From Pogonophryne albipinna (lineage: Eukaryota; Chordata; Actinopteri; Perciformes; Artedidraconidae), in the NCBI GenBank assembly GCA_028583405.1, contig CM053243.1:36828281-36892280 (forward strand): 64,000 nucleotides of DNA. Reading direction: 5' to 3'. A program made the position numbers and the translations under genes. Of this stretch, positions 1 to 64,000 are shown piece after piece (position 1 is the stretch's first letter; the number at the start of each line of letters is the position of its first letter). The notes beneath the pieces were generated by a model, which was given only the letters and a program-made list of their open reading frames with translations, searched no databases and was not told where the DNA came from.

Positions 1-1413
1 GACAGAAGTGAGGAGGGGGGAGGGGCTTTGGGAGGGTCCAAGAGGGTGGAGAAGATGGAAAATAGTTTTTTGGGATTGCAGAGTAATAAAAAACTAAAGT
101 TCAAATATGAATTGGACCCTTTTTTTTCTGGTTATCTTGGTGATCACTTAAGGTAAATCACATTCCCACTGTTGACATTTCGCAAATGTATTTTATTTAG
201 ATCATTTAAATTCATGTATTTCTGAAATATTTGTATAATCATTCTTATGGGAAAGGATAATTTAATTAATTTCAAGGTTGGAAATAGAGAGCCCTTTGTT
301 GGATTTATTAATAGTTCAGATTGGATTTTAAAATAAAATAAATACTCTATTATATACTGTAGTGGGGACGGGCCGGGCGCCACGAGGGGACAAAACGGGG
401 CATTGCCCCCTCAGTTGTCTTATTTGCCCCCTCCCTTTGAGCATCATTCATACATCGAAAAGTAAAATAAATGTCACAATTATTAAATAACTTTAAATAA
501 TGATTTCCCCCAACACACGTTATATCTAGATCAGATATGTGGGAAGACAGTCAAGTAACGTGTAAAAAAGCCTCAACCCCAAGTGAGCTTGTAGTCTGTG
601 TGTGTTAAGATCTCTGTTAAGATCGCGGAAAAAGGTAGGACCCAAATGCAGACTACAAAAAAGGTAAAAAAGGTCTATAAACAAAAACAAAAACATGACA
701 TGAACACTACGGTAGCACAAGGAAGAAACATCCCCGAAGAACTGACAAAAACAAACAATGAACCGACAGGGGAACACAGGAAAAGACAAGACTTAGACCC
801 CGTCTACACGAGAAAAAAACGGGTTGGATCGGCATAGTTTCTCTTGCGTATAGCCCTTTCATTTACACGAGGCCGTAACAAAACGATAGAAACGGACCCC
901 ACAAACGATAACGGGTCCCAAGGTGGACAGATTTGCAAACGAAACCCTCTGGGGGGTCAAACGGATCCGTCTGTACGCCTCTATACGATCATTTTCTGAT
1001 AATGATGAAATAGCCCCGCCTCCCTCTCCCCACGCCTCCCTCTCCCCACGTCTCCTGCCCAGAGATCAGCTGCTGGGCTGTCAGAAGAGGGGGAGGAAAA
1101 GAGAGGCTCCGTTTTATTATTCTTATATTATTATAGAGTCGTTATCAATTTGTTATAAAGCTCAATAAATAACAAAGAAGACCTCTGACCGGCACTTTTC
1201 TAATTTTGTACGGAAGATTTAAACTTTAACGGACATGTTGACCGGCGAAAAAAATGTTAACAGAAACTCTGCCGCACGGTTCCCTCATCCCTTGGAAGAG
1301 GCGGAGAGGTGGGTGATTTTCATCTTTACAGCAGGAGCACACGCCGTCCACCGCGGAGAATAAACGTGTTACGTTATTATGAGAGTGCTCTGTTTGATTC
1401 TGAAATTGTATAT
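1..1413. other. Intergenic, old repeat debris, no gene seen
   Basis: No convincing coding exon is visible. Open frames here are short and share no recognisable motif. The stretch from about 590 to 790 is A-rich and resembles part of an LTR or other transposon tail. The stretch from about 795 to 1010 has the look of a degenerate fish mobile-element remnant. I cannot name either family. Confidence 0.4.
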
Positions 1414-1431
1414 ATTTATATAAATATATAC

Positions 1432-1478
<47 letters not shown>
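1414..1478. repeat. Compound (TA)n-(GT)n microsatellite
   Basis: An AT-alternating block runs directly into about 17 GT units. The two open frames read through it consist of Cys-Val or Thr-His dipeptides and are artefacts of the repeat. Confidence 0.95.
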
Positions 1479-1481
<3 letters not shown>

Positions 1482-1634
1482 CCTGTTAATGTCTCATTAT
1501 ACCGCACTGTGTGAATGAATCAAAGTAAATATATAAGTCATCATGAACACATCTGTCCATCAGACAGAGGGCTGCTGTGCCTCCTGTCATCATTAATGGA
1601 CGTCTCTTTAAAATGACCGCTCAGAGGAGAGGAG

Positions 1635-1785
1635 TTCTCATTTCTCTAACCGCCTGCTGCTTCCCCTCCTGTCTCCTCGGTTCCCCTCCTCGGCTCCTCC
1701 GCTCGAATCTCCTGTGGGCGGGACTAAGTCTCGAGGATAGGAGTCGAAGATAGGAGTCGAGGAGGGGAAATTAGAGAAATGAGAA
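1635..1785. repeat. Short foldback (inverted-repeat) element
   Basis: The outer arms ttctcatttctctaa (1635-1649) and ttagagaaatgagaa (1771-1785) are perfect 15-bp reverse complements. Inside them lie C-rich (cccctcctcg) and G-rich (gaggagggg) blocks that can also pair. The interior has several gagtcgaagatagga-like direct repeats. The total span of about 151 bp suits a small foldback element or MITE. No clear target duplication is seen. Confidence 0.6.
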
Positions 1786-2243
1786 AGGGCCAGGGAGAAC
1801 AGGGAGGATGTGACTAGCAGTTTGAAAGGATGTACTTGAATTATTATTATATATTATCATTATGTCAGTGGTCTAAAATGGTCATACAACGGTGCCGACA
1901 ATATTATTGTTTATCGCAATAATTTCCGGGAAAATGTATCCAACAAAATGAATTATCTTGAGAGGCCTATACATGAAACACACACACACAAACAAATCTA
2001 CAGACTTACTCCAAACTGCCAAATATATTAATTAACGCACTCTCACTCTCATATACTCTTTGGCCTAGTAGAACAATAAGCAGCAGACTTTTACTTTTTA
2101 TCATTTCTACTGGATCTTAGATCTGTGCATGCGCAATACGGGTCGGGGATTGACCAACCGGCTCCCACTGCTCTGCTGTCTGTTAATGTTGTTAAGAGTG
2201 GTGGGGGCGGGGAGGGAACGGATCGACAGCTTGAGCAGCTGTC

Positions 2244-2500
2244 AACTCCATCCATCCATCCATCTTCTTCCGCTTATCCGTGGTCGGGTCGCGGGGGTAG
2301 CAGTTCCAGCAGAGAGCCCCAAACTTCCTTTTCCCTGGCGACATCAACCAGCTCTGACTGGGGGATCCCAAGGCGCTCCCAGGCCAGCGAAGAGATATAA
2401 TCCCTCCACCTGGTCCTAGGTCTACCCCTTGGTCTCTTCCCAGCTGGACGTGCCTGGAACACCTCCCTAGGGAGGCGCCCAGGTGGCATCCTAACTAAGT
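2244..2500 (-). mobile_element. 3' end of a non-LTR retrotransposon (LINE)
   Basis: On the minus strand a frame of about 70 codons contains GKRPRGRPRTRWRDYI and ends with a PPRPD-type tail. This is the C-terminal signature of an abundant fish non-LTR retrotransposon ORF. It is followed on that strand by a ggataagcggaagaag segment and then ATGG tandem repeats (2252-2268 on plus), a typical LINE 3' tail. The element is 5' truncated, as dead-on-arrival insertions usually are. The clade (L2/Rex-like or other) is not resolved. Confidence 0.75.
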
Positions 2501-2822
2501 GCCCGAACAGTTAACTGAACTGTTAATATCTATACAGGTTTTTAATTGCACTGGTCTTTTAGCTGACATTTAACAAATACAGGCAGATTATTAGCAGCTA
2601 TTCATACTAAATCAGTTGTCCCTCCCTCTGGTGCCAGGACCAACAGATCCATCTCTAGGCTCAGCAGCCCTGTACCCCCATAAGGCTGAACCTGAACCAG
2701 CTTTTCTCCCAACTGAAGGAGGTGAGCAGCATTGTGTTGAATGCCATGCCACTTAACATATCTGAAGGGAGACTGGAATACAATATATATATATATTTAT
2801 ATATATATTTATCGCGTTTTTC

Positions 2823-4770
2823 GTCCTCCGCGCAAAATCTATCTTGTCCTAGGGACATTATCCGTACGGCTCGAAATTCGTCGGGTAGCTTCACGAGACA
2901 TGGGCAATTTAAAGTTATCACGGAAGTTTTTTTCTTTCGCACGGCGGAGCCGTTATTTGGCGCCAAAGTTTGCGTTCGCTCGATGCTAGGCGGTCCCTCG
3001 CCATGGAACACGATGATGTCATAACTCAAACTGACATACTCAGAACGCCACCAAACTTCACATGATGGTTAACACTACAGCCCTGAACAGCTCTAGGTCA
3101 AATCTGATGTTACTTAATTTGGCGTTACCATGGCGACGGATCCTTCGCCATAAACAACGGTGTCGCTGTAAATCCAATGGACACGGTCCCATCGTCCCCC
3201 AATCTTCACTTTTATATCACTGGTCCATGCCTCAACAGCTCAACGTGAAATCTGAGATCTCACCGTATGCCGTTTCCATGGCAACGCATCCTTCGCCAAA
3301 AAATACGATGTTGTTGTAATTCAATGGAAAATCGTCCGAACCGCACCAGACTTCAGACTATCATTAATGGTCCGGCCCTCAACAGCTCTATGTTAATTAT
3401 GGGATGTCATCATATGCCGTTGCCATGGTAACGCATCCCTCGCCAAAAAACTGGTGTTGTCGTAATTCCATGGAAAATCGTCCAAACCGCACCAGACTTC
3501 AGACTATCATTAATGGTCCGGCCCTCAACAGCTCTATGCCAATTATGGGATGTCATCATATGCCGTTTCCATGGCAACGCATGCCTCGTCATAAAACACA
3601 ATGTTGTCTTAAGTCAATGGAAAATGGTCCAAACTGCACCAGACTTCACATGACAGTTAATGGTCCGGCCCTCAACAGCTCTATGCCAATTATGGGATGT
3701 CATCATATGCCGTTGTCATGGTAACGCATCCCTCGCCATAAAACCTGGTGTTGTCGTAATTCAATGGAAAATCGTCCAAACCGCACCAGAGTTCAGACTA
3801 TCATTAATGGTCCGGCCCTCAACAGCTCTATGCCAATTATGGGATGTCATCATATGCCGTTTCCATGGCAACGCATGGAATTGTCCTCCGCGCAAAATCT
3901 ATCTTGTCCTAGGGACTTTATCCGTACGGCTCGAAATTCGTCGGGTAGCTTCACGAGACATGGGCAATTTAAAGTTATCACGGAAGTTTTTTTCTTTCGC
4001 ACGGCGGAGCCGTTATTTGGCGCCAAAGTTCGCGTTCGCTCGATGCTAGGCGGTCCCTCGCCATGGAACACGATGATGTCATAACTCAAACTGACATACT
4101 CAGAACGCCACCAAACTTCACATGATGGTTAACACTACAGCCCTGAACAGCTCTAGGTCAAATCTGATGTTACTTAATTTGGCGTTACCATGGCGACGGA
4201 TCCTTCGCCATAAACAACGGTGGCGCTGTAAATCCAATGGACACGGTCCCATCGTCCCCCAATCTTCACTTTTATATCACTGCTCCATGCCTCAACAGCT
4301 CAACGTGAAATATGAGATCTCACCGTATGCCGTTTCCATGGCAACGCATCCTTCGCCAAAAAATACGATGTTGTTGTAATTCAATGGAAAATCGTCCAAA
4401 CAGCACCAGACTTCAGACTATCATTAATGGTCCGGCCCTCAACAGCTCTATGCCAATTATGGGATGTCCTCACATACCGTTGCCATGGCAACGCATCCCT
4501 CGCCAATAAACCTGGTGTTGTCGTAATTCAATGGAAAATCGTCCAAACACCACCAGACTTCAGATGACAGTTAATGGTCCGGCCCTCAACAGCTCTATGT
4601 CAATTATGGGATGTCATCATATGCCGTTTCCATGGCAACAGATCCCTCGCCATGAAACAGGGTGTTGTTGTAATTCAATGGAAAATCGTCCAAACGCCAC
4701 CAGACTTCAGACTATCATTAATGGTCCGGCCCTCAACAGCTCTATGTCAATTATGGGATGTCACCATATG
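2823..4770. repeat. 147-bp-period satellite in a 1060-bp higher-order array
   Basis: A recurring module reads ggtccggccctcaacagctc, then a gggatgtcatcatatgccg block, then a GTTKCCATGGYAAC palindrome and cctcgccataaa. Palindromes start at 3124, 3272, 3419, 3565, 3712, 3859, 4184, 4332, 4479 and 4625, with steps of 146 to 148 bp. A larger block from 2823 is repeated from 3883 with an offset of exactly 1060 bp, including a divergent leader (tcctccgcgcaaaatct), so this is a two-copy higher-order repeat whose second copy is shorter. Open frames across it come from the absence of stops in the repeat and are not genes. Confidence 0.93.
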
Positions 4771-5050
4771 TCACCCTAACCCTATAAATAAACATTGATT
4801 GATTGATATTTACTTGAACAAACAAAAAACCCTAACGCGGCTGCTTTTAATTGAACTATTCATATCTTACTCTGCACTGTAACTTGTATTCATGTATTTG
4901 TTCTTTGAATGTTTATTTGATTATCTTTGCTTTTGAATGACTATTTTTAGATGCCCTTTTCTTAATGTCTTTCCTTTTTGTAAAGCACTTTGAATTGCCT
5001 TGTGTTGAAAGGTGCTGTATAAATAAAGTGTCCTTGCCTAAAGATTCAAA
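4771..5050 (+). mobile_element. Retroposon 3' tail interrupting the satellite
   Basis: The satellite stops near 4770. It is followed by a gattgattgat stretch and then aaagcactttgaattgcc and aaaggtgctgtataaataaa (about 4982-5028). This tail type is shared by L2-like LINEs and the SINEs that use them. A related tail lies near 52330-52380. Only the tail is recognisable, so the family is not assigned. Confidence 0.55.
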
Positions 5051-5309
5051 CTCAGGACAACAACAAGAACAGCTGACATATTGACTGAGTATTTTTAAGA
5101 GGTTACTCCAGATCAGATGTCACTTACAGGAATGATGTTATGGCATGACCAGACAGGACTCCACCTTTTCTTTCTCAACAATTTGTTGCACGAATGCATT
5201 CAGTCAAACAAACAAGGGTGTTTTAATGAAGAGCGCACCTATGACTTCTGTCACCAAAACATGAATGTGATGCCAGGTCAATCAAAAACAAGGATCGTCT
5301 TCATGTCTT

Positions 5310-5760
5310 CAGTTCCTGTTGGCAACGCGTCCCTCGCCATGAAACACGGTGTTGTCCTAACTCAATGGAAAAACGTCCAAACGTCACCAGATTTCATATG
5401 ATGGCTAATGGTCCGGCCCTCAACACCTCAATATGCCCAAAAGCTGTTGCCATGGCAACACACCCCTCGCCGTTAAGCACGATATTGCTATAAGTCCTGT
5501 GTAAATGGTCAAAAACTGTTCAAACTGTACATGTGTGCTAACCGTCAAGCCCTCGAGACATATATGTGTCAGTTTTGATTATTTCTTCAAATGTCGTTGC
5601 TATGGTAACAAAATGGTCGCCGTGAAACACGGTTTTCTCATAACTCCAGTTAACATGCTCCAAACGGCACAACACTTCACAGGTTTGATAACGATGCAGC
5701 CCTCAACACATCTAAGCATATTATGGGGTGTCATCAAATGCCGTTGCCATGTCGACAGAT
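5310..5760. repeat. Diverged continuation of the 147-bp satellite
   Basis: Three further degenerate units are present, with palindromes GTTGCCATGGCAAC at 5445, GTTGCTATGGTAAC at 5596 and GTTGCCATGTCGAC at 5743 (steps 151 and 147). The ggtccggccctcaacac block is still visible at 5410. Divergence is clearly higher than in the main array. Confidence 0.85.
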
Positions 5761-6589
5761 CACCCGCCATGAAACACAATGTTTGTGTTATTGCTGTAAC
5801 TCAAAAACATTGTCCGATCGGCCTGAAACTTCCCACGTTTGCCAACGGCCGACTCCTCGAGACACCTAGACACACACGTCGATGTGCGGACAACAGCCTG
5901 CGGAACGTCGAAGACCCGCTCAACGCTGCTTGCAGCTTTAATTTTCTTCATTATTAGTCGATTTTTTTTGGACGAATGCTCCGGGCCAGAGGTTACAATG
6001 GTGGGGCCAGTGACAATATAATTCCACCGGCCCGGAGGGCCAGTGACATTTTACCCTTAATGTCTACCCCTGAACATTTACTGACTTTTTTAGGATAGCT
6101 TAAAGTAATGTTGTAAAATTACAACCGGGGGCCTTACAGGGTTAAGGGCTATTGTTTATTGTTATTTACTTTAAGATGTTTATTCTTAACCTATCATTTA
6201 ATTTAAAAACTCTTATTTAAATGATGTGTGTGTGTCTCTGTATTCCTGATGATACACTGAGAGAATGAGCCCATAGTGCTGCTGATCACCATAAGCTAAA
6301 CAGTCTGTATATTGCATTACATTTGTATAATGTAAGCTTCGTTGATACTTTGCCTGCAGGAATACGAAAGAAATTGTTAGATATACTGAATATTATTTGA
6401 TCTATTCCACCACTTGATCCCAAATAATGTAGAGGTGTGTTGTAGGTGCCTTAAATAACCCCTTATTTTATAGTGAGATGTATTTTTATGTTCATATAAT
6501 AGTGATTTCAATGCCACCCCAAAATGATCACTGGTTCCATCCTGGCCACCCCACTGAACATGTCCTGGCTCCGCCACTGGGCTCGATGA
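5761..6589. other. Repeat-derived intergenic stretch
   Basis: The segment 5761-5950 looks like one more very diverged satellite-associated unit. Next come short GC-rich blocks (ccgggccag and ccggcccgg near 5985-6045) and then AT-rich sequence. The ggctccgccactgg near 6568 is the kind of end seen on fish DNA transposons, but I cannot delimit one. No gene is seen. Confidence 0.35.
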
Positions 6590-6688
6590 ATTGACCTTGG
6601 AGATGGACAATCTCCCTTTGATGTTTGTTTTGTCGTCCCATAGTGTATAACCCCAATCGGTGTGCGCGGTGGTCCATAAAACGAAAGT

Positions 6689-7360
6689 CTATCCCCCGGA
6701 GCAGTGAGTGGCAGTGTGACTGTCGCTCTCGACATAGCATATGTAGGCGTCCGCCCACCCCAGTTTCTTAGAGTCGGCGCAATGCATGTAGTCGCACGGG
6801 TTTAACTGTACTGTGCTATCTTCCCCATCCCTTAGAGTGATGTTCCCAATCCCCGTTTTGACTAGCCCTTCTGCCCAGGTGGTTCGCCCTGCCTTTCCCA
6901 TGTATCTTTTAGACACCTCGACCCTGGCCGATGGGCGGCCGCGTACTGGCCACGGACGCATGAAATATAGGATTAGTCCTATCATAACTATCATGGCAAA
7001 TATGCCGAGGAACCATTCCAAAATTGTCCAGGCTCTCCAGTAGCATCCGCACTTCCCACATTGGGAATGGTTGCGTAGTCGTCTTTCCATGCGAGCTCTC
7101 ATCACGTGGCGTGGATGCTCCATTCTTATATACGGAACAACTTGGTCGAGTTGGTGACACGGACAAGTAGGCCCCGCACACGGAGAGCACGTCAAACGAG
7201 GAACCAGAGGCATATGAAACCGCTCAGCTGGCACTCGCTTGTGGCACCTCGTGTGGGTCGTGTGAGGTTTGGTGTATGTGGTGCGAGTGTGGTGCTGGTG
7301 GTGACTAGGACACGTCACTTGTTGTCGTCTGTTTCTTCGTTGGTGACTAGGACACGTCAC
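6689..7360 (-). pseudogene. Env-like leader fragment of the endogenous retrovirus
   Basis: The frame overlaps the end of the integrase frame, as env starts often do. It has a basic, Thr/His-rich N-terminus, Cys-rich stretches, and one strong hydrophobic segment (WFLGIFAMIVMIGLILYF, roughly residues 115-132). That pattern suits a signal-anchor or leader segment of a retroviral envelope precursor. The frame ends after about 223 codons, and related sequence seems to continue briefly in another frame towards 6590. Surface and fusion subunits are absent, so it cannot encode an envelope. The env assignment rests mainly on position and topology. Confidence 0.55.
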
Positions 7361-9775
7361 TTGTTGTCGTCTGTTCCTCCCGTTTCTCCTGTCCTGTGAC
7401 TACGACCTTGCAGTGGCTGGCGTGGACCCACGTAGCTCTCTCGGCGACCTTGACCGCTGTCTGAGTGACGAGAAGCACCTGGTAGGGACCTTGCCAACGA
7501 TTGGATTTCCAGCTCTTTCTCCGGAAATCCTTGACCAGCACGAAGTCGCCGGGTTGGAGATGGTGAAGTGGACCAGTGGCAGGGGTAGGTAAGGCTGCGG
7601 CTACCTGACGTCGGATATCTGCTAAAGTGGATGACAGATCCTCACATAACGTTGTGGAGGGAAGAAGACATCCTGGAGCCTTGAGTCCAATCTGTGGAGG
7701 AGCCCCAAAAAGGATTTCAAATGGGCTGAGTTGGCTCCGCGTTCTTTTCCTCATTCTCATGTACATCAGCACAATGGGCAGAGCTTGTGTCCATGACAGA
7801 CCTGTGTCTGCACAGCATTTTGCTAGCTTATTTTTTATTGTGCCGTTCTCTCTTTCCACTGCACCCCCACTCTGTGGATGATACGCACAATGCTTCCTGA
7901 TGTCCATGCCCAGGTATTCTCCTATCTGTGTAATGGCCTCATTAGCAAAATGTGAACCGTTGTCGCTTGAAATTTTGTCTGGTAGTCCCCATCTAGGAAT
8001 GATTTCCCTCAGTAGTGCCTTTGCCACAGCATTTGCTGTCTGTGCCTTTACTGGGAAAGCTTCAACCACATGTCAACCACCACAAGACAGTGCTTCTTAC
8101 CCTCTGATGGGCTAAGCTCAATGAAATCCAGCATTAGGTGCTCAAATGGCCTGGTGGGAGGTGGATGTGCTCCGGGTCCTGTAACCTTTACTGGTCTACC
8201 AGAATTTTGCGTAATGCAAATTAGGCATGCCTCGGAGTACTTTTGAGCTGTTACTGTGAACCCCCTTGTGAACCATTCCTGATTGATAGCTTCTAACATC
8301 CCTCCTTTTGACACATGATCTAACCCATGTGTCAATTTAGCGAAATGAGGGAAGAAATGTCTTGGGAGACATGGATTGGAATTTGGACCAACCCAGATGC
8401 TGGAGGTTGGGTTAAAAACAGCCCCAGCAGCCTTCCACTGAGCTTTCTCAGTTTTCTCAGCCAGCTGCTGCATGGAAGTCAGTGATGACATTTTGTCCGT
8501 GTAGGAGGAGGTAGGGATTTTTACAAATGAGTGTGCGTGAGGTGCGAGAAGAATTAGAGCAGCTGCCTTTGCGGCTGAGTCAGCAGACGCATTTCCTAGG
8601 GAAACTTGGTCTGTACTGCTTGTGTGTGCGGCACATTTACAGACTGCAACTTCAGATGGGAGCAGAATGGCGTCTAGTAAGCCTGCAACTAGTACATGGT
8701 TAAGTACTGGTTTGCCATCAGATTTCAGAAATTGTCTACACTTCCAAATAGCCCCAAAATCATGTACTACCCCAAAAGCATAACGTGAGTCAGTGTATAT
8801 AGTCACGGTTTTGCCTTCTGCAACCGTGCAGGCCTCAGTTAGTGCGATGAGCTCTGCTGCTTGTGCTGAGAGGTGACATGGAAGCGGGCCGGAACGGAGT
8901 ACAGCAGAATCTGAAACAACAGAAAACCCCACCCGATTAGTGCCCCCCTGGTCGCGAGAGGCAGACCCATCCACATACAAAATCAAGTCAGCGTTGGTTA
9001 GAGGAACGTCCTTTAAGTCAGGTCTAGGTGTGCACACAATGCGAAGTTCGGCAACACAGTCGTGTTCGTCACCGTCTTCAGGCAAAGGCATAAGAGACGC
9101 TGGATTCAGAGTGTTACATCGCTTGACATAAACGTTAGGCATGTCCAACAGGCATGTGTGATACCTAAGGTATCGTGCAGCAGAGAGGTGTGATGTTCTC
9201 TGCTCACAGAGGATGAGAGAAACAGCATGTGGCACTAACAGGGTCAAAGGTGCATATGTCACAATGTCCCGTGAGGAGTTGAGCGCTTTCTCAGCAGCAG
9301 CCACTGCACGGAGACATTTAGGCAGGCCAGCAGCTACAGGATCTAGCTTGGAGGAGAAATAGGCCACAGGCCTTTGTTTTCCCCCATGATCTTGAAGGAG
9401 AACTGAGGTCATACACCCATGTCGTTCATCCACTGCCTGAGTGAAAGGTTTAGTGTGATCAGGTAGGCCTAATGTTGGTGGGGATTGAAGAGCCAGCTTC
9501 ATTTTAATGAAGGCTTCATTGGCTTCAGGTGTCCATATGAGGTGATCTGTAGGTTTCAAACCATTGACATGCGTAATTGTACGCAGTGGCAACTCGATTG
9601 GAGAATAGTTTGGAATGAATGACCTGCAATATGAGCACATCCCCAAAAATGACATCATCTGTCGCTTAGTGACAGGTTTTGGCAGAGCAGCCAATGATGC
9701 AATACGCTTATCTGAAAGCGCTTTCCCCTCTCCTGAAATGACATGTCCCAAAAATGTAACTGTTTTTTTGTACAT
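7347..9775 (-). pseudogene. Retroviral pol: RNase H and integrase portion (broken)
   Basis: Two overlapping frames cover this part. The larger (8048-9775) starts in the RT connection region. It has RNase H motifs (YVDGSASRDQG, AELIALTEAC, TIYTDSRYA and a GNASADSAAK end), an H/C zinc-binding region and the first integrase aspartate (LMLDFIE). The second frame (7347-8069) carries the second aspartate (SSDNGSHF), the catalytic glutamate (GGAVEREN) and a GPY-type C-terminal domain (WQGPYQVLLV). A frameshift near 8048-8069 separates the first integrase aspartate from the other two, so no single product can be active. Motifs and the GPY segment resemble gammaretroviruses. Confidence 0.88.
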
Positions 9776-11253
9776 ATTGGAGTTTTGACAAACTGGCCTT
9801 GTGGCCCTCGGCTGCGAGGTGCATTAACAAAGCAATGGTGTCGGTTTCACACTGTTCTGCTGTGGGTGCGCAAATCATAAGATCATCAACATACTGTATG
9901 AGAGCCGTGCCTTTAGAAACTTGGAGAGAGACCAAACTTGTACACAATGCCTGGTTGTACACAGTAGGAGATTCACAGTAGCCTTGACACAAACTTGTGA
10001 ATGTGTAAGGTTTACCATCATATTCAAATGCAAACCAGAATTGACTGTCTTTGTGTACAGGAACACTGAAAAATGCATTTGAGAGGTCTATGACAGTAAA
10101 GAATGCTGCAGAGGCTGGAACTTGGGAAAGAATCAGATAAGGATTTGGGACGAGCGGCGCTCGGGCATGCACTGCTGCATTCACAGCTCGTAAATCCTGG
10201 ACAAATCTCCACTCGTCAGGAGGTTTGTCTCTGATCTTTTTGACAGGAAACACTGGAGTGCGTACGGGGAATCTTTACACGGAATAATGACCCCTTGTTT
10301 AAGCAGAGAGGTAAACACTGGCCGAATGCCATCAACAGCTTCACGTTTCAATGGGTACTGGGGTTGATTTGGACGGAAAGTGGACTTAGGAGTGATAACT
10401 ACCGGTTCCGCAGAGCGAATCAATCCTACGTCATATTTGTGTGCTGCCCACAGTGTCTGAGGCACTGTTTTTAGCGCGTCAGGGAGCTCAGAAATATGAC
10501 TGAAAAATGAGAACTCCGAGCCGGACGGGTTAACATAATCATCATTGTCTGTGAGGATCAGAGAACGTAGTACATGAACTGGCCAGTTAATGTTGTACTT
10601 AAACACGTCATGTACTGGGGAAAACTCAATCAATGGGTCGTCTGTGCTAGTCCAATCAGTACTAGATTCCCAGTCTTTAACGATTGGACCCAAATCCCTC
10701 CATCTATCAGTGGGCCCCCTGGCTAGTGAAATGTGTGGGACCGCCCCTGGGATTTGATACAGCTTGTGTTGTGCGGGTGTGAGTGTAACAGAGATGGCGC
10801 TACACAGTGAATCCCAATACATAGTTTTAAGCATGATCTCATCATTCAGACATTCCAGCAGGAAACTCTCATCAAAGCTTTTACACGGTTCATTAATCAC
10901 TTTAGCAGTACAATGCAAATGAGAAGTTTCCATAAACACAGCAGGTGGAAAAACACGCTGCTGAGTCAAACGCAACAATTCTTGAGAATCAGGATATGTC
11001 AGCAGCCATTGATACACACTCAACAGTTCTTTATCATCCACAGTGGGGTTTTGCACCATCGCTGGAGATGGCCGTCGGACTTTAAGACCCTCATTTGTGG
11101 AAATGAGGTCTAAGCCGAACCGGAGAATCAGATCTCTGCCCAGTAAATTTATCGGGCAGACTGATGATAAGAGGAAACTGTGTTTGACTGATGTGGGAAA
11201 TGGATGACTGTCATCACCGTTATCTTTGCACTGAAGCGGTATAGAAAACTTCT
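9708..11253 (-). pseudogene. Retroviral pol: protease tail and reverse transcriptase (broken)
   Basis: From 11253 downwards the minus strand encodes a protease end with an INLLGRDL motif and then the RT fingers (10181-11059). A frameshift in the overlap 10181-10253 leads into the palm frame (9708-10253), which has a VIDLSNAFF block and the YVDD catalytic box. Another shift near 9708-9775 leads on to RNase H. The start is missing because sequence upstream is replaced by the gypsy LTR at 11254. Motif order is normal for a retroviral RT. The breaks are real in the given sequence and no active enzyme can be made. Confidence 0.88.
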
Positions 11254-11539
11254 CCAGACAGGATAGTCGAGGGACAGGCAGGATCAGGGAACAGGCAGAG
11301 CAGGCAGATCAAGGACAGGCAGGGTCGGAACCGGGTAGGCAATCTGGTATACAACGCGGGAAAGACAAGCATGAGGCAAAGTACAATCTGGCAAAGAGTG
11401 TGTGTAAGGTGCGGGTTTAAATACTGGCAGAAACTAATGGGTGCAGAAGAGAAAGAGAGTGAGCTAACGAGTGGGTGTGGAAAACAGGTGAGACAGGTGA
11501 ATGGAAAACTACTGTTGAATGATGGAGCAGACTATGACA
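11254..11539 (-). repeat. 3' LTR of the gypsy element
   Basis: Near-identical to 14868-15153. One visible difference is gcagatcaagg here against gcagatcgagg in the other copy. It carries GACAGGCAG-type short repeats and ends at the TGACA terminus next to the polypurine tract. Confidence 0.9.
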
Positions 11540-11556
11540 GAACCCCCCCCTTAATG
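11540..11556 (-). other. Polypurine tract
   Basis: The minus strand reads ttaaggggggggttc immediately before the LTR terminus TGTCATAG. This is the expected place and composition for the plus-strand primer of an LTR retrotransposon. Confidence 0.8.
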
Positions 11557-11610
11557 GACGGCTCCTGACGTCCCTAAATGCTAATCTACAGAGGAGGGTG
11601 GGAGGTGGGA

Positions 11611-14600
11611 TTAATACTCATCTGAAAAAGTTCTCTCGGCCTCCCTCTCCTGCCCCCTGTGGGAATCTGCATCCTCATCAGAAGCCGGCCCCTCACTGTC
11701 CTCCTCTGAAGAGCTGACGGTAAGAGGAGAGACTCTCCCTGTGTCTCTGCCCGTCGACGTGACGGTCTTAGATGGTTGCTCGGGATTACGCCGATGGAAC
11801 TCCCTGATGAGCCGGGGGTCCAACACATGACGAGCTGGAACCCAAGCCCTCTCCTCAGGGCCGTAACCCTTCCAGTCCACCAGGTACTGGACTCCTCTTC
11901 CTCTGCGACGGGAATGAAGAAGTCGTCGGAGAGTGTACGTAGGCCCGCCGTCAATCATCCGGGGGGGTGGTGGGGGAGGGACCGCAGGAACCAAGGCACT
12001 CTCTCGGACAGGTTTGATCCTGGAAACGTGGAAGGTGGGATGGATCCGCAGAGTCCGAGGCAGTCTTAGCCTTACTGCTGCGGGATTAATTATCCTGACA
12101 ATCTCAAAAGGTCCAATGAATCTAGGTGCAAGCTTCTTCGAATCCACCCGTAAAGGAATATCCCGGGAGGAAAGCCATACCTTTTGGCCCACCTGGTAGA
12201 CAGGTGCTTTGGAACGTCGGCGGTTGGCAGAGGAGGCGTACCGGTTGGCCGAACAAACGAGAGTTCTCCGGGCTTGATTCCAGGTCCGTCGACAACGACG
12301 GATGAAAGCCTGGACGGACGGACAGGTAACCTCCCTCTCCAGGGCCGGAAACAGAGGGGGTTGAAACCCGTAAGCACACTGAAATGGGGACAGCTTGGTG
12401 GCCGAACTGACCAGAGTGTTGTGGGCGTACTCGACCCAGAGCAGTTGTTTAGCCCAGGCCGCTGGGTGCTTGGAGACTATACAGCGTAAGGTCGTCTCCA
12501 TCTCCTGGTTCTTTCTTTCTGTCTGACCGTTGGATTGCGGATGGAAACCGGATGACAGACTGACCGTGGCCCCAAGGAGCGTGCAGAATTCCCTCCAGAA
12601 CACTGAGGTAAATTGAGGACCACGATCGGAAACCACATCAGTAGGCAGCCCATGGAGACGGAACACATGGAGCAGGACCAGCTCCGCCGTCTCTTTAGCT
12701 GAGGGGAGCTTGGGTATCGGCACAAAATGAGCCATCTTACTGAATCGGTCTACCACCGTCAAGATGGCAGTGTGTCCGTTGGACGGTGGCAGACCAGTAA
12801 CAAAGTCCAGAGAAATGTGAGACCAGGGGCGATGAGGGATAGGCAGAGGTCGTAGGAGACCAGCAGGAGCTTGGTGAGAAGACTTGTTTTGATTGCAAAC
12901 AGGGCAGGCATTAACAAATTCCCTGGTGTCCTCCTTAAGTGTTGCCCACCAGAACCTTTGCTGGACTACCTCCCATGTACGTTGGATCCCAGGATGGCAG
13001 GTGAGTCTGGAGTTATGAGCCAACTGGATAACATCAGACCTCAACGTCTGCGGAACGAACAGGCGGTTCGGAGGACAGGCACTGGGTCCCGGCTGGTCCT
13101 GCTGGGCGGCCTTGACCCTCTCCTCCACCTCCCAGATGAGGGCGGCGACGAGCTGAGGAGTCGGAAGGATGGTGTCCAAGCCCCTGGGAATGTTACCTCC
13201 CTCTCCAAACTGACGAGAAAGACCGTCAGCTTTAATGTTCCGAGAACCAGGGCGGTAGGAGAGGGAGAAATTGAACCGAGTGAAGAAAAGGGCCCATCTA
13301 GCCTGTCGGGAATTCAGTCTGCGGGCCGACCGGATGTACTCCAAATTCTTGTGGTCAGTCCACACCAGGAAAGGTTGACTGGTCCCCTCGAGCCAGTGAC
13401 GCCACTCCTCCAGAGCCAACTTCACTGCTAGCAGCTCCCGGTTTCCCACATCATAATTTCTTTCCGCTGGAGTCAAACGCCTTGAAAAGAAAGCACAGGG
13501 ATGGAGTTTTTGGCTGTTCATTGCTCGCTGAGACAGGATGGCTCCCACCCCCATATCAGAAGCATCCACCTCCAAAACAAACTGTCTTACAGGATCGGGT
13601 ACTCGGAGGATGGGGGCGGAGGTGAACCTGGCCTTAAGGTTCTGGAACGCCTCCTCAGCCGAGGAGGACCACTGGAACATAACCTTAGAGGAGGTCAGGG
13701 CTGTGAGAGGAGCGGCCAAGGTACTGTATCCACGAATGAACCTCCGGTAGAAGTTGGCGAACCCGAGGAACTGTTGTAGCCGCTTCCGGGATTCTGGAAC
13801 CGGCCAGGAAGTGACTGCATCAACCTTGGAAGGATCCATCTCGATGCTCCCCTGTCCCACGATGTATCCCAGAAAAGAGACAGAGGATGTGTGAAACTCG
13901 CACTTCTCCATTTTAACAAACAGCGAGTTCTCGAGCAATCTCCTGAGAACCGCCTGGACGTGGTGCACGTGTTCTTTCAGCGTCTTGGAAAAGATCAGGA
14001 TGTCATCCAAGTAAACAAACACGTGTCGGTCCAACATGTCTCGGAGCACGTCATTTACCAACGCCTGGAATACTGCAGGGGCGTTGGTAAGCCCAAAAGG
14101 CATGACTAGGTACTCGTAGTGCCCCGAGGTGGTGTTGAAGGCGGTCTTCCACTCATCCCCCTCGCGAATACGTACCAAGTGGTACGCGTTACGCAAGTCC
14201 AGCTTTGTGAATATGGTTGCTCCCTGCAGCAACTCGAATGCAGAAGAGATAAGAGGCAGTGGGTATCGATTCTTGATCGTAATGTCATTAAGACCCCGAA
14301 AGTCGATACAGGGCCTTAGGGTCTTGTCCTTCTTCTCCACAAAGAAGAACCCTGCGCCAGCAGGTGATGAGGACGGGCGAATAATCCCAGCCGCCAGAGA
14401 GTCATTGATATAAGTCTCCATGGAAACTCTTTCCGGAGCAGACAGGGAGTACAATCGACCCCTGGGAGGGCTGGTGCCGGGATGCAGGTCGATGGCACAG
14501 TCGTAGGGCCGGTGTGGTGGTAAGGAAGTAGCCCCCGACTTGCTGAATACTTCCTTAAAGTCCAGATATTCCGGTGGAACCCCTGTAACATCTGGAACTT

Positions 14601-14785
14601 GGCTGGGGTTCACCGAACGCTGAGGCGCGGCAGCCTGTTTCAGGCAGATCAGATGACAAGAAGGACTCCAACCCAAAATGGCTCCCGTCTCCCAGTTAAT
14701 GTTAGGGTTGTGGCGGCGGAGCCATGGATAACCCAGGATCAGCGGAATACCAACCGAGCAGTTTAACGCACCGGAGGACAGCGGG
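11611..14785 (-). CDS. Gypsy pol polyprotein with chromodomain (N-terminally truncated)
   Basis: One open frame of 1021 codons from the first Met (14676) continues upstream without a stop to about 14785. Domains in order are: a protease end ([10 protein letters not shown]); RT with the [10 protein letters not shown] catalytic box; RNase H starting [14 protein letters not shown]; an integrase zinc-binding HHCC (H near [14 protein letters not shown] later); the integrase core with [19 protein letters not shown] and [12 protein letters not shown] (catalytic Asp, Asp, Glu); and near the C-terminus a chromodomain ([18 protein letters not shown]). The chromodomain places it with chromoviruses and usually directs integration to particular chromatin. 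The frame has no internal stop, but with gag and most of the protease deleted the copy cannot be autonomous. Confidence 0.93.
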
Positions 14786-14867
14786 CAGAAGGTGAGTCAG
14801 GGACAGGCAGAGAGTCAGGGAGTAAGCGAGGCGGTCAGCGTAGATACAGGCAGGGTCGGATAACAGG

Positions 14868-15153
14868 CCAGACAGGATAGTCGAGGGACAGGCAGGATCA
14901 GGGAACAGGCAGAGCAGGCAGATCGAGGACAGGCAGGGTCGGAACCGGGTAGGCAATCTGGTATACAACGCGGGAAAGACAAGCATGAGGCAAAGTACAA
15001 TCTGGCAAAGAGTGTGTGTAAGGTGCGGGTTTAAATACTGGCAGAAACTAATGGGTGCAGAAGAGAAAGAGAGTGAGCTAACGAGTGGGTGTGGAAAACA
15101 GGTGAGACAGGTGAATGGAAAACTACTGTTGAATGATGGAGCAGACTATGACA
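14868..15153 (-). repeat. 5' LTR of the gypsy element
   Basis: Partner of 11254-11539. The true inner end may lie lower, near 14790, because similar GACAGGCAG-rich sequence continues to there and only the other copy is cut at 11254. A separate match to the mate's flank is lacking. Confidence 0.85.
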
Positions 15154-17280
15154 GGTCCCTCATAAAGTTCAGACCTTAGGTGACCTTAAAGTGTCAATCA
15201 CAAAGCAGACAAAGGACATGACCTAGAACACATCACCCAGACCTTACTCCTTCGTTTTTAAAGGTCATGAGTGTCAGTACATCCTTAGGGGAACTGTTGT
15301 AAGTGCTGACAGAGGTTGTAAGCTAAAATACATATTATCTGAAAACTGCTATGAGTGTAAAAAGGGTTATAGAGCCAAAACACATCATTTCGAGGAACTG
15401 CTGCAAATGATGTGACCATACAGTTAAAATATAACGTCTGCACTACATATAGGGTTTTAACCTACATAGATATAAAGTTTGCCACTACAAGTTTAAAGAT
15501 TTATATTGCGGATATTATCAGTACATCTGATTCAAATGAACATGTGTATTAAAGGATGTCAGTGGATTATCCCTAAATTAGTAGATTTAGGGAACGTTTA
15601 CAGATAACAGATCAAGCTGCATACCGAAGCAAGTTAGCAACACACGTTGAACAGCCTTTTAATTGTAAATTCCGTTCTCTTAATGTCATTTCGTCCAACG
15701 TTGTTGAATTAGAGAAGAGGGGCTTCTAAACGGGATTGTATGCGGGGGTGGAGGGAGTTAAATATTAGATAAATATAACTTTGGTGCGTGTAAGAGAGTG
15801 TTTTTAGCAGAGCCATATTGTGTCCTTGTGATTATGTTGATTATTACCTGTCTGTATAATGTTGCAGCTCAGCTGATTTTGGATTGATGGCAAAGGGAGA
15901 GGGACTTAAGTGAGAGTGAAAACACAAGGTAAGTTTAATACTACTGTTTTATATTAGTAAACATACTAAACATGTATTCTATCACTGTATTATATAAGTA
16001 ATCTTGTTAGTAACCTACTGTATGGCAGGTGGAGGGGCAGTGATGCTACAGGTGGAGGAGCAAAACTGCAAGACTGCAAACTCACAAGACAGAGAAATCA
16101 AAGTTTGTTCTCCAGAGAAGAGGTTGATTTCACTTCAATTTTTTCATATTTTCTAAAGATGTGGAAATGGCACCAAAAAAAACTTGAGAGCTGTAACCAA
16201 GACAACTGTAACAACATGAGTAGAGAGCCACCAAGGTTTTTTAAGTCCCTCTCTTACTCCATGTTGCCAACCCAAACTTCCAGGTACATGACGGGACACC
16301 TTGCTTGTTTTTGTTGTTTGCGCTCCTCTGGCTGGGTGCTGGCAGGTGGAGGGCAGTGATCCCTTCCCTTCTTCCCTCAATCTTTGAGACTAATGTAAGT
16401 AGAAGACATGGCACTGTAAATGTTCGAACATTTAAAATATTATACCACTTAAAAATAAGAAATATTACTTTTGTTACTAAGAGTTCATACTTATTATACC
16501 TGTGTCACCTTTCACACTATCGCTGTGATCATGAGCTATGGGCTTTGTAGATACAGGTCCCGGGGTGAATCGTGGTGCAGGGGCCCTTCTCTTTTTGACA
16601 ACAGGGCGATGCATGAAGATGGTGGGTATAGCCTCTGCTCTCAGCCTAGTCTTGCCCTTTTTTGTCTTGACAAACTGGTCTGCATCAAAATGTGCCTGCG
16701 GAGTGACTTGAGGTTACTTCACACACAGAACAACTCAGTTTTGTCTGCCCACATACATATTCCATAGTGGTTGAATTCACAGTATTAGGAAACACTTTAT
16801 ACTTACTGGACATGTTATACTCATTACATACTGTATATAAAATATGACCAAGAATGTGAGACAACTTTATAGAAATTCATATCACATCTGTTACTGATGC
16901 CATTTGTCATACTTTGTTAAACTCACAAATAATAAAGTTTCATAACTTCAGTTGGGAACAGAGACCACACCTTATCTCCCCAAGGCAATTTCCCATCCAA
17001 TAGGTGTGCTATATAGGTGTGTATAACCCTTTCTCCTGTCTGTTACTCCCTCTTTCAGCACAAGAACCAGAGGGGGATTCAATGGAGCCTGAATACCTGC
17101 ACTGAGACCCTCACCCTGCACCCTGAGTCTCAACTCTCAGTGTTTTTCAAGCCTTTCCCTGTTTTTTTTGTGTTAAACAAAACATTAAGCTTTCCCAATG
17201 GTGTGGTTTTCGTTTTGTGAAAAAGTGCAAATGCAGTGTTTGTAAATCACATATTTTTTTGCTGTTGGTCGTGAAATTGC
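15154..17280. other. Intergenic, no gene recognised
   Basis: AT-rich sequence with short open frames only. I looked for a continuation of the endogenous retrovirus right of the gypsy insertion and found none. A cctggcaggtggaggggcagtgat-like motif occurs near 16025 and again near 16340, a weak direct repeat. Nothing else is assignable. Confidence 0.4.
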
Positions 17281-17290
17281 TCCTGCTTCC

Positions 17291-17374
17291 TCCGCTCTGT
17301 GTCAGTGGGGAAGCCGTACATTCGTACTCCTTTCTCTGAGCGATTGGAGCATCCCCAGGCAGCACAGCAAACCA
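17291..17374 (-). pseudogene. THAP zinc-finger N-terminal fragment
   Basis: The minus strand starting at the ATG at 17374 encodes MVCCAAWGCSNRSEKGV followed by RMYGFPTDTERRK. This is the start of a THAP (C2CH, DNA-binding) domain: Met-Val, paired Cys, a conserved Asn-Arg and the FPxD motif. The Trp, second Cys-His pair and AVPTIF box of a full domain are not in frame. The frame runs on through unrelated residues (EQFHDQQQ) and no consensus splice donor follows at the usual place. It could be a lone first exon of a THAP gene or of a P-element-like transposase, but a broken relic is more likely. Confidence 0.55.
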
Positions 17375-17380
17375 TGGTGG

Positions 17381-18270
17381 CGACTAGGAGGCAGCACAGC
17401 AAACCAGGACAACACGGAGGAAAAGGCACCGACTAACTGCATGATATGCTATTCAATGTTTATTGAATTCCATGTATTTGCAATGGATGTTCCTAAAACA
17501 ACACATTTAACATCATCATCATGCTGCTGCTGCTAGTCCTTTGATAGTCACCTGTCGGTCTCCTGTCCTTTCTGAAAGCCATAAAGATGACATTAGTCAT
17601 TTAGATAACTTGTGTCCTCAATTACCATGGGATTACTGAAACTACCATGAATTTAAGAAAACGGTAGAAATTAATCTAATCTGAATTTTAAAGCATTACT
17701 TTAGATCCCCTCCCTCTAAATATATCAATAAACATTAGAAAGTGATGCTCCTGACTACCATACAAGTTTAAGAAGATAATATTGGTTTTAAAGAATTCAA
17801 AGCTATAAATAAACAGCAACAGGCTCTTTAACCAAGGCACTGTTAGCCTAACATGTAAACTAGTTGTTCACACTAATCCTAATATTATCACTTAATATTA
17901 GCAAATTCTATTTTATTTTTTAAAACATATTGATGTAAATACATACACATATCGATTTGTTGTATAAATATTGCAAATCAAAACCTTTATTCACTAATAA
18001 TTACCAAAAATCGTAGTTCTATCTCCTGTTATCAATGCATTCACATTGCCCGCCATGAACTTCCGTGGAACGATCCTCGTCTACATGAACCACGTGACCA
18101 TAACCGTTTTTGGACTTCTGTTGTCGTAACTCTTCTATCTATATGGCGCTGGCAAGGCCAATCCAAACATTTCAAAAATAAAAGCATGCAGCAGGAAGTT
18201 AAAACCAGTTAAAAAGGCAAACACATTTCAGAGTAAAATCACACAATAAAAAGGTATAAAACACACACAC
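17381..18270. other. Intergenic, unassigned
   Basis: No gene is seen. A block ttggacttctgttgtcgtaa...tctatatggcgctgg (about 18103-18150) recurs near 19421-19463, just past the foldback element, so a dispersed repeat flanks that insertion on both sides. Confidence 0.4.
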
Positions 18271-18540
18271 TTAAAGGTGGGGTAGGTAAATTTGAGAAAC
18301 CGGCTCGAGATACACTTTTTGTTATATTCCATGGAATGCTCTTAACATCCCGATAGCAATGAATATCTGAAGTGCTTTGACAAAAAATCCATAAAAAAAT
18401 GTCATCTGCGGAAGCCGTAATACTGTAAAAAGTACGACCAATCCGTTCAGCCGTCTGTCAGCCTTCCATCTCGTGCACGCACAAATGTATCTCGTGCCCT
18501 CATTGGGCGTGCATTGCAGCAACAGGCGGCCACTTTCATC

Positions 18541-19180
18541 ATGGCAGAGTTAGGTTCAACATCGTCTACTGGTGGCAAAAGAAATAATGTAACGGAGCAA
18601 ATTAGGAACAAAAACAAAGTGGAAACTAGGAGAATTCAAACCAGAGTCAATATCAGAGTTGCTTTTCAACGATGGCGACTACTGATGGAACACACCTATG
18701 GGGGTTATTCCCTATCTTTATTCAAGAGCGTGGTATTTAAATTTGAGAGCATACTTTATGTATTTATTTCCCTCAAACCCTGTCCTCGCACTCAAATAGT
18801 GCCTGCTTGCACTTAGATTTGCTCTGCTTCTGCTCAAACTGTACGCTTGCACTCAGATATATTGCTGCTTACAGATTTTTTCTGCTCTCAGATTTATTCT
18901 GTGCGCGCTCGAAACTTTTGTGCAACAATCCTGTCAAAATCCCTCAACCAATAGGAGGCCAGGTGTCCTTGCGGGTGCGTTCGCTTTACTTATTACAGCG
19001 TCCCGTAAGGGCGGTTACTCTTTGGTTTGTCTTTGGTGCGATGACAGGGTTTGAGTGAAGGAAATCAATAAAGTATGCTCTCAAATTTAAATACCACGCT
19101 CTTGAATGAAGATAGGGAATAACCCCCATACACACCGAGTTGAAATCTGACGCCGTGGTCGCTCTTTTTCTCTTGGACAG
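18541..19180 (+). pseudogene. Transposon-borne exon, split by a nested insertion
   Basis: An ATG at 18541 opens a frame with a Ser/Thr/Gly start and then a basic stretch ending in RIQTRVNIRVAFQRWRLL. The frame is cut at 18697 by the nested element (18699-19128). It resumes after 19130 with ELKSDAVVALFLLD, ending at a possible donor (ggacag|gtcatt, 19180/19181). The two halves are in different frames once the insert and one TA are removed. I recall this motif set (R-x-NI-x-AF-x-RWR, then D-x-x-x-A-x-FLLD) as the N-terminus of many predicted fish proteins, which would fit an exon spread by transposition. Function unknown. Confidence 0.5.
18699..19128. mobile_element. Nested MITE with about 60-bp inverted repeats
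   Basis: The left arm tgggggttattccctatctt continues to about 18760, and the right arm (about 19066-19128) is its near-perfect reverse complement, including an atttaaatttgagagcatac core. Dinucleotide TA flanks both sides (18697-18698 and 19129-19130), as for Tc1/mariner-type insertions. The element is 430 bp with no coding capacity. It sits inside the TTAA-flanked element, so it is the younger of the two. Confidence 0.85.
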
Positions 19181-19939
19181 GTCATTTATCTGTTTTGTAT
19201 GGTTTACAATTCCCCTGAACTATATAGCCAACCTAAGTCATGTGCGCGTTCATGTGTGTTGGAGGAGGTGCTCTGTAAGGAAGTCTGAAGGAAGGGGCGG
19301 ATTCTTTTCGGCTGTGTACTTTCAAATTTTAGTGCACTCGACCGGTTTCTGAAACTTACCTACCCCACCTTTAAAACCATGCAATATTGAATAATTAAAA
19401 TACATTGGGGATATTATGTTTTTGGACTTCCGCTGTCGCAACTCTTCTATCTATATGGCGCTGCTCTCCACTAATGGCCTATTACTTGTAGAATATGGTC
19501 ATGTAGAATAAGGCATTAATAAGTGTTTTATAATGACTAATAAAGAGCCAATATACTGCTGATATGCATGTTAATTAACAACTAGTTGATTTATTTGTTT
19601 GTTTTGTTTGTTTATTTATTTAAAGGATACTGCACATTAATTCACATTGCTGTAAATGAGCCAGTATTAGCCAGCAGGCTAATTTTCAACTGTTGTCCTT
19701 GGCAAGATGTTAAATGACCACAAGAAGACTAGAAAATAAAAACATAATTAAATAGAGTACAGCAGACAACATCAGTACAACAATAAATAAATAGCAGTAC
19801 AACAATAAATAGGAACAGCAGTACAACAATAGAGAGGAACAAACAAACATGCATGATCAAATGGTTAATTTGTTTACCTTAATATAAAGTTGCACCGCTT
19901 ATATGATGAACATTGATGTATTTGACATACTTTTTTTTT

Positions 19940-20203
19940 TAGGACGCAATGGGTAGCGTCATGACGTACAGACGTACCCGGCGTAACGCGTCATATCTTC
20001 CAACACAACCGCCGCTTCCTCCCTGGCCGGCCCAGGCAGGCGCCTCAGGCCCCGCTCCTTACTGAACCGCTATCCGCTAATTATCATCATTCCCCGGCAA
20101 ACACACAGCCTCCTCGGCCCGGTTTGTGGAGCTGCGGCCGGAATGAGTGAACGAAACGGCAGGCATCTTTAAAGAAGTCCTGGGACTCGCTGTTCCTCGG
20201 TAA
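19940..20203 (+). promoter_or_regulatory. matcap1: CpG-rich promoter and non-coding exon 1 of matcap1
   Basis: A sharp CpG-rich block has no TATA box. It holds CRE-like tgacgtac half-sites (19962-19972), cgcgtc motifs and a splice donor ctcg|gtaagtaag at 20200/20201. It lies upstream of the matcap1 coding exons with nothing else between, so it is read as the promoter plus first non-coding exon. The transcription start cannot be fixed from sequence. Confidence 0.6.
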
Positions 20204-20594
20204 GTAAGCTTATTTATTTAAGTTTGTTAGTTAAAGGGCTCTTTAAGAGTTGTCTTCAGAATGAATCCCTGTGTCTGTTATTTGGTCTACTGTCGGAGAA
20301 TTCAAAATTAAACGGTATTCTGTTCTTTCATGTAAGATAAGTAACTGTTAGCTTAGTATGTTTCTAGTGGTTAGCTGTATACTTAATGATTTCTGATTTC
20401 TGATGGGTGCTTTGTTCCTGTCCAGACAACATGGACTGTCTGTTTCCTGTTGGTTAATCTGTGTCCATACCTCTAGATGTATGGTCCATACATACTGACA
20501 CATTCACTGACATGCTTCTCAACTGTAATCTAATTAAAGCATCAGCAGTGACTGACATCAGCCTCATGTCCTCCTCTTTCATACCAGCAGCAAC

Positions 20595-20780
20595 AATAAG
20601 CAGCATCAGTGGTGGATTAAGTAAATGTACTCAACTGCTGTACTTGGGTAAACATGTGTGGTACTTGTGTTTACTTGAGTTTTTCACTCTTATCGTTATA
20701 CTTCTACTTCACTACATCTGAGAGGGAAATATTGTCCCTTTTACTACACTGCATTTGTCTGACAGGGATGAAGTGTTCTA
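20595..20780 (+). repeat. hAT-like non-autonomous repeat fragment
   Basis: It starts cagtggtggattaagtaaatg and contains tactcaactgctgtacttggg and acttctacttcactacat. The same composition and phrases recur at 29590-29690, 45190-45960 and 50795-50925, so this is one dispersed family. CAG...CTG-type ends suggest hAT. It lies in intron 1 of matcap1. Confidence 0.6.
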
Positions 20781-21068
20781 CAATTCTTCTATTATTTTAA
20801 TAAAGTATTTACAAGCTTTTTTGCTTCAGTCTCCCCCTGGATCAGCTGGAGATTGCATCATAACAAAGCTGTAACCCTTAGTTATAATACATTATATTTT
20901 CAAAGATGATCTCATAGAATTTCTATATACAAACGAGTTACAATTAAAATAACATTAAATATCTTCAGAAGAAAAACGCAACATACACCTAACAGCAGCA
21001 GTTGAATCTGTGTGTCCACAGCGTTGGGGGTGGAGGAAGGTTGAGACTGAGGCGTAGCGGGCGTGGTG

Positions 21069-26498
<5,430 letters not shown>

Positions 26499-29400
26499 GA
26501 CCCCCCCGCACCACCTGAATCAAAGAAGAAGACGTGGAGCACGTGGTGTGTTCGATATCACTAAAAGAAATCCGTATTATGCTTTATTTTAGCAAATTTT
26601 GTAAAAAATTGAATGTTACGAACAAAAAGGGACAAACACACCAACACCTCTATCTACATTTTGCCCAATTGCATGTGCCCTCCTCGCCTTTACTCCTATT
26701 ATGAAGTTACCTCAATACTGCAACTCTGCAATGTAACCAACATTAAATATGTAGACTCATACATAATCACTGCACTCAGCGCCTGTACAGGACACCACTA
26801 ACATGTCATGTACAGATTTATACATAATCACATGCTAATTTATGCAATTATTTAAGTTTTTTACTTTTAAGAGAACACAATGAATGTCTCTGGTCTTAGC
26901 TTTATACCTTTTTTATTTTATACAGCATTGCTTTTATGCCTTAGATATTTTGCATTTTTAAAAAGACACCAAGGACGGACATATTATAAACCCTGGGGAT
27001 ATATTTACTGAGACCATGAATCATTAAGTTGTCAAGTGCCAGTGGACTTGGTGAAGTATTTAAGCTTTCCCAGGGTGCTTTTTAAAAATATCAGTGTTAT
27101 TAAGAAGAAAATCAGCTCTTACTGTCTAAGCAGTGTCCTTGGTGGTCTTTTCATATCAATAAGCTACTGTGATGTGACCCCGTCCCTGAGCTCCCCCTCT
27201 GCAGAAGCCAAACTTTCTCATGCTAAAGTGATGGATATTTTTTTTTACAGAAATGTAGATAAGATTAATATCGGTGTCATGTAACTGCTCGTCCGGCTCT
27301 GTCCGAAATATAAAAACAGCAATTGAACCTACACTGAGCATTGATTGAACAATCATAGCTTGGAAACTCAAATGTATCCAATGAGGCTAGCTCCATAGGG
27401 CTCGAAAGAGATAGGTATGTTGTTTGCAAAATTGGTCTACTCAAACCAAAAACCGAAGAACCAGGAGAAAGGAAAAGGTTAATAAATAGTGTTTTTTTTG
27501 CTCAAATGTTAGCATGCCTCCAATCTCCAAAGCCAAGACGCATATCATTAACTTATCATTTTTGTTTATGTAGTTAAAGGCTACACTCATGACCAAAACA
27601 TCCACTGTGCAGCCCTTTATCACAGTGTTTATGCTAATTTTAGCGGCTCTGTCCCGCTCCTTAATTTAGAGACATTTACTTTTCAGAAGCGGTTCCAGAT
27701 GTTGCCATTAACACATCAGTTCGAACCTCATTATGATAGCCTTTTCCTGTGAAGATAAAATCATGATATTTAGAAATACATGTATGCGTGAGAATGAGCA
27801 GTCGGATCCTACATGTTTTCTAACACAAGGACTAGCTAGATCTACTCTAGCTACTAAATGCTAATTATTGGCTTTAGCATCAGTCTTTTAGCATGATACC
27901 ATGTGTACATTCATCAAGTGCATTTAAGAAACTTTACATTAATATATATCGACAATGAGTCAGCTATTCATAACTTTATTTTAATTAATGGAGCTAATGT
28001 TAGCTTAATAAGCTAATTACAGCCTGATGTATAATACACAACTTGTACTTTTCAGAACAAAAGCAGAGCTGGGTTTTTTCTGTACTTTTGTACAACCAGA
28101 AATATTGCTGCAAATAACACTACATAAAAAAGGGAATTTAGAGCTAAGCTAGCTGTTTTTATTTATGCTAAGCTAACCGGCTGTTGCTTCATATTTAACA
28201 CCAGCCATGTCGATACTAGTGGTATCAATCTTCTCCTCTAGCTCTCTGCAAACAAAGCCAATGAGTGAATTTGCAGTAATGTAGAACTTTTCTTTTACAT
28301 GTAAAAAAAAAGTGCCAAAGCGGCAATTTAAATTCACTGTCAGGTTTTTAGAGAAGCAGCCATTCATCATGGTTCTTCACTCAGGCATGAGTCACTGGCT
28401 GAGGGGAAAGCGGGGTTGTTGTGGGTGTGCCTTCGATGGGTGTAAAGCTCATCTGCTGTAGCTAGCGGTGTGGTTTTAGACTGCTTTTTATTATGCGTTT
28501 GACACTTGAAACTTCAGGTGTCAGTCAGGGCATTCAGTTTGGGCCAAGCCGTCTTTGAGCTGAAATACAGCCGGGATTTGGGCTAAACAGCATTAGTAGT
28601 TCCAGTTTTTAACTCAAAAATACAACTTGACAAAATGTGAATTCTACTCGTGATGCATTTGAAATACTTTGGATCCAAAGACCATTGTGTAAGTGAACAA
28701 TTGATTCTGCTGTGTTTACAAATTCAGCCATTGGGTAAGCAGATGTACGTTTTAAATTGGAGCAGTTGGTCGTATGCTGACCTCATCAAACCATTGCCCT
28801 GGATTCGCCGAAACGAATGCACCTATTTGTAACGCACGAATGTTGCACAAGTGTTTTATGTTCTGGAAAACATCTTGAAGTTCCAGTTTATTTATTAAAA
28901 AGTACACACATGTAATGAGCTCTCTGGTCTTTTTCATAAAGCATCAAAACAATCACTGCTGACAAATTCACCTAGGAAATGTTTCTTGTGTACATAACTG
29001 GACCCTGTGAGCCCCACAATTTAATACTCTAAATGTGACATTATGCATAATGAGTACTTTTAGTAACACTTACTAAGCAGGACATTTACCTGTAGCTGTA
29101 ATATTGCAACTTTCACTTTAAGTAAAAAAATCTGATATCTTCTTTCACTACTGGTAAAATCTCGTCAGTCTGCAGTCGGATAGAAAAAAACGTTTCATAC
29201 TATTATATATTAAATCATCAGATTATAACTCAAACATTAATGTAATAGCAGGATTGTACTCTGGTTGCTGGAGGTTATTTATGCTCATGTTTTGTAAAAG
29301 TAGTGAAAATAGTGGGAAATGCCATCAAGTTTGTCTTGCTCAGACCTCAACATTAATACAAATGCATTACAATTAGGAGAAAGGGTAGTCTAGAACCATC

Positions 29401-29587
29401 AACTGTTCTTACATGAAATATTACTAGTATGATCAAAGTAGTTTTCTCTCATTGACTTATTGATTGTTGCAGCTACACTTTAATTAACTGTTGGGTAGTC
29501 ACATTTTTGTAATAAACTTTTCACATGTTCTATTTACAAACAAACGTAATTTGTTAAGTCTCTAAAGCTGTCAGACAAATGTAGTTG
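26499..29587 (+). other. matcap1 3' UTR and downstream intergenic sequence
   Basis: AT-rich, with no recognisable coding exon. The 3' UTR must begin at 26499. A plausible polyadenylation signal (aataaa in gtaataaactttt) is at about 29511, but earlier ATTAAA-type signals (for example near 26740) could be used, so the UTR length is open. Several ctagctactaaatgctaat-like stretches (27.8-28.2 kb) are ordinary low-complexity fish sequence. Confidence 0.4.
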
Positions 29588-29589
29588 AG

Positions 29590-29689
29590 TAAAAAGTACA
29601 AATATTTCCCTCTGAATTGCAGTGGAGTAGAGGCAGAACATGGCATGACAAGTACATACTCTGGAGTAAATGTACTTTTCCACCACTGG
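29590..29689. repeat. hAT-like repeat fragment
   Basis: It contains gtagttgagtaaaaagtac, gtggagtagagg and ends gtacttttccaccactgg. This is the same family as the fragments at 20595, 45190 and 50795. The ccaccactg end is the complement of the cagtggtgg start at 20595. Confidence 0.65.
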
Positions 29690-29772
29690 ATTCGGCCATT
29701 TGAAAAACAGAAAAGGTGGAATTTCACCTCTTTCTGAGTCAATGAAAGTCCAACACACGCGTCTTTAAATAA
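29688..29772 (-). repeat. Inverted copy of the matcap1 intron 4 segment
   Basis: Partner of 24126-24210. It lies immediately downstream of the csnk2a2 polyadenylation signal in the direction of that gene, so csnk2a2 transcripts end at or within it. Confidence 0.9.
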
Positions 29773-29778
29773 AAATGG

Positions 29779-29784
29779 TTTATT
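29779..29784 (-). terminator. csnk2a2: Polyadenylation signal of csnk2a2
   Basis: AATAAA on the minus strand (aataaaccattttt), about 750 bp after the csnk2a2 stop. It is followed by T-rich sequence and lies before the convergent matcap1 region. Confidence 0.55.
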
Positions 29785-29944
29785 CTCTTTCAATATAGCT
29801 TTTGTTCTATCCGTAGCAGAAAAGAGCCTCCATGCCACTCAGTGCTAAAACTGGATCTCAGGTCACCACAGCATCGTAATGACGGACAAACGTCTTACGG
29901 CACAACACTGGCTTGATACTGATCCAACAACAGTCACTTTGCTC

Positions 29945-30085
29945 ATTTTAAAAACGGGTTGGGGGTGTTGGGAGGCAGGAGTAGGAGGAGGGTGGAGGAG
30001 GAGAGGGGGGGGGGGTTTGGATCTGATTTCAGACCTGATTTATCTGTGACTCGGACCAAGCAGCTCAGACCCCCCCCTCCCCCCC
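29945..30085. other. G-run and C-run block in the csnk2a2 3' UTR
   Basis: The plus strand has many G runs, including an 11-G run near 30004-30014, followed by C runs (about 30070-30086) that could pair with them. The G-rich part satisfies a G-quadruplex pattern on the plus strand. The csnk2a2 mRNA would carry the C-rich version of the first part and the G-rich version of the second. Confidence 0.6.
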
Positions 30086-30529
30086 TGGACTTTGTTAGGA
30101 GAAAGTTTAATCCGTGCGTGTTTTGTGTATGCTGCAAAATTGACATCTTGCTCCAGTATGGCTGTTGATGTGGAGGCAGAGGTTTCTGCCACGAAAAGGT
30201 CACAAGTTGAGGTAACGAAGATTCTTCCTGATTGGGCGAAAGAGGGACGATAAACAGACTAAATGTCAAACAATGATCATCTGATAGATTTTATAATAAG
30301 GAGAATTATAAAAAGTGCCATGCGTTTTACTGAGAGCTGTTTCTCTGAGTTTACTATGATACAAATGGTGTTGACATAACGATAAAAAAAAAAGCGTGTC
30401 AGTATATACAATTCAGAACAGGACTCAAACACATTAAATAAATATTAAAACCTTCATGAAAATATGATTTATATATAATGATATGAGTGTAAATATACAT
30501 ACATGCGTGGATTACCTGCTCTCTGGTTA

Positions 30530-33500
30530 TCATGTTGCATTGGAGCTGCTTATGGCCTTTGTGCCGTCTGTGTTGGCATTTGCCTGTTCCTTCACCACAG
30601 GATCTGATGGGGAAACATTTGAATTGTTATTATCATTGACTGCATCCGATTTACTTATCCAGACCTCAGGTAAATGAAGTAAATACAGGTACGTATTTGT
30701 CCTGGTGCCCGACCAGTTTTATAAACATGCAGCAATGTCCATAAAAGGACATAAACATACCAGTGGAACCAGACTTGTAAATGTGATGCCTAATTTAGGT
30801 CAAGTTTAAATGAAGTGTGTAACTATGAATTTACGAGGCGATTAAGGTCTTTTGAGTAGTAGTGAAATATGGAATTCAGTTTGATAAGGAAAATATAATT
30901 TACTGCACACGTTTCATGTTCTTTTTTCATGATTTATTTTGCAAATGTGGATTAGAGAGGGAGAATCCTTGTGGCTGGATTTGATCTGATTGCAGAGGCG
31001 AGAGCTAAACAGACACTTTAATCTGGACTGATATTTAAAAGTGAAAATAAAATGTACCTCCAACACACACAGCGTTTTTAACAATAAGTAGGAGAGGAGA
31101 AACTAGATCTGTAATCTATAATTGACTGGTGGCAGTATTTAGAAAACATGGATTCTGTCCGTATGTGTTGGTGTGAGTACTAACAGAAGTATGGGTGCTG
31201 CATGGCCTCGGCAGCGGTCAGCCTCTGCTGGTGGTCGTAGCGCAGCAGCTTGTCAAGCAGGTCCAGAGCCTCCGGACTCACCAGGTGCTGGTTCTCCGAC
31301 TGGATGAACTGCTCCCAACGCTTCCTCGTTTGTCTGCACACACACATTTCTCATGACTAAAATGTCTCTTTTCTGTTATGTGAATTAAACAGTTGTGGTG
31401 ACAATCCAACAGTACTAGCAGCTTTGACTTTTTAAACATTTACTAAAGCAAGGGTGTAATCTAATAAAATTAACAATGATGGTGTTTTATTAAAGTGTGA
31501 CTGTTAAACCTACAATACCAGGACACTGATGCGGCTAAATAGAATTCAGCCATTGTTCACTTTATAAATTTACACTTGTACTTTTCCTACTGTCAAAACG
31601 TCAGCTTTTGGTACAAACACAATCCCTCAGTTAGAACTTTCAGAAAAAAAGAGTGTGTTTTGAGTAGTTTTCCTTTACATATACTAAATGCTAAAATCTG
31701 ATTTATGGAACCAACTGCACATTTCTTAAATACCTCAATTTAAAGGATATAATTACGTTTTCATTATGCACAAAGGTAAGTTTGTTTTTAAACAGAGCAG
31801 ATGTCCAAACATGGGCAACAGTGGATCAAATGACTAAAGGTAACATGAAAGTCTTATGACGCACTAAAACAAAGCAGCTAAAACAATGTAATACATAGCA
31901 ACATATTCAAGACAAACATGTTGTATAAAACTGCATCTTTGACCAAATACATTGCCAAAGAAACAACTTGTTCACGTATTGTGTTTTATACCATGTGTTT
32001 TGAATATATTTGATTATGTTTCTGGTAATAAATCCTGATACTCACTGTCCCAGCAGATCTTTGAAGCGAGTGTCCAGTTCTATGTGATATTTGTGCAGGT
32101 AACCAAAGAGCTCATCGGTGCCCAGAACTTTAGCAATGCGGACCAGCTGGAAAAAATAACAAATGTAATCCCTTAATTACATATTTTGGATACATTATCA
32201 AGTACAAATGCATATTGGTCCCAATATTTAGTTCTTGATTTGACATTTGAGTGTTCAAATAATAGACTGGTCACCTGGTCGTAGTTGTCCTGGCCGTGGA
32301 AAAACGGTTCCTTCAGAAAGATCATGCTGGCCAACATGCAGCCTAGACTCCACATGTCCAAACTATAGTCATACATCTGGAGGGAGGAAATAAGAGAAAA
32401 TCAGACACCAAGAAACGATTTAAAAGAAGACAAGGACTTGTGTGTGTTGTCCTCATTTGAAGAGTAAATATCTGTAAAAGCATTTACCTGATAGTCCACT
32501 AGCAGCTCAGGGCCTTTGAAATAGCGCGAGGCCACCCTGACGTTGTATTCCTGAGCGGGATGGTAAAATTCTGCCAAACCCCAATCTATAAGACGCAGCT
32601 GAGACACAGAGAGGGAAAATTAAAACGTTTTACAATGCAGCGTAACACTTTTCTTTTTTTTTAATATTGCAAATTAATTTAACGGTTTATTTTCATTGTA
32701 AATATTACCAATACATTTTTTAGGTTTATTCATTTTTTTTTTTTTAATGCACATTCTTACTTTAACTTAAGTTTATTTATTATGATTTATTTAATCTCCT
32801 TTTAAAATCAAGCTAATGTCACAAAACCCAATTTCCCCTGGGATAAATAAAGTATTCTGACACATTCTTTTATGTGTGTTAGATCGGCCACAGCTGACTT
32901 TTGGGGTGTTTCCTAAAAATGTCATAATATCCTTCATTTTGTTAATGTTAAGATGACTTGGGCTGGTGGCACCTTGCATGGCAGCCAAAGCCTCTGTATG
33001 AATGTGTGTGAATGCTCACTTGAACATGTAAAGCGTCCTGAGGGGTTGTAAAGAATGGTAAAGCGCTCTAAAAATGTCGTAGCCAGTACCTTTCTCATCT
33101 GGTGGTCGATCATCACATTGTGGGGCTTCACGTCCCGGTGCATGATCCCCATACTGTGGCAGTAGTCCAGAGCCTTAGAGAGGAGACAGAGACACACAGT
33201 CAACACTGCAGCCAGTCTGTAACAGTCCATGCTGCCCTGCATGCTCTCTCTTTATCCTAGTGGGAATCACCGCTCCAGAGTTCTCTTCTCAATGATTAAA
33301 CTAAGTCAGGACTCTTAAAGACTCATAAAGCTGTTTTCATTATTGATTGCTAACTTGATTGTATTTTGTTCTACTTGATTAATCATTTATTCAATACAAA
33401 TTTCAGAAAATAGCAGAATGCCTAAGATTACATGTACGAAACTTTCAAATCCTGTCTTTTTACAATTTTCTCAGCATTACTCTGCTTACTGTCTATTACT

Positions 33501-36256
33501 GAAGATAACCCTATAAATGAACGTCCACACAGTTTTTTGTTTAAAAGTGGTAAACAACGATGAGTATTCCATAAATAAGTCATTATAGAATTTAGATAAA
33601 TGGAAAGGTAGACAAAATGTGTTTTTACCTTGAGCAGCTCATACATGTAGAAACGGATATCATAGTCAGTCAGCTTCTGGTAAAGCTCCTGCAGAACAAC
33701 AATGTTTGGAGAAATGATTAAAAAAAAAACTGAGCAGCTCAACTGGTGTCCATACACAATACACTCTTACTAGAGGGTTATTATGCATGTTATTAATAAT
33801 GATACCAATGGTAGTTCTACACGTATGATGACGGCCAAACTTAAGTACCTTAAAATCTGTGTTATTGATGCACTCAAAGACAAGCGCTGGTGTTCTGGAC
33901 TGCAAAGAGAGGACAACACAAGGCTTAACTGAGGACAGCAGCAGGTAGGTGGAGATCATTATCACACACACACACACGGTTACTCGCATGACTGGATTAT
34001 CTCCACTGGCGGGCCCACATGCATCAAAGGGATGGATCTAACTCACCACCGGGTCTTTGACCGTGTCCACCAGGCGGATGATGTTGGTTCCTCCACGCAA
34101 GTTTTCAAGAATTTTGATTTCACGTTTGATCTTCTTCTTCTTGACGGGCTGCGGAAGAAAACAAGTGGTTCAAAATGCAACAATATGATGATGAAATAAA
34201 TGTGCGTTTCTAAATGGCCCCCTATGTTTATATATTCTCACTTGGAATTTACCAACATTTGACCAGCAGAGGTTGCTACAGAGAGACTCTGAGACTTCTT
34301 ATTGAGTGCAAATTGGTAAATCAGCATAACCCACCAGACCAGATCAAGCAAACGAAAAAATGAAAATGAATTGTATTTGCCTGCTACAGTGCTGTTGCTC
34401 AATACTGGAACAAGTCCCTTAGACACAAACTCATTGGGAAATAGGAGCTAGTTAAAGAATAACTCAGGTTTCTTCTAATGATAGCAGTTTGTCTTGGACA
34501 GCGCCATACATCTTATTAATATGCTCACTTTGTCCTAAAACATGTCACTGATTGTCATTGACGTGTAGACAACAAAGATATTTATACTGGGAAAAAAATC
34601 AGAACACTTTTGACAGGATTTGGATGGACGGGTGTAACTTTATATTAAAAAAAGAAAAGAAAGAAAAAGCCATCTGCTGTGAGGGGGATCACCACCTGCT
34701 GATAATAAGCTAAAATATACACTGTACTACATTTTAACAGTATATCCAATTCAGAAAGATTTGAAAAATAAATGTAGAGTCACGACTGAGCTGTCCAGAC
34801 AGTTGGAAAACAAGGTAGGAAAATGTCACATAAAGGAAAAATAAGACTCACCTTGAGGATTTTCACCACAACTTTTTCATTGTTGGTCACATTTATGGCC
34901 TCGAACACTTCACTGTACTTCCCTCGACCCAGTTTACGCACCAACTGATAGTTGTCTTGATTGCTGAGGAAGAGAGGAACATTTAGCTAAATTTAAACAA
35001 AAATAGATCTTCATGAGCAAAAACAACTGTCTCCTTTTTAAGAAGACTAGTAAAAAAAACAATAAATTACGAACCTTTCAAAAATTAATAACTTAACATA
35101 TTAACACATTTGTAGATGTCACCTGGGTCTCTGGGAAATTATACCAGGCATTTTTTCAATATTTTCAGACATACAAAGTGTTATATATATATTCAATAGA
35201 ATTACAGATTAAAGGTGGGGTAGGTAAATTTGAGAAACCGGCTCGAGATACACTTTTTGTTATATTCCATGGAATGCTCTTAACATCCCGATAGCAATGA
35301 ATATCTGAAGTGCTTTGACAAAAAATCCATAAAGAAATGTCATCTGTGGAAGCTGTAGTAATGTAAAAAGCACGACCAATCATTTGAGCCGGCCCGGCTA
35401 AAATAACTGGATGGCCTACCTGCCTGTCAGCCGTCCATCTGTGCACAAACTTATGTCGTGCCCTCATTGGTCATGTGCACGTTCGTGTGTGTTGGAGGAG
35501 AGGCTCTGTAAGGAAGTGGCAGATTTGTTCCGGCTGTGTATTTTCAAATTCTAGCGCACTCGAGCTGGTTTCTTCAAAATTACCTACCCCACCTTTAACT
35601 GCAACTTTAAATATTTTAAATGAGTGACCTTAAAAGTAATGTTTAAAATCCAATGTTGGGTTCTCAAATAAAAACAAAATGTGTGGTTGACAGGGCAGAA
35701 ACTCATGCAAATAAAATCACGATAATAATTTTGTCTCATATGAAAGACTCACTTAATTTTCTTAATTTACAGTAATAAAGTTTATTCAAACATCATGCAT
35801 TTGTATTTTATATACTGGTTTTTGTATAAATATCTCATTTCTGTTTGTATAAGGAAATGCATTAAAACAATGTACACTTTAAGGACTGTCTTCGACAGGC
35901 TGCTATCTTTTCAAAATCGATGAAATGCTAACACGGTCATAAAAATTGTCCCAGTAAAAGTACGTGTTGAAAACAAGGATATATATACAGAAGACATATT
36001 CTGCACACAATCACATTAGACAAGATTTCGATGGACGGCTGTAACTTTTTTACACAAAAGAAGCCACCCGCTGTGAGCAGAATGAAACAATATTTTGAAA
36101 TGCAGCAATGGAAAAAGAGCCAATAAATAGTAAAACACTGTAACTGTACCTCCAGTTTGGCACATGTGCATCATAGTCCCAATACTCTCTATTCTTCTGT
36201 GTGTTGACATCGGTGTACACCCGAGCCTTGCTGCTGGCCGGCGTGGATCCGGGCAT
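30530..36256 (-). CDS. csnk2a2: Casein kinase 2 catalytic subunit alpha prime (11 coding exons)
   Basis: The coding exons, read on the minus strand, are 36256-36150, 34963-34852, 34148-34047, 33899-33849, 33688-33629, 33173-33090, 32598-32488, 32376-32275, 32146-32046, 31333-31185 and 30603-30530. They total 1053 bp or 350 aa, the human CSNK2A2 length. Phases agree at every junction. The kinase features are: Lys-rich KKKKIKRE substrate-binding basic patch, catalytic loop [11 protein letters not shown] in place of DFG (a CK2 hallmark), and HGQDNYDQ with FYHPAQEYN, which favour alpha prime over alpha. CK2 is a constitutive Ser/Thr kinase of nucleus and cytoplasm. The penultimate exon uses a GTTAGT donor; failure to splice gives Cys-stop at once. 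The last exon (30603-30530) encodes PVVKEQ and a short tail. A non-coding part of the start exon reaches 36529. Confidence 0.96.
35213..35594. mobile_element. Short copy of the TTAA-flanked foldback family
   Basis: A 382-bp element with ends aggtggggtaggtaa / ttacctaccccacct and TTAA on both sides (35209-35212, 35595-35598). It matches the outer parts of 18275-19370 over most of its length and lacks the central coding exon. It lies in csnk2a2 intron 1 of the coding region, between the exon at 34963 and that at 36150. Confidence 0.92.
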
Positions 36257-36529
36257 AGCTAGCTTCGCGGCTCCGTGTCGAGGACCTTTACCTCCCTCTG
36301 AATGCTTCGTGGCTCGATACTGGAAGGCAGCGCAGCGACTCTCCAGAATGTGTGGCTCTAAGAAGGTCTCTGTGCTTTGCTTACCATCGGCTTTGGCTGC
36401 TTGCGCCCTCTGAGGAAAGGCGTCAGGCCGGTGTGATGCAGCGGTGGTGCAGACTGACAGAGCTACGATGACCGAGTGTGTGAAGCCCCTGAGCAAGATG
36501 TTAGGCAGGATGGGATGAAGAGCCGCCAG

Positions 36530-38689
36530 CTGCAGGAACAAACAGGGAGAAGAGAGAGAATAACCTGAGGCATTAATAACAATAGGTCAAAGTTGCCTTC
36601 TGATTTGGAAATAAAGCAAATAATATTTCTTGTATGTAGGGCTGCAACTATTTTTTCTATGTATTTATTGTTTTACATGGATGGTTTGGACTGTAATACA
36701 GTTGTGAAGTCACACAGAGCAAAAATATACTACCCATATCTGGCTGCTTTAAAAATGCTAATATTTATATTTTCTACCTTGAGATTGTACTTATTTGAGT
36801 ACAACGCAGTCCCGCGTTTTTTATATATATATATATATAGCATCAAATTGCAACTGAAGTAATCTATCTATGGTCAATTTTCACATTGAACATGTGCTCT
36901 TTTATTAAATAAACGAAATACTTTCATTTTAAGTCATGAGTTTAGTGTTTACTGATGCATTAATCAATAACAATAATCCACAGCTCCTCACTCTGCTCCA
37001 GAAGATTTAAAAAAATATATATTCACTACCTTTTCTCAATGAAGACCACAGTAGAGTGTGTGTAGACCAAAAACGACCACCCTTTGACTTGTTAAACCTG
37101 GACTAGATTGACATGGAGACCCTACAGAGTGCTGCAAACCCAGAGCAGTATTTTTGGAACTGTCTGTCTTTTGCTTTTTTTTCTGATCAGGCCAAAATCA
37201 GACAAGGTCAACCTGAAAAACCACTGCACCTAAACAAGGAGACCTTGTACACAGAACAAACATCCAGTTGGTGACACAATGTATTGTCAGGTTGTGCCAC
37301 CCTCCAAGAACACAGCTTCCCCATGCTCACAGACTATTTTATCATAGTCCCCTTATAAGATAACAAAAATAAATGGTAATGTCACTGCTTTTTCACAACC
37401 AATACCATCTTAACTTTAAATCCAAAACACTGTACTGAAATGTGTTGAACCTGTACTTGATACACTTGGGGATTCTTAACTCTTTATGCACAGGTTCCAA
37501 TTTAAGATAGTGACGCTTTTATTCTATTTTTATTTAAGGAAAAAGACAAGGGCAATCTCCAACTAAAATATCTCTGAATTGACATAGCTCTCAACAAATG
37601 TATTTTGAGTTAGTCATACAAAGACAATGTTAACATTTAGAATCAAAAGAATCATAGGTGAATCATTTATTTTATTTCCATTTGACTATCTTTGTGTATA
37701 CAGACCACAACCGACCAAATAACCCTCTTCTTACACATAAATATGAACACCTAGTTTCAGAATGGGAGCGGTTTATTATCAGAAGGAAAAACCCCAACAA
37801 TGCCAGATCATTCGTAATCTGGATGGATTAAAACAGAACAGTTAGATTTGTGATTAATTCTATTTTTAAAAAGAGAAAATCTATCGTTTTTTCTCATCAA
37901 ACCTGGACAGGGTTAACAATTATATTCAATAAAACGGTCGAAATCTCCTTTCATATCGTCAATGCATTTACTCTATCCACATCACAACAACCCAGGGTTA
38001 GACAAAGTATTACTGCAACAGACAAACATAAATACAATTCAGTTTAAAACCTAGGTTTAGGTTTGTCGAAGCTTTAAATACCTCAACGAAAAACAGAAAA
38101 GGTGTGATTTCACATCATTTTCTCGTTTGGATCACTTTAGACCAGGCCTAGCTTTATTGAAAACCAGGTATTTGAACTTGTAAAACCTAAACTAGATCAG
38201 CTTAGAGACCCTTTACTATAATGTATTAAGGTAAACCCATGTCTTATCTAGTTGGCCCCTAACCCAGCCAACAGTTTAATGTAACTACCTTTAGTTAACG
38301 TTACATTAAACTGTGTGGACCCCGTCACGACACAGGCTCTCCGGGGCCTTTTTCACCGGCAAAACAGGTGAAATGTGCACTTAAATGAGAGATTACTTAA
38401 CAAAAATAATGTTGGTTAGCGCCGAGTTATCCTAAAATGTAGACATATCTGTGAGGATTTACACCATTTGCGATATTTCATCCTACGCTAACTAGCTAGT
38501 TACGGTGACCTAGGCTAGCTTACTTAGCAAAACATAAAATCAAAAAATGTAAACCTTGAACGAGAAATACACTATGATACAAACTGTAATGGATTTTAAG
38601 GTCAAATAGACACGTATAAACTACAAACTACTCATTAGTGTCGACATTTGATAAAATGTGAGATCAATAACGGGGGCTAAAGTTAGCCG
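36530..38689 (-). other. csnk2a2: First intron of csnk2a2
   Basis: The start exon has a good acceptor on the minus strand at 36530 (ttcctgcag|ctggcggc), so a 5' non-coding exon must lie upstream, and the CpG-rich block near 38.8 kb is the only candidate. The intron is AT-rich and includes a gggctgcaactatttt phrase (about 36640) typical of dispersed fish repeats. No gene is seen in it. Confidence 0.6.
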
Positions 38690-38945
38690 GCTAACCTCGT
38701 CGTAGAAATATCCGAGCTCACAGGAAGTCCGCCCGACATGAACGTTAGCTCGTTCGCACCTCGTTAGCCGTGCGTTGCTCTCCGTGCAGCTGGTGCAGCA
38801 GCTCCAGGTTTGACGACAGTGATAATATGTGTGTATATCAGCAGTTTCGGTGAGATATTAATTTCCTCGGATGGGTGGTGGAGGTACATTTAGCAGCGGT
38901 TCGTTAGCAGAACCAGGATGCTCTTCCCTCTTGCGGTAAACATCA
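38690..38945 (-). promoter_or_regulatory. csnk2a2: Likely csnk2a2 promoter and non-coding exon 1
   Basis: A CpG-enriched, TATA-less block in otherwise AT-rich DNA, with an ETS-type aggaagtccg site (about 38722-38731). Possible donors on the minus strand are cgacgag|gttagc and acgag|gtgcga. Position upstream of the csnk2a2 start exon supports the call. No exon can be delimited exactly. Confidence 0.5.
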
Positions 38946-39310
38946 CCCGGATGTGAATCAAAAGCTCAATGACCCGAAAATGCAACAAAAAAAGAAGCAA
39001 TTAAAGATACCTTGGAAATAATAATAATAATACCAAAAAAATAGAATGTATTTAGATCAAGATGTATATTTAACGATGTACTTTTTGAAAGAAAAAAAAT
39101 ATATAAATATAAGAGCAAACAACACAAACAAGGTGTTAAAAATACTTTTAAAGGACACATTACAAAAACAGTATATATTTATTACATTTTAGATTAGGTG
39201 TTACTATTCATAATAGGATTAGTGAAACTGTACATAAATGCTAAGTAAATTATCTGATCTTTTAATTTCTTTAAATTTAAAGGAATTCAATAATATATGT
39301 ATATATATTG

Positions 39311-39436
39311 AATCACGTTTTATGCTCTGGTCATTTGTCAATCAATAATATATTATTGATATATTAAATAATATATTATTGATATATTAAATAATATATT
39401 ATTGATTGACAAATGACCAGAGCATAAAACGTGATT
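39311..39436. mobile_element. 126-bp hairpin MITE
   Basis: The outer 47 bp at each end are perfect reverse complements, starting aatcacgttttatgctctgg. The centre is an AT-rich imperfect loop with internal direct repeats. The tetramer ATTG flanks both sides (39307-39310 and 39437-39440), a likely target duplication. It cannot code for protein. Confidence 0.75.
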
Positions 39437-39440
39437 ATTG

Positions 39441-41431
39441 ACATCTTGAAATGTTTTGGAAGATCACATCTTTAACAAGAAGTTGTGATTAAATGTTTGA
39501 TAGTGCCTCTAAAAGGTGTTTTTCTTAGAAATAAAAAGAGGTGTCCATAAACAATATAAGTGCTCGCTGATTATGAAATCAAATATTATTTGTTGTTGTG
39601 ATGACTGTTATCTGTCTGTTATCAACAGAAATTCAGCAAATGCTTCAATTGATCAGGATCTGAGCCATTGTCTGTACTCGCCAATACTTATTCTTAATAT
39701 TTTATTACGATATCTACAATTAGCCTACATTCATGTATTCACCAAGGCAGCAGCAATCTAAATGATTAACTAATATGTAACTATTTTGCTAATCAATCAA
39801 AGACATAATTTTACTATATTCTAAAAAAAAATGTGTCAGTAGATAGGGATTTTAAGATAAAATAATATTGCATATAAAGTGAAAATAATGTATACCTTAT
39901 GATGAAAGTAGGCATCTCTAATTGCAATCATCATACTATACATGTTGTAGAATTGGCTGTGATGGAAAAAATGTACACTTTTTTTTTTAATAAGGGTGGT
40001 TTATTTTAATTGTCTGTATACAGTATGAACAGGAGTCTATATTGATATCCTTATGTGTAAATCCAACGCTTCATTAAACTCGTTCACCTCCCACCAGGAC
40101 TTCAACCATGGCACAACCACACAGTCCCATCCCACCCTGCTGTATTTCCCTTTCCCCATGATTTGTAAACCTCAAAAACCTTCTATTAAATATACTGCAA
40201 AGCTTGTGAATATAAAAATCCACACAGTAAGCCAAAGTACACAAATGTTTTTACCTTATGCCCGACATAAACCAACACATGATTCGTAACTTTGAGGCTA
40301 CTCGTATTTATCTGCTGAACGTCTGGGGCTAGGATCCCATGAGGATGTTCCAAGGCAAATTCTTAAAAAACTTAAAAAATAATATTACTTTTGTTAAATC
40401 TATCGCACAGTAACTAATGCAGCTAGTTTGTGGCAAGTGAGTTATATAATGCTTTAAAGTCTTGTCGGGTTAAATCTTCCGATAATCCATGTGGAATTGA
40501 AACTAAAATGTCTTGCAAGATACTGCAAGCTCATTCCTAGTGAATACAAAAGCAGGTAACATAAGCACTATACAGTTTTCAATGTTTACATAAGCTTATA
40601 CACACATCTATAATATAACAGAGTAGACTATGCCATGAATCAGTAGTCATAAATATTACATTGTGCATATTCTATTGCACATGTCAAGTGTTTGTATGAC
40701 ATGAAAGGTATGGGTTAGTTACCTAGATGTCGCTTGTTTTAATACAAAGATGCAACAACACAGAGTTCATAGGACACGGGCTATACATTTTCACAAATCC
40801 ACTTTTTTTCTTCTTCATAGGATGTTTTCCTAAATAAACCAAACCTATAATACAACAGTGATATTAAAGTGTGATAAATATTCATGCACAAACAGATGAT
40901 ACTACCTAAGATCTAATATGTGAAAAGATACTGCTGCACAAGCCAGCCGCTGTATACGGATGGGAGGGAATTATCGGCTAAAACTGGACGTGACGTTAAG
41001 AAAAAAACACACAGAATGAATCGGTACAAAAAGGCACATGGATCTCAGAGGAGTTAGACAAGAGCACACACACACACATCTGACAACTGTCTGGAAGGTC
41101 TTTCCATCATTCTCAACAACAGAATTAACAGTTACAAAACAGACGATCACATGCAACCACAGAATAATGTCCCGCACAAAACAAAACCCAGATCTTACCA
41201 TATTGTTACACCTTTTTCATTCGTTTTTTTCCCATGTGTTCCAAAATAAGACGGTTATTGACGATGAATAAACAACAAAGAATGAGGATGAATTCAGTCA
41301 TGACCCAACAAAAACATTACACTAATTAATGGTTCTTTGTTATACACTACAAATGGGTGAGCGGAGGCTGGCATAAGTTCCTTCGAGGGTGAATGTCATG
41401 TTTGCTCCCCAGGACAGAAGAGCAGTTCAGT
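39441..41431. other. Intergenic sequence and znf319 3' UTR
   Basis: AT-rich with no recognisable coding exon. The part nearest 41431 is the 3' UTR of znf319 on the minus strand, with a conserved-looking stretch around 40950-41340. I could not identify its polyadenylation site with confidence. Confidence 0.4.
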
Positions 41432-43189
41432 TCATGGGATGCATTGTGCTTCAGGGAAACTCTCCCCCTCAGCAGTGTGCTGGACTGTGTGCTCCTGCAG
41501 TGCTGTGAGGTCAACAAAACGCTCCCCGCACCACACACACTTAAACTGTGTCTCCCGCGAGTGCACGCTCTGGTGCTTGGCCAGGTGCTCGCGTTGCTTG
41601 AAGCTCTTGTCACAGCTGGCGCATTTGAAAGGCTTCTCCCCTGTGTGAACTCGGCGGTGGCGCTGCAGCTCGGAAGAGTACCTGAAGCGTTTTTCACAGT
41701 CGGGACATTTCAGCGGCTTCTCGCGGGTCGGGTCGCAGCGGTGCTGAACAAATTCGGAGGAAGACACAAAGCGCTTGTCGCACAGGGAGCATTTCAGCGG
41801 CTTCTCTGTGCAGTGAGAGTTCTGGTGGCGCTGCAGCGTTGAATTCTTTTTGTAACCTTTGCCACACACCTCGCACTTGTAGGGCTTCTCGACCTCCCCG
41901 CCACATTTGTGCCTTAGTAGTTCTCCTGATTGGCTGAAAGACTTCTGGCAGGACGCACACTTGAACAGACTTTCCATGCCGTGAACCTGCTGGTGGTAAA
42001 GCAGGTGGGATGGCTGGAGGAACCCCTTGTCACAGAGGTTACACTTGAAGGGGCGATCAGCTGGATTTTTGTGTGTGCGTCGGTGGCGTACGAGAGCGTA
42101 CTGCTGTTTGAAGCTCATCTGGCACTCCTCGCACTGGAAAGGTCGCTCCTCTGAGTGCGTGCGTTCATGCTGCCGCAGATCAGATGGGCGTTTGAAGCTC
42201 TTTCCACAAGAACCACAGCGGAAAGGTCTCTCCCCTTCCGGCTGGCACTGATGGTGCAGGAGCTCCGATGACTCCTTAAAGTGCATTTCACACAAATTAC
42301 ACTTGAAGAGGTGCTCGCCTGAATGAGCGTACATGTGCCGCACGAGATGAGAGCGGTGCTTAAAGCTCTTCTCGCACACGGCACATTTGTACGGCCGCTC
42401 GGAGCTGTGTGTCCGCTGGTGATGCGCCAGATGTGAAGACTGGCTGAAACTTTTATCACAAGTGTCACATTTATATGGCTTTTCACCGGTGTGCACTCTC
42501 TCGTGGCGGGTTAGCTCTGACAAATGCCTGAAGGACTTATGGCACACTGAGCACTTGTATGGTCGGTCTGGTGCAGAGGCCTCAAAGGAAGGAGGAGACG
42601 AGGCACTGATTGCTGCACCGTCACTGGACGTCTCACCAGTGGAGGGCTGCTGGGGGTTGGCAGCTGACGAGGTTGGTGAGTTATTTCCAGAACCTGGCCG
42701 GTATGTTTTCTCACAGATGGAGCACTTCATTGGGTTGTTTCCATTGCCGTGCGAGTTGTGATGCTGGGCCAGCGAGGTGAGCAGAGAGAAGCCCATCTTG
42801 CACACACCGCACACAAAAGGCTTCTGCTCCACCTGCACACACTGATGCTCCAGCAAGTCCGTAGCCTGGCTAAAGATCTTCATACACTGGGTACACTGGA
42901 AGGATCGGTCTTGGTTCACCATGCACTGGTGCTCATGAGGGTTGGCCAGGTGAGAGATGTCATGGCCACAGGCTCCACACTTGTGCCCTCTCTCGTCCCC
43001 TACCTGTAAGGAGGGCTGCTGGGCTTGAACAGTAAGCTGCTGGCCGTGCTGGGGTTGTTGCATGGAGGCATCTTGCTGCAGGACCACTCCATACACTGTG
43101 CAGCCCAGAGAGTTTTCCGTTCCCGGGGGGAGTGTGTGCACAACCGAAGGTGGAGCCACTGCATGTTGCTGCTGCCACGCCTCCGTCAT
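41432..43189 (-). CDS. znf319: Zinc finger protein 319
   Basis: A single intronless coding exon of 585 codons (human ZNF319 about 580). The N-terminus (MTEAWQQQ, HTLPPGTENSLGC) and the unusual paired-Cys segment CGACGHDISHL match ZNF319 rather than other fingers. An array of C2H2 and variant fingers then fills the protein, with TGEKP-type linkers (HTGEKPYKC, HSEERPFQC) and a Ser/Pro-rich insert after the early fingers. It is probably a nuclear DNA-binding protein whose targets are not established. Upstream on the minus strand an acceptor at 43334/43335 opens the exon, so the 5' UTR is spliced from exon 1 near 44.3-44.5 kb. Next to csnk2a2, as in mammals. Confidence 0.95.
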   Translation of the reverse strand: MTEAWQQQHAVAPPSVVHTLPPGTENSLGCTVYGVVLQQDASMQQPQHGQQLTVQAQQPSLQVGDERGHKCGACGHDISHLANPHEHQCMVNQDRSFQCTQCMKIFSQATDLLEHQCVQVEQKPFVCGVCKMGFSLLTSLAQHHNSHGNGNNPMKCSICEKTYRPGSGNNSPTSSAANPQQPSTGETSSDGAAISASSPPSFEASAPDRPYKCSVCHKSFRHLSELTRHERVHTGEKPYKCDTCDKSFSQSSHLAHHQRTHSSERPYKCAVCEKSFKHRSHLVRHMYAHSGEHLFKCNLCEMHFKESSELLHHQCQPEGERPFRCGSCGKSFKRPSDLRQHERTHSEERPFQCEECQMSFKQQYALVRHRRTHKNPADRPFKCNLCDKGFLQPSHLLYHQQVHGMESLFKCASCQKSFSQSGELLRHKCGGEVEKPYKCEVCGKGYKKNSTLQRHQNSHCTEKPLKCSLCDKRFVSSSEFVQHRCDPTREKPLKCPDCEKRFRYSSELQRHRRVHTGEKPFKCASCDKSFKQREHLAKHQSVHSRETQFKCVWCGERFVDLTALQEHTVQHTAEGESFPEAQCIP

Positions 43190-44329
43190 CCTTCAAATTC
43201 GCAGCTCTCAGGAGATGAAGGGTGTTTCAGTGCTGAACTGAAGAGGGTGGATGTGTTTTAATAAATGGTAGCAAGCACACTGAGAGGCTGAGTGCTATAT
43301 CTGCCCTTAAAAACGTTGTTTAAGGTGTTCATACCTAAAGGGGAAAAAAACATACAGACAAATTACTAAGTTGAATTTTCATTCAAAATTATTGCAATGA
43401 GTACATACAATCAGTTCTGTGCCTGAGTATGAAATGCAGGGCTGATAAGCTGCCAGTTTACATTACAATTATACATAGATCATTCATAACGTGTGTTTAC
43501 ATTTCATCCAGAGGAGGTCCTCTAGCCAGTTTCACAATATTGTGAGTGGCTGATCAAGTCTTGTAGAATACAATTTAAACAAACCACCTAAGCTAGCTTG
43601 AGGGGCCTGCAACTTATCCTCCAGTTATTCAGGAAATATATCGTTATGTGATATGTACACATTTGTATCAGTAAGACAGACCGTATGGTGTCGTGTAGAG
43701 AGCTGACGCACCTTCTATAAACGGAAATAATAGAGAATAATGTTTAACCTGAATTGGGCTCGGTCTATTTCCTGAAATACCAATCAGGCACGCAATAGTC
43801 CCCTTTTCAGTGTAATGTGTATTTAAAACGTTTGCTACGCAATACAAATGTCTTAATCATATCTATATTTCTTATCTCGGGAATTGTTTTCTTTTTCTGC
43901 CGGTTTATTTAATAGTTTGGTTTCTGTTCCAGGATGTAGCTACCCGACGTTAGCCTGTCAGCTTCGGCAGCGACGCTAACAGCTAACCGCTAGCTCCAGC
44001 TAACTGGACTTCCTCCGAGATTATTATCCGCTATTTCACACATTAATAAACAAAACATTGCTCAGTATTATCGTCCCAATATCAGTATCACACAATAACA
44101 AAAGCACAAAAAGGAAAGGCGACAGAAGCGAAGAGGCTTGTGAGCGACCGTCGCTTCGATTGCCGCTTTCTGAAAGGCCACAATAACCGGTCGATACGAA
44201 GCTCCGCTGTAAACGGACCCCAAATCAGACTAGGCCTCCCCGGAGCTGCGGGGGGAGATTCACCTCCTCTAGAGGAGCCTCGCACATCTGCAAATAACAA
44301 CATTTGCAATCTAAAATAAAAAACATACC
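43190..44329 (-). other. znf319: znf319 5' UTR part and intron 1
   Basis: 43190-43334 is 5' UTR joined to the coding exon. Above it, ccccttttag at the acceptor begins an intron reaching the donor tccagtaag|gtatgt near 44329. The intron holds no coding signal. Confidence 0.65.
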
Positions 44330-44580
44330 TTACTGGACCCACTTATCGATGCTTTTCACTGCTGTCTCTAGCCTGAAGTCGACAACCTTCGGTATATTTC
44401 GGACTCGGAAGACCGGCGGTGGAGGGGATGCGGTTGAAGCCGGACGCCATCCTCCTGCAGACGGACGGACACCGGAAGCCGCCACGCAGTGAGCTGTCGC
44501 CGTGGATCTGCTGCTTCTACAGCCGCTCCATCCTGGAGGTACACTCAGGAGTCCCCAAAACAGCCCTGGGTGGAGATTTC
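44320..44580 (-). promoter_or_regulatory. znf319: CpG-rich promoter and exon 1 of znf319
   Basis: A GC- and CpG-rich block without a TATA box ends in a consensus donor on the minus strand. Mammalian ZNF319 has a head-to-head neighbour, so I looked for a plus-strand gene leaving this promoter. A 74-codon frame at 44419 is present, but I do not recognise it and no downstream exon follows. Confidence 0.55.
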
Positions 44581-44599
44581 CTGCTTTTTGAGTTAGCTT

Positions 44600-45189
44600 C
44601 AAGGGCATCCACACAAACACAATACGAGCCGAAAAGATTTTAGCAAATGTAATTCTACAATCTGACTGTAGGGGGGAGTGTTTCTCTTCTTCAAGCAACG
44701 TAAACACTGGAAAATCACAACTGTCGTCCTCACCGATTTTCAGATACTTGTTCCATAACAATCACTTAAACAACTTTAACAGTACTAAGTATAGCCTTAA
44801 ATACATTGAATACGTAATATCAGCCCTTATAGTAACATCAAGAGCTATTCTTCTCCTTACAAAATCTATTGTGTGTTTGCTGTGGTAGTCTACACACACC
44901 TTGAACTTTAATTATATTAACATGTAATGAAAAAAAACTAATATGTTTTTACTAAATTAAACTACCAAACAGTAGGCCTATTAAAAAAATGCTTGCACCA
45001 GTAACAGCATTCAATTAAACTAAATTCAGCTTACTCATGAAGGCATCAGTCATAGTAATCCTAATTATGATAAAGTGTAAAGTGGCATTTTAAATAATGG
45101 TATTTCACTCACCAAAATATACCTGAATTATTATTTTAACACTGTTTAAGCAGATGAGTCTAGACCACAGCCAAAGTTGATGTGATTCT
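44600..45189. other. Intergenic, AT-rich, nothing recognised
   Basis: No gene, RNA or clear repeat could be supported. Confidence 0.4.
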
Positions 45190-45960
45190 ACTGCGAAAAT
45201 TGTCTTTAAAGTATTGTACAGAACTAAGTTACTCAAGTACTGTACTTAAGTACAATTTTGAGATACTTGTACTTTACTTGAGTATTTCCATTTTATGCTA
45301 CTTTGTATTTCTACTCCACTATAATTCAGAAGTAAGTGGTGTACCTTTACTCCACTACAATTATTTACTTTAGTTAATTTACAGATTTTGATGGATGATG
45401 TGAAATATAATCAAGTGTTAAATCAGACTTTAGTTCCACCTGGAGTAAATTCACAAGCTACCCTGCAGTATACAACGTCATTGAAACTAGCTGCACCTTC
45501 ACCAGCTTTGAGAACACTTTAATGACCAATCATTATAAAACATATCATATATATTATTCTGAAATGGACTAATCTGCAGAATGAGAACTTTTACTTTTGG
45601 TACTTAAAGTATATTGTGATGCAAATATTTGGGTACTTTTACTTGAGTAAAAGTGCCTTATATGTTCATATGGCATTTTAAAAGGTCATCAAAGGAGATA
45701 GAAAAAAAAGTTTTGCTAATGCAATATAAATGAATTTAAATAGTTACGATTAGTAATGCTTGATTCATCAGAGATTTCATTTGTTTCAGCGCTCAAGTTA
45801 AACTCCCTGGCTATAGCTACACATACAGGTTTTAGTTTAGTTTATTTTGACTTGATGTATCGTATTGTATGTATATAATTCTTGGTGTCTTTAATGTTGT
45901 TTCCAAATTCTACTACTTTTACTCAAGTACAAGATCGGAGTACTTCTCCCACCTCTGGTA
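45190..45960. repeat. Long hAT-like non-autonomous repeat copy
   Basis: Phrases such as tactcaagtactgtactta, gtatttctactccactat and gtacttctcccacctctgg mark the family also seen at 20595, 29590 and 50795. The right end cccacctctg complements the cagaggtggg-type start. From about 45655 an internal block is shared with 58570-58822. Confidence 0.65.
45655..45912. repeat. Block shared with 58570-58822
   Basis: A run of about 250 bp, including taatgcttgattcatcagag and ctccctggctatagctacac, is repeated in direct orientation at 58570-58822 with several small differences. The two copies flank the 10.5-kb transposon at about 1.2 kb and 1.0 kb distance, but they lie outside its target duplication. Confidence 0.9.
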
Positions 45961-47080
45961 TTGTCCATATAAAACTGCAATTTGATATATCCCATTGCCA
46001 TAACAATGGAAAAAAAGCAGTTTTATAGTATTATTTTAAGTTGATTCAGTCATCTCAGTACAGGCACCTCGTATTTCTTGTGCCATCGTGCCATTATTTA
46101 AATATATTTTATTAAATCAATGAAACTACCCAACACGAAAGAAAAATGCTTCCATCAGCTACAGCGTTAAACTTTCTTCTGCGTACACATGAATGAATCA
46201 ATGATAATAGCCTTAAATTATAATATAACATAATATTGTTCACAGGCCATAATGTGTTTGTATTTTTGATTTTCAAACTTTCCGCTGACACTTAACATCA
46301 TTTTAAATAATTGTTTTATTTTAAGGCTACTTGGGTTTAAAAAAGGTTTTCACACACCTCATATTATTGGAGTTCCAAGAGCTATTGCTCTTAATCAGCC
46401 GTTTGTTTTAGCCATGAAAGTCTTCACACACTCTGATGGTTAAATAGGCGCAGAAATCTTGCATTTTAGGTTTCAACTTAATTTGCAAATGAAGGTGGGC
46501 CGTTTTACTTTAGTTTGATGTAAATCAATAATTAAGCCTGCAATGGTGAGGGACTTTTACCCTAGTTCTACTCCACTTATTTTGAGAGGTACACTATTTA
46601 CTTTTTTATTCATTCTTCAGCTTTAATTACCCAATCCTTTGCATTCAGATTAAAAAAAACTATATTGGGAAAATGGTATATCATTGGTTTTTTTCAGTTA
46701 ATTTAATCACCTAGTTCATTATTTAGAATTGCTGCAATATTAAAATTCAGTCAGTGATAATAGTCTATTATTATAATATACACTATATTGTATCACTCAC
46801 AGAAGGGTGAGTATATTTTGGATAATAGGTAACCTGACCTTCCATACTGTCAAGCACCAAGGTCCCCGCCGGCGGGTACTTTATTTTATTTTTTCACGAC
46901 ACTGTGTCTCAGGGGATCTTAATATTTAAGAATCTATTAATGTGTTATACCAGATTAACGGTAATAATCTCAGCTAACTGACGATACAAACTATTTTTAC
47001 CAAAACAAAACACAAGTCTCATAAGAAGCATCTACCCCTGAGCGAAAAATGCTAACCTATTACTGCACAGATAATCACTC
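45961..47080. other. Intergenic sequence left of the large transposon
   Basis: AT-rich. A GC palindrome ccgccggcgggtac near 46866-46879 stands out and may mark the edge of an older element into which the large transposon jumped. No gene is seen. Confidence 0.35.
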
Positions 47081-47086
47081 CTAGCT
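47081..47086. other. Target site duplication, left copy (CTAGCT)
   Basis: CTAGCT abuts the left terminal repeat and is repeated exactly at 57594-57599 next to the right one. Confidence 0.93.
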
Positions 47087-47424
47087 TATGGCGGCAAATC
47101 TCTGTCATAAATCGCGAGGGCATATGAGATCCACGCGAGCACAAGTCAAGCAGCCGCGGACGTATATTATTTTCGCGAGCACTAAAACGGCACTCGCGCG
47201 AGAGCAATATTGAAGCCTGTAGGGGAGAAACATGCCTTGAGCATGTGCAGCATCTACATGAGCTCTCCTTGGTCTCCTGCGCTCTCGCGAGCAATTCCTG
47301 CTCTTCTGCTCGTGAAACTCTAGCCTGCTCTCGCGCGCGGAGAAATATTAGGAAGTGGGCGTACCGTGTCACAGTAACGCCAAATCTAATTGGTTACACC
47401 CCTCCTCTTTTATGATTGGCCGTT
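47087..47424 (+). repeat. Left terminal inverted repeat
   Basis: It starts tatggcggcaaatctctgtc and ends near gattggccgtt. CpG-rich, with CGCG-containing motifs at about 47112, 47174, 47194, 47286 and 47331. It ends 54 bp before the transposase ATG, so it is probably the promoter and 5' UTR. Confidence 0.95.
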
Positions 47425-47477
47425 GTCTGGATTCAAACCAAGAAGTACTGTTTGTCCCTCTCCAAACGTGATGAAAT

Positions 47478-50400
47478 ATGGCTGTGGAAACGTCTCACGT
47501 AAGTTACTTTACTAATGATTGTTTTAATTAAAGGCATGGTTTTGTATTCTGTGGTTATTCCACAAGAACCGTCCTTACTTATAAATGAATTGAGTTTTTT
47601 AGATAATACATTTTTATACATATTTTTCAAAAGTATTCAAACTATTCTATTATAAAGATAAGAACCAATTACCTTTTCGGTCTTGACATATGATAATATA
47701 AAATGTAGCTTTCAAAAACTGAATTTGGAATTAATAATTTTGATTACTTTAGCAAAATATTTTATTCACAAATGTCGCTTTTTTAAAATGTCCCCAGTTT
47801 TTATTGCCTTTCTCCAATAAATAATACTATACAAAAAGGATAAAATGATGCAAATGTAAAAAAGCCCAAGAATTTTGCAAGTTTCTTGGCACTTTAATTT
47901 CTGAATGACCACTTTTTTTTATGTTCAAATGCCCTCAGCTTATTTTTTGGAATGTTTATGATGAACATTGATGTTTATGTGACTTATTCTGTATTTGACA
48001 TAATTGTTTCAATAAAGATTTACCACATTTCTTAAAAATATAATTAAATACAAATAAAATAGTGAATAGATAATTGTGGTATAGCGTCATAACTGAATTA
48101 ACAAACTGACCAGAAGGAATTATTAGCTCCACCTGAAAAAAGGACTGTTACACCTTAGTTAGGGTTTACAAACACATATATTCAAGGAATCTTCCTCAAG
48201 TATTAATTTAGTTAATTAAAGTGTACTTTATTTTTCTTCACAGCATATTCTGAAAAGGCAGATCCTGGAGAGACTCCTGTCGAAGTTTGAGCTTGCACTA
48301 ATTCGAGCACCACTTGACCTGGATTTCCTGGAGTTTGCATGTCGCCAGGAGCTGTACCTCCTGCAAGCACTTTCAAGACATGTTGACATACCGCAAGGAA
48401 TAATCCAAGCTCTTCAAGAGCTGTTTGGACTGCTTAGGCAATATTTAGATTCAGAAGCCCCAAATACAGCAGTGGGATCAGTTATTGGTCTAAGAGGACG
48501 TCCTAAGTTTGAAATTGAGAGGCAGCAGTTGGTTGAGATGTTGGGGACAAACCTATCGGTGCCTTGCATTGCAAAACTGCTAGGTGTTTCTTCCAGTACA
48601 ATCTTTAGAAGGATGAGAGAGTTTGGCTTATCTGTTTCAGAACTTTATAGCTCCATCAGTGATGAGGAGTTGGATAACGTGGTCATATCTATCAAGAATG
48701 ACATGCCCACTGCTGGATACCGAATGGTCAAAGGACGGTTGTTATCTATTGGTCTACGTGTACAATGGACAAGAATGGCTGCCTCAATGCATCGAGTGGA
48801 TTCCATAGGCATCCTCTCCAGACTGGCTAGTCTGGGCTGTGTTGTGAGGAGAACATATTCAGTGCGAGGGCCTCTCTCACTTGTGCACGTGGATACCAAC
48901 CACAAATTGATACGGTTGTGGTATTTATATTTCGCTAAGTGATTAAGAAATAATCTCATTGTAATGTCCCAGTTTTGGAGAATCAGTGTTTCAATTCCAG
49001 AGTGCTATAACAGTTTGTTCTTTGGTTTTCCAGTTACAACATTGTCTTATTTGGTGGAGTGGACGGGTATTCGAGAAAGGTAAGACTGCATTTTACTTCA
49101 GTAGACACACATTAAACAAACATGTATTTTTTGTACGGGTTTACTGCTAGCTACTTAAAACCACAAAAGAGGTCCTAACGCTGTGTCCTGACTTTGCTTA
49201 AGGAATTTGGTCCAAATGGAGAAAGTGTATGGACTAAAAAGGAAGCAGCAAAGTCAAAGTAGATATAAAGGAGATTTTGTGCATTGCCTATTTTTGCTGC
49301 ACAATTATGAGTCAGTATACTGTATGTCATTAGTGTTTGCTTATTTCTATTGCAACAGGAATTCTTTAATTCACAGTTTAACAGAATGTTGCCTAGTTAT
49401 TGTGTGTAATTGCCCTATTCTTAAATATTCTCTGCTTTTCTGCAGGTAATGTACTTGGGTGCTTCGACCAACAACCGTGCGTCAACAGCCTATGGCTTCT
49501 TCCTAGAGGCAACACAAAGACATGGAGTGCCTTTAAGGTGAATTCACAGAAAAAAAAAGCACACTCTTTGGAGAACTAGATCAATACTGTGACACTTTTG
49601 GATGAGTATTTTCTTTGACAGTCCTTTGGTCAACTGTGTACATTTCAGGGTCAGAGGAGATCAAGGTGTAGAAAACGTACAGATAGCGAGATTCATGTTT
49701 TCGGTTCGCGGCACCGACCGTGGAAGCTTCATCTCTGGTAAAAGTGTTCATAACCAGAGGTAAATTGCAGCATATCTAGCAACTAAATTAGTGAGGTGGA
49801 ATTATCTGATGTGTAGACCATGTACCTTGCACTTAACCCATGCTAGGCCAGCATGAAAATAGATCACTTGAACTGGTTTTCCCTAAACCATGTATTTTCA
49901 TCCATAGGATTGAGCGTCTTTGGCGTGATGTACGAGTCATAGTCATCAACAAGTACTCTGCGATACTGCTCTGCCTCGAAGAGGATGGTCTGCTCGACAT
50001 CTCATCAACAGACGACCTCTTCTGTGTGCACTACATTATTCTTCCCCGACTTCAGATGGACTTGGGGATTTTTACAGAAGGCTGGAACCATCATCCACTC
50101 AGCACTGAACGGAACCAATGTCCAGAGCAGTTATGGCAACTTGGACTGATGCAGACAAACATTGATCAGCCGGAGAGCCCAGAGGTATTGATCTTGTTTC
50201 AATATTAACCTCTCATTGTTAGAAGCCTGAGTTACCTTTATTGGATTGTCATTGAAGATAGTAATTACTTACCATTTACTTTGTGTAATATACATTGTCA
50301 AAAGATTACTTTCTTTCCATGACCATTTTCTGGGCATTTTATTCAGTTTCTCTTATTTTAACTGTGTAAAAATAACACAAACTATTACTTGATGTCATTG

Positions 50401-50677
50401 TTCCACTTTGTTTATAAGACATACATTTATTTCACCTAAAAGTGTTCAAAACCTCCGTTATGGTTATTAGGAGCCAGATGTTGACTGGGAAATTGCTGCT
50501 GACCACGATGGAGAAGAAGAGGATGCAGGGATTGTCGTCCCTGAATTCGACTGCCCTTTGAGTCCAGAAGACATAACTGAACTTGAATCAGTATTTCAGC
50601 AAATTGACCCAAACACTCCGGTCAAGGAACTGTACTTACTCTGCCGTGAGTATGTAGCTGAAAGATGTGGCTCTTAA
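47478..50677 (+). CDS. HTH-DDE integrase-type transposase (7 exons, intact)
   Basis: The exons are 47478-47498, 48244-48914, 49034-49079, 49446-49537, 49649-49759, 49908-50184 and 50471-50677. They total 1425 bp or 474 aa with all phases matching and no stop. The first exon encodes only 7 residues and joins a GTAAGT donor. A helix-turn-helix ([20 protein letters not shown]) lies near residues 110-135. An integrase-fold core follows: D224 in VHVDTNH, D281 in VRGDQGVE and E316 in [10 protein letters not shown], with 34 residues between D281 and E316, close to the D35E spacing of IS3 and retroviral integrases. The tail after residue 400 is acidic. The exon 2 donor (cg|gttgtg) is weak; without it the frame stops at about 48942. 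An upstream ATG at 47471 is in another frame. Likely role: cutting and joining transposon ends. Confidence 0.9.
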
Positions 50678-50794
50678 GAAATACAGCTCCCTTGAATGAC
50701 ACAGATGAGGGTAAACATAGCCTTAAGCCTCATAGTAGGAATATAATGGGGAAACAGTTTAAGTTAGTAATGTGTATTATATGTGTATTACAGT

Positions 50795-50925
50795 GACTAT
50801 AAGAGGTGGAAGAAGTACTTAACTAAAAGTAGAAATACCAAAATGTAACAATACTCTGTTCCAAGTAAAATTCCTGTGTTCAAAGTGTTACTTAAGTAAA
50901 AGTACCAAGAGTAAAATAAGTCATG
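50795..50925. repeat. hAT-like fragment inside the large transposon
   Basis: It begins gaggtggaagaagtacttaa and contains cttaagtaaaagtaccaag, the same family as 20595, 29590 and 45190. It lies in the gap between the convergent genes and so entered the element after it formed. Confidence 0.6.
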
Positions 50926-51196
50926 ATGCCGATTTCAGGATAGAGTCAAGTTACTTGGCACAACTGGTGACTGGGTTTTTATTCCATTAAATTGAAACAG
51001 ACATAAAATACAGCTCAAAAGTATAATGGTTCCCCAACTTCGCCATCTGTTTCAAAAAACATTTTGACTAGAACAGTATGTGATGTCACTTGAACGTTTG
51101 ACTGTACAGTAACATTCTCATCTTGAACAAATGAAAACCTTGTCAAATAAAGTGCAATAAAGACTGTTTTAACAGAAAACATTGATTCTATGAATC

Positions 51197-54100
51197 TTAT
51201 GGAAGACTAAATTCCCTGCTACTCATAACAGCCTGTGTTATAATGCTCAGGAACTCCGGATATGAGCCGAGGTGCCTTGTCGGAAAGGTAATGGAGTTGG
51301 AGCATGCATTAACCACTGGAAAGCATACAGTGTGTGTACCATAGCGCACGCTGCAATCATGGTCGAATTCAATTAGGATTTTAAATCTCTCTCTCTCTGT
51401 TGAGGTGATGGGGACATGTGCCTGCCCCGTAAGCCATTGAAGGAAGCAACCAACAGTGATCTTGTATTGTTCCTTCATCTCCTCTTCATCTCTCGCCGGT
51501 TCACCTGTAGACTCTGTCTCTCTTGAGTCTCCATCATCAAGATCACTCTCTGTTATCTTCACAGGGGTCCCCCTCTCTTCAACCACGCAGCTCTTTTCTT
51601 CCTCTTAAAACAAGTTGAAAATTAATACAAAGAAATGCATATTTTCACCTAAGCAATGTCAATAAATATGGCTATTGTTTTTAAATGGTTTTTTATGTGG
51701 ATATTTTGAAGAAGAAAACCTCATTAGCCAGTCCTGTTTTAGTTATCATTGTTTCATCGCAACTATCATGATGCAAAGTTGTGTTTAAACTGAGACATGT
51801 AAACATGAATAAAACAGGTATACAAAGCTGTCATTGAGTTGCCTGTCGTAATCGGGGGTACAATTCAAGAACAAATACGTTTATAAAATGTCAGGGCAGT
51901 AGTATCACCTTCATCTTCAATGTTTTGGATGAAGTCTTGCAAAAAATTTATAATCCTCGATTCCCTCTGGCGTCGCAGCGAGCCCAGCTCACTGAAGACT
52001 GGAGATATGGCTCCCATCAGGAATTCAGCATCCGGCTTGGAGAGAAGAAAAAACAAAATGATGTATGCTCAAAGTTGGATGAGCTTAACCCTTTAATTAC
52101 CAGACCAAGACAAAAGCTATGGGAAAATTATTTGTTTGCATTTTTTTATCAAATGGGCCACACATAACCAAACACATTTTTTTTTAAAAGGTATCAATAT
52201 TGATATAAAAAGTAATGTCAAGTGTTTTTCACAATAAAAAAAGACTTGCTCATCTTACTGTATATGCTGAATTGGCCTAACAGCAAATGTCTATATCCTG
52301 TGTTGGCCTAACTTGCTCATCTGTGTGCAACTTTGGGCTGAATGCCATGCATGAAAGGTGCTATATAAATTATTATCACTCTTTCACTCAGACTCATAAG
52401 GCAGTACTAGATTTAGTAATATTACAATGAATCTAGCCATTTATTTACCATATTTTATTGGAAAACATCTCTGAAACTCTGAAAAAGTCATATTGCTAGT
52501 TTACCATAAAAGGCTTGAGCATATTTTCCCAAAACGTATTACACCCTTGTTAAAACTTTTCATCAAGTTATATAATTATGTTCAGTAAGTGCTCTGACAT
52601 TAAAATATGTCAAATGACATGGTTACCTTACAAAAGTTGACCAAAAAGAGTGATTTCGTCAGCAGTGATTTTTAGCATGCCAACTTTCTCAGTTGAAGCT
52701 AGCTGAAGGGCTTTCTGTTCAAACCACAGTGACATCAAGAGGTTGTTTTGTGCATAACATGTCAACCAAATGGTAGAGATGGCTGAATCAGATGGAGTTC
52801 AACTTTTACATTTTTTTTTCAACAAGATATCAAGACACAAAATGTGCTCTACCAAATGGTGGCGCTGGCTGTTAAAGGGTTAAGGTTTGAAATTCAGTGG
52901 TAAAATCAGCTAGAGACATAATACTGACCTTTTGATGAAGGCCAGGGACGAACAGATCCCTGAAATTGTGTGGTTGTTGTACAATCATCTCGCACAAGCC
53001 ATACAGCTTCATGCCTGAGCATATCTGCTGCAGCATTGGTAGGATGCGGACCGATGAGTGCAAGATAATTGCCCTATAATTCAGTAACAGAGAACAGCAA
53101 TAATATAAAACCATACATAAAAAAGGGAAAGAGTGACTGCACACTCAATATGAAGTATGAGTGTAAAAGAATAATTGAATGGTTTTAAACATGGGTTGTT
53201 ATGGGTTAAATCAATTAGCATATGCACATACTTTATTATTTCTTCCTTCCTCTCCCACGTGGCAGGACCACTGTACCCGCATGCTGTTATCCGATCCAGA
53301 AGGTCGTACATAGCTTCAGGTTCAGCTATCTCAACCTTTGCAATTGGAAAAACAGTATCACACAGTAAGTCATGGGAGCCTTAGCTTATTTTAAGAATTA
53401 GAAAATATTCACACTATAAAGAGGTGTGTGTGTCAACCATACTAAAACAAACATGTTATATGAAGGAGTATCTGAGGAGAAGAAAAATATGACCTCTTCC
53501 ATAAGCTGGCTGAGCTCTGGATCAGTCACATCTTCCTTGGAAATGGAATCTCTATCCATCTCCCCAGTGGATATGTATCCATAGCACCACTCTCTGAAAA
53601 GTTAGGTGGAGGACCACCTTGCACTATACTGACTGCCATAATCTCTCCAGCTGTCCTGCATTAACAAAGTTTAATCAATGCATAGACATTATTAATAAAT
53701 AAAATAAACATGGAAAAGGACATTGCAGAACACAATTCTACATACTTGAAATGCTCTTTGTGGTAGTCCAGTAATTGAGTACTTGGGGGTTTTCCCTGTA
53801 CTCCCTCCCTGAAAAAACTTCCTTTCAACACCTGCCATCATTTCTATAATTGAAAGGAAAAGTGGATCAATACATTGATAATCTCAATGAGACCACTGTA
53901 TATGTTAAAGAACAGCACGCGTCATGCAAAGCCCTTAACCTGTGCAAGCACAGAAACGGCATGTAACCAGAGAACCGCCACACACTGAGGAATATTTTCA
54001 TTTAATATAAGGAGGTAAACATATACCTGTTAAGAATTCTTTCCTGAGAGCCCCATGGTCAATTCCAGACTCTCCAATGAAAGACACTCGGATGGGGTTT

Positions 54101-57100
54101 TTGGGAGAAGACCTCTTCTGACGTCTCCACTGCCCTAAACCCCTTTCAAAGATGTCCTCCCTAGTGACACTAACATTAAAGAGTGTGTTGTGTCCACTCG
54201 TCCACTAAGTGTTTCGATGGCTTCAGCAAGACTTGAAGGAAACAATTAGAAGTTGATTAGACAACGGATCCAAAACGTTTTTCCCTTAAGAGACCCCTTT
54301 TGTATAATTGAGTAAACTGACGGACCCCTGACTGATGTAAAGTGGCCTCCTTTTTAAATGATATTAAAGGCATAACAATAACAATGCAGAGCAACTGATG
54401 AACGGTACAATTAACACAAATAGTGAACACAATAACTGCAGAACGTTTTTTGTTTAAAATAAGCAATTACAGGTACATTTTAAGCATATTACCTTTTCTC
54501 TCGCCCGGTCAGTTCTTCACTGGCATGTTCTTCCAAATCGATAATTTGTGTCGACTGCAATGTACTGATGAGGGGAAAATATTTCAATGGGGCATGCCTT
54601 AATCATGGTTTACAATTTCTAACACTGCAAGAAAAAGTATATAAAGAATGTGCATAATAGGAGAAAAAAACCTTTCTTTACAAGTGCTGGCATGTATTTC
54701 AACAAAATACTCTGGAAATAACTCTGAGCACAATGGACAGGCCACCTTTAAAAATACAGAAAAGCAGAGCAAATATTCAAGTGAATTACTGAGACGCAGA
54801 AACCTTCATCATCTGCAATAATATAATTGATAAATAATTCACAGATTTTACCTTAATATCGATTTTAGAACAGGAGGTCCTACACGGGAGCACACTTGGA
54901 GAAGCCTATAAAAAATGTAGAAAGACTGCCAATTAATGACACATACAATGAAGATTGTTTAGAAACAAACACCTACAATATTAGTGAGCTACATTCCCAG
55001 GATTGCTTGTAGCTGGAGACTAATCTAAATCTGGGTCCAGATCCTGAAAATCGTAACCAGTTAAAAAAAGCTGTCGATTCAGTATGACAATGATCCTGCA
55101 TAGTTATTTGTGGAATAACATTACCGGTTCCAGATCCATGCGGTCAGAACAGCTGCTTGGTTCACACTCTTGTGCGTGTAAAGCCAACAGCTGGACAGGC
55201 ATGCTTAGATGACACATGGCACATCTGGCTTTTGGCATATTTTCGAACTCCTTCGATGAGTAGGGCAAGGGGGAGGTGTCTAAAGTGTCCTGGATGGGCA
55301 TTATATAGAGACAGCCTTTTCCCCCTAAAGCTTTGGCAAGGTAGGCCCCCGTGTAACCCTCTGCCTCAGGTACCAAAACACTTAATTTCCGCTGGCCTGA
55401 TCCTCCTATGTGGGAATGTGTACAAACAAGTGGATGTTATTTAATGCACAGAATGTTCTAGGGGAGGCAGTTGATTTTAACAAGATGCACACTTGCAGTG
55501 TTAGGCTTTCTCATGGATTGCTAAAAACAAGAGGGTAGTAAATATGCTAACCATCAAGGGCATAGATGAGCTATTATAAGAGCAGCTATTGTAGGAGAAG
55601 ATAGAGTATAAATAGGATTTAACTGCAGAAATACTAGACCACAGTTGAATTTAATAAGGGAGATTTTTATCTTACCAGCAGCTTTATGTAGCATCCAGGC
55701 CCCATCCAATGGTACCATTTTCGAGTATGATTCCATAAGTATATATGATATCTATGTGGGAAGAGCAAAACAAGTGTGCAGTTAGAACTATAACCCTCCA
55801 CACATGTCACCTCTGTTGAAGCTGATTTGTGACCAGTAGTACTTCAGTGGATTGGGAAACTACAGTAATGCATACAAAATTGCCCCAAATTGGGATCAAT
55901 AAAGTGCTTCTTATATTATCTTGACTCCTTTCCTTATTATTTTTTTCCATCTTACCTGGGGACGTGGTCAGCATTTTCGGGGATATTGAGAGTCCTCCTG
56001 CCAAGTCCAGCCTGCAGAAGGACCATTTCATCCGATGAATTTGGTGTTCTTTCTGTGCACTTATTGAGCAGAAAGAACTGGATTGGGGTTGACCTAAGAG
56101 CCCTTCTTTTGGGAGGTGGGGTATAGCTTTTACCAGATTTGAATAGGCCGGGGAAAGCCCTGAGGAGTTGAAAACAATGTGTAAGAGAGGCATTTAAGAA
56201 GCTGTTATACAATATAATCATTCTGAATCTAAACAATCTGAAGAGCGGTAATTTCTATTAAAAAATACCCTGAATTATAGTCAATTGCCGAGTTATTACA
56301 ATGACAATTCAGTTCAGAACAATCTTTATTCCTAACGGATCCAAACCTGGCCATATTTTTATCCACTGTATTTCCTGCTGTAGAAGGAAAGCCAGGGGTC
56401 CTTTGTTGCTGCTGCCCCTGGACTGCCTGACGCTGCCTTGTCCCAGCCTGCTGCCTGTTGCCAAGAGCAGACTGCTGCTGTCCCTGTATAGTAGGCTGTC
56501 TGTTGCCCACCTCCACCTGCTCTCCCTGAACCTGTACTTCATCTGTGAACACAATTTAAAGATGTCTATGATTCCATAGAATCTAAATAAACTGAGTCCT
56601 AAATACGTAAAGTAGTTAGAATATATAAAGGCTTCATTAATTAAACATTACCCAGATAGTCACAAGCCCTGAAAATAAATAGAAGAAGAACAAGAAGAAG
56701 ATGAACCTTTAATTATCCCCCATGGGGAAATTCAGTTTTTCACTCTGGTTTTAATATGGGTTGGTAAACTGTCACTGAAACACCTCGGCGTGCTTCCGCC
56801 GGCCAAAACTGCAGCTGCAATTCTTTGTAAACGACTGACCATTAGATGAATCTGTGAAGACAAGTGATCTCCCCCTAGTTTCACTTACGATTTTGAGAAG
56901 TTGGTTCAGCCAAGGCACTTCTCAGCAAGTCAACAACACGCCTGGCAGCATTTTTGTAACTCTATCTGTTAAAACAGACACAAACAAGAAATAGTCAAAT
57001 TGATTGTCACAATCACAGTGCAAAGACATGTCGTCTTGTTTATCCAGATCTGCTAACAGTTAACTTTAGCTAACTTGTATTATTGCAAGCAGACAGCTGT

Positions 57101-57206
57101 GTCACTTTCTTCTTATACGTAAATAATGCAATGTCAATATCAAGATAAAATGATAGTTATGTTAAACCGGTAGTTTTTTTGTACGTACCTCCTTGTCGTC
57201 AGCCAT
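51197..57206 (-). pseudogene. Zinc-finger/HECT E3 ligase-like companion gene, decaying
   Basis: Exons are readable on the minus strand: 57206-57189 (MADDKE), 56961-56889, 56542-56347 (Gln-rich), 56159-55956, about 55750-55672, 55405-55125, about 54900-54850, about 54745-54680, about 54560-54490, about 54226-54030, about 53845-53747, 53655-53494, 53335-53232, 53073-52929, 52035-51909 and 51603-51197. Two C2HC modules (CAMC-H-C near 55.2 kb, CPLC-H-C near 54.74 kb) resemble UBZ-type fingers. The rest is a HECT-type domain whose C-lobe contains NACSNSITFP, where the Cys would be the ubiquitin-accepting residue. It resembles the multicopy fish proteins annotated as G2/M-phase-specific E3-like. 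Reading-frame breaks occur near 54190, 53790 and 53615, and a phase conflict near 55750, so this copy cannot make a full protein. A 17-bp microexon (56668-56652) would shift the frame and is probably skipped. Confidence 0.8.
52300..52380 (+). repeat. Retroposon-tail-like fragment
   Basis: gaatgccatgcatgaaaggtgctatataaat is the same LINE/SINE tail type as at 4982-5028. It lies in an intron of the HECT-like gene. Confidence 0.5.
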
Positions 57207-57253
57207 TCTTCTTCTGCGGGGCTTTCCCGCTCCGATATCACTCTTCATTTGAA

Positions 57254-57593
57254 AACGGCCAATCATAAAAGAGGAGGGGTGTAACCAATTAGATTTGGCG
57301 TTACTGGGACACGGTACGCCCACTTCCTAATATTTCTCCCGCGCGCGAGAGCAGGCCAGAGTTTTCACGAGCAGAAGAGCAGGAATTGCTCGCGAGAGCG
57401 CAGGAGACCAAGGAGAGCTCATGTAGATGCTGCACATGCTCAAGGCATGTTTCTCCCCTGCAGGCTTCAATATTGCTCTCGCGCGAGTGCCGTTTTAGTG
57501 CTCGCGAAAATAATATACGTCCGCGGCTGCTTGACTTGTGCTCGCGTGGATCTCATATGCCCTCGCGATTTATGACAGAGATTTGCCGCCATA
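57254..57593 (-). repeat. Right terminal inverted repeat
   Basis: Reverse complement of 47087-47424 with scattered differences (for example cctgcagg against cctgtagg, and single-base length changes near the inner end). It ends 48 bp before the ATG of the HECT-like gene, mirroring the left side. Confidence 0.95.
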
Positions 57594-57599
57594 CTAGCT
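57594..57599. other. Target site duplication, right copy (CTAGCT)
   Basis: Exact match to 47081-47086. Confidence 0.93.
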
Positions 57600-58560
57600 C
57601 CCTTATTACTTATCCTAGGTGCACGTCCAACACATCGTTTATGATCATAAGGAGACACAGAATCTAACGGTGCCCACCTCAACACTGAAAGATACAAACT
57701 CGCGACATTATCAACAAAAACGTACATCAAAACAAGTGGCGCTAGGTAGCCCACAACGCTAACATGGCTTACCTTCGTCTTTGTCTGGTCTAAACTGGTA
57801 TTCAATGGCATTACAACGATAAAAACGATGGTGTAGTTAATCCATAGGTTAATCCAATGTGACTGCGTCCCCTTTGAAATTTTCTGATAATCCATAAGCA
57901 ATAAAACAGTTTTTCCGTTGCTTGATATCAGAGCAGGGATATTTCTCCCCTCTGCTGCAAGCAGAGACGCTACATTTTTTTTTTAACATGAGTGTGTGCG
58001 GGACGATTTCCCTTGGATTCTATTGGCTCTAACGGTCAGGAAGAGATGTCACATGTCAAAATCGAAGAAGGGGGGCCAGAGATAAGGAAAATCCACCCAA
58101 ATGGCCCCAGAAGAGTTTTTTTGTTGCTAAATCTGTCTAAAAAGGTCAAATATCACTTGTTTTGCATCAATCTTGATACAGGGTACTTATTATATGTTGT
58201 ACTTTGGATTCCTAAAGCTTTTAGTCTACTAACCCATCATCCAAGGTTAGTTTTCACTATAAGTACAAAATATCTTTTGGACGGACAATATAATTTACAG
58301 TTTTTTACCATGTTCAATCTGAATTTTCTTTAAAATAAAAAACATCTATATTGATTCTGACTTTTCTACATCCAACTCACAGGTTTATCGTTACTTTGAG
58401 AAAAAAGATTATTAATTTAACCCTTTTAGAAGGGAAGATATATGGTTCTGGGAATGTCATTTTCGAGCCTAAAACCTGAAAAACAGGCTTGGGGCCTAAC
58501 AGGTTAATAACATTTAGCTGATCTTATATATTTTTGATATACAACCGTCACATCAGTAAT
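57600..58560. other. Intergenic sequence right of the large transposon
   Basis: No gene is recognised; the 113-codon frame at 57992 has no known motif. A gaaaaacaggcttgggg phrase before gcctaacaggttaa (about 58479-58506) looks like a transposon end, but I cannot delimit a family. Confidence 0.35.
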
Positions 58561-58569
58561 GCTTGTATG

Positions 58570-58822
58570 TTCATATAAAAAGGCATTGTAAAAGTTTATC
58601 GAGGGAGATAGAACATTTTTTTTTGCTAATACAATATAGATTAATTTAAATTGTTACGATTAGTAATGCTTGATTCATCAGAGATTACATATGTTTCAGG
58701 GCTCAAGTTAAACTCCCTGGCTATAGCTACACATACAGGTTTTAGTTTATTTTGACTTGATGTATGGTATTGTATGTATATAATTCTTGGTGTCTTTAAT
58801 GTTGTTTCCAAATTCAATAATC
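58570..58822. repeat. Block shared with 45655-45912
   Basis: See the partner copy. This one has small deletions (for example gtttagtttag reduced to gtttag) and the hAT-like right end is missing, so it is the more degraded copy. Confidence 0.9.
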
Positions 58823-59347
58823 ATAGCTTTTATTATAATATATATTACAATATATACATTAATGTACGAGTATTAATGTGAACAGATTTATTTCAGTTCA
58901 GTGGACTCATCACAACTATAATGCTTACAGCCTTTGGACATATTTCAGTAGCAGATGATACATGTAATAAATAGAGTGTTTGTCTAAGCCCATAGGGTTG
59001 ACTTTACCATTCAATGTCATCACAGCAAACAATATGTTTCTCTTACTGCAGAAAACTAGCTGTCCAGATAGTTGTTTAATATACCTACCTAGTGGGTACG
59101 CACCCATCTTTGTATAACCAGCAGCATAACATACATGTCGAACTATTCCTTTAAAAGGACATACTACAACAATAAAATGTGTGCTTTCCTTACCTGCAGT
59201 AACCTTGAATAACAGTGGTATTCATCACTAAATCTTCTGAATGTTGCCTTTAGAAATGTAATTTGTTATCATGGATAAAATCCTCTCCCACAGTGCATGT
59301 GATGTTTTATATTTATATTTATATTTCTATATGATGCTATATATACA

Positions 59348-59794
59348 TGTGACGAAGGTAACTTCGTCACTGTGGACTGACGGCTTCGGGCCTTGTAACA
59401 TTGCACATGTGGTTTGGTTTGGGGGTGTTCCCCAAACCCGTTTTGTCTGTTGCTCCTGATTGTGTTCACCTGGTGCCCTGTGTTGTCTCCTCCCCCCCAC
59501 CTGTGTCTAATTGCTCCCCCCCCACCTGTGTCTAATTGCTGATTAGTGTGTGGGTATTTAGGCTCTGTTTCCCTGTCTGTGTGGGTGGTAGTGTGTGTGA
59601 GATCCTGGTGACTGGTGACTGGTGACTGGTGACTGGTGACTGGTGACTGGTGACTGGTGACTGGTGACTGTGCTCACGTGAACAGCAGATTGAGGCTGTG
59701 TCATATGTTTGTGAGTAATAAATGCCCACACCGGGTTGTATTTTGGACGTTCTGCCTCCTTGCTTGGTCGGGCCGCTCAACGGTCAGCTTCACA
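59348..59794 (+). mobile_element. Solo LTR
   Basis: The 447-bp block starts TGTGACGAAGG and ends CAGCTTCACA, i.e. TG...CA, with 5-bp flanks ataca and atacg (4 of 5 identical). It begins with a small hairpin (gtgacgaag / cttcgtcac). It has C-rich repeats (ccccccacctgtgtctaatt, twice), a TATA-like gggtatttaggctc, and an AATAAA near 59719 in the order promoter, signal, end. No internal retroelement sequence follows, so it is read as a solo LTR left by recombination. Confidence 0.7.
59605..59669. repeat. Heptamer tandem repeat (CTGGTGA)n, about 9 units
   Basis: Perfect 7-bp tandem units inside the solo LTR. Confidence 0.95.
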
Positions 59795-59799
59795 ATACG

Positions 59800-61674
59800 C
59801 TTTCTGAGAAATCTATTGAAAAACAGTTTATATATAAAATAACCACATTGACCAGAATGTCGGTTTCACTTGTTATGATCTTTCCCACCTATATAAAACT
59901 GAAGCAATTTATTGAGTAGTTGAGAGAGCAGGAATAAACCACACCAAACTTGTTAATTTCAAACATTTCATTATTTTCTCCACATTAACTTCGAAACAAC
60001 CTCATAAACCAAAGAGTAAGAAAGAGCATGCTCGGGCATGCAATGATGTCACAACATGATGATGCCACTGGGTGCGAAGTATAAAACATACAGTAGCAGA
60101 GAGTTTCTTTTTATATCATTCATAAACTCGGGACGTTTCGGTAATCCACTGAGAGTTTAAAAGCTAGCGTTTATTTTACACTGCTCTCCATGTCTCGTGT
60201 AGCCTTGTGTTGCTGGATTAAAAGAGACGAGAGGGAGAAACTCACAAACCGACACCAGATTGAGCAGGCTGAACAAACATGCTGAAAAAAATCTCATCCG
60301 GCCCAAAGAGTGTCTGGAAATGACACCGTAGAAACCCCATTTTCCCTTTTGAGTGGTCCGAAAAGGGGGACTGGGAGAGAGACAAAACAGTGCATGCCAT
60401 TTCAGGGTGAAAGGGAAGTTTTGTGTTTGTGTGTGTGTGAGTGTGTGTTGGGCAGGAAAGGGGGTTTGGTGGGGGTCACCTTTTTTTAATGTTGAAGTTC
60501 TTCGTCTCCTCTTAGCCTGGGTGTTTAATTATCTCGGGTCGGGGTTTTTCTTTTCAAATTAATTTGAGACGGAAATGAATAAATACGAGGCACTCAGCAT
60601 TCTCTCTGTCTTGCAAACTGCAAAAAAGTAACAAACTTGAATAATAATGACACATACACATATATAGTAGAATTAGTGGTTATAACATAACAGTCTCAAG
60701 GCTGTACAAAGGGCCTGAGCCCTCCTCAGTATGTCAGCAGTTTAATGTGTATGTGTTGTGTTTTTCTTTTGCGTGCGAATATGTTTCACTTAACAATAAA
60801 TTCAGGAAGTTCCTCGAAGTTTAGACTCTTGGGTCTTGGAGTGTGTTGGTCGCTGATGAATCTGGTTCGGTCAGATTCTGTACTTTTGATTGGACGCAAG
60901 GTGGCGTTGGCGGCTGACTTTCCAAATCTGCCGCCATACGTGATGGAGTGCATACGAATGAGGACAGAACAGTGATGTTAAAGGGATATAAAATGCACTT
61001 TTAAAACCCCACACAGCCTCATGCAATGGTTGTGTGTGCAGTTCGTAGTGGAAAAAGGAAAAGAAGAATGACGGAGCCCTTTAAAATGGATCTACTCTTG
61101 CAGCATAGTTCTGTATGTAGCGCATAGTGCGAATAAGGGGTAGAGACTGGTGGATGGGGGCCAAAAGGGGAAAGGGTTTAAAGGCAAAAGGGGTAATTGT
61201 CTGTGGGGTTTAGGATGATGTGTGTTTCATGCTTTTGGTTAGCATGTTTCTCATGATAACCTAGGAAACAAGGGTTGCTATATTCTTGTCTAGAGTCATG
61301 GAAAAATGGGCAAAACTGCCTGTGCCATCTCCAGTCCATGTAGCAGGAGCTGATGGACATCCGTGCATGTGTGTCCCAATACACCACGCTAGTTTAAAGC
61401 TGCACTCTTCCTTTTTTCTAAATAAACTTTCTTACTTTCTTTTTCTATGGTTGCAAGCTCAAAATAAGCATTCGAAAAGGAACGGTGCTTTCAGAGGAAC
61501 TGAAACGGGCTTCAACAGAGGTGAAAAAACCGGAAGCAACAATAGAAAGGCTCTGCTGTGTCCGTCACTCGGGCTGCGGGCTCCAGTCGAATAGGCAGCA
61601 TGTCCATCTCAGCAAGTAATAATATAATATACCGTAGTTATCAATAAGTCTTAGTAGATCATACCTGTATAAGC
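59800..61674 (-). other. Junctophilin 3' UTR and flanking sequence
   Basis: Downstream of the junctophilin stop on the minus strand. No coding exon is seen on either strand. Segments near 60730-61000 and 61250-61600 have unusually even base composition compared with the flanks and may be conserved UTR. The polyadenylation site was not identified. Confidence 0.4.
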
Positions 61675-63574
61675 TTAAATAAAGAAGTGAATGAAAAGAA
61701 TGGCTACTCCAATATTGAGTAAAATGACCATAACCACCAGAATAGAGCTGGAGCCCTAAAAGACAAGAGGGGAGAAAAGAAGAAAGAGTTTAGTTGCATG
61801 AATTCAAAAAAACAGAAAATGACACAGTTTTTGCAACCAAAACCGCCGTTTAAATTAAATGGTTAAAAAACCGCCGCACTTCATGGGGGCTTTGGAAAAA
61901 CAGCTCTAAATTCGACCTATGCCCATGAGCCTAAGCCACCATTGCTATGGACAAGAAGTCTCTCTTGATTCTAACAAACTCAACATGTTTGTGTGGAAGA
62001 AAAAATATTACGTCAAAGTCGATGAATTCAACAAAATTGATTCTGAGATCAAAATGTTCAAATCATACACATTGTGGCTATAAGCATAACTAATACTGAA
62101 TAAAGAAATGTCACAATTTATATTGTCTATTCTTAGCAAGAATAGAACAAATGGTGCCTGGATGTTATTAAGTACTGACTGTTGCATTACTCACATTTTT
62201 TTTATGAATGCACAAAAATGTAATTGTTCTAAAGGAAAAGTTATATATTTATGAAATACATAATTATTTGCTCCATCAGCATTTGTCGAGTTATTTATTA
62301 ATAATGATTCAAAGCTAAACTTTGATTGTGATGACTCACTGAGTTTGATTTGAGGGTGAGGTGCTCTCCTTCCTGCTCCAGAGTGATGGGCTGAGACTTG
62401 AGGGGTGGGGAGAGGGTGAGGTCCCTGTGCAGCGGCCACTCCTCCAGCTCTGCCCCCACATTCAGGTTGTCCAGCATCTGTACAGAGTCCATGGATCCCT
62501 CTCTGACCGGCCGAAGGCCCCGGGAACGCAACCTGTTGTGTTTTGAGGCCGGGGACTCTGCTCCCAGCACCCGAGACTTCTGCGAGTCCGGGCACTGGAG
62601 CCTCATGTCAACCGTATAGTCATTGATCCTCTCCTCGTCCTGTTCTGTAAGGCGCGAGTGGGCCGGGCTCCACCTAAGGGTGCTTTCAGCAGTCCAGCCC
62701 CCGGTGAGGCCATCTAGCCTTTGGTCGATTACAGCATGCTCGCTAAGCTTGTGGTTGGAAGGGTTGTGCTGCTTTGGATGGTGGTTGGAGTAGACATGCT
62801 CTCGAGGGTTGTAACTAGAAGAGACGTGGTCCTTTGCATTGTGATTTGAGGAGATATAATCTTGGGACTTGTGATTGGAAGAAGCATGCTCAGAAGTCTT
62901 GTGATTGGAAATGTTATGTTCCAAGGCCTTGTGATTGGATAAAATGTGCACCTGCGGCTTGTAGTTGGAAGAGGCATGCTCGCAGGCCTTGTGATTGGTG
63001 GAAGAATGATCCCATGTTTTATGATTGGACGACGAGTACTCCCTCGACTTGTGATTGGAAGAGGCTTGCTTGGAGGGCTTTTGGTTGGAGTGCTCCCACG
63101 CTCTGTAGGAGGAGGCATGCTCCCGGGACTTGTGATTGGATTTCTCCCGCGGTTTGTGGTTGGACATTGGGGCTTGCTCATGGCCGTTGATTTGGCCCTC
63201 CTGCTCCTCCAGGAGGGAGGGTGTGGTGGAGCGGCTGCTGCCTCCACGATCTGGATACATGTCATCAGTCCAATTGTTAGCCCCGCCCCTTGGCAGATCC
63301 ATGCCCCGCCCCTCCACCAGCACCTGGATCTCAGCCCCGCCCTGATCGTCCACGGCGCTCTGGCGCATAAAGCAAGCATTTCTGGGGCGATGGGCGTGTT
63401 TGCCAGGGCTGTGGGGGGGCGAGGTGGGCACGCTCAGCACGGGGCTGAGATCAGGTGTTATTACAGGCGGCGTGGTGTCCGGCGTGCACAGCTCCGGACT
63501 GTCTGTTCCCGTGGAGATCACCTCATGATCTTTGTCCTTGGCGTCCTGGTGCTTGGGCCTCTGACATTCGAGCC
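61675..63574 (-). CDS. jph3: Junctophilin, last two coding exons (5' part outside window)
   Basis: Exons 63574-62340 (1235 bp) and 61755-61675 (81 bp) have good splice sites and matching phase, giving the last 437 residues. The short final exon encodes GSSSILVVMVILLNIGVAIL and a final FIHFFI: the C-terminal single membrane anchor of junctophilins, which sits in the ER/SR membrane while N-terminal MORN repeats bind the plasma membrane. The MORN part must lie beyond 64000. The long exon is the divergent cytosolic region with a conserved ACFMRQSAVDDQGGAEIQVL block and about 15 copies of a 10-residue SNHKxxEHxS repeat (62735-63170). JPH3, on human 16q, is the best paralogue by tail sequence and synteny; jph1, jph2 or jph4 cannot be excluded without the MORN half. 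Confidence 0.82.
62735..63170 (-). repeat. 30-bp coding minisatellite in junctophilin
   Basis: About 15 imperfect in-frame 30-bp units, each with a ttgtgattggaag-like core on the plus strand, encode SNHK-type decapeptides. No frameshift occurs in the array. Confidence 0.93.
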
Positions 63575-63935
63575 CTGCGAAAACAGTTGGAGAATAACAC
63601 CAGTGAAGTGATTTGGCACCAATCCACGCCAAGTCCATCAGTGTGTATGGTGTGAGTGTGTTGTGCTGGTGTTTGTGAGTGTTATTAGCATGCAGGGTAG
63701 CAACAAGAGAGAAAAGCTGCATACAAACTGGATCTGGTGCTGGCAGTCACTGTTGACTTAGAGGGGATTAACTAAGTGAACACACTTGAAAAAAAATGAA
63801 GCCACATAAAAGTGGGCAGAAACCTGGCAATACAATTTAAAGGATGGGAGAAAATCCAAAAGAAAAAATAATACTGTATAATTTTGAATACAATGTATCA
63901 AAAAATCTAAGATGCACAAACATAATAAAACATAA

Positions 63936-63972
63936 TGTTATTATTATTATTATATTATTATTATTATTATAT
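63936..63972. repeat. (TTA)n microsatellite
   Basis: About 12 TTA units with one interruption. Confidence 0.9.
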
Positions 63973-64000
63973 ATTTTACATAAGAACGAGTGGTAATATA

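Follow-up and report, generated by a model that had tools for sequence, protein, structure and literature searches.

A probable young IS3EU transposon with a predicted HECT-type ligase-like gene in the Antarctic plunderfish Pogonophryne albipinna

A stretch of 64,000 nucleotides from Pogonophryne albipinna (Antarctic plunderfish), called the window here, contains a 10.5-kb transposon at positions 47087-57593. Which superfamily does this element belong to, what does its second gene encode, and is the family young? Based on the observations below, we consider it, with a probability of roughly 0.8, to be a young IS3EU (IS3EU/GingerRoot) transposon in which two convergent genes, one for a DDE transposase and one for a HECT-type ligase-like protein, lie just inside the terminal repeats.

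Ends, transposase and superfamily

The two ends of the element were compared with each other. The termini read TATGGCGGC...GCCGCCATA and the inverted arms are about 340 bp long. An outer block of 231 nt (47087-47317 and 57363-57593) is 100% identical, an inner block of 89 nt (47339-47427 and 57251-57339) is 98% identical, and the 26-nt stretch between both blocks shows 96% identity. The preliminary description had placed the arms at 47087-47424 and 57254-57593, which agrees with the present limits except for about 3 bp on the inner side, and the exact CTAGCT that it named was seen on both sides (Table 1). It had also called the transposon complete. Ends, duplication and open transposase agree with this, but a caveat is needed because the second gene is frame-broken in the window copy.

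Table 1. Coordinates of the features of the element in the window
Feature	Position	Strand	Basis
Left target-site duplication, CTAGCT	47081..47086	.	6-bp duplications also at other copies
Left terminal inverted repeat, starts TATGGCGGC, CpG-rich	47087..47427	+	Arm comparison, hexamer count
Transposase gene, 7 exons, 474 aa, HTH and integrase core (rva_4)	47478..50677	+	Splice model, Pfam
Transposase exons	47478-47498, 48244-48914, 49034-49079, 49446-49537, 49649-49759, 49908-50184, 50471-50677	+	GT-AG introns
Second gene, predicted HECT E3-ligase-like, 17 exons (exon 1 57206-57189, exon 17 51603-51197)	51197..57206	-	Projected from intact copy
Last exon of second gene, HECT C-lobe with catalytic-type cysteine (VNAC)	51197..51603	-	Pfam, homologue alignment
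Exon with second C2HC finger (CPLC...HASTC)	54745-54672	-	Homologue alignment
Exon with first C2HC finger (CAMC...HAQEC)	55125..55405	-	Homologue alignment
Right terminal inverted repeat	57251..57593	-	Arm comparison
Right target-site duplication, CTAGCT	57594..57599	.	Exact match to left one

Elsewhere in the window, adjoining ORFs of retroviral or LTR-retrotransposon type (reverse transcriptase, integrase) were noted by eye at 6689-14796 on the minus strand, one of them 1061 aa long (11611-14796, minus strand). Likewise read by eye was an open frame of 586 aa with many C2H2 zinc fingers, at 41432-43192 on the minus strand.

The end of transposase exon 2 was set at 48914 because the homologues P0001 and P0003 read HKLIRYNIV. 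As described before, the spliced frame is uninterrupted and the triad stands at D224, D281 and E316. In the Pfam scan the transposase matched rva_4 with 4.6e-67 versus 0.0036 for rve. The homologue P0005 gave IS481 with 1.1e-14 and IS3 with 1.1e-13, both below the cut-offs of those models for bacterial members. The core is integrase-like and related to bacterial IS3/IS481. For the N-terminus, a scan to E 10 returned mainly HTH families, and no integrase zinc-binding (HHCC) family was among these Pfam matches. A PDB sequence search with the transposase gave one chance-level HTH match (0.3) and nothing else. JOQ06_009542, an annotated transposase homologue of Pogonophryne albipinna, is probably the very copy of the window.

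IS3EU transposons are described with TA..TA termini and usually 6-bp duplications (PMC10045372), and the ends of a rust-fungal IS3EU set are given as TAYGG..CCRTA (PMC12730594). The element ends in TATGG..CCATA, in the window as well as in other copies. It shares with IS3EU/GingerRoot, matched here by description, the TA..TA ends, the 6-bp duplications and an IS3/IS481-like DDE transposase without HHCC finger, and these features support the IS3EU identity that had first been proposed. Judged from sequence, termini, duplication length and transposase core fit IS3EU, and the HECT gene would be a new feature in this known superfamily.

As an alternative, the element could be of the Ginger1/Ginger2 or Polinton type, that is, belong to the retroviral-integrase branch. 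In favour of this, the predicted integrase core has the same fold. Polintons are also given 6-bp duplications, whereas 4 bp are given for Ginger1 and 4-5 bp for Ginger2 (PMC10045372). The element has 6 bp and ends in TA..TA, which speaks against Ginger. The strong preference for rva_4 over rve and the HTH-like N-terminus, with no HHCC model matched in Pfam, argue against the entire branch. A Polinton/Maverick element is 15-20 kb long and encodes a protein-primed polymerase along with other genes. Judged from the gene layout, two genes separated by 519 bp fill the 10.5 kb here, so there is no room for such a polymerase. We regard an assignment to this branch as improbable and retain IS3EU.

Fungal IS3EU elements that possess a TET/JBP gene are reported to have an alpha-kinase gene as well, opposite to the transposase (PMC12730594). 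The fungal elements and the fish element have in common the TAYGG..CCRTA ends, the 6-bp duplications and an accessory gene opposite to the transposase. They differ in the accessory genes, which are alpha-kinase and TET/JBP in fungi and a HECT-type ligase gene in the fish. Among open-licence PMC papers no report of HECT together with IS3EU was found, and none of those listed was, by title, on a HECT-carrying DNA transposon in fish.

The second gene and its association with the transposase

The preliminary description had mentioned a second gene without naming it. The gene is real and convergent with the transposase gene, although frame-broken in the window copy, and is predicted to encode a HECT-type ubiquitin-ligase-like protein. 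It is open in 2 of 11 copies, where it encodes 782 aa with two C2HC fingers and a HECT domain. In the window copy the frames are broken by short indels. The right half of the window copy has 22 short indels versus 4 substitutions, and 13 of the 22 lie at or adjoining homopolymer runs of 3 or more. The assembly is described as built from PacBio Sequel long reads with short-read polishing (PMC10716251). Because indels outnumber substitutions, many stand beside homopolymers and the assembly is a long-read one, the indels look like assembly errors, and real indels are less likely. True decay of this gene was also considered and, with 22 indels to 4 substitutions, judged the less likely explanation.

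The 782-aa protein matched the Pfam HECT model weakly, with 0.0019, which does not reach the cut-off, and the best match in a PDB sequence search was SMURF1 with 0.0008. The predicted structure of a homologue has a two-lobe HECT fold, which aligned to HECT ligases (HUWE1, SMURF1/2) with 11-19% identity. Of 47 aligned homologues, 3 are gapped at the C-lobe cysteine and all 44 that cover it have kept it, while the C2HC finger ligands are conserved in 41-45 of the 47. The predicted fold and the conserved catalytic cysteine are those of a HECT E3 ligase, and ligase activity is putative. Predicted two-lobe fold and C-lobe cysteine are thus shared with HUWE1 and SMURF1/2; the fish protein differs from them in its low identity, in the two preceding C2HC fingers and in being transposon-encoded. 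Two homologues had altered modules. Engraulis P0149 has a PHD-like finger (PF23011), and the HECT domain of Brachyhypopomus P0195 is of another kind, sharing 20-32% identity with the other eight. This suggests module exchange.

The association of both genes was analysed in the own genome and in other fishes. In the own genome, 92 HECT matches were found at or near loci of the element's repeats or transposase (with the best 58 of 380 candidates scored). For the other fishes, protein matches were compared, 120 of 1126 for the transposase and all 86 for HECT. Among these matches at least eight contigs, matched by eye, are shared in seven teleost species besides Pogonophryne: Labeo (a contig of 11,838 bp), Brachyhypopomus, Paramormyrops, Melanotaenia (two), Coilia, Leuciscus and Engraulis; on chromosome-sized contigs this means sharing and not adjacency, and close neighbours are clear solely in Labeo and Coilia. 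The Coilia homologues have consecutive locus tags. In Brachyhypopomus both proteins open with the same nine residues, MAEHDERGL, presumably because the first exon would lie in the duplicated terminal repeat. For nine transposase/HECT pairs the two identity matrices were compared by a Mantel test and did not co-vary significantly (r 0.22, p 0.22). This is mainly because the Brachyhypopomus HECT is of a different type; rho was 0.58 without that pair.

A related second family was found at C12:33114459-33118967 (C numbers denote contigs of the Pogonophryne albipinna genome). Here a transposase that is 58% identical to that of the element over residues 9-233 lies in a 4.5-kb stretch bounded by inverted repeats that are 93-94% identical. 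The 13.4 kb retrieved contained no HECT match, and no matching flanking duplication was seen by eye at this copy. HECT is therefore not required by all relatives.

These data bear on whether the HECT gene might be no more than a passenger, that is, a captured host gene that hitch-hikes and plays no role in transposition. Such a gene may well be open in as few as 2 of 11 copies, be missing from a related family and show no significant co-variation with the transposase over nine pairs. It would not be expected to occur with transposase homologues on common contigs in seven other teleost species, nor to keep its cysteine and finger ligands across divergent homologues. Because of this contig sharing and conservation, the data point to selection on the HECT protein, and we regard a mere passenger as rather unlikely.

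Both genes have been annotated before. JOQ06_019260 is an annotated HECT homologue of Pogonophryne albipinna, and both genes are already listed as hypothetical or domain-named proteins under names that, as far as seen, link neither to one transposon. Teleost proteins annotated as 'G2/M phase-specific E3 ubiquitin-protein ligase-like', 'zgc:112970' and 'zgc:174680' are homologues of the two proteins, with several pairs on common contigs. These names make no mention of a transposon, whereas here the two proteins are parts of one.

Copies in the genome and age of the family

When the genome was searched with the left arm, at least 44 matches were obtained (40 of 63 candidates scored), and 35 genomic stretches were retrieved for copy comparison. 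Both ends were recognised in 12 copies, the window and 11 others; copies showing one end only were left out of this count. Seven of the 12 have a perfect 6-bp duplication (GACGTG, GGGCTG, CTAGCT, GGCGTG, GGGGAG, CATTTG and CACTGG), two have one with a single mismatch (TATGTG/TAGGTG and AGAGCC/AGAGTC), and three have none (C4:7.68 Mb, C7:3.915 Mb and a nested pair on C9). The search for further copies with 6-bp duplications, which had been set as a check, thus yielded full or 5/6 duplications in 9 of 12. Because the same ends recur genome-wide with 6-bp duplications, both features, TATGG ends and a 6-bp rule, characterise the family. The seven perfect cases include an internally deleted copy of 1.19 kb at C12:16.62 Mb, which suggests that it moved in trans, deletion after insertion being the less likely course. 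Internally deleted copies probably moved in trans.

Substitutions were counted against the column majority, with columns of less than 60% agreement left out. The left half differed by 0.02-0.32% in 9 of 10 near-full copies and the right half by 0.02-0.57% in 10 of 11. The most divergent near-full copy, at C4:7.68 Mb, reached 0.95% and 1.28%, respectively. Because this divergence is low, the family is young, with older copies under-represented since the compared ones were taken from the best matches; several retrieved fragments are merely 87-96% alike. Of 11 near-full copies, 6 have an uninterrupted transposase frame. The recent mobility suggested in the preliminary description is supported by the low divergence. 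The near-identical ends, which it had likewise taken as a sign of youth, were confirmed as such, and the left arm matched at 100% in four places including the window's own, but arm identity by itself does not measure age. Left-type and right-type arms show a similar difference of 1-2% in most of the other near-full copies. The arm differences therefore look fixed in the family, and arm-to-arm identity was rejected as a measure of age.

The open, near-identical copies might also be assembly duplicates (uncollapsed haplotigs) and not independent insertions. Some copies lie on small contigs, for example C187 and C790, and the copies at C3:11382064 and C3:37800243 share an identical 200-bp flank (200/200) in inverted orientation on the same chromosome. 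This flank reflects one of three events: a segmental duplication, a rearrangement at the element or an assembly duplication. The nine full or 5/6 duplications, however, represent nine different 6-bp flanks. We consider haplotigs very improbable as a general explanation and favour independent insertions.

Several loci showed further peculiarities. At C4:7679661-7689711 the sequences flanking the ends are mutually inverted (cccagaag / cttctggg), with no 6-bp duplication, and the wider flank matches at 138 of 200 positions without gaps. At C9:24155527-24182180 one copy appears to have entered the terminal repeats of a second copy, forming a 26-kb nest. The right end of the copy at C4:3716987-3727466 is followed, in less than 100 bp, by an ATG. 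The frame of this ATG, read by eye, begins MAVELYLDLLSQPCRSVLIFAKKNNIPHEV... and seems to resemble glutathione S-transferase theta. A Pfam scan of the 38-aa peptide downstream of this insertion gave no match.

Terminal repeats, proposed mechanism and implications

The ratio of observed to expected CpG is 1.16 and 1.12 in the arms, whereas the element interior has 0.38 and the remainder of the window 0.59. In 338 bp of the left arm there are 8 CGCGAG/CTCGCG hexamers (overlaps counted apart, six places) versus 0.5 expected, and none of 2000 dinucleotide shuffles reached 8. Such hexamers are missing from the 9.8 kb of the interior, and 8 of them occur in the remaining 53.5 kb of the window. The sequence TCTCGCGAGA is described as the Banp motif at CpG-island promoters and was found again in zebrafish (PMC9363121). 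In the left arm of the 10.5-kb element it occurs in two places, in one-mismatch form only. The arm of the second family is likewise CpG-rich and has, by plain count, 5 hexamers of this type in 225 bp, including an exact TCTCGCGAGA.

From the type of enzyme, which is that of integrase and IS3, a mechanism can be proposed. The transposase would bind both ends and bring them into synapsis, cut at the TA termini to excise the element, and transfer the strands into target DNA with a 6-bp stagger. Both repeats, which are CpG-rich, would act as arrays for binding and as a pair of promoters pointing inwards. The left repeat would then probably be both a transposase-binding end and the promoter of the transposase gene, and the right repeat probably the promoter of the second gene. 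With less certainty, the HECT protein may ubiquitinate a host factor of silencing or repair, or the transposase, and so favour transposition. Taken further, teleost IS3EU elements might possess a dedicated counter-host ubiquitin ligase, as a counterpart of the fungal alpha-kinase and TET genes, and CpG-island-like repeats with CGCGAG (Banp-type) motifs, each being a binding end and the host-factor-driven promoter of one convergent gene. We put this wider scheme forward tentatively, as possible and less probable than not.

IS3EU is a eukaryotic superfamily with little published work, and we know of no functional assay for any IS3EU transposon. Because the family described here has identical, open transposase copies, transposition by an IS3EU enzyme can be tested directly. 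If active, a HECT ligase encoded by a transposon would be unusual among the accessory functions of vertebrate DNA transposons. In that case the HECT-carrying element may account for part of the genes predicted in fish as 'G2/M phase-specific E3 ligase-like', and the HECT cargo could help the element to deal with its host.
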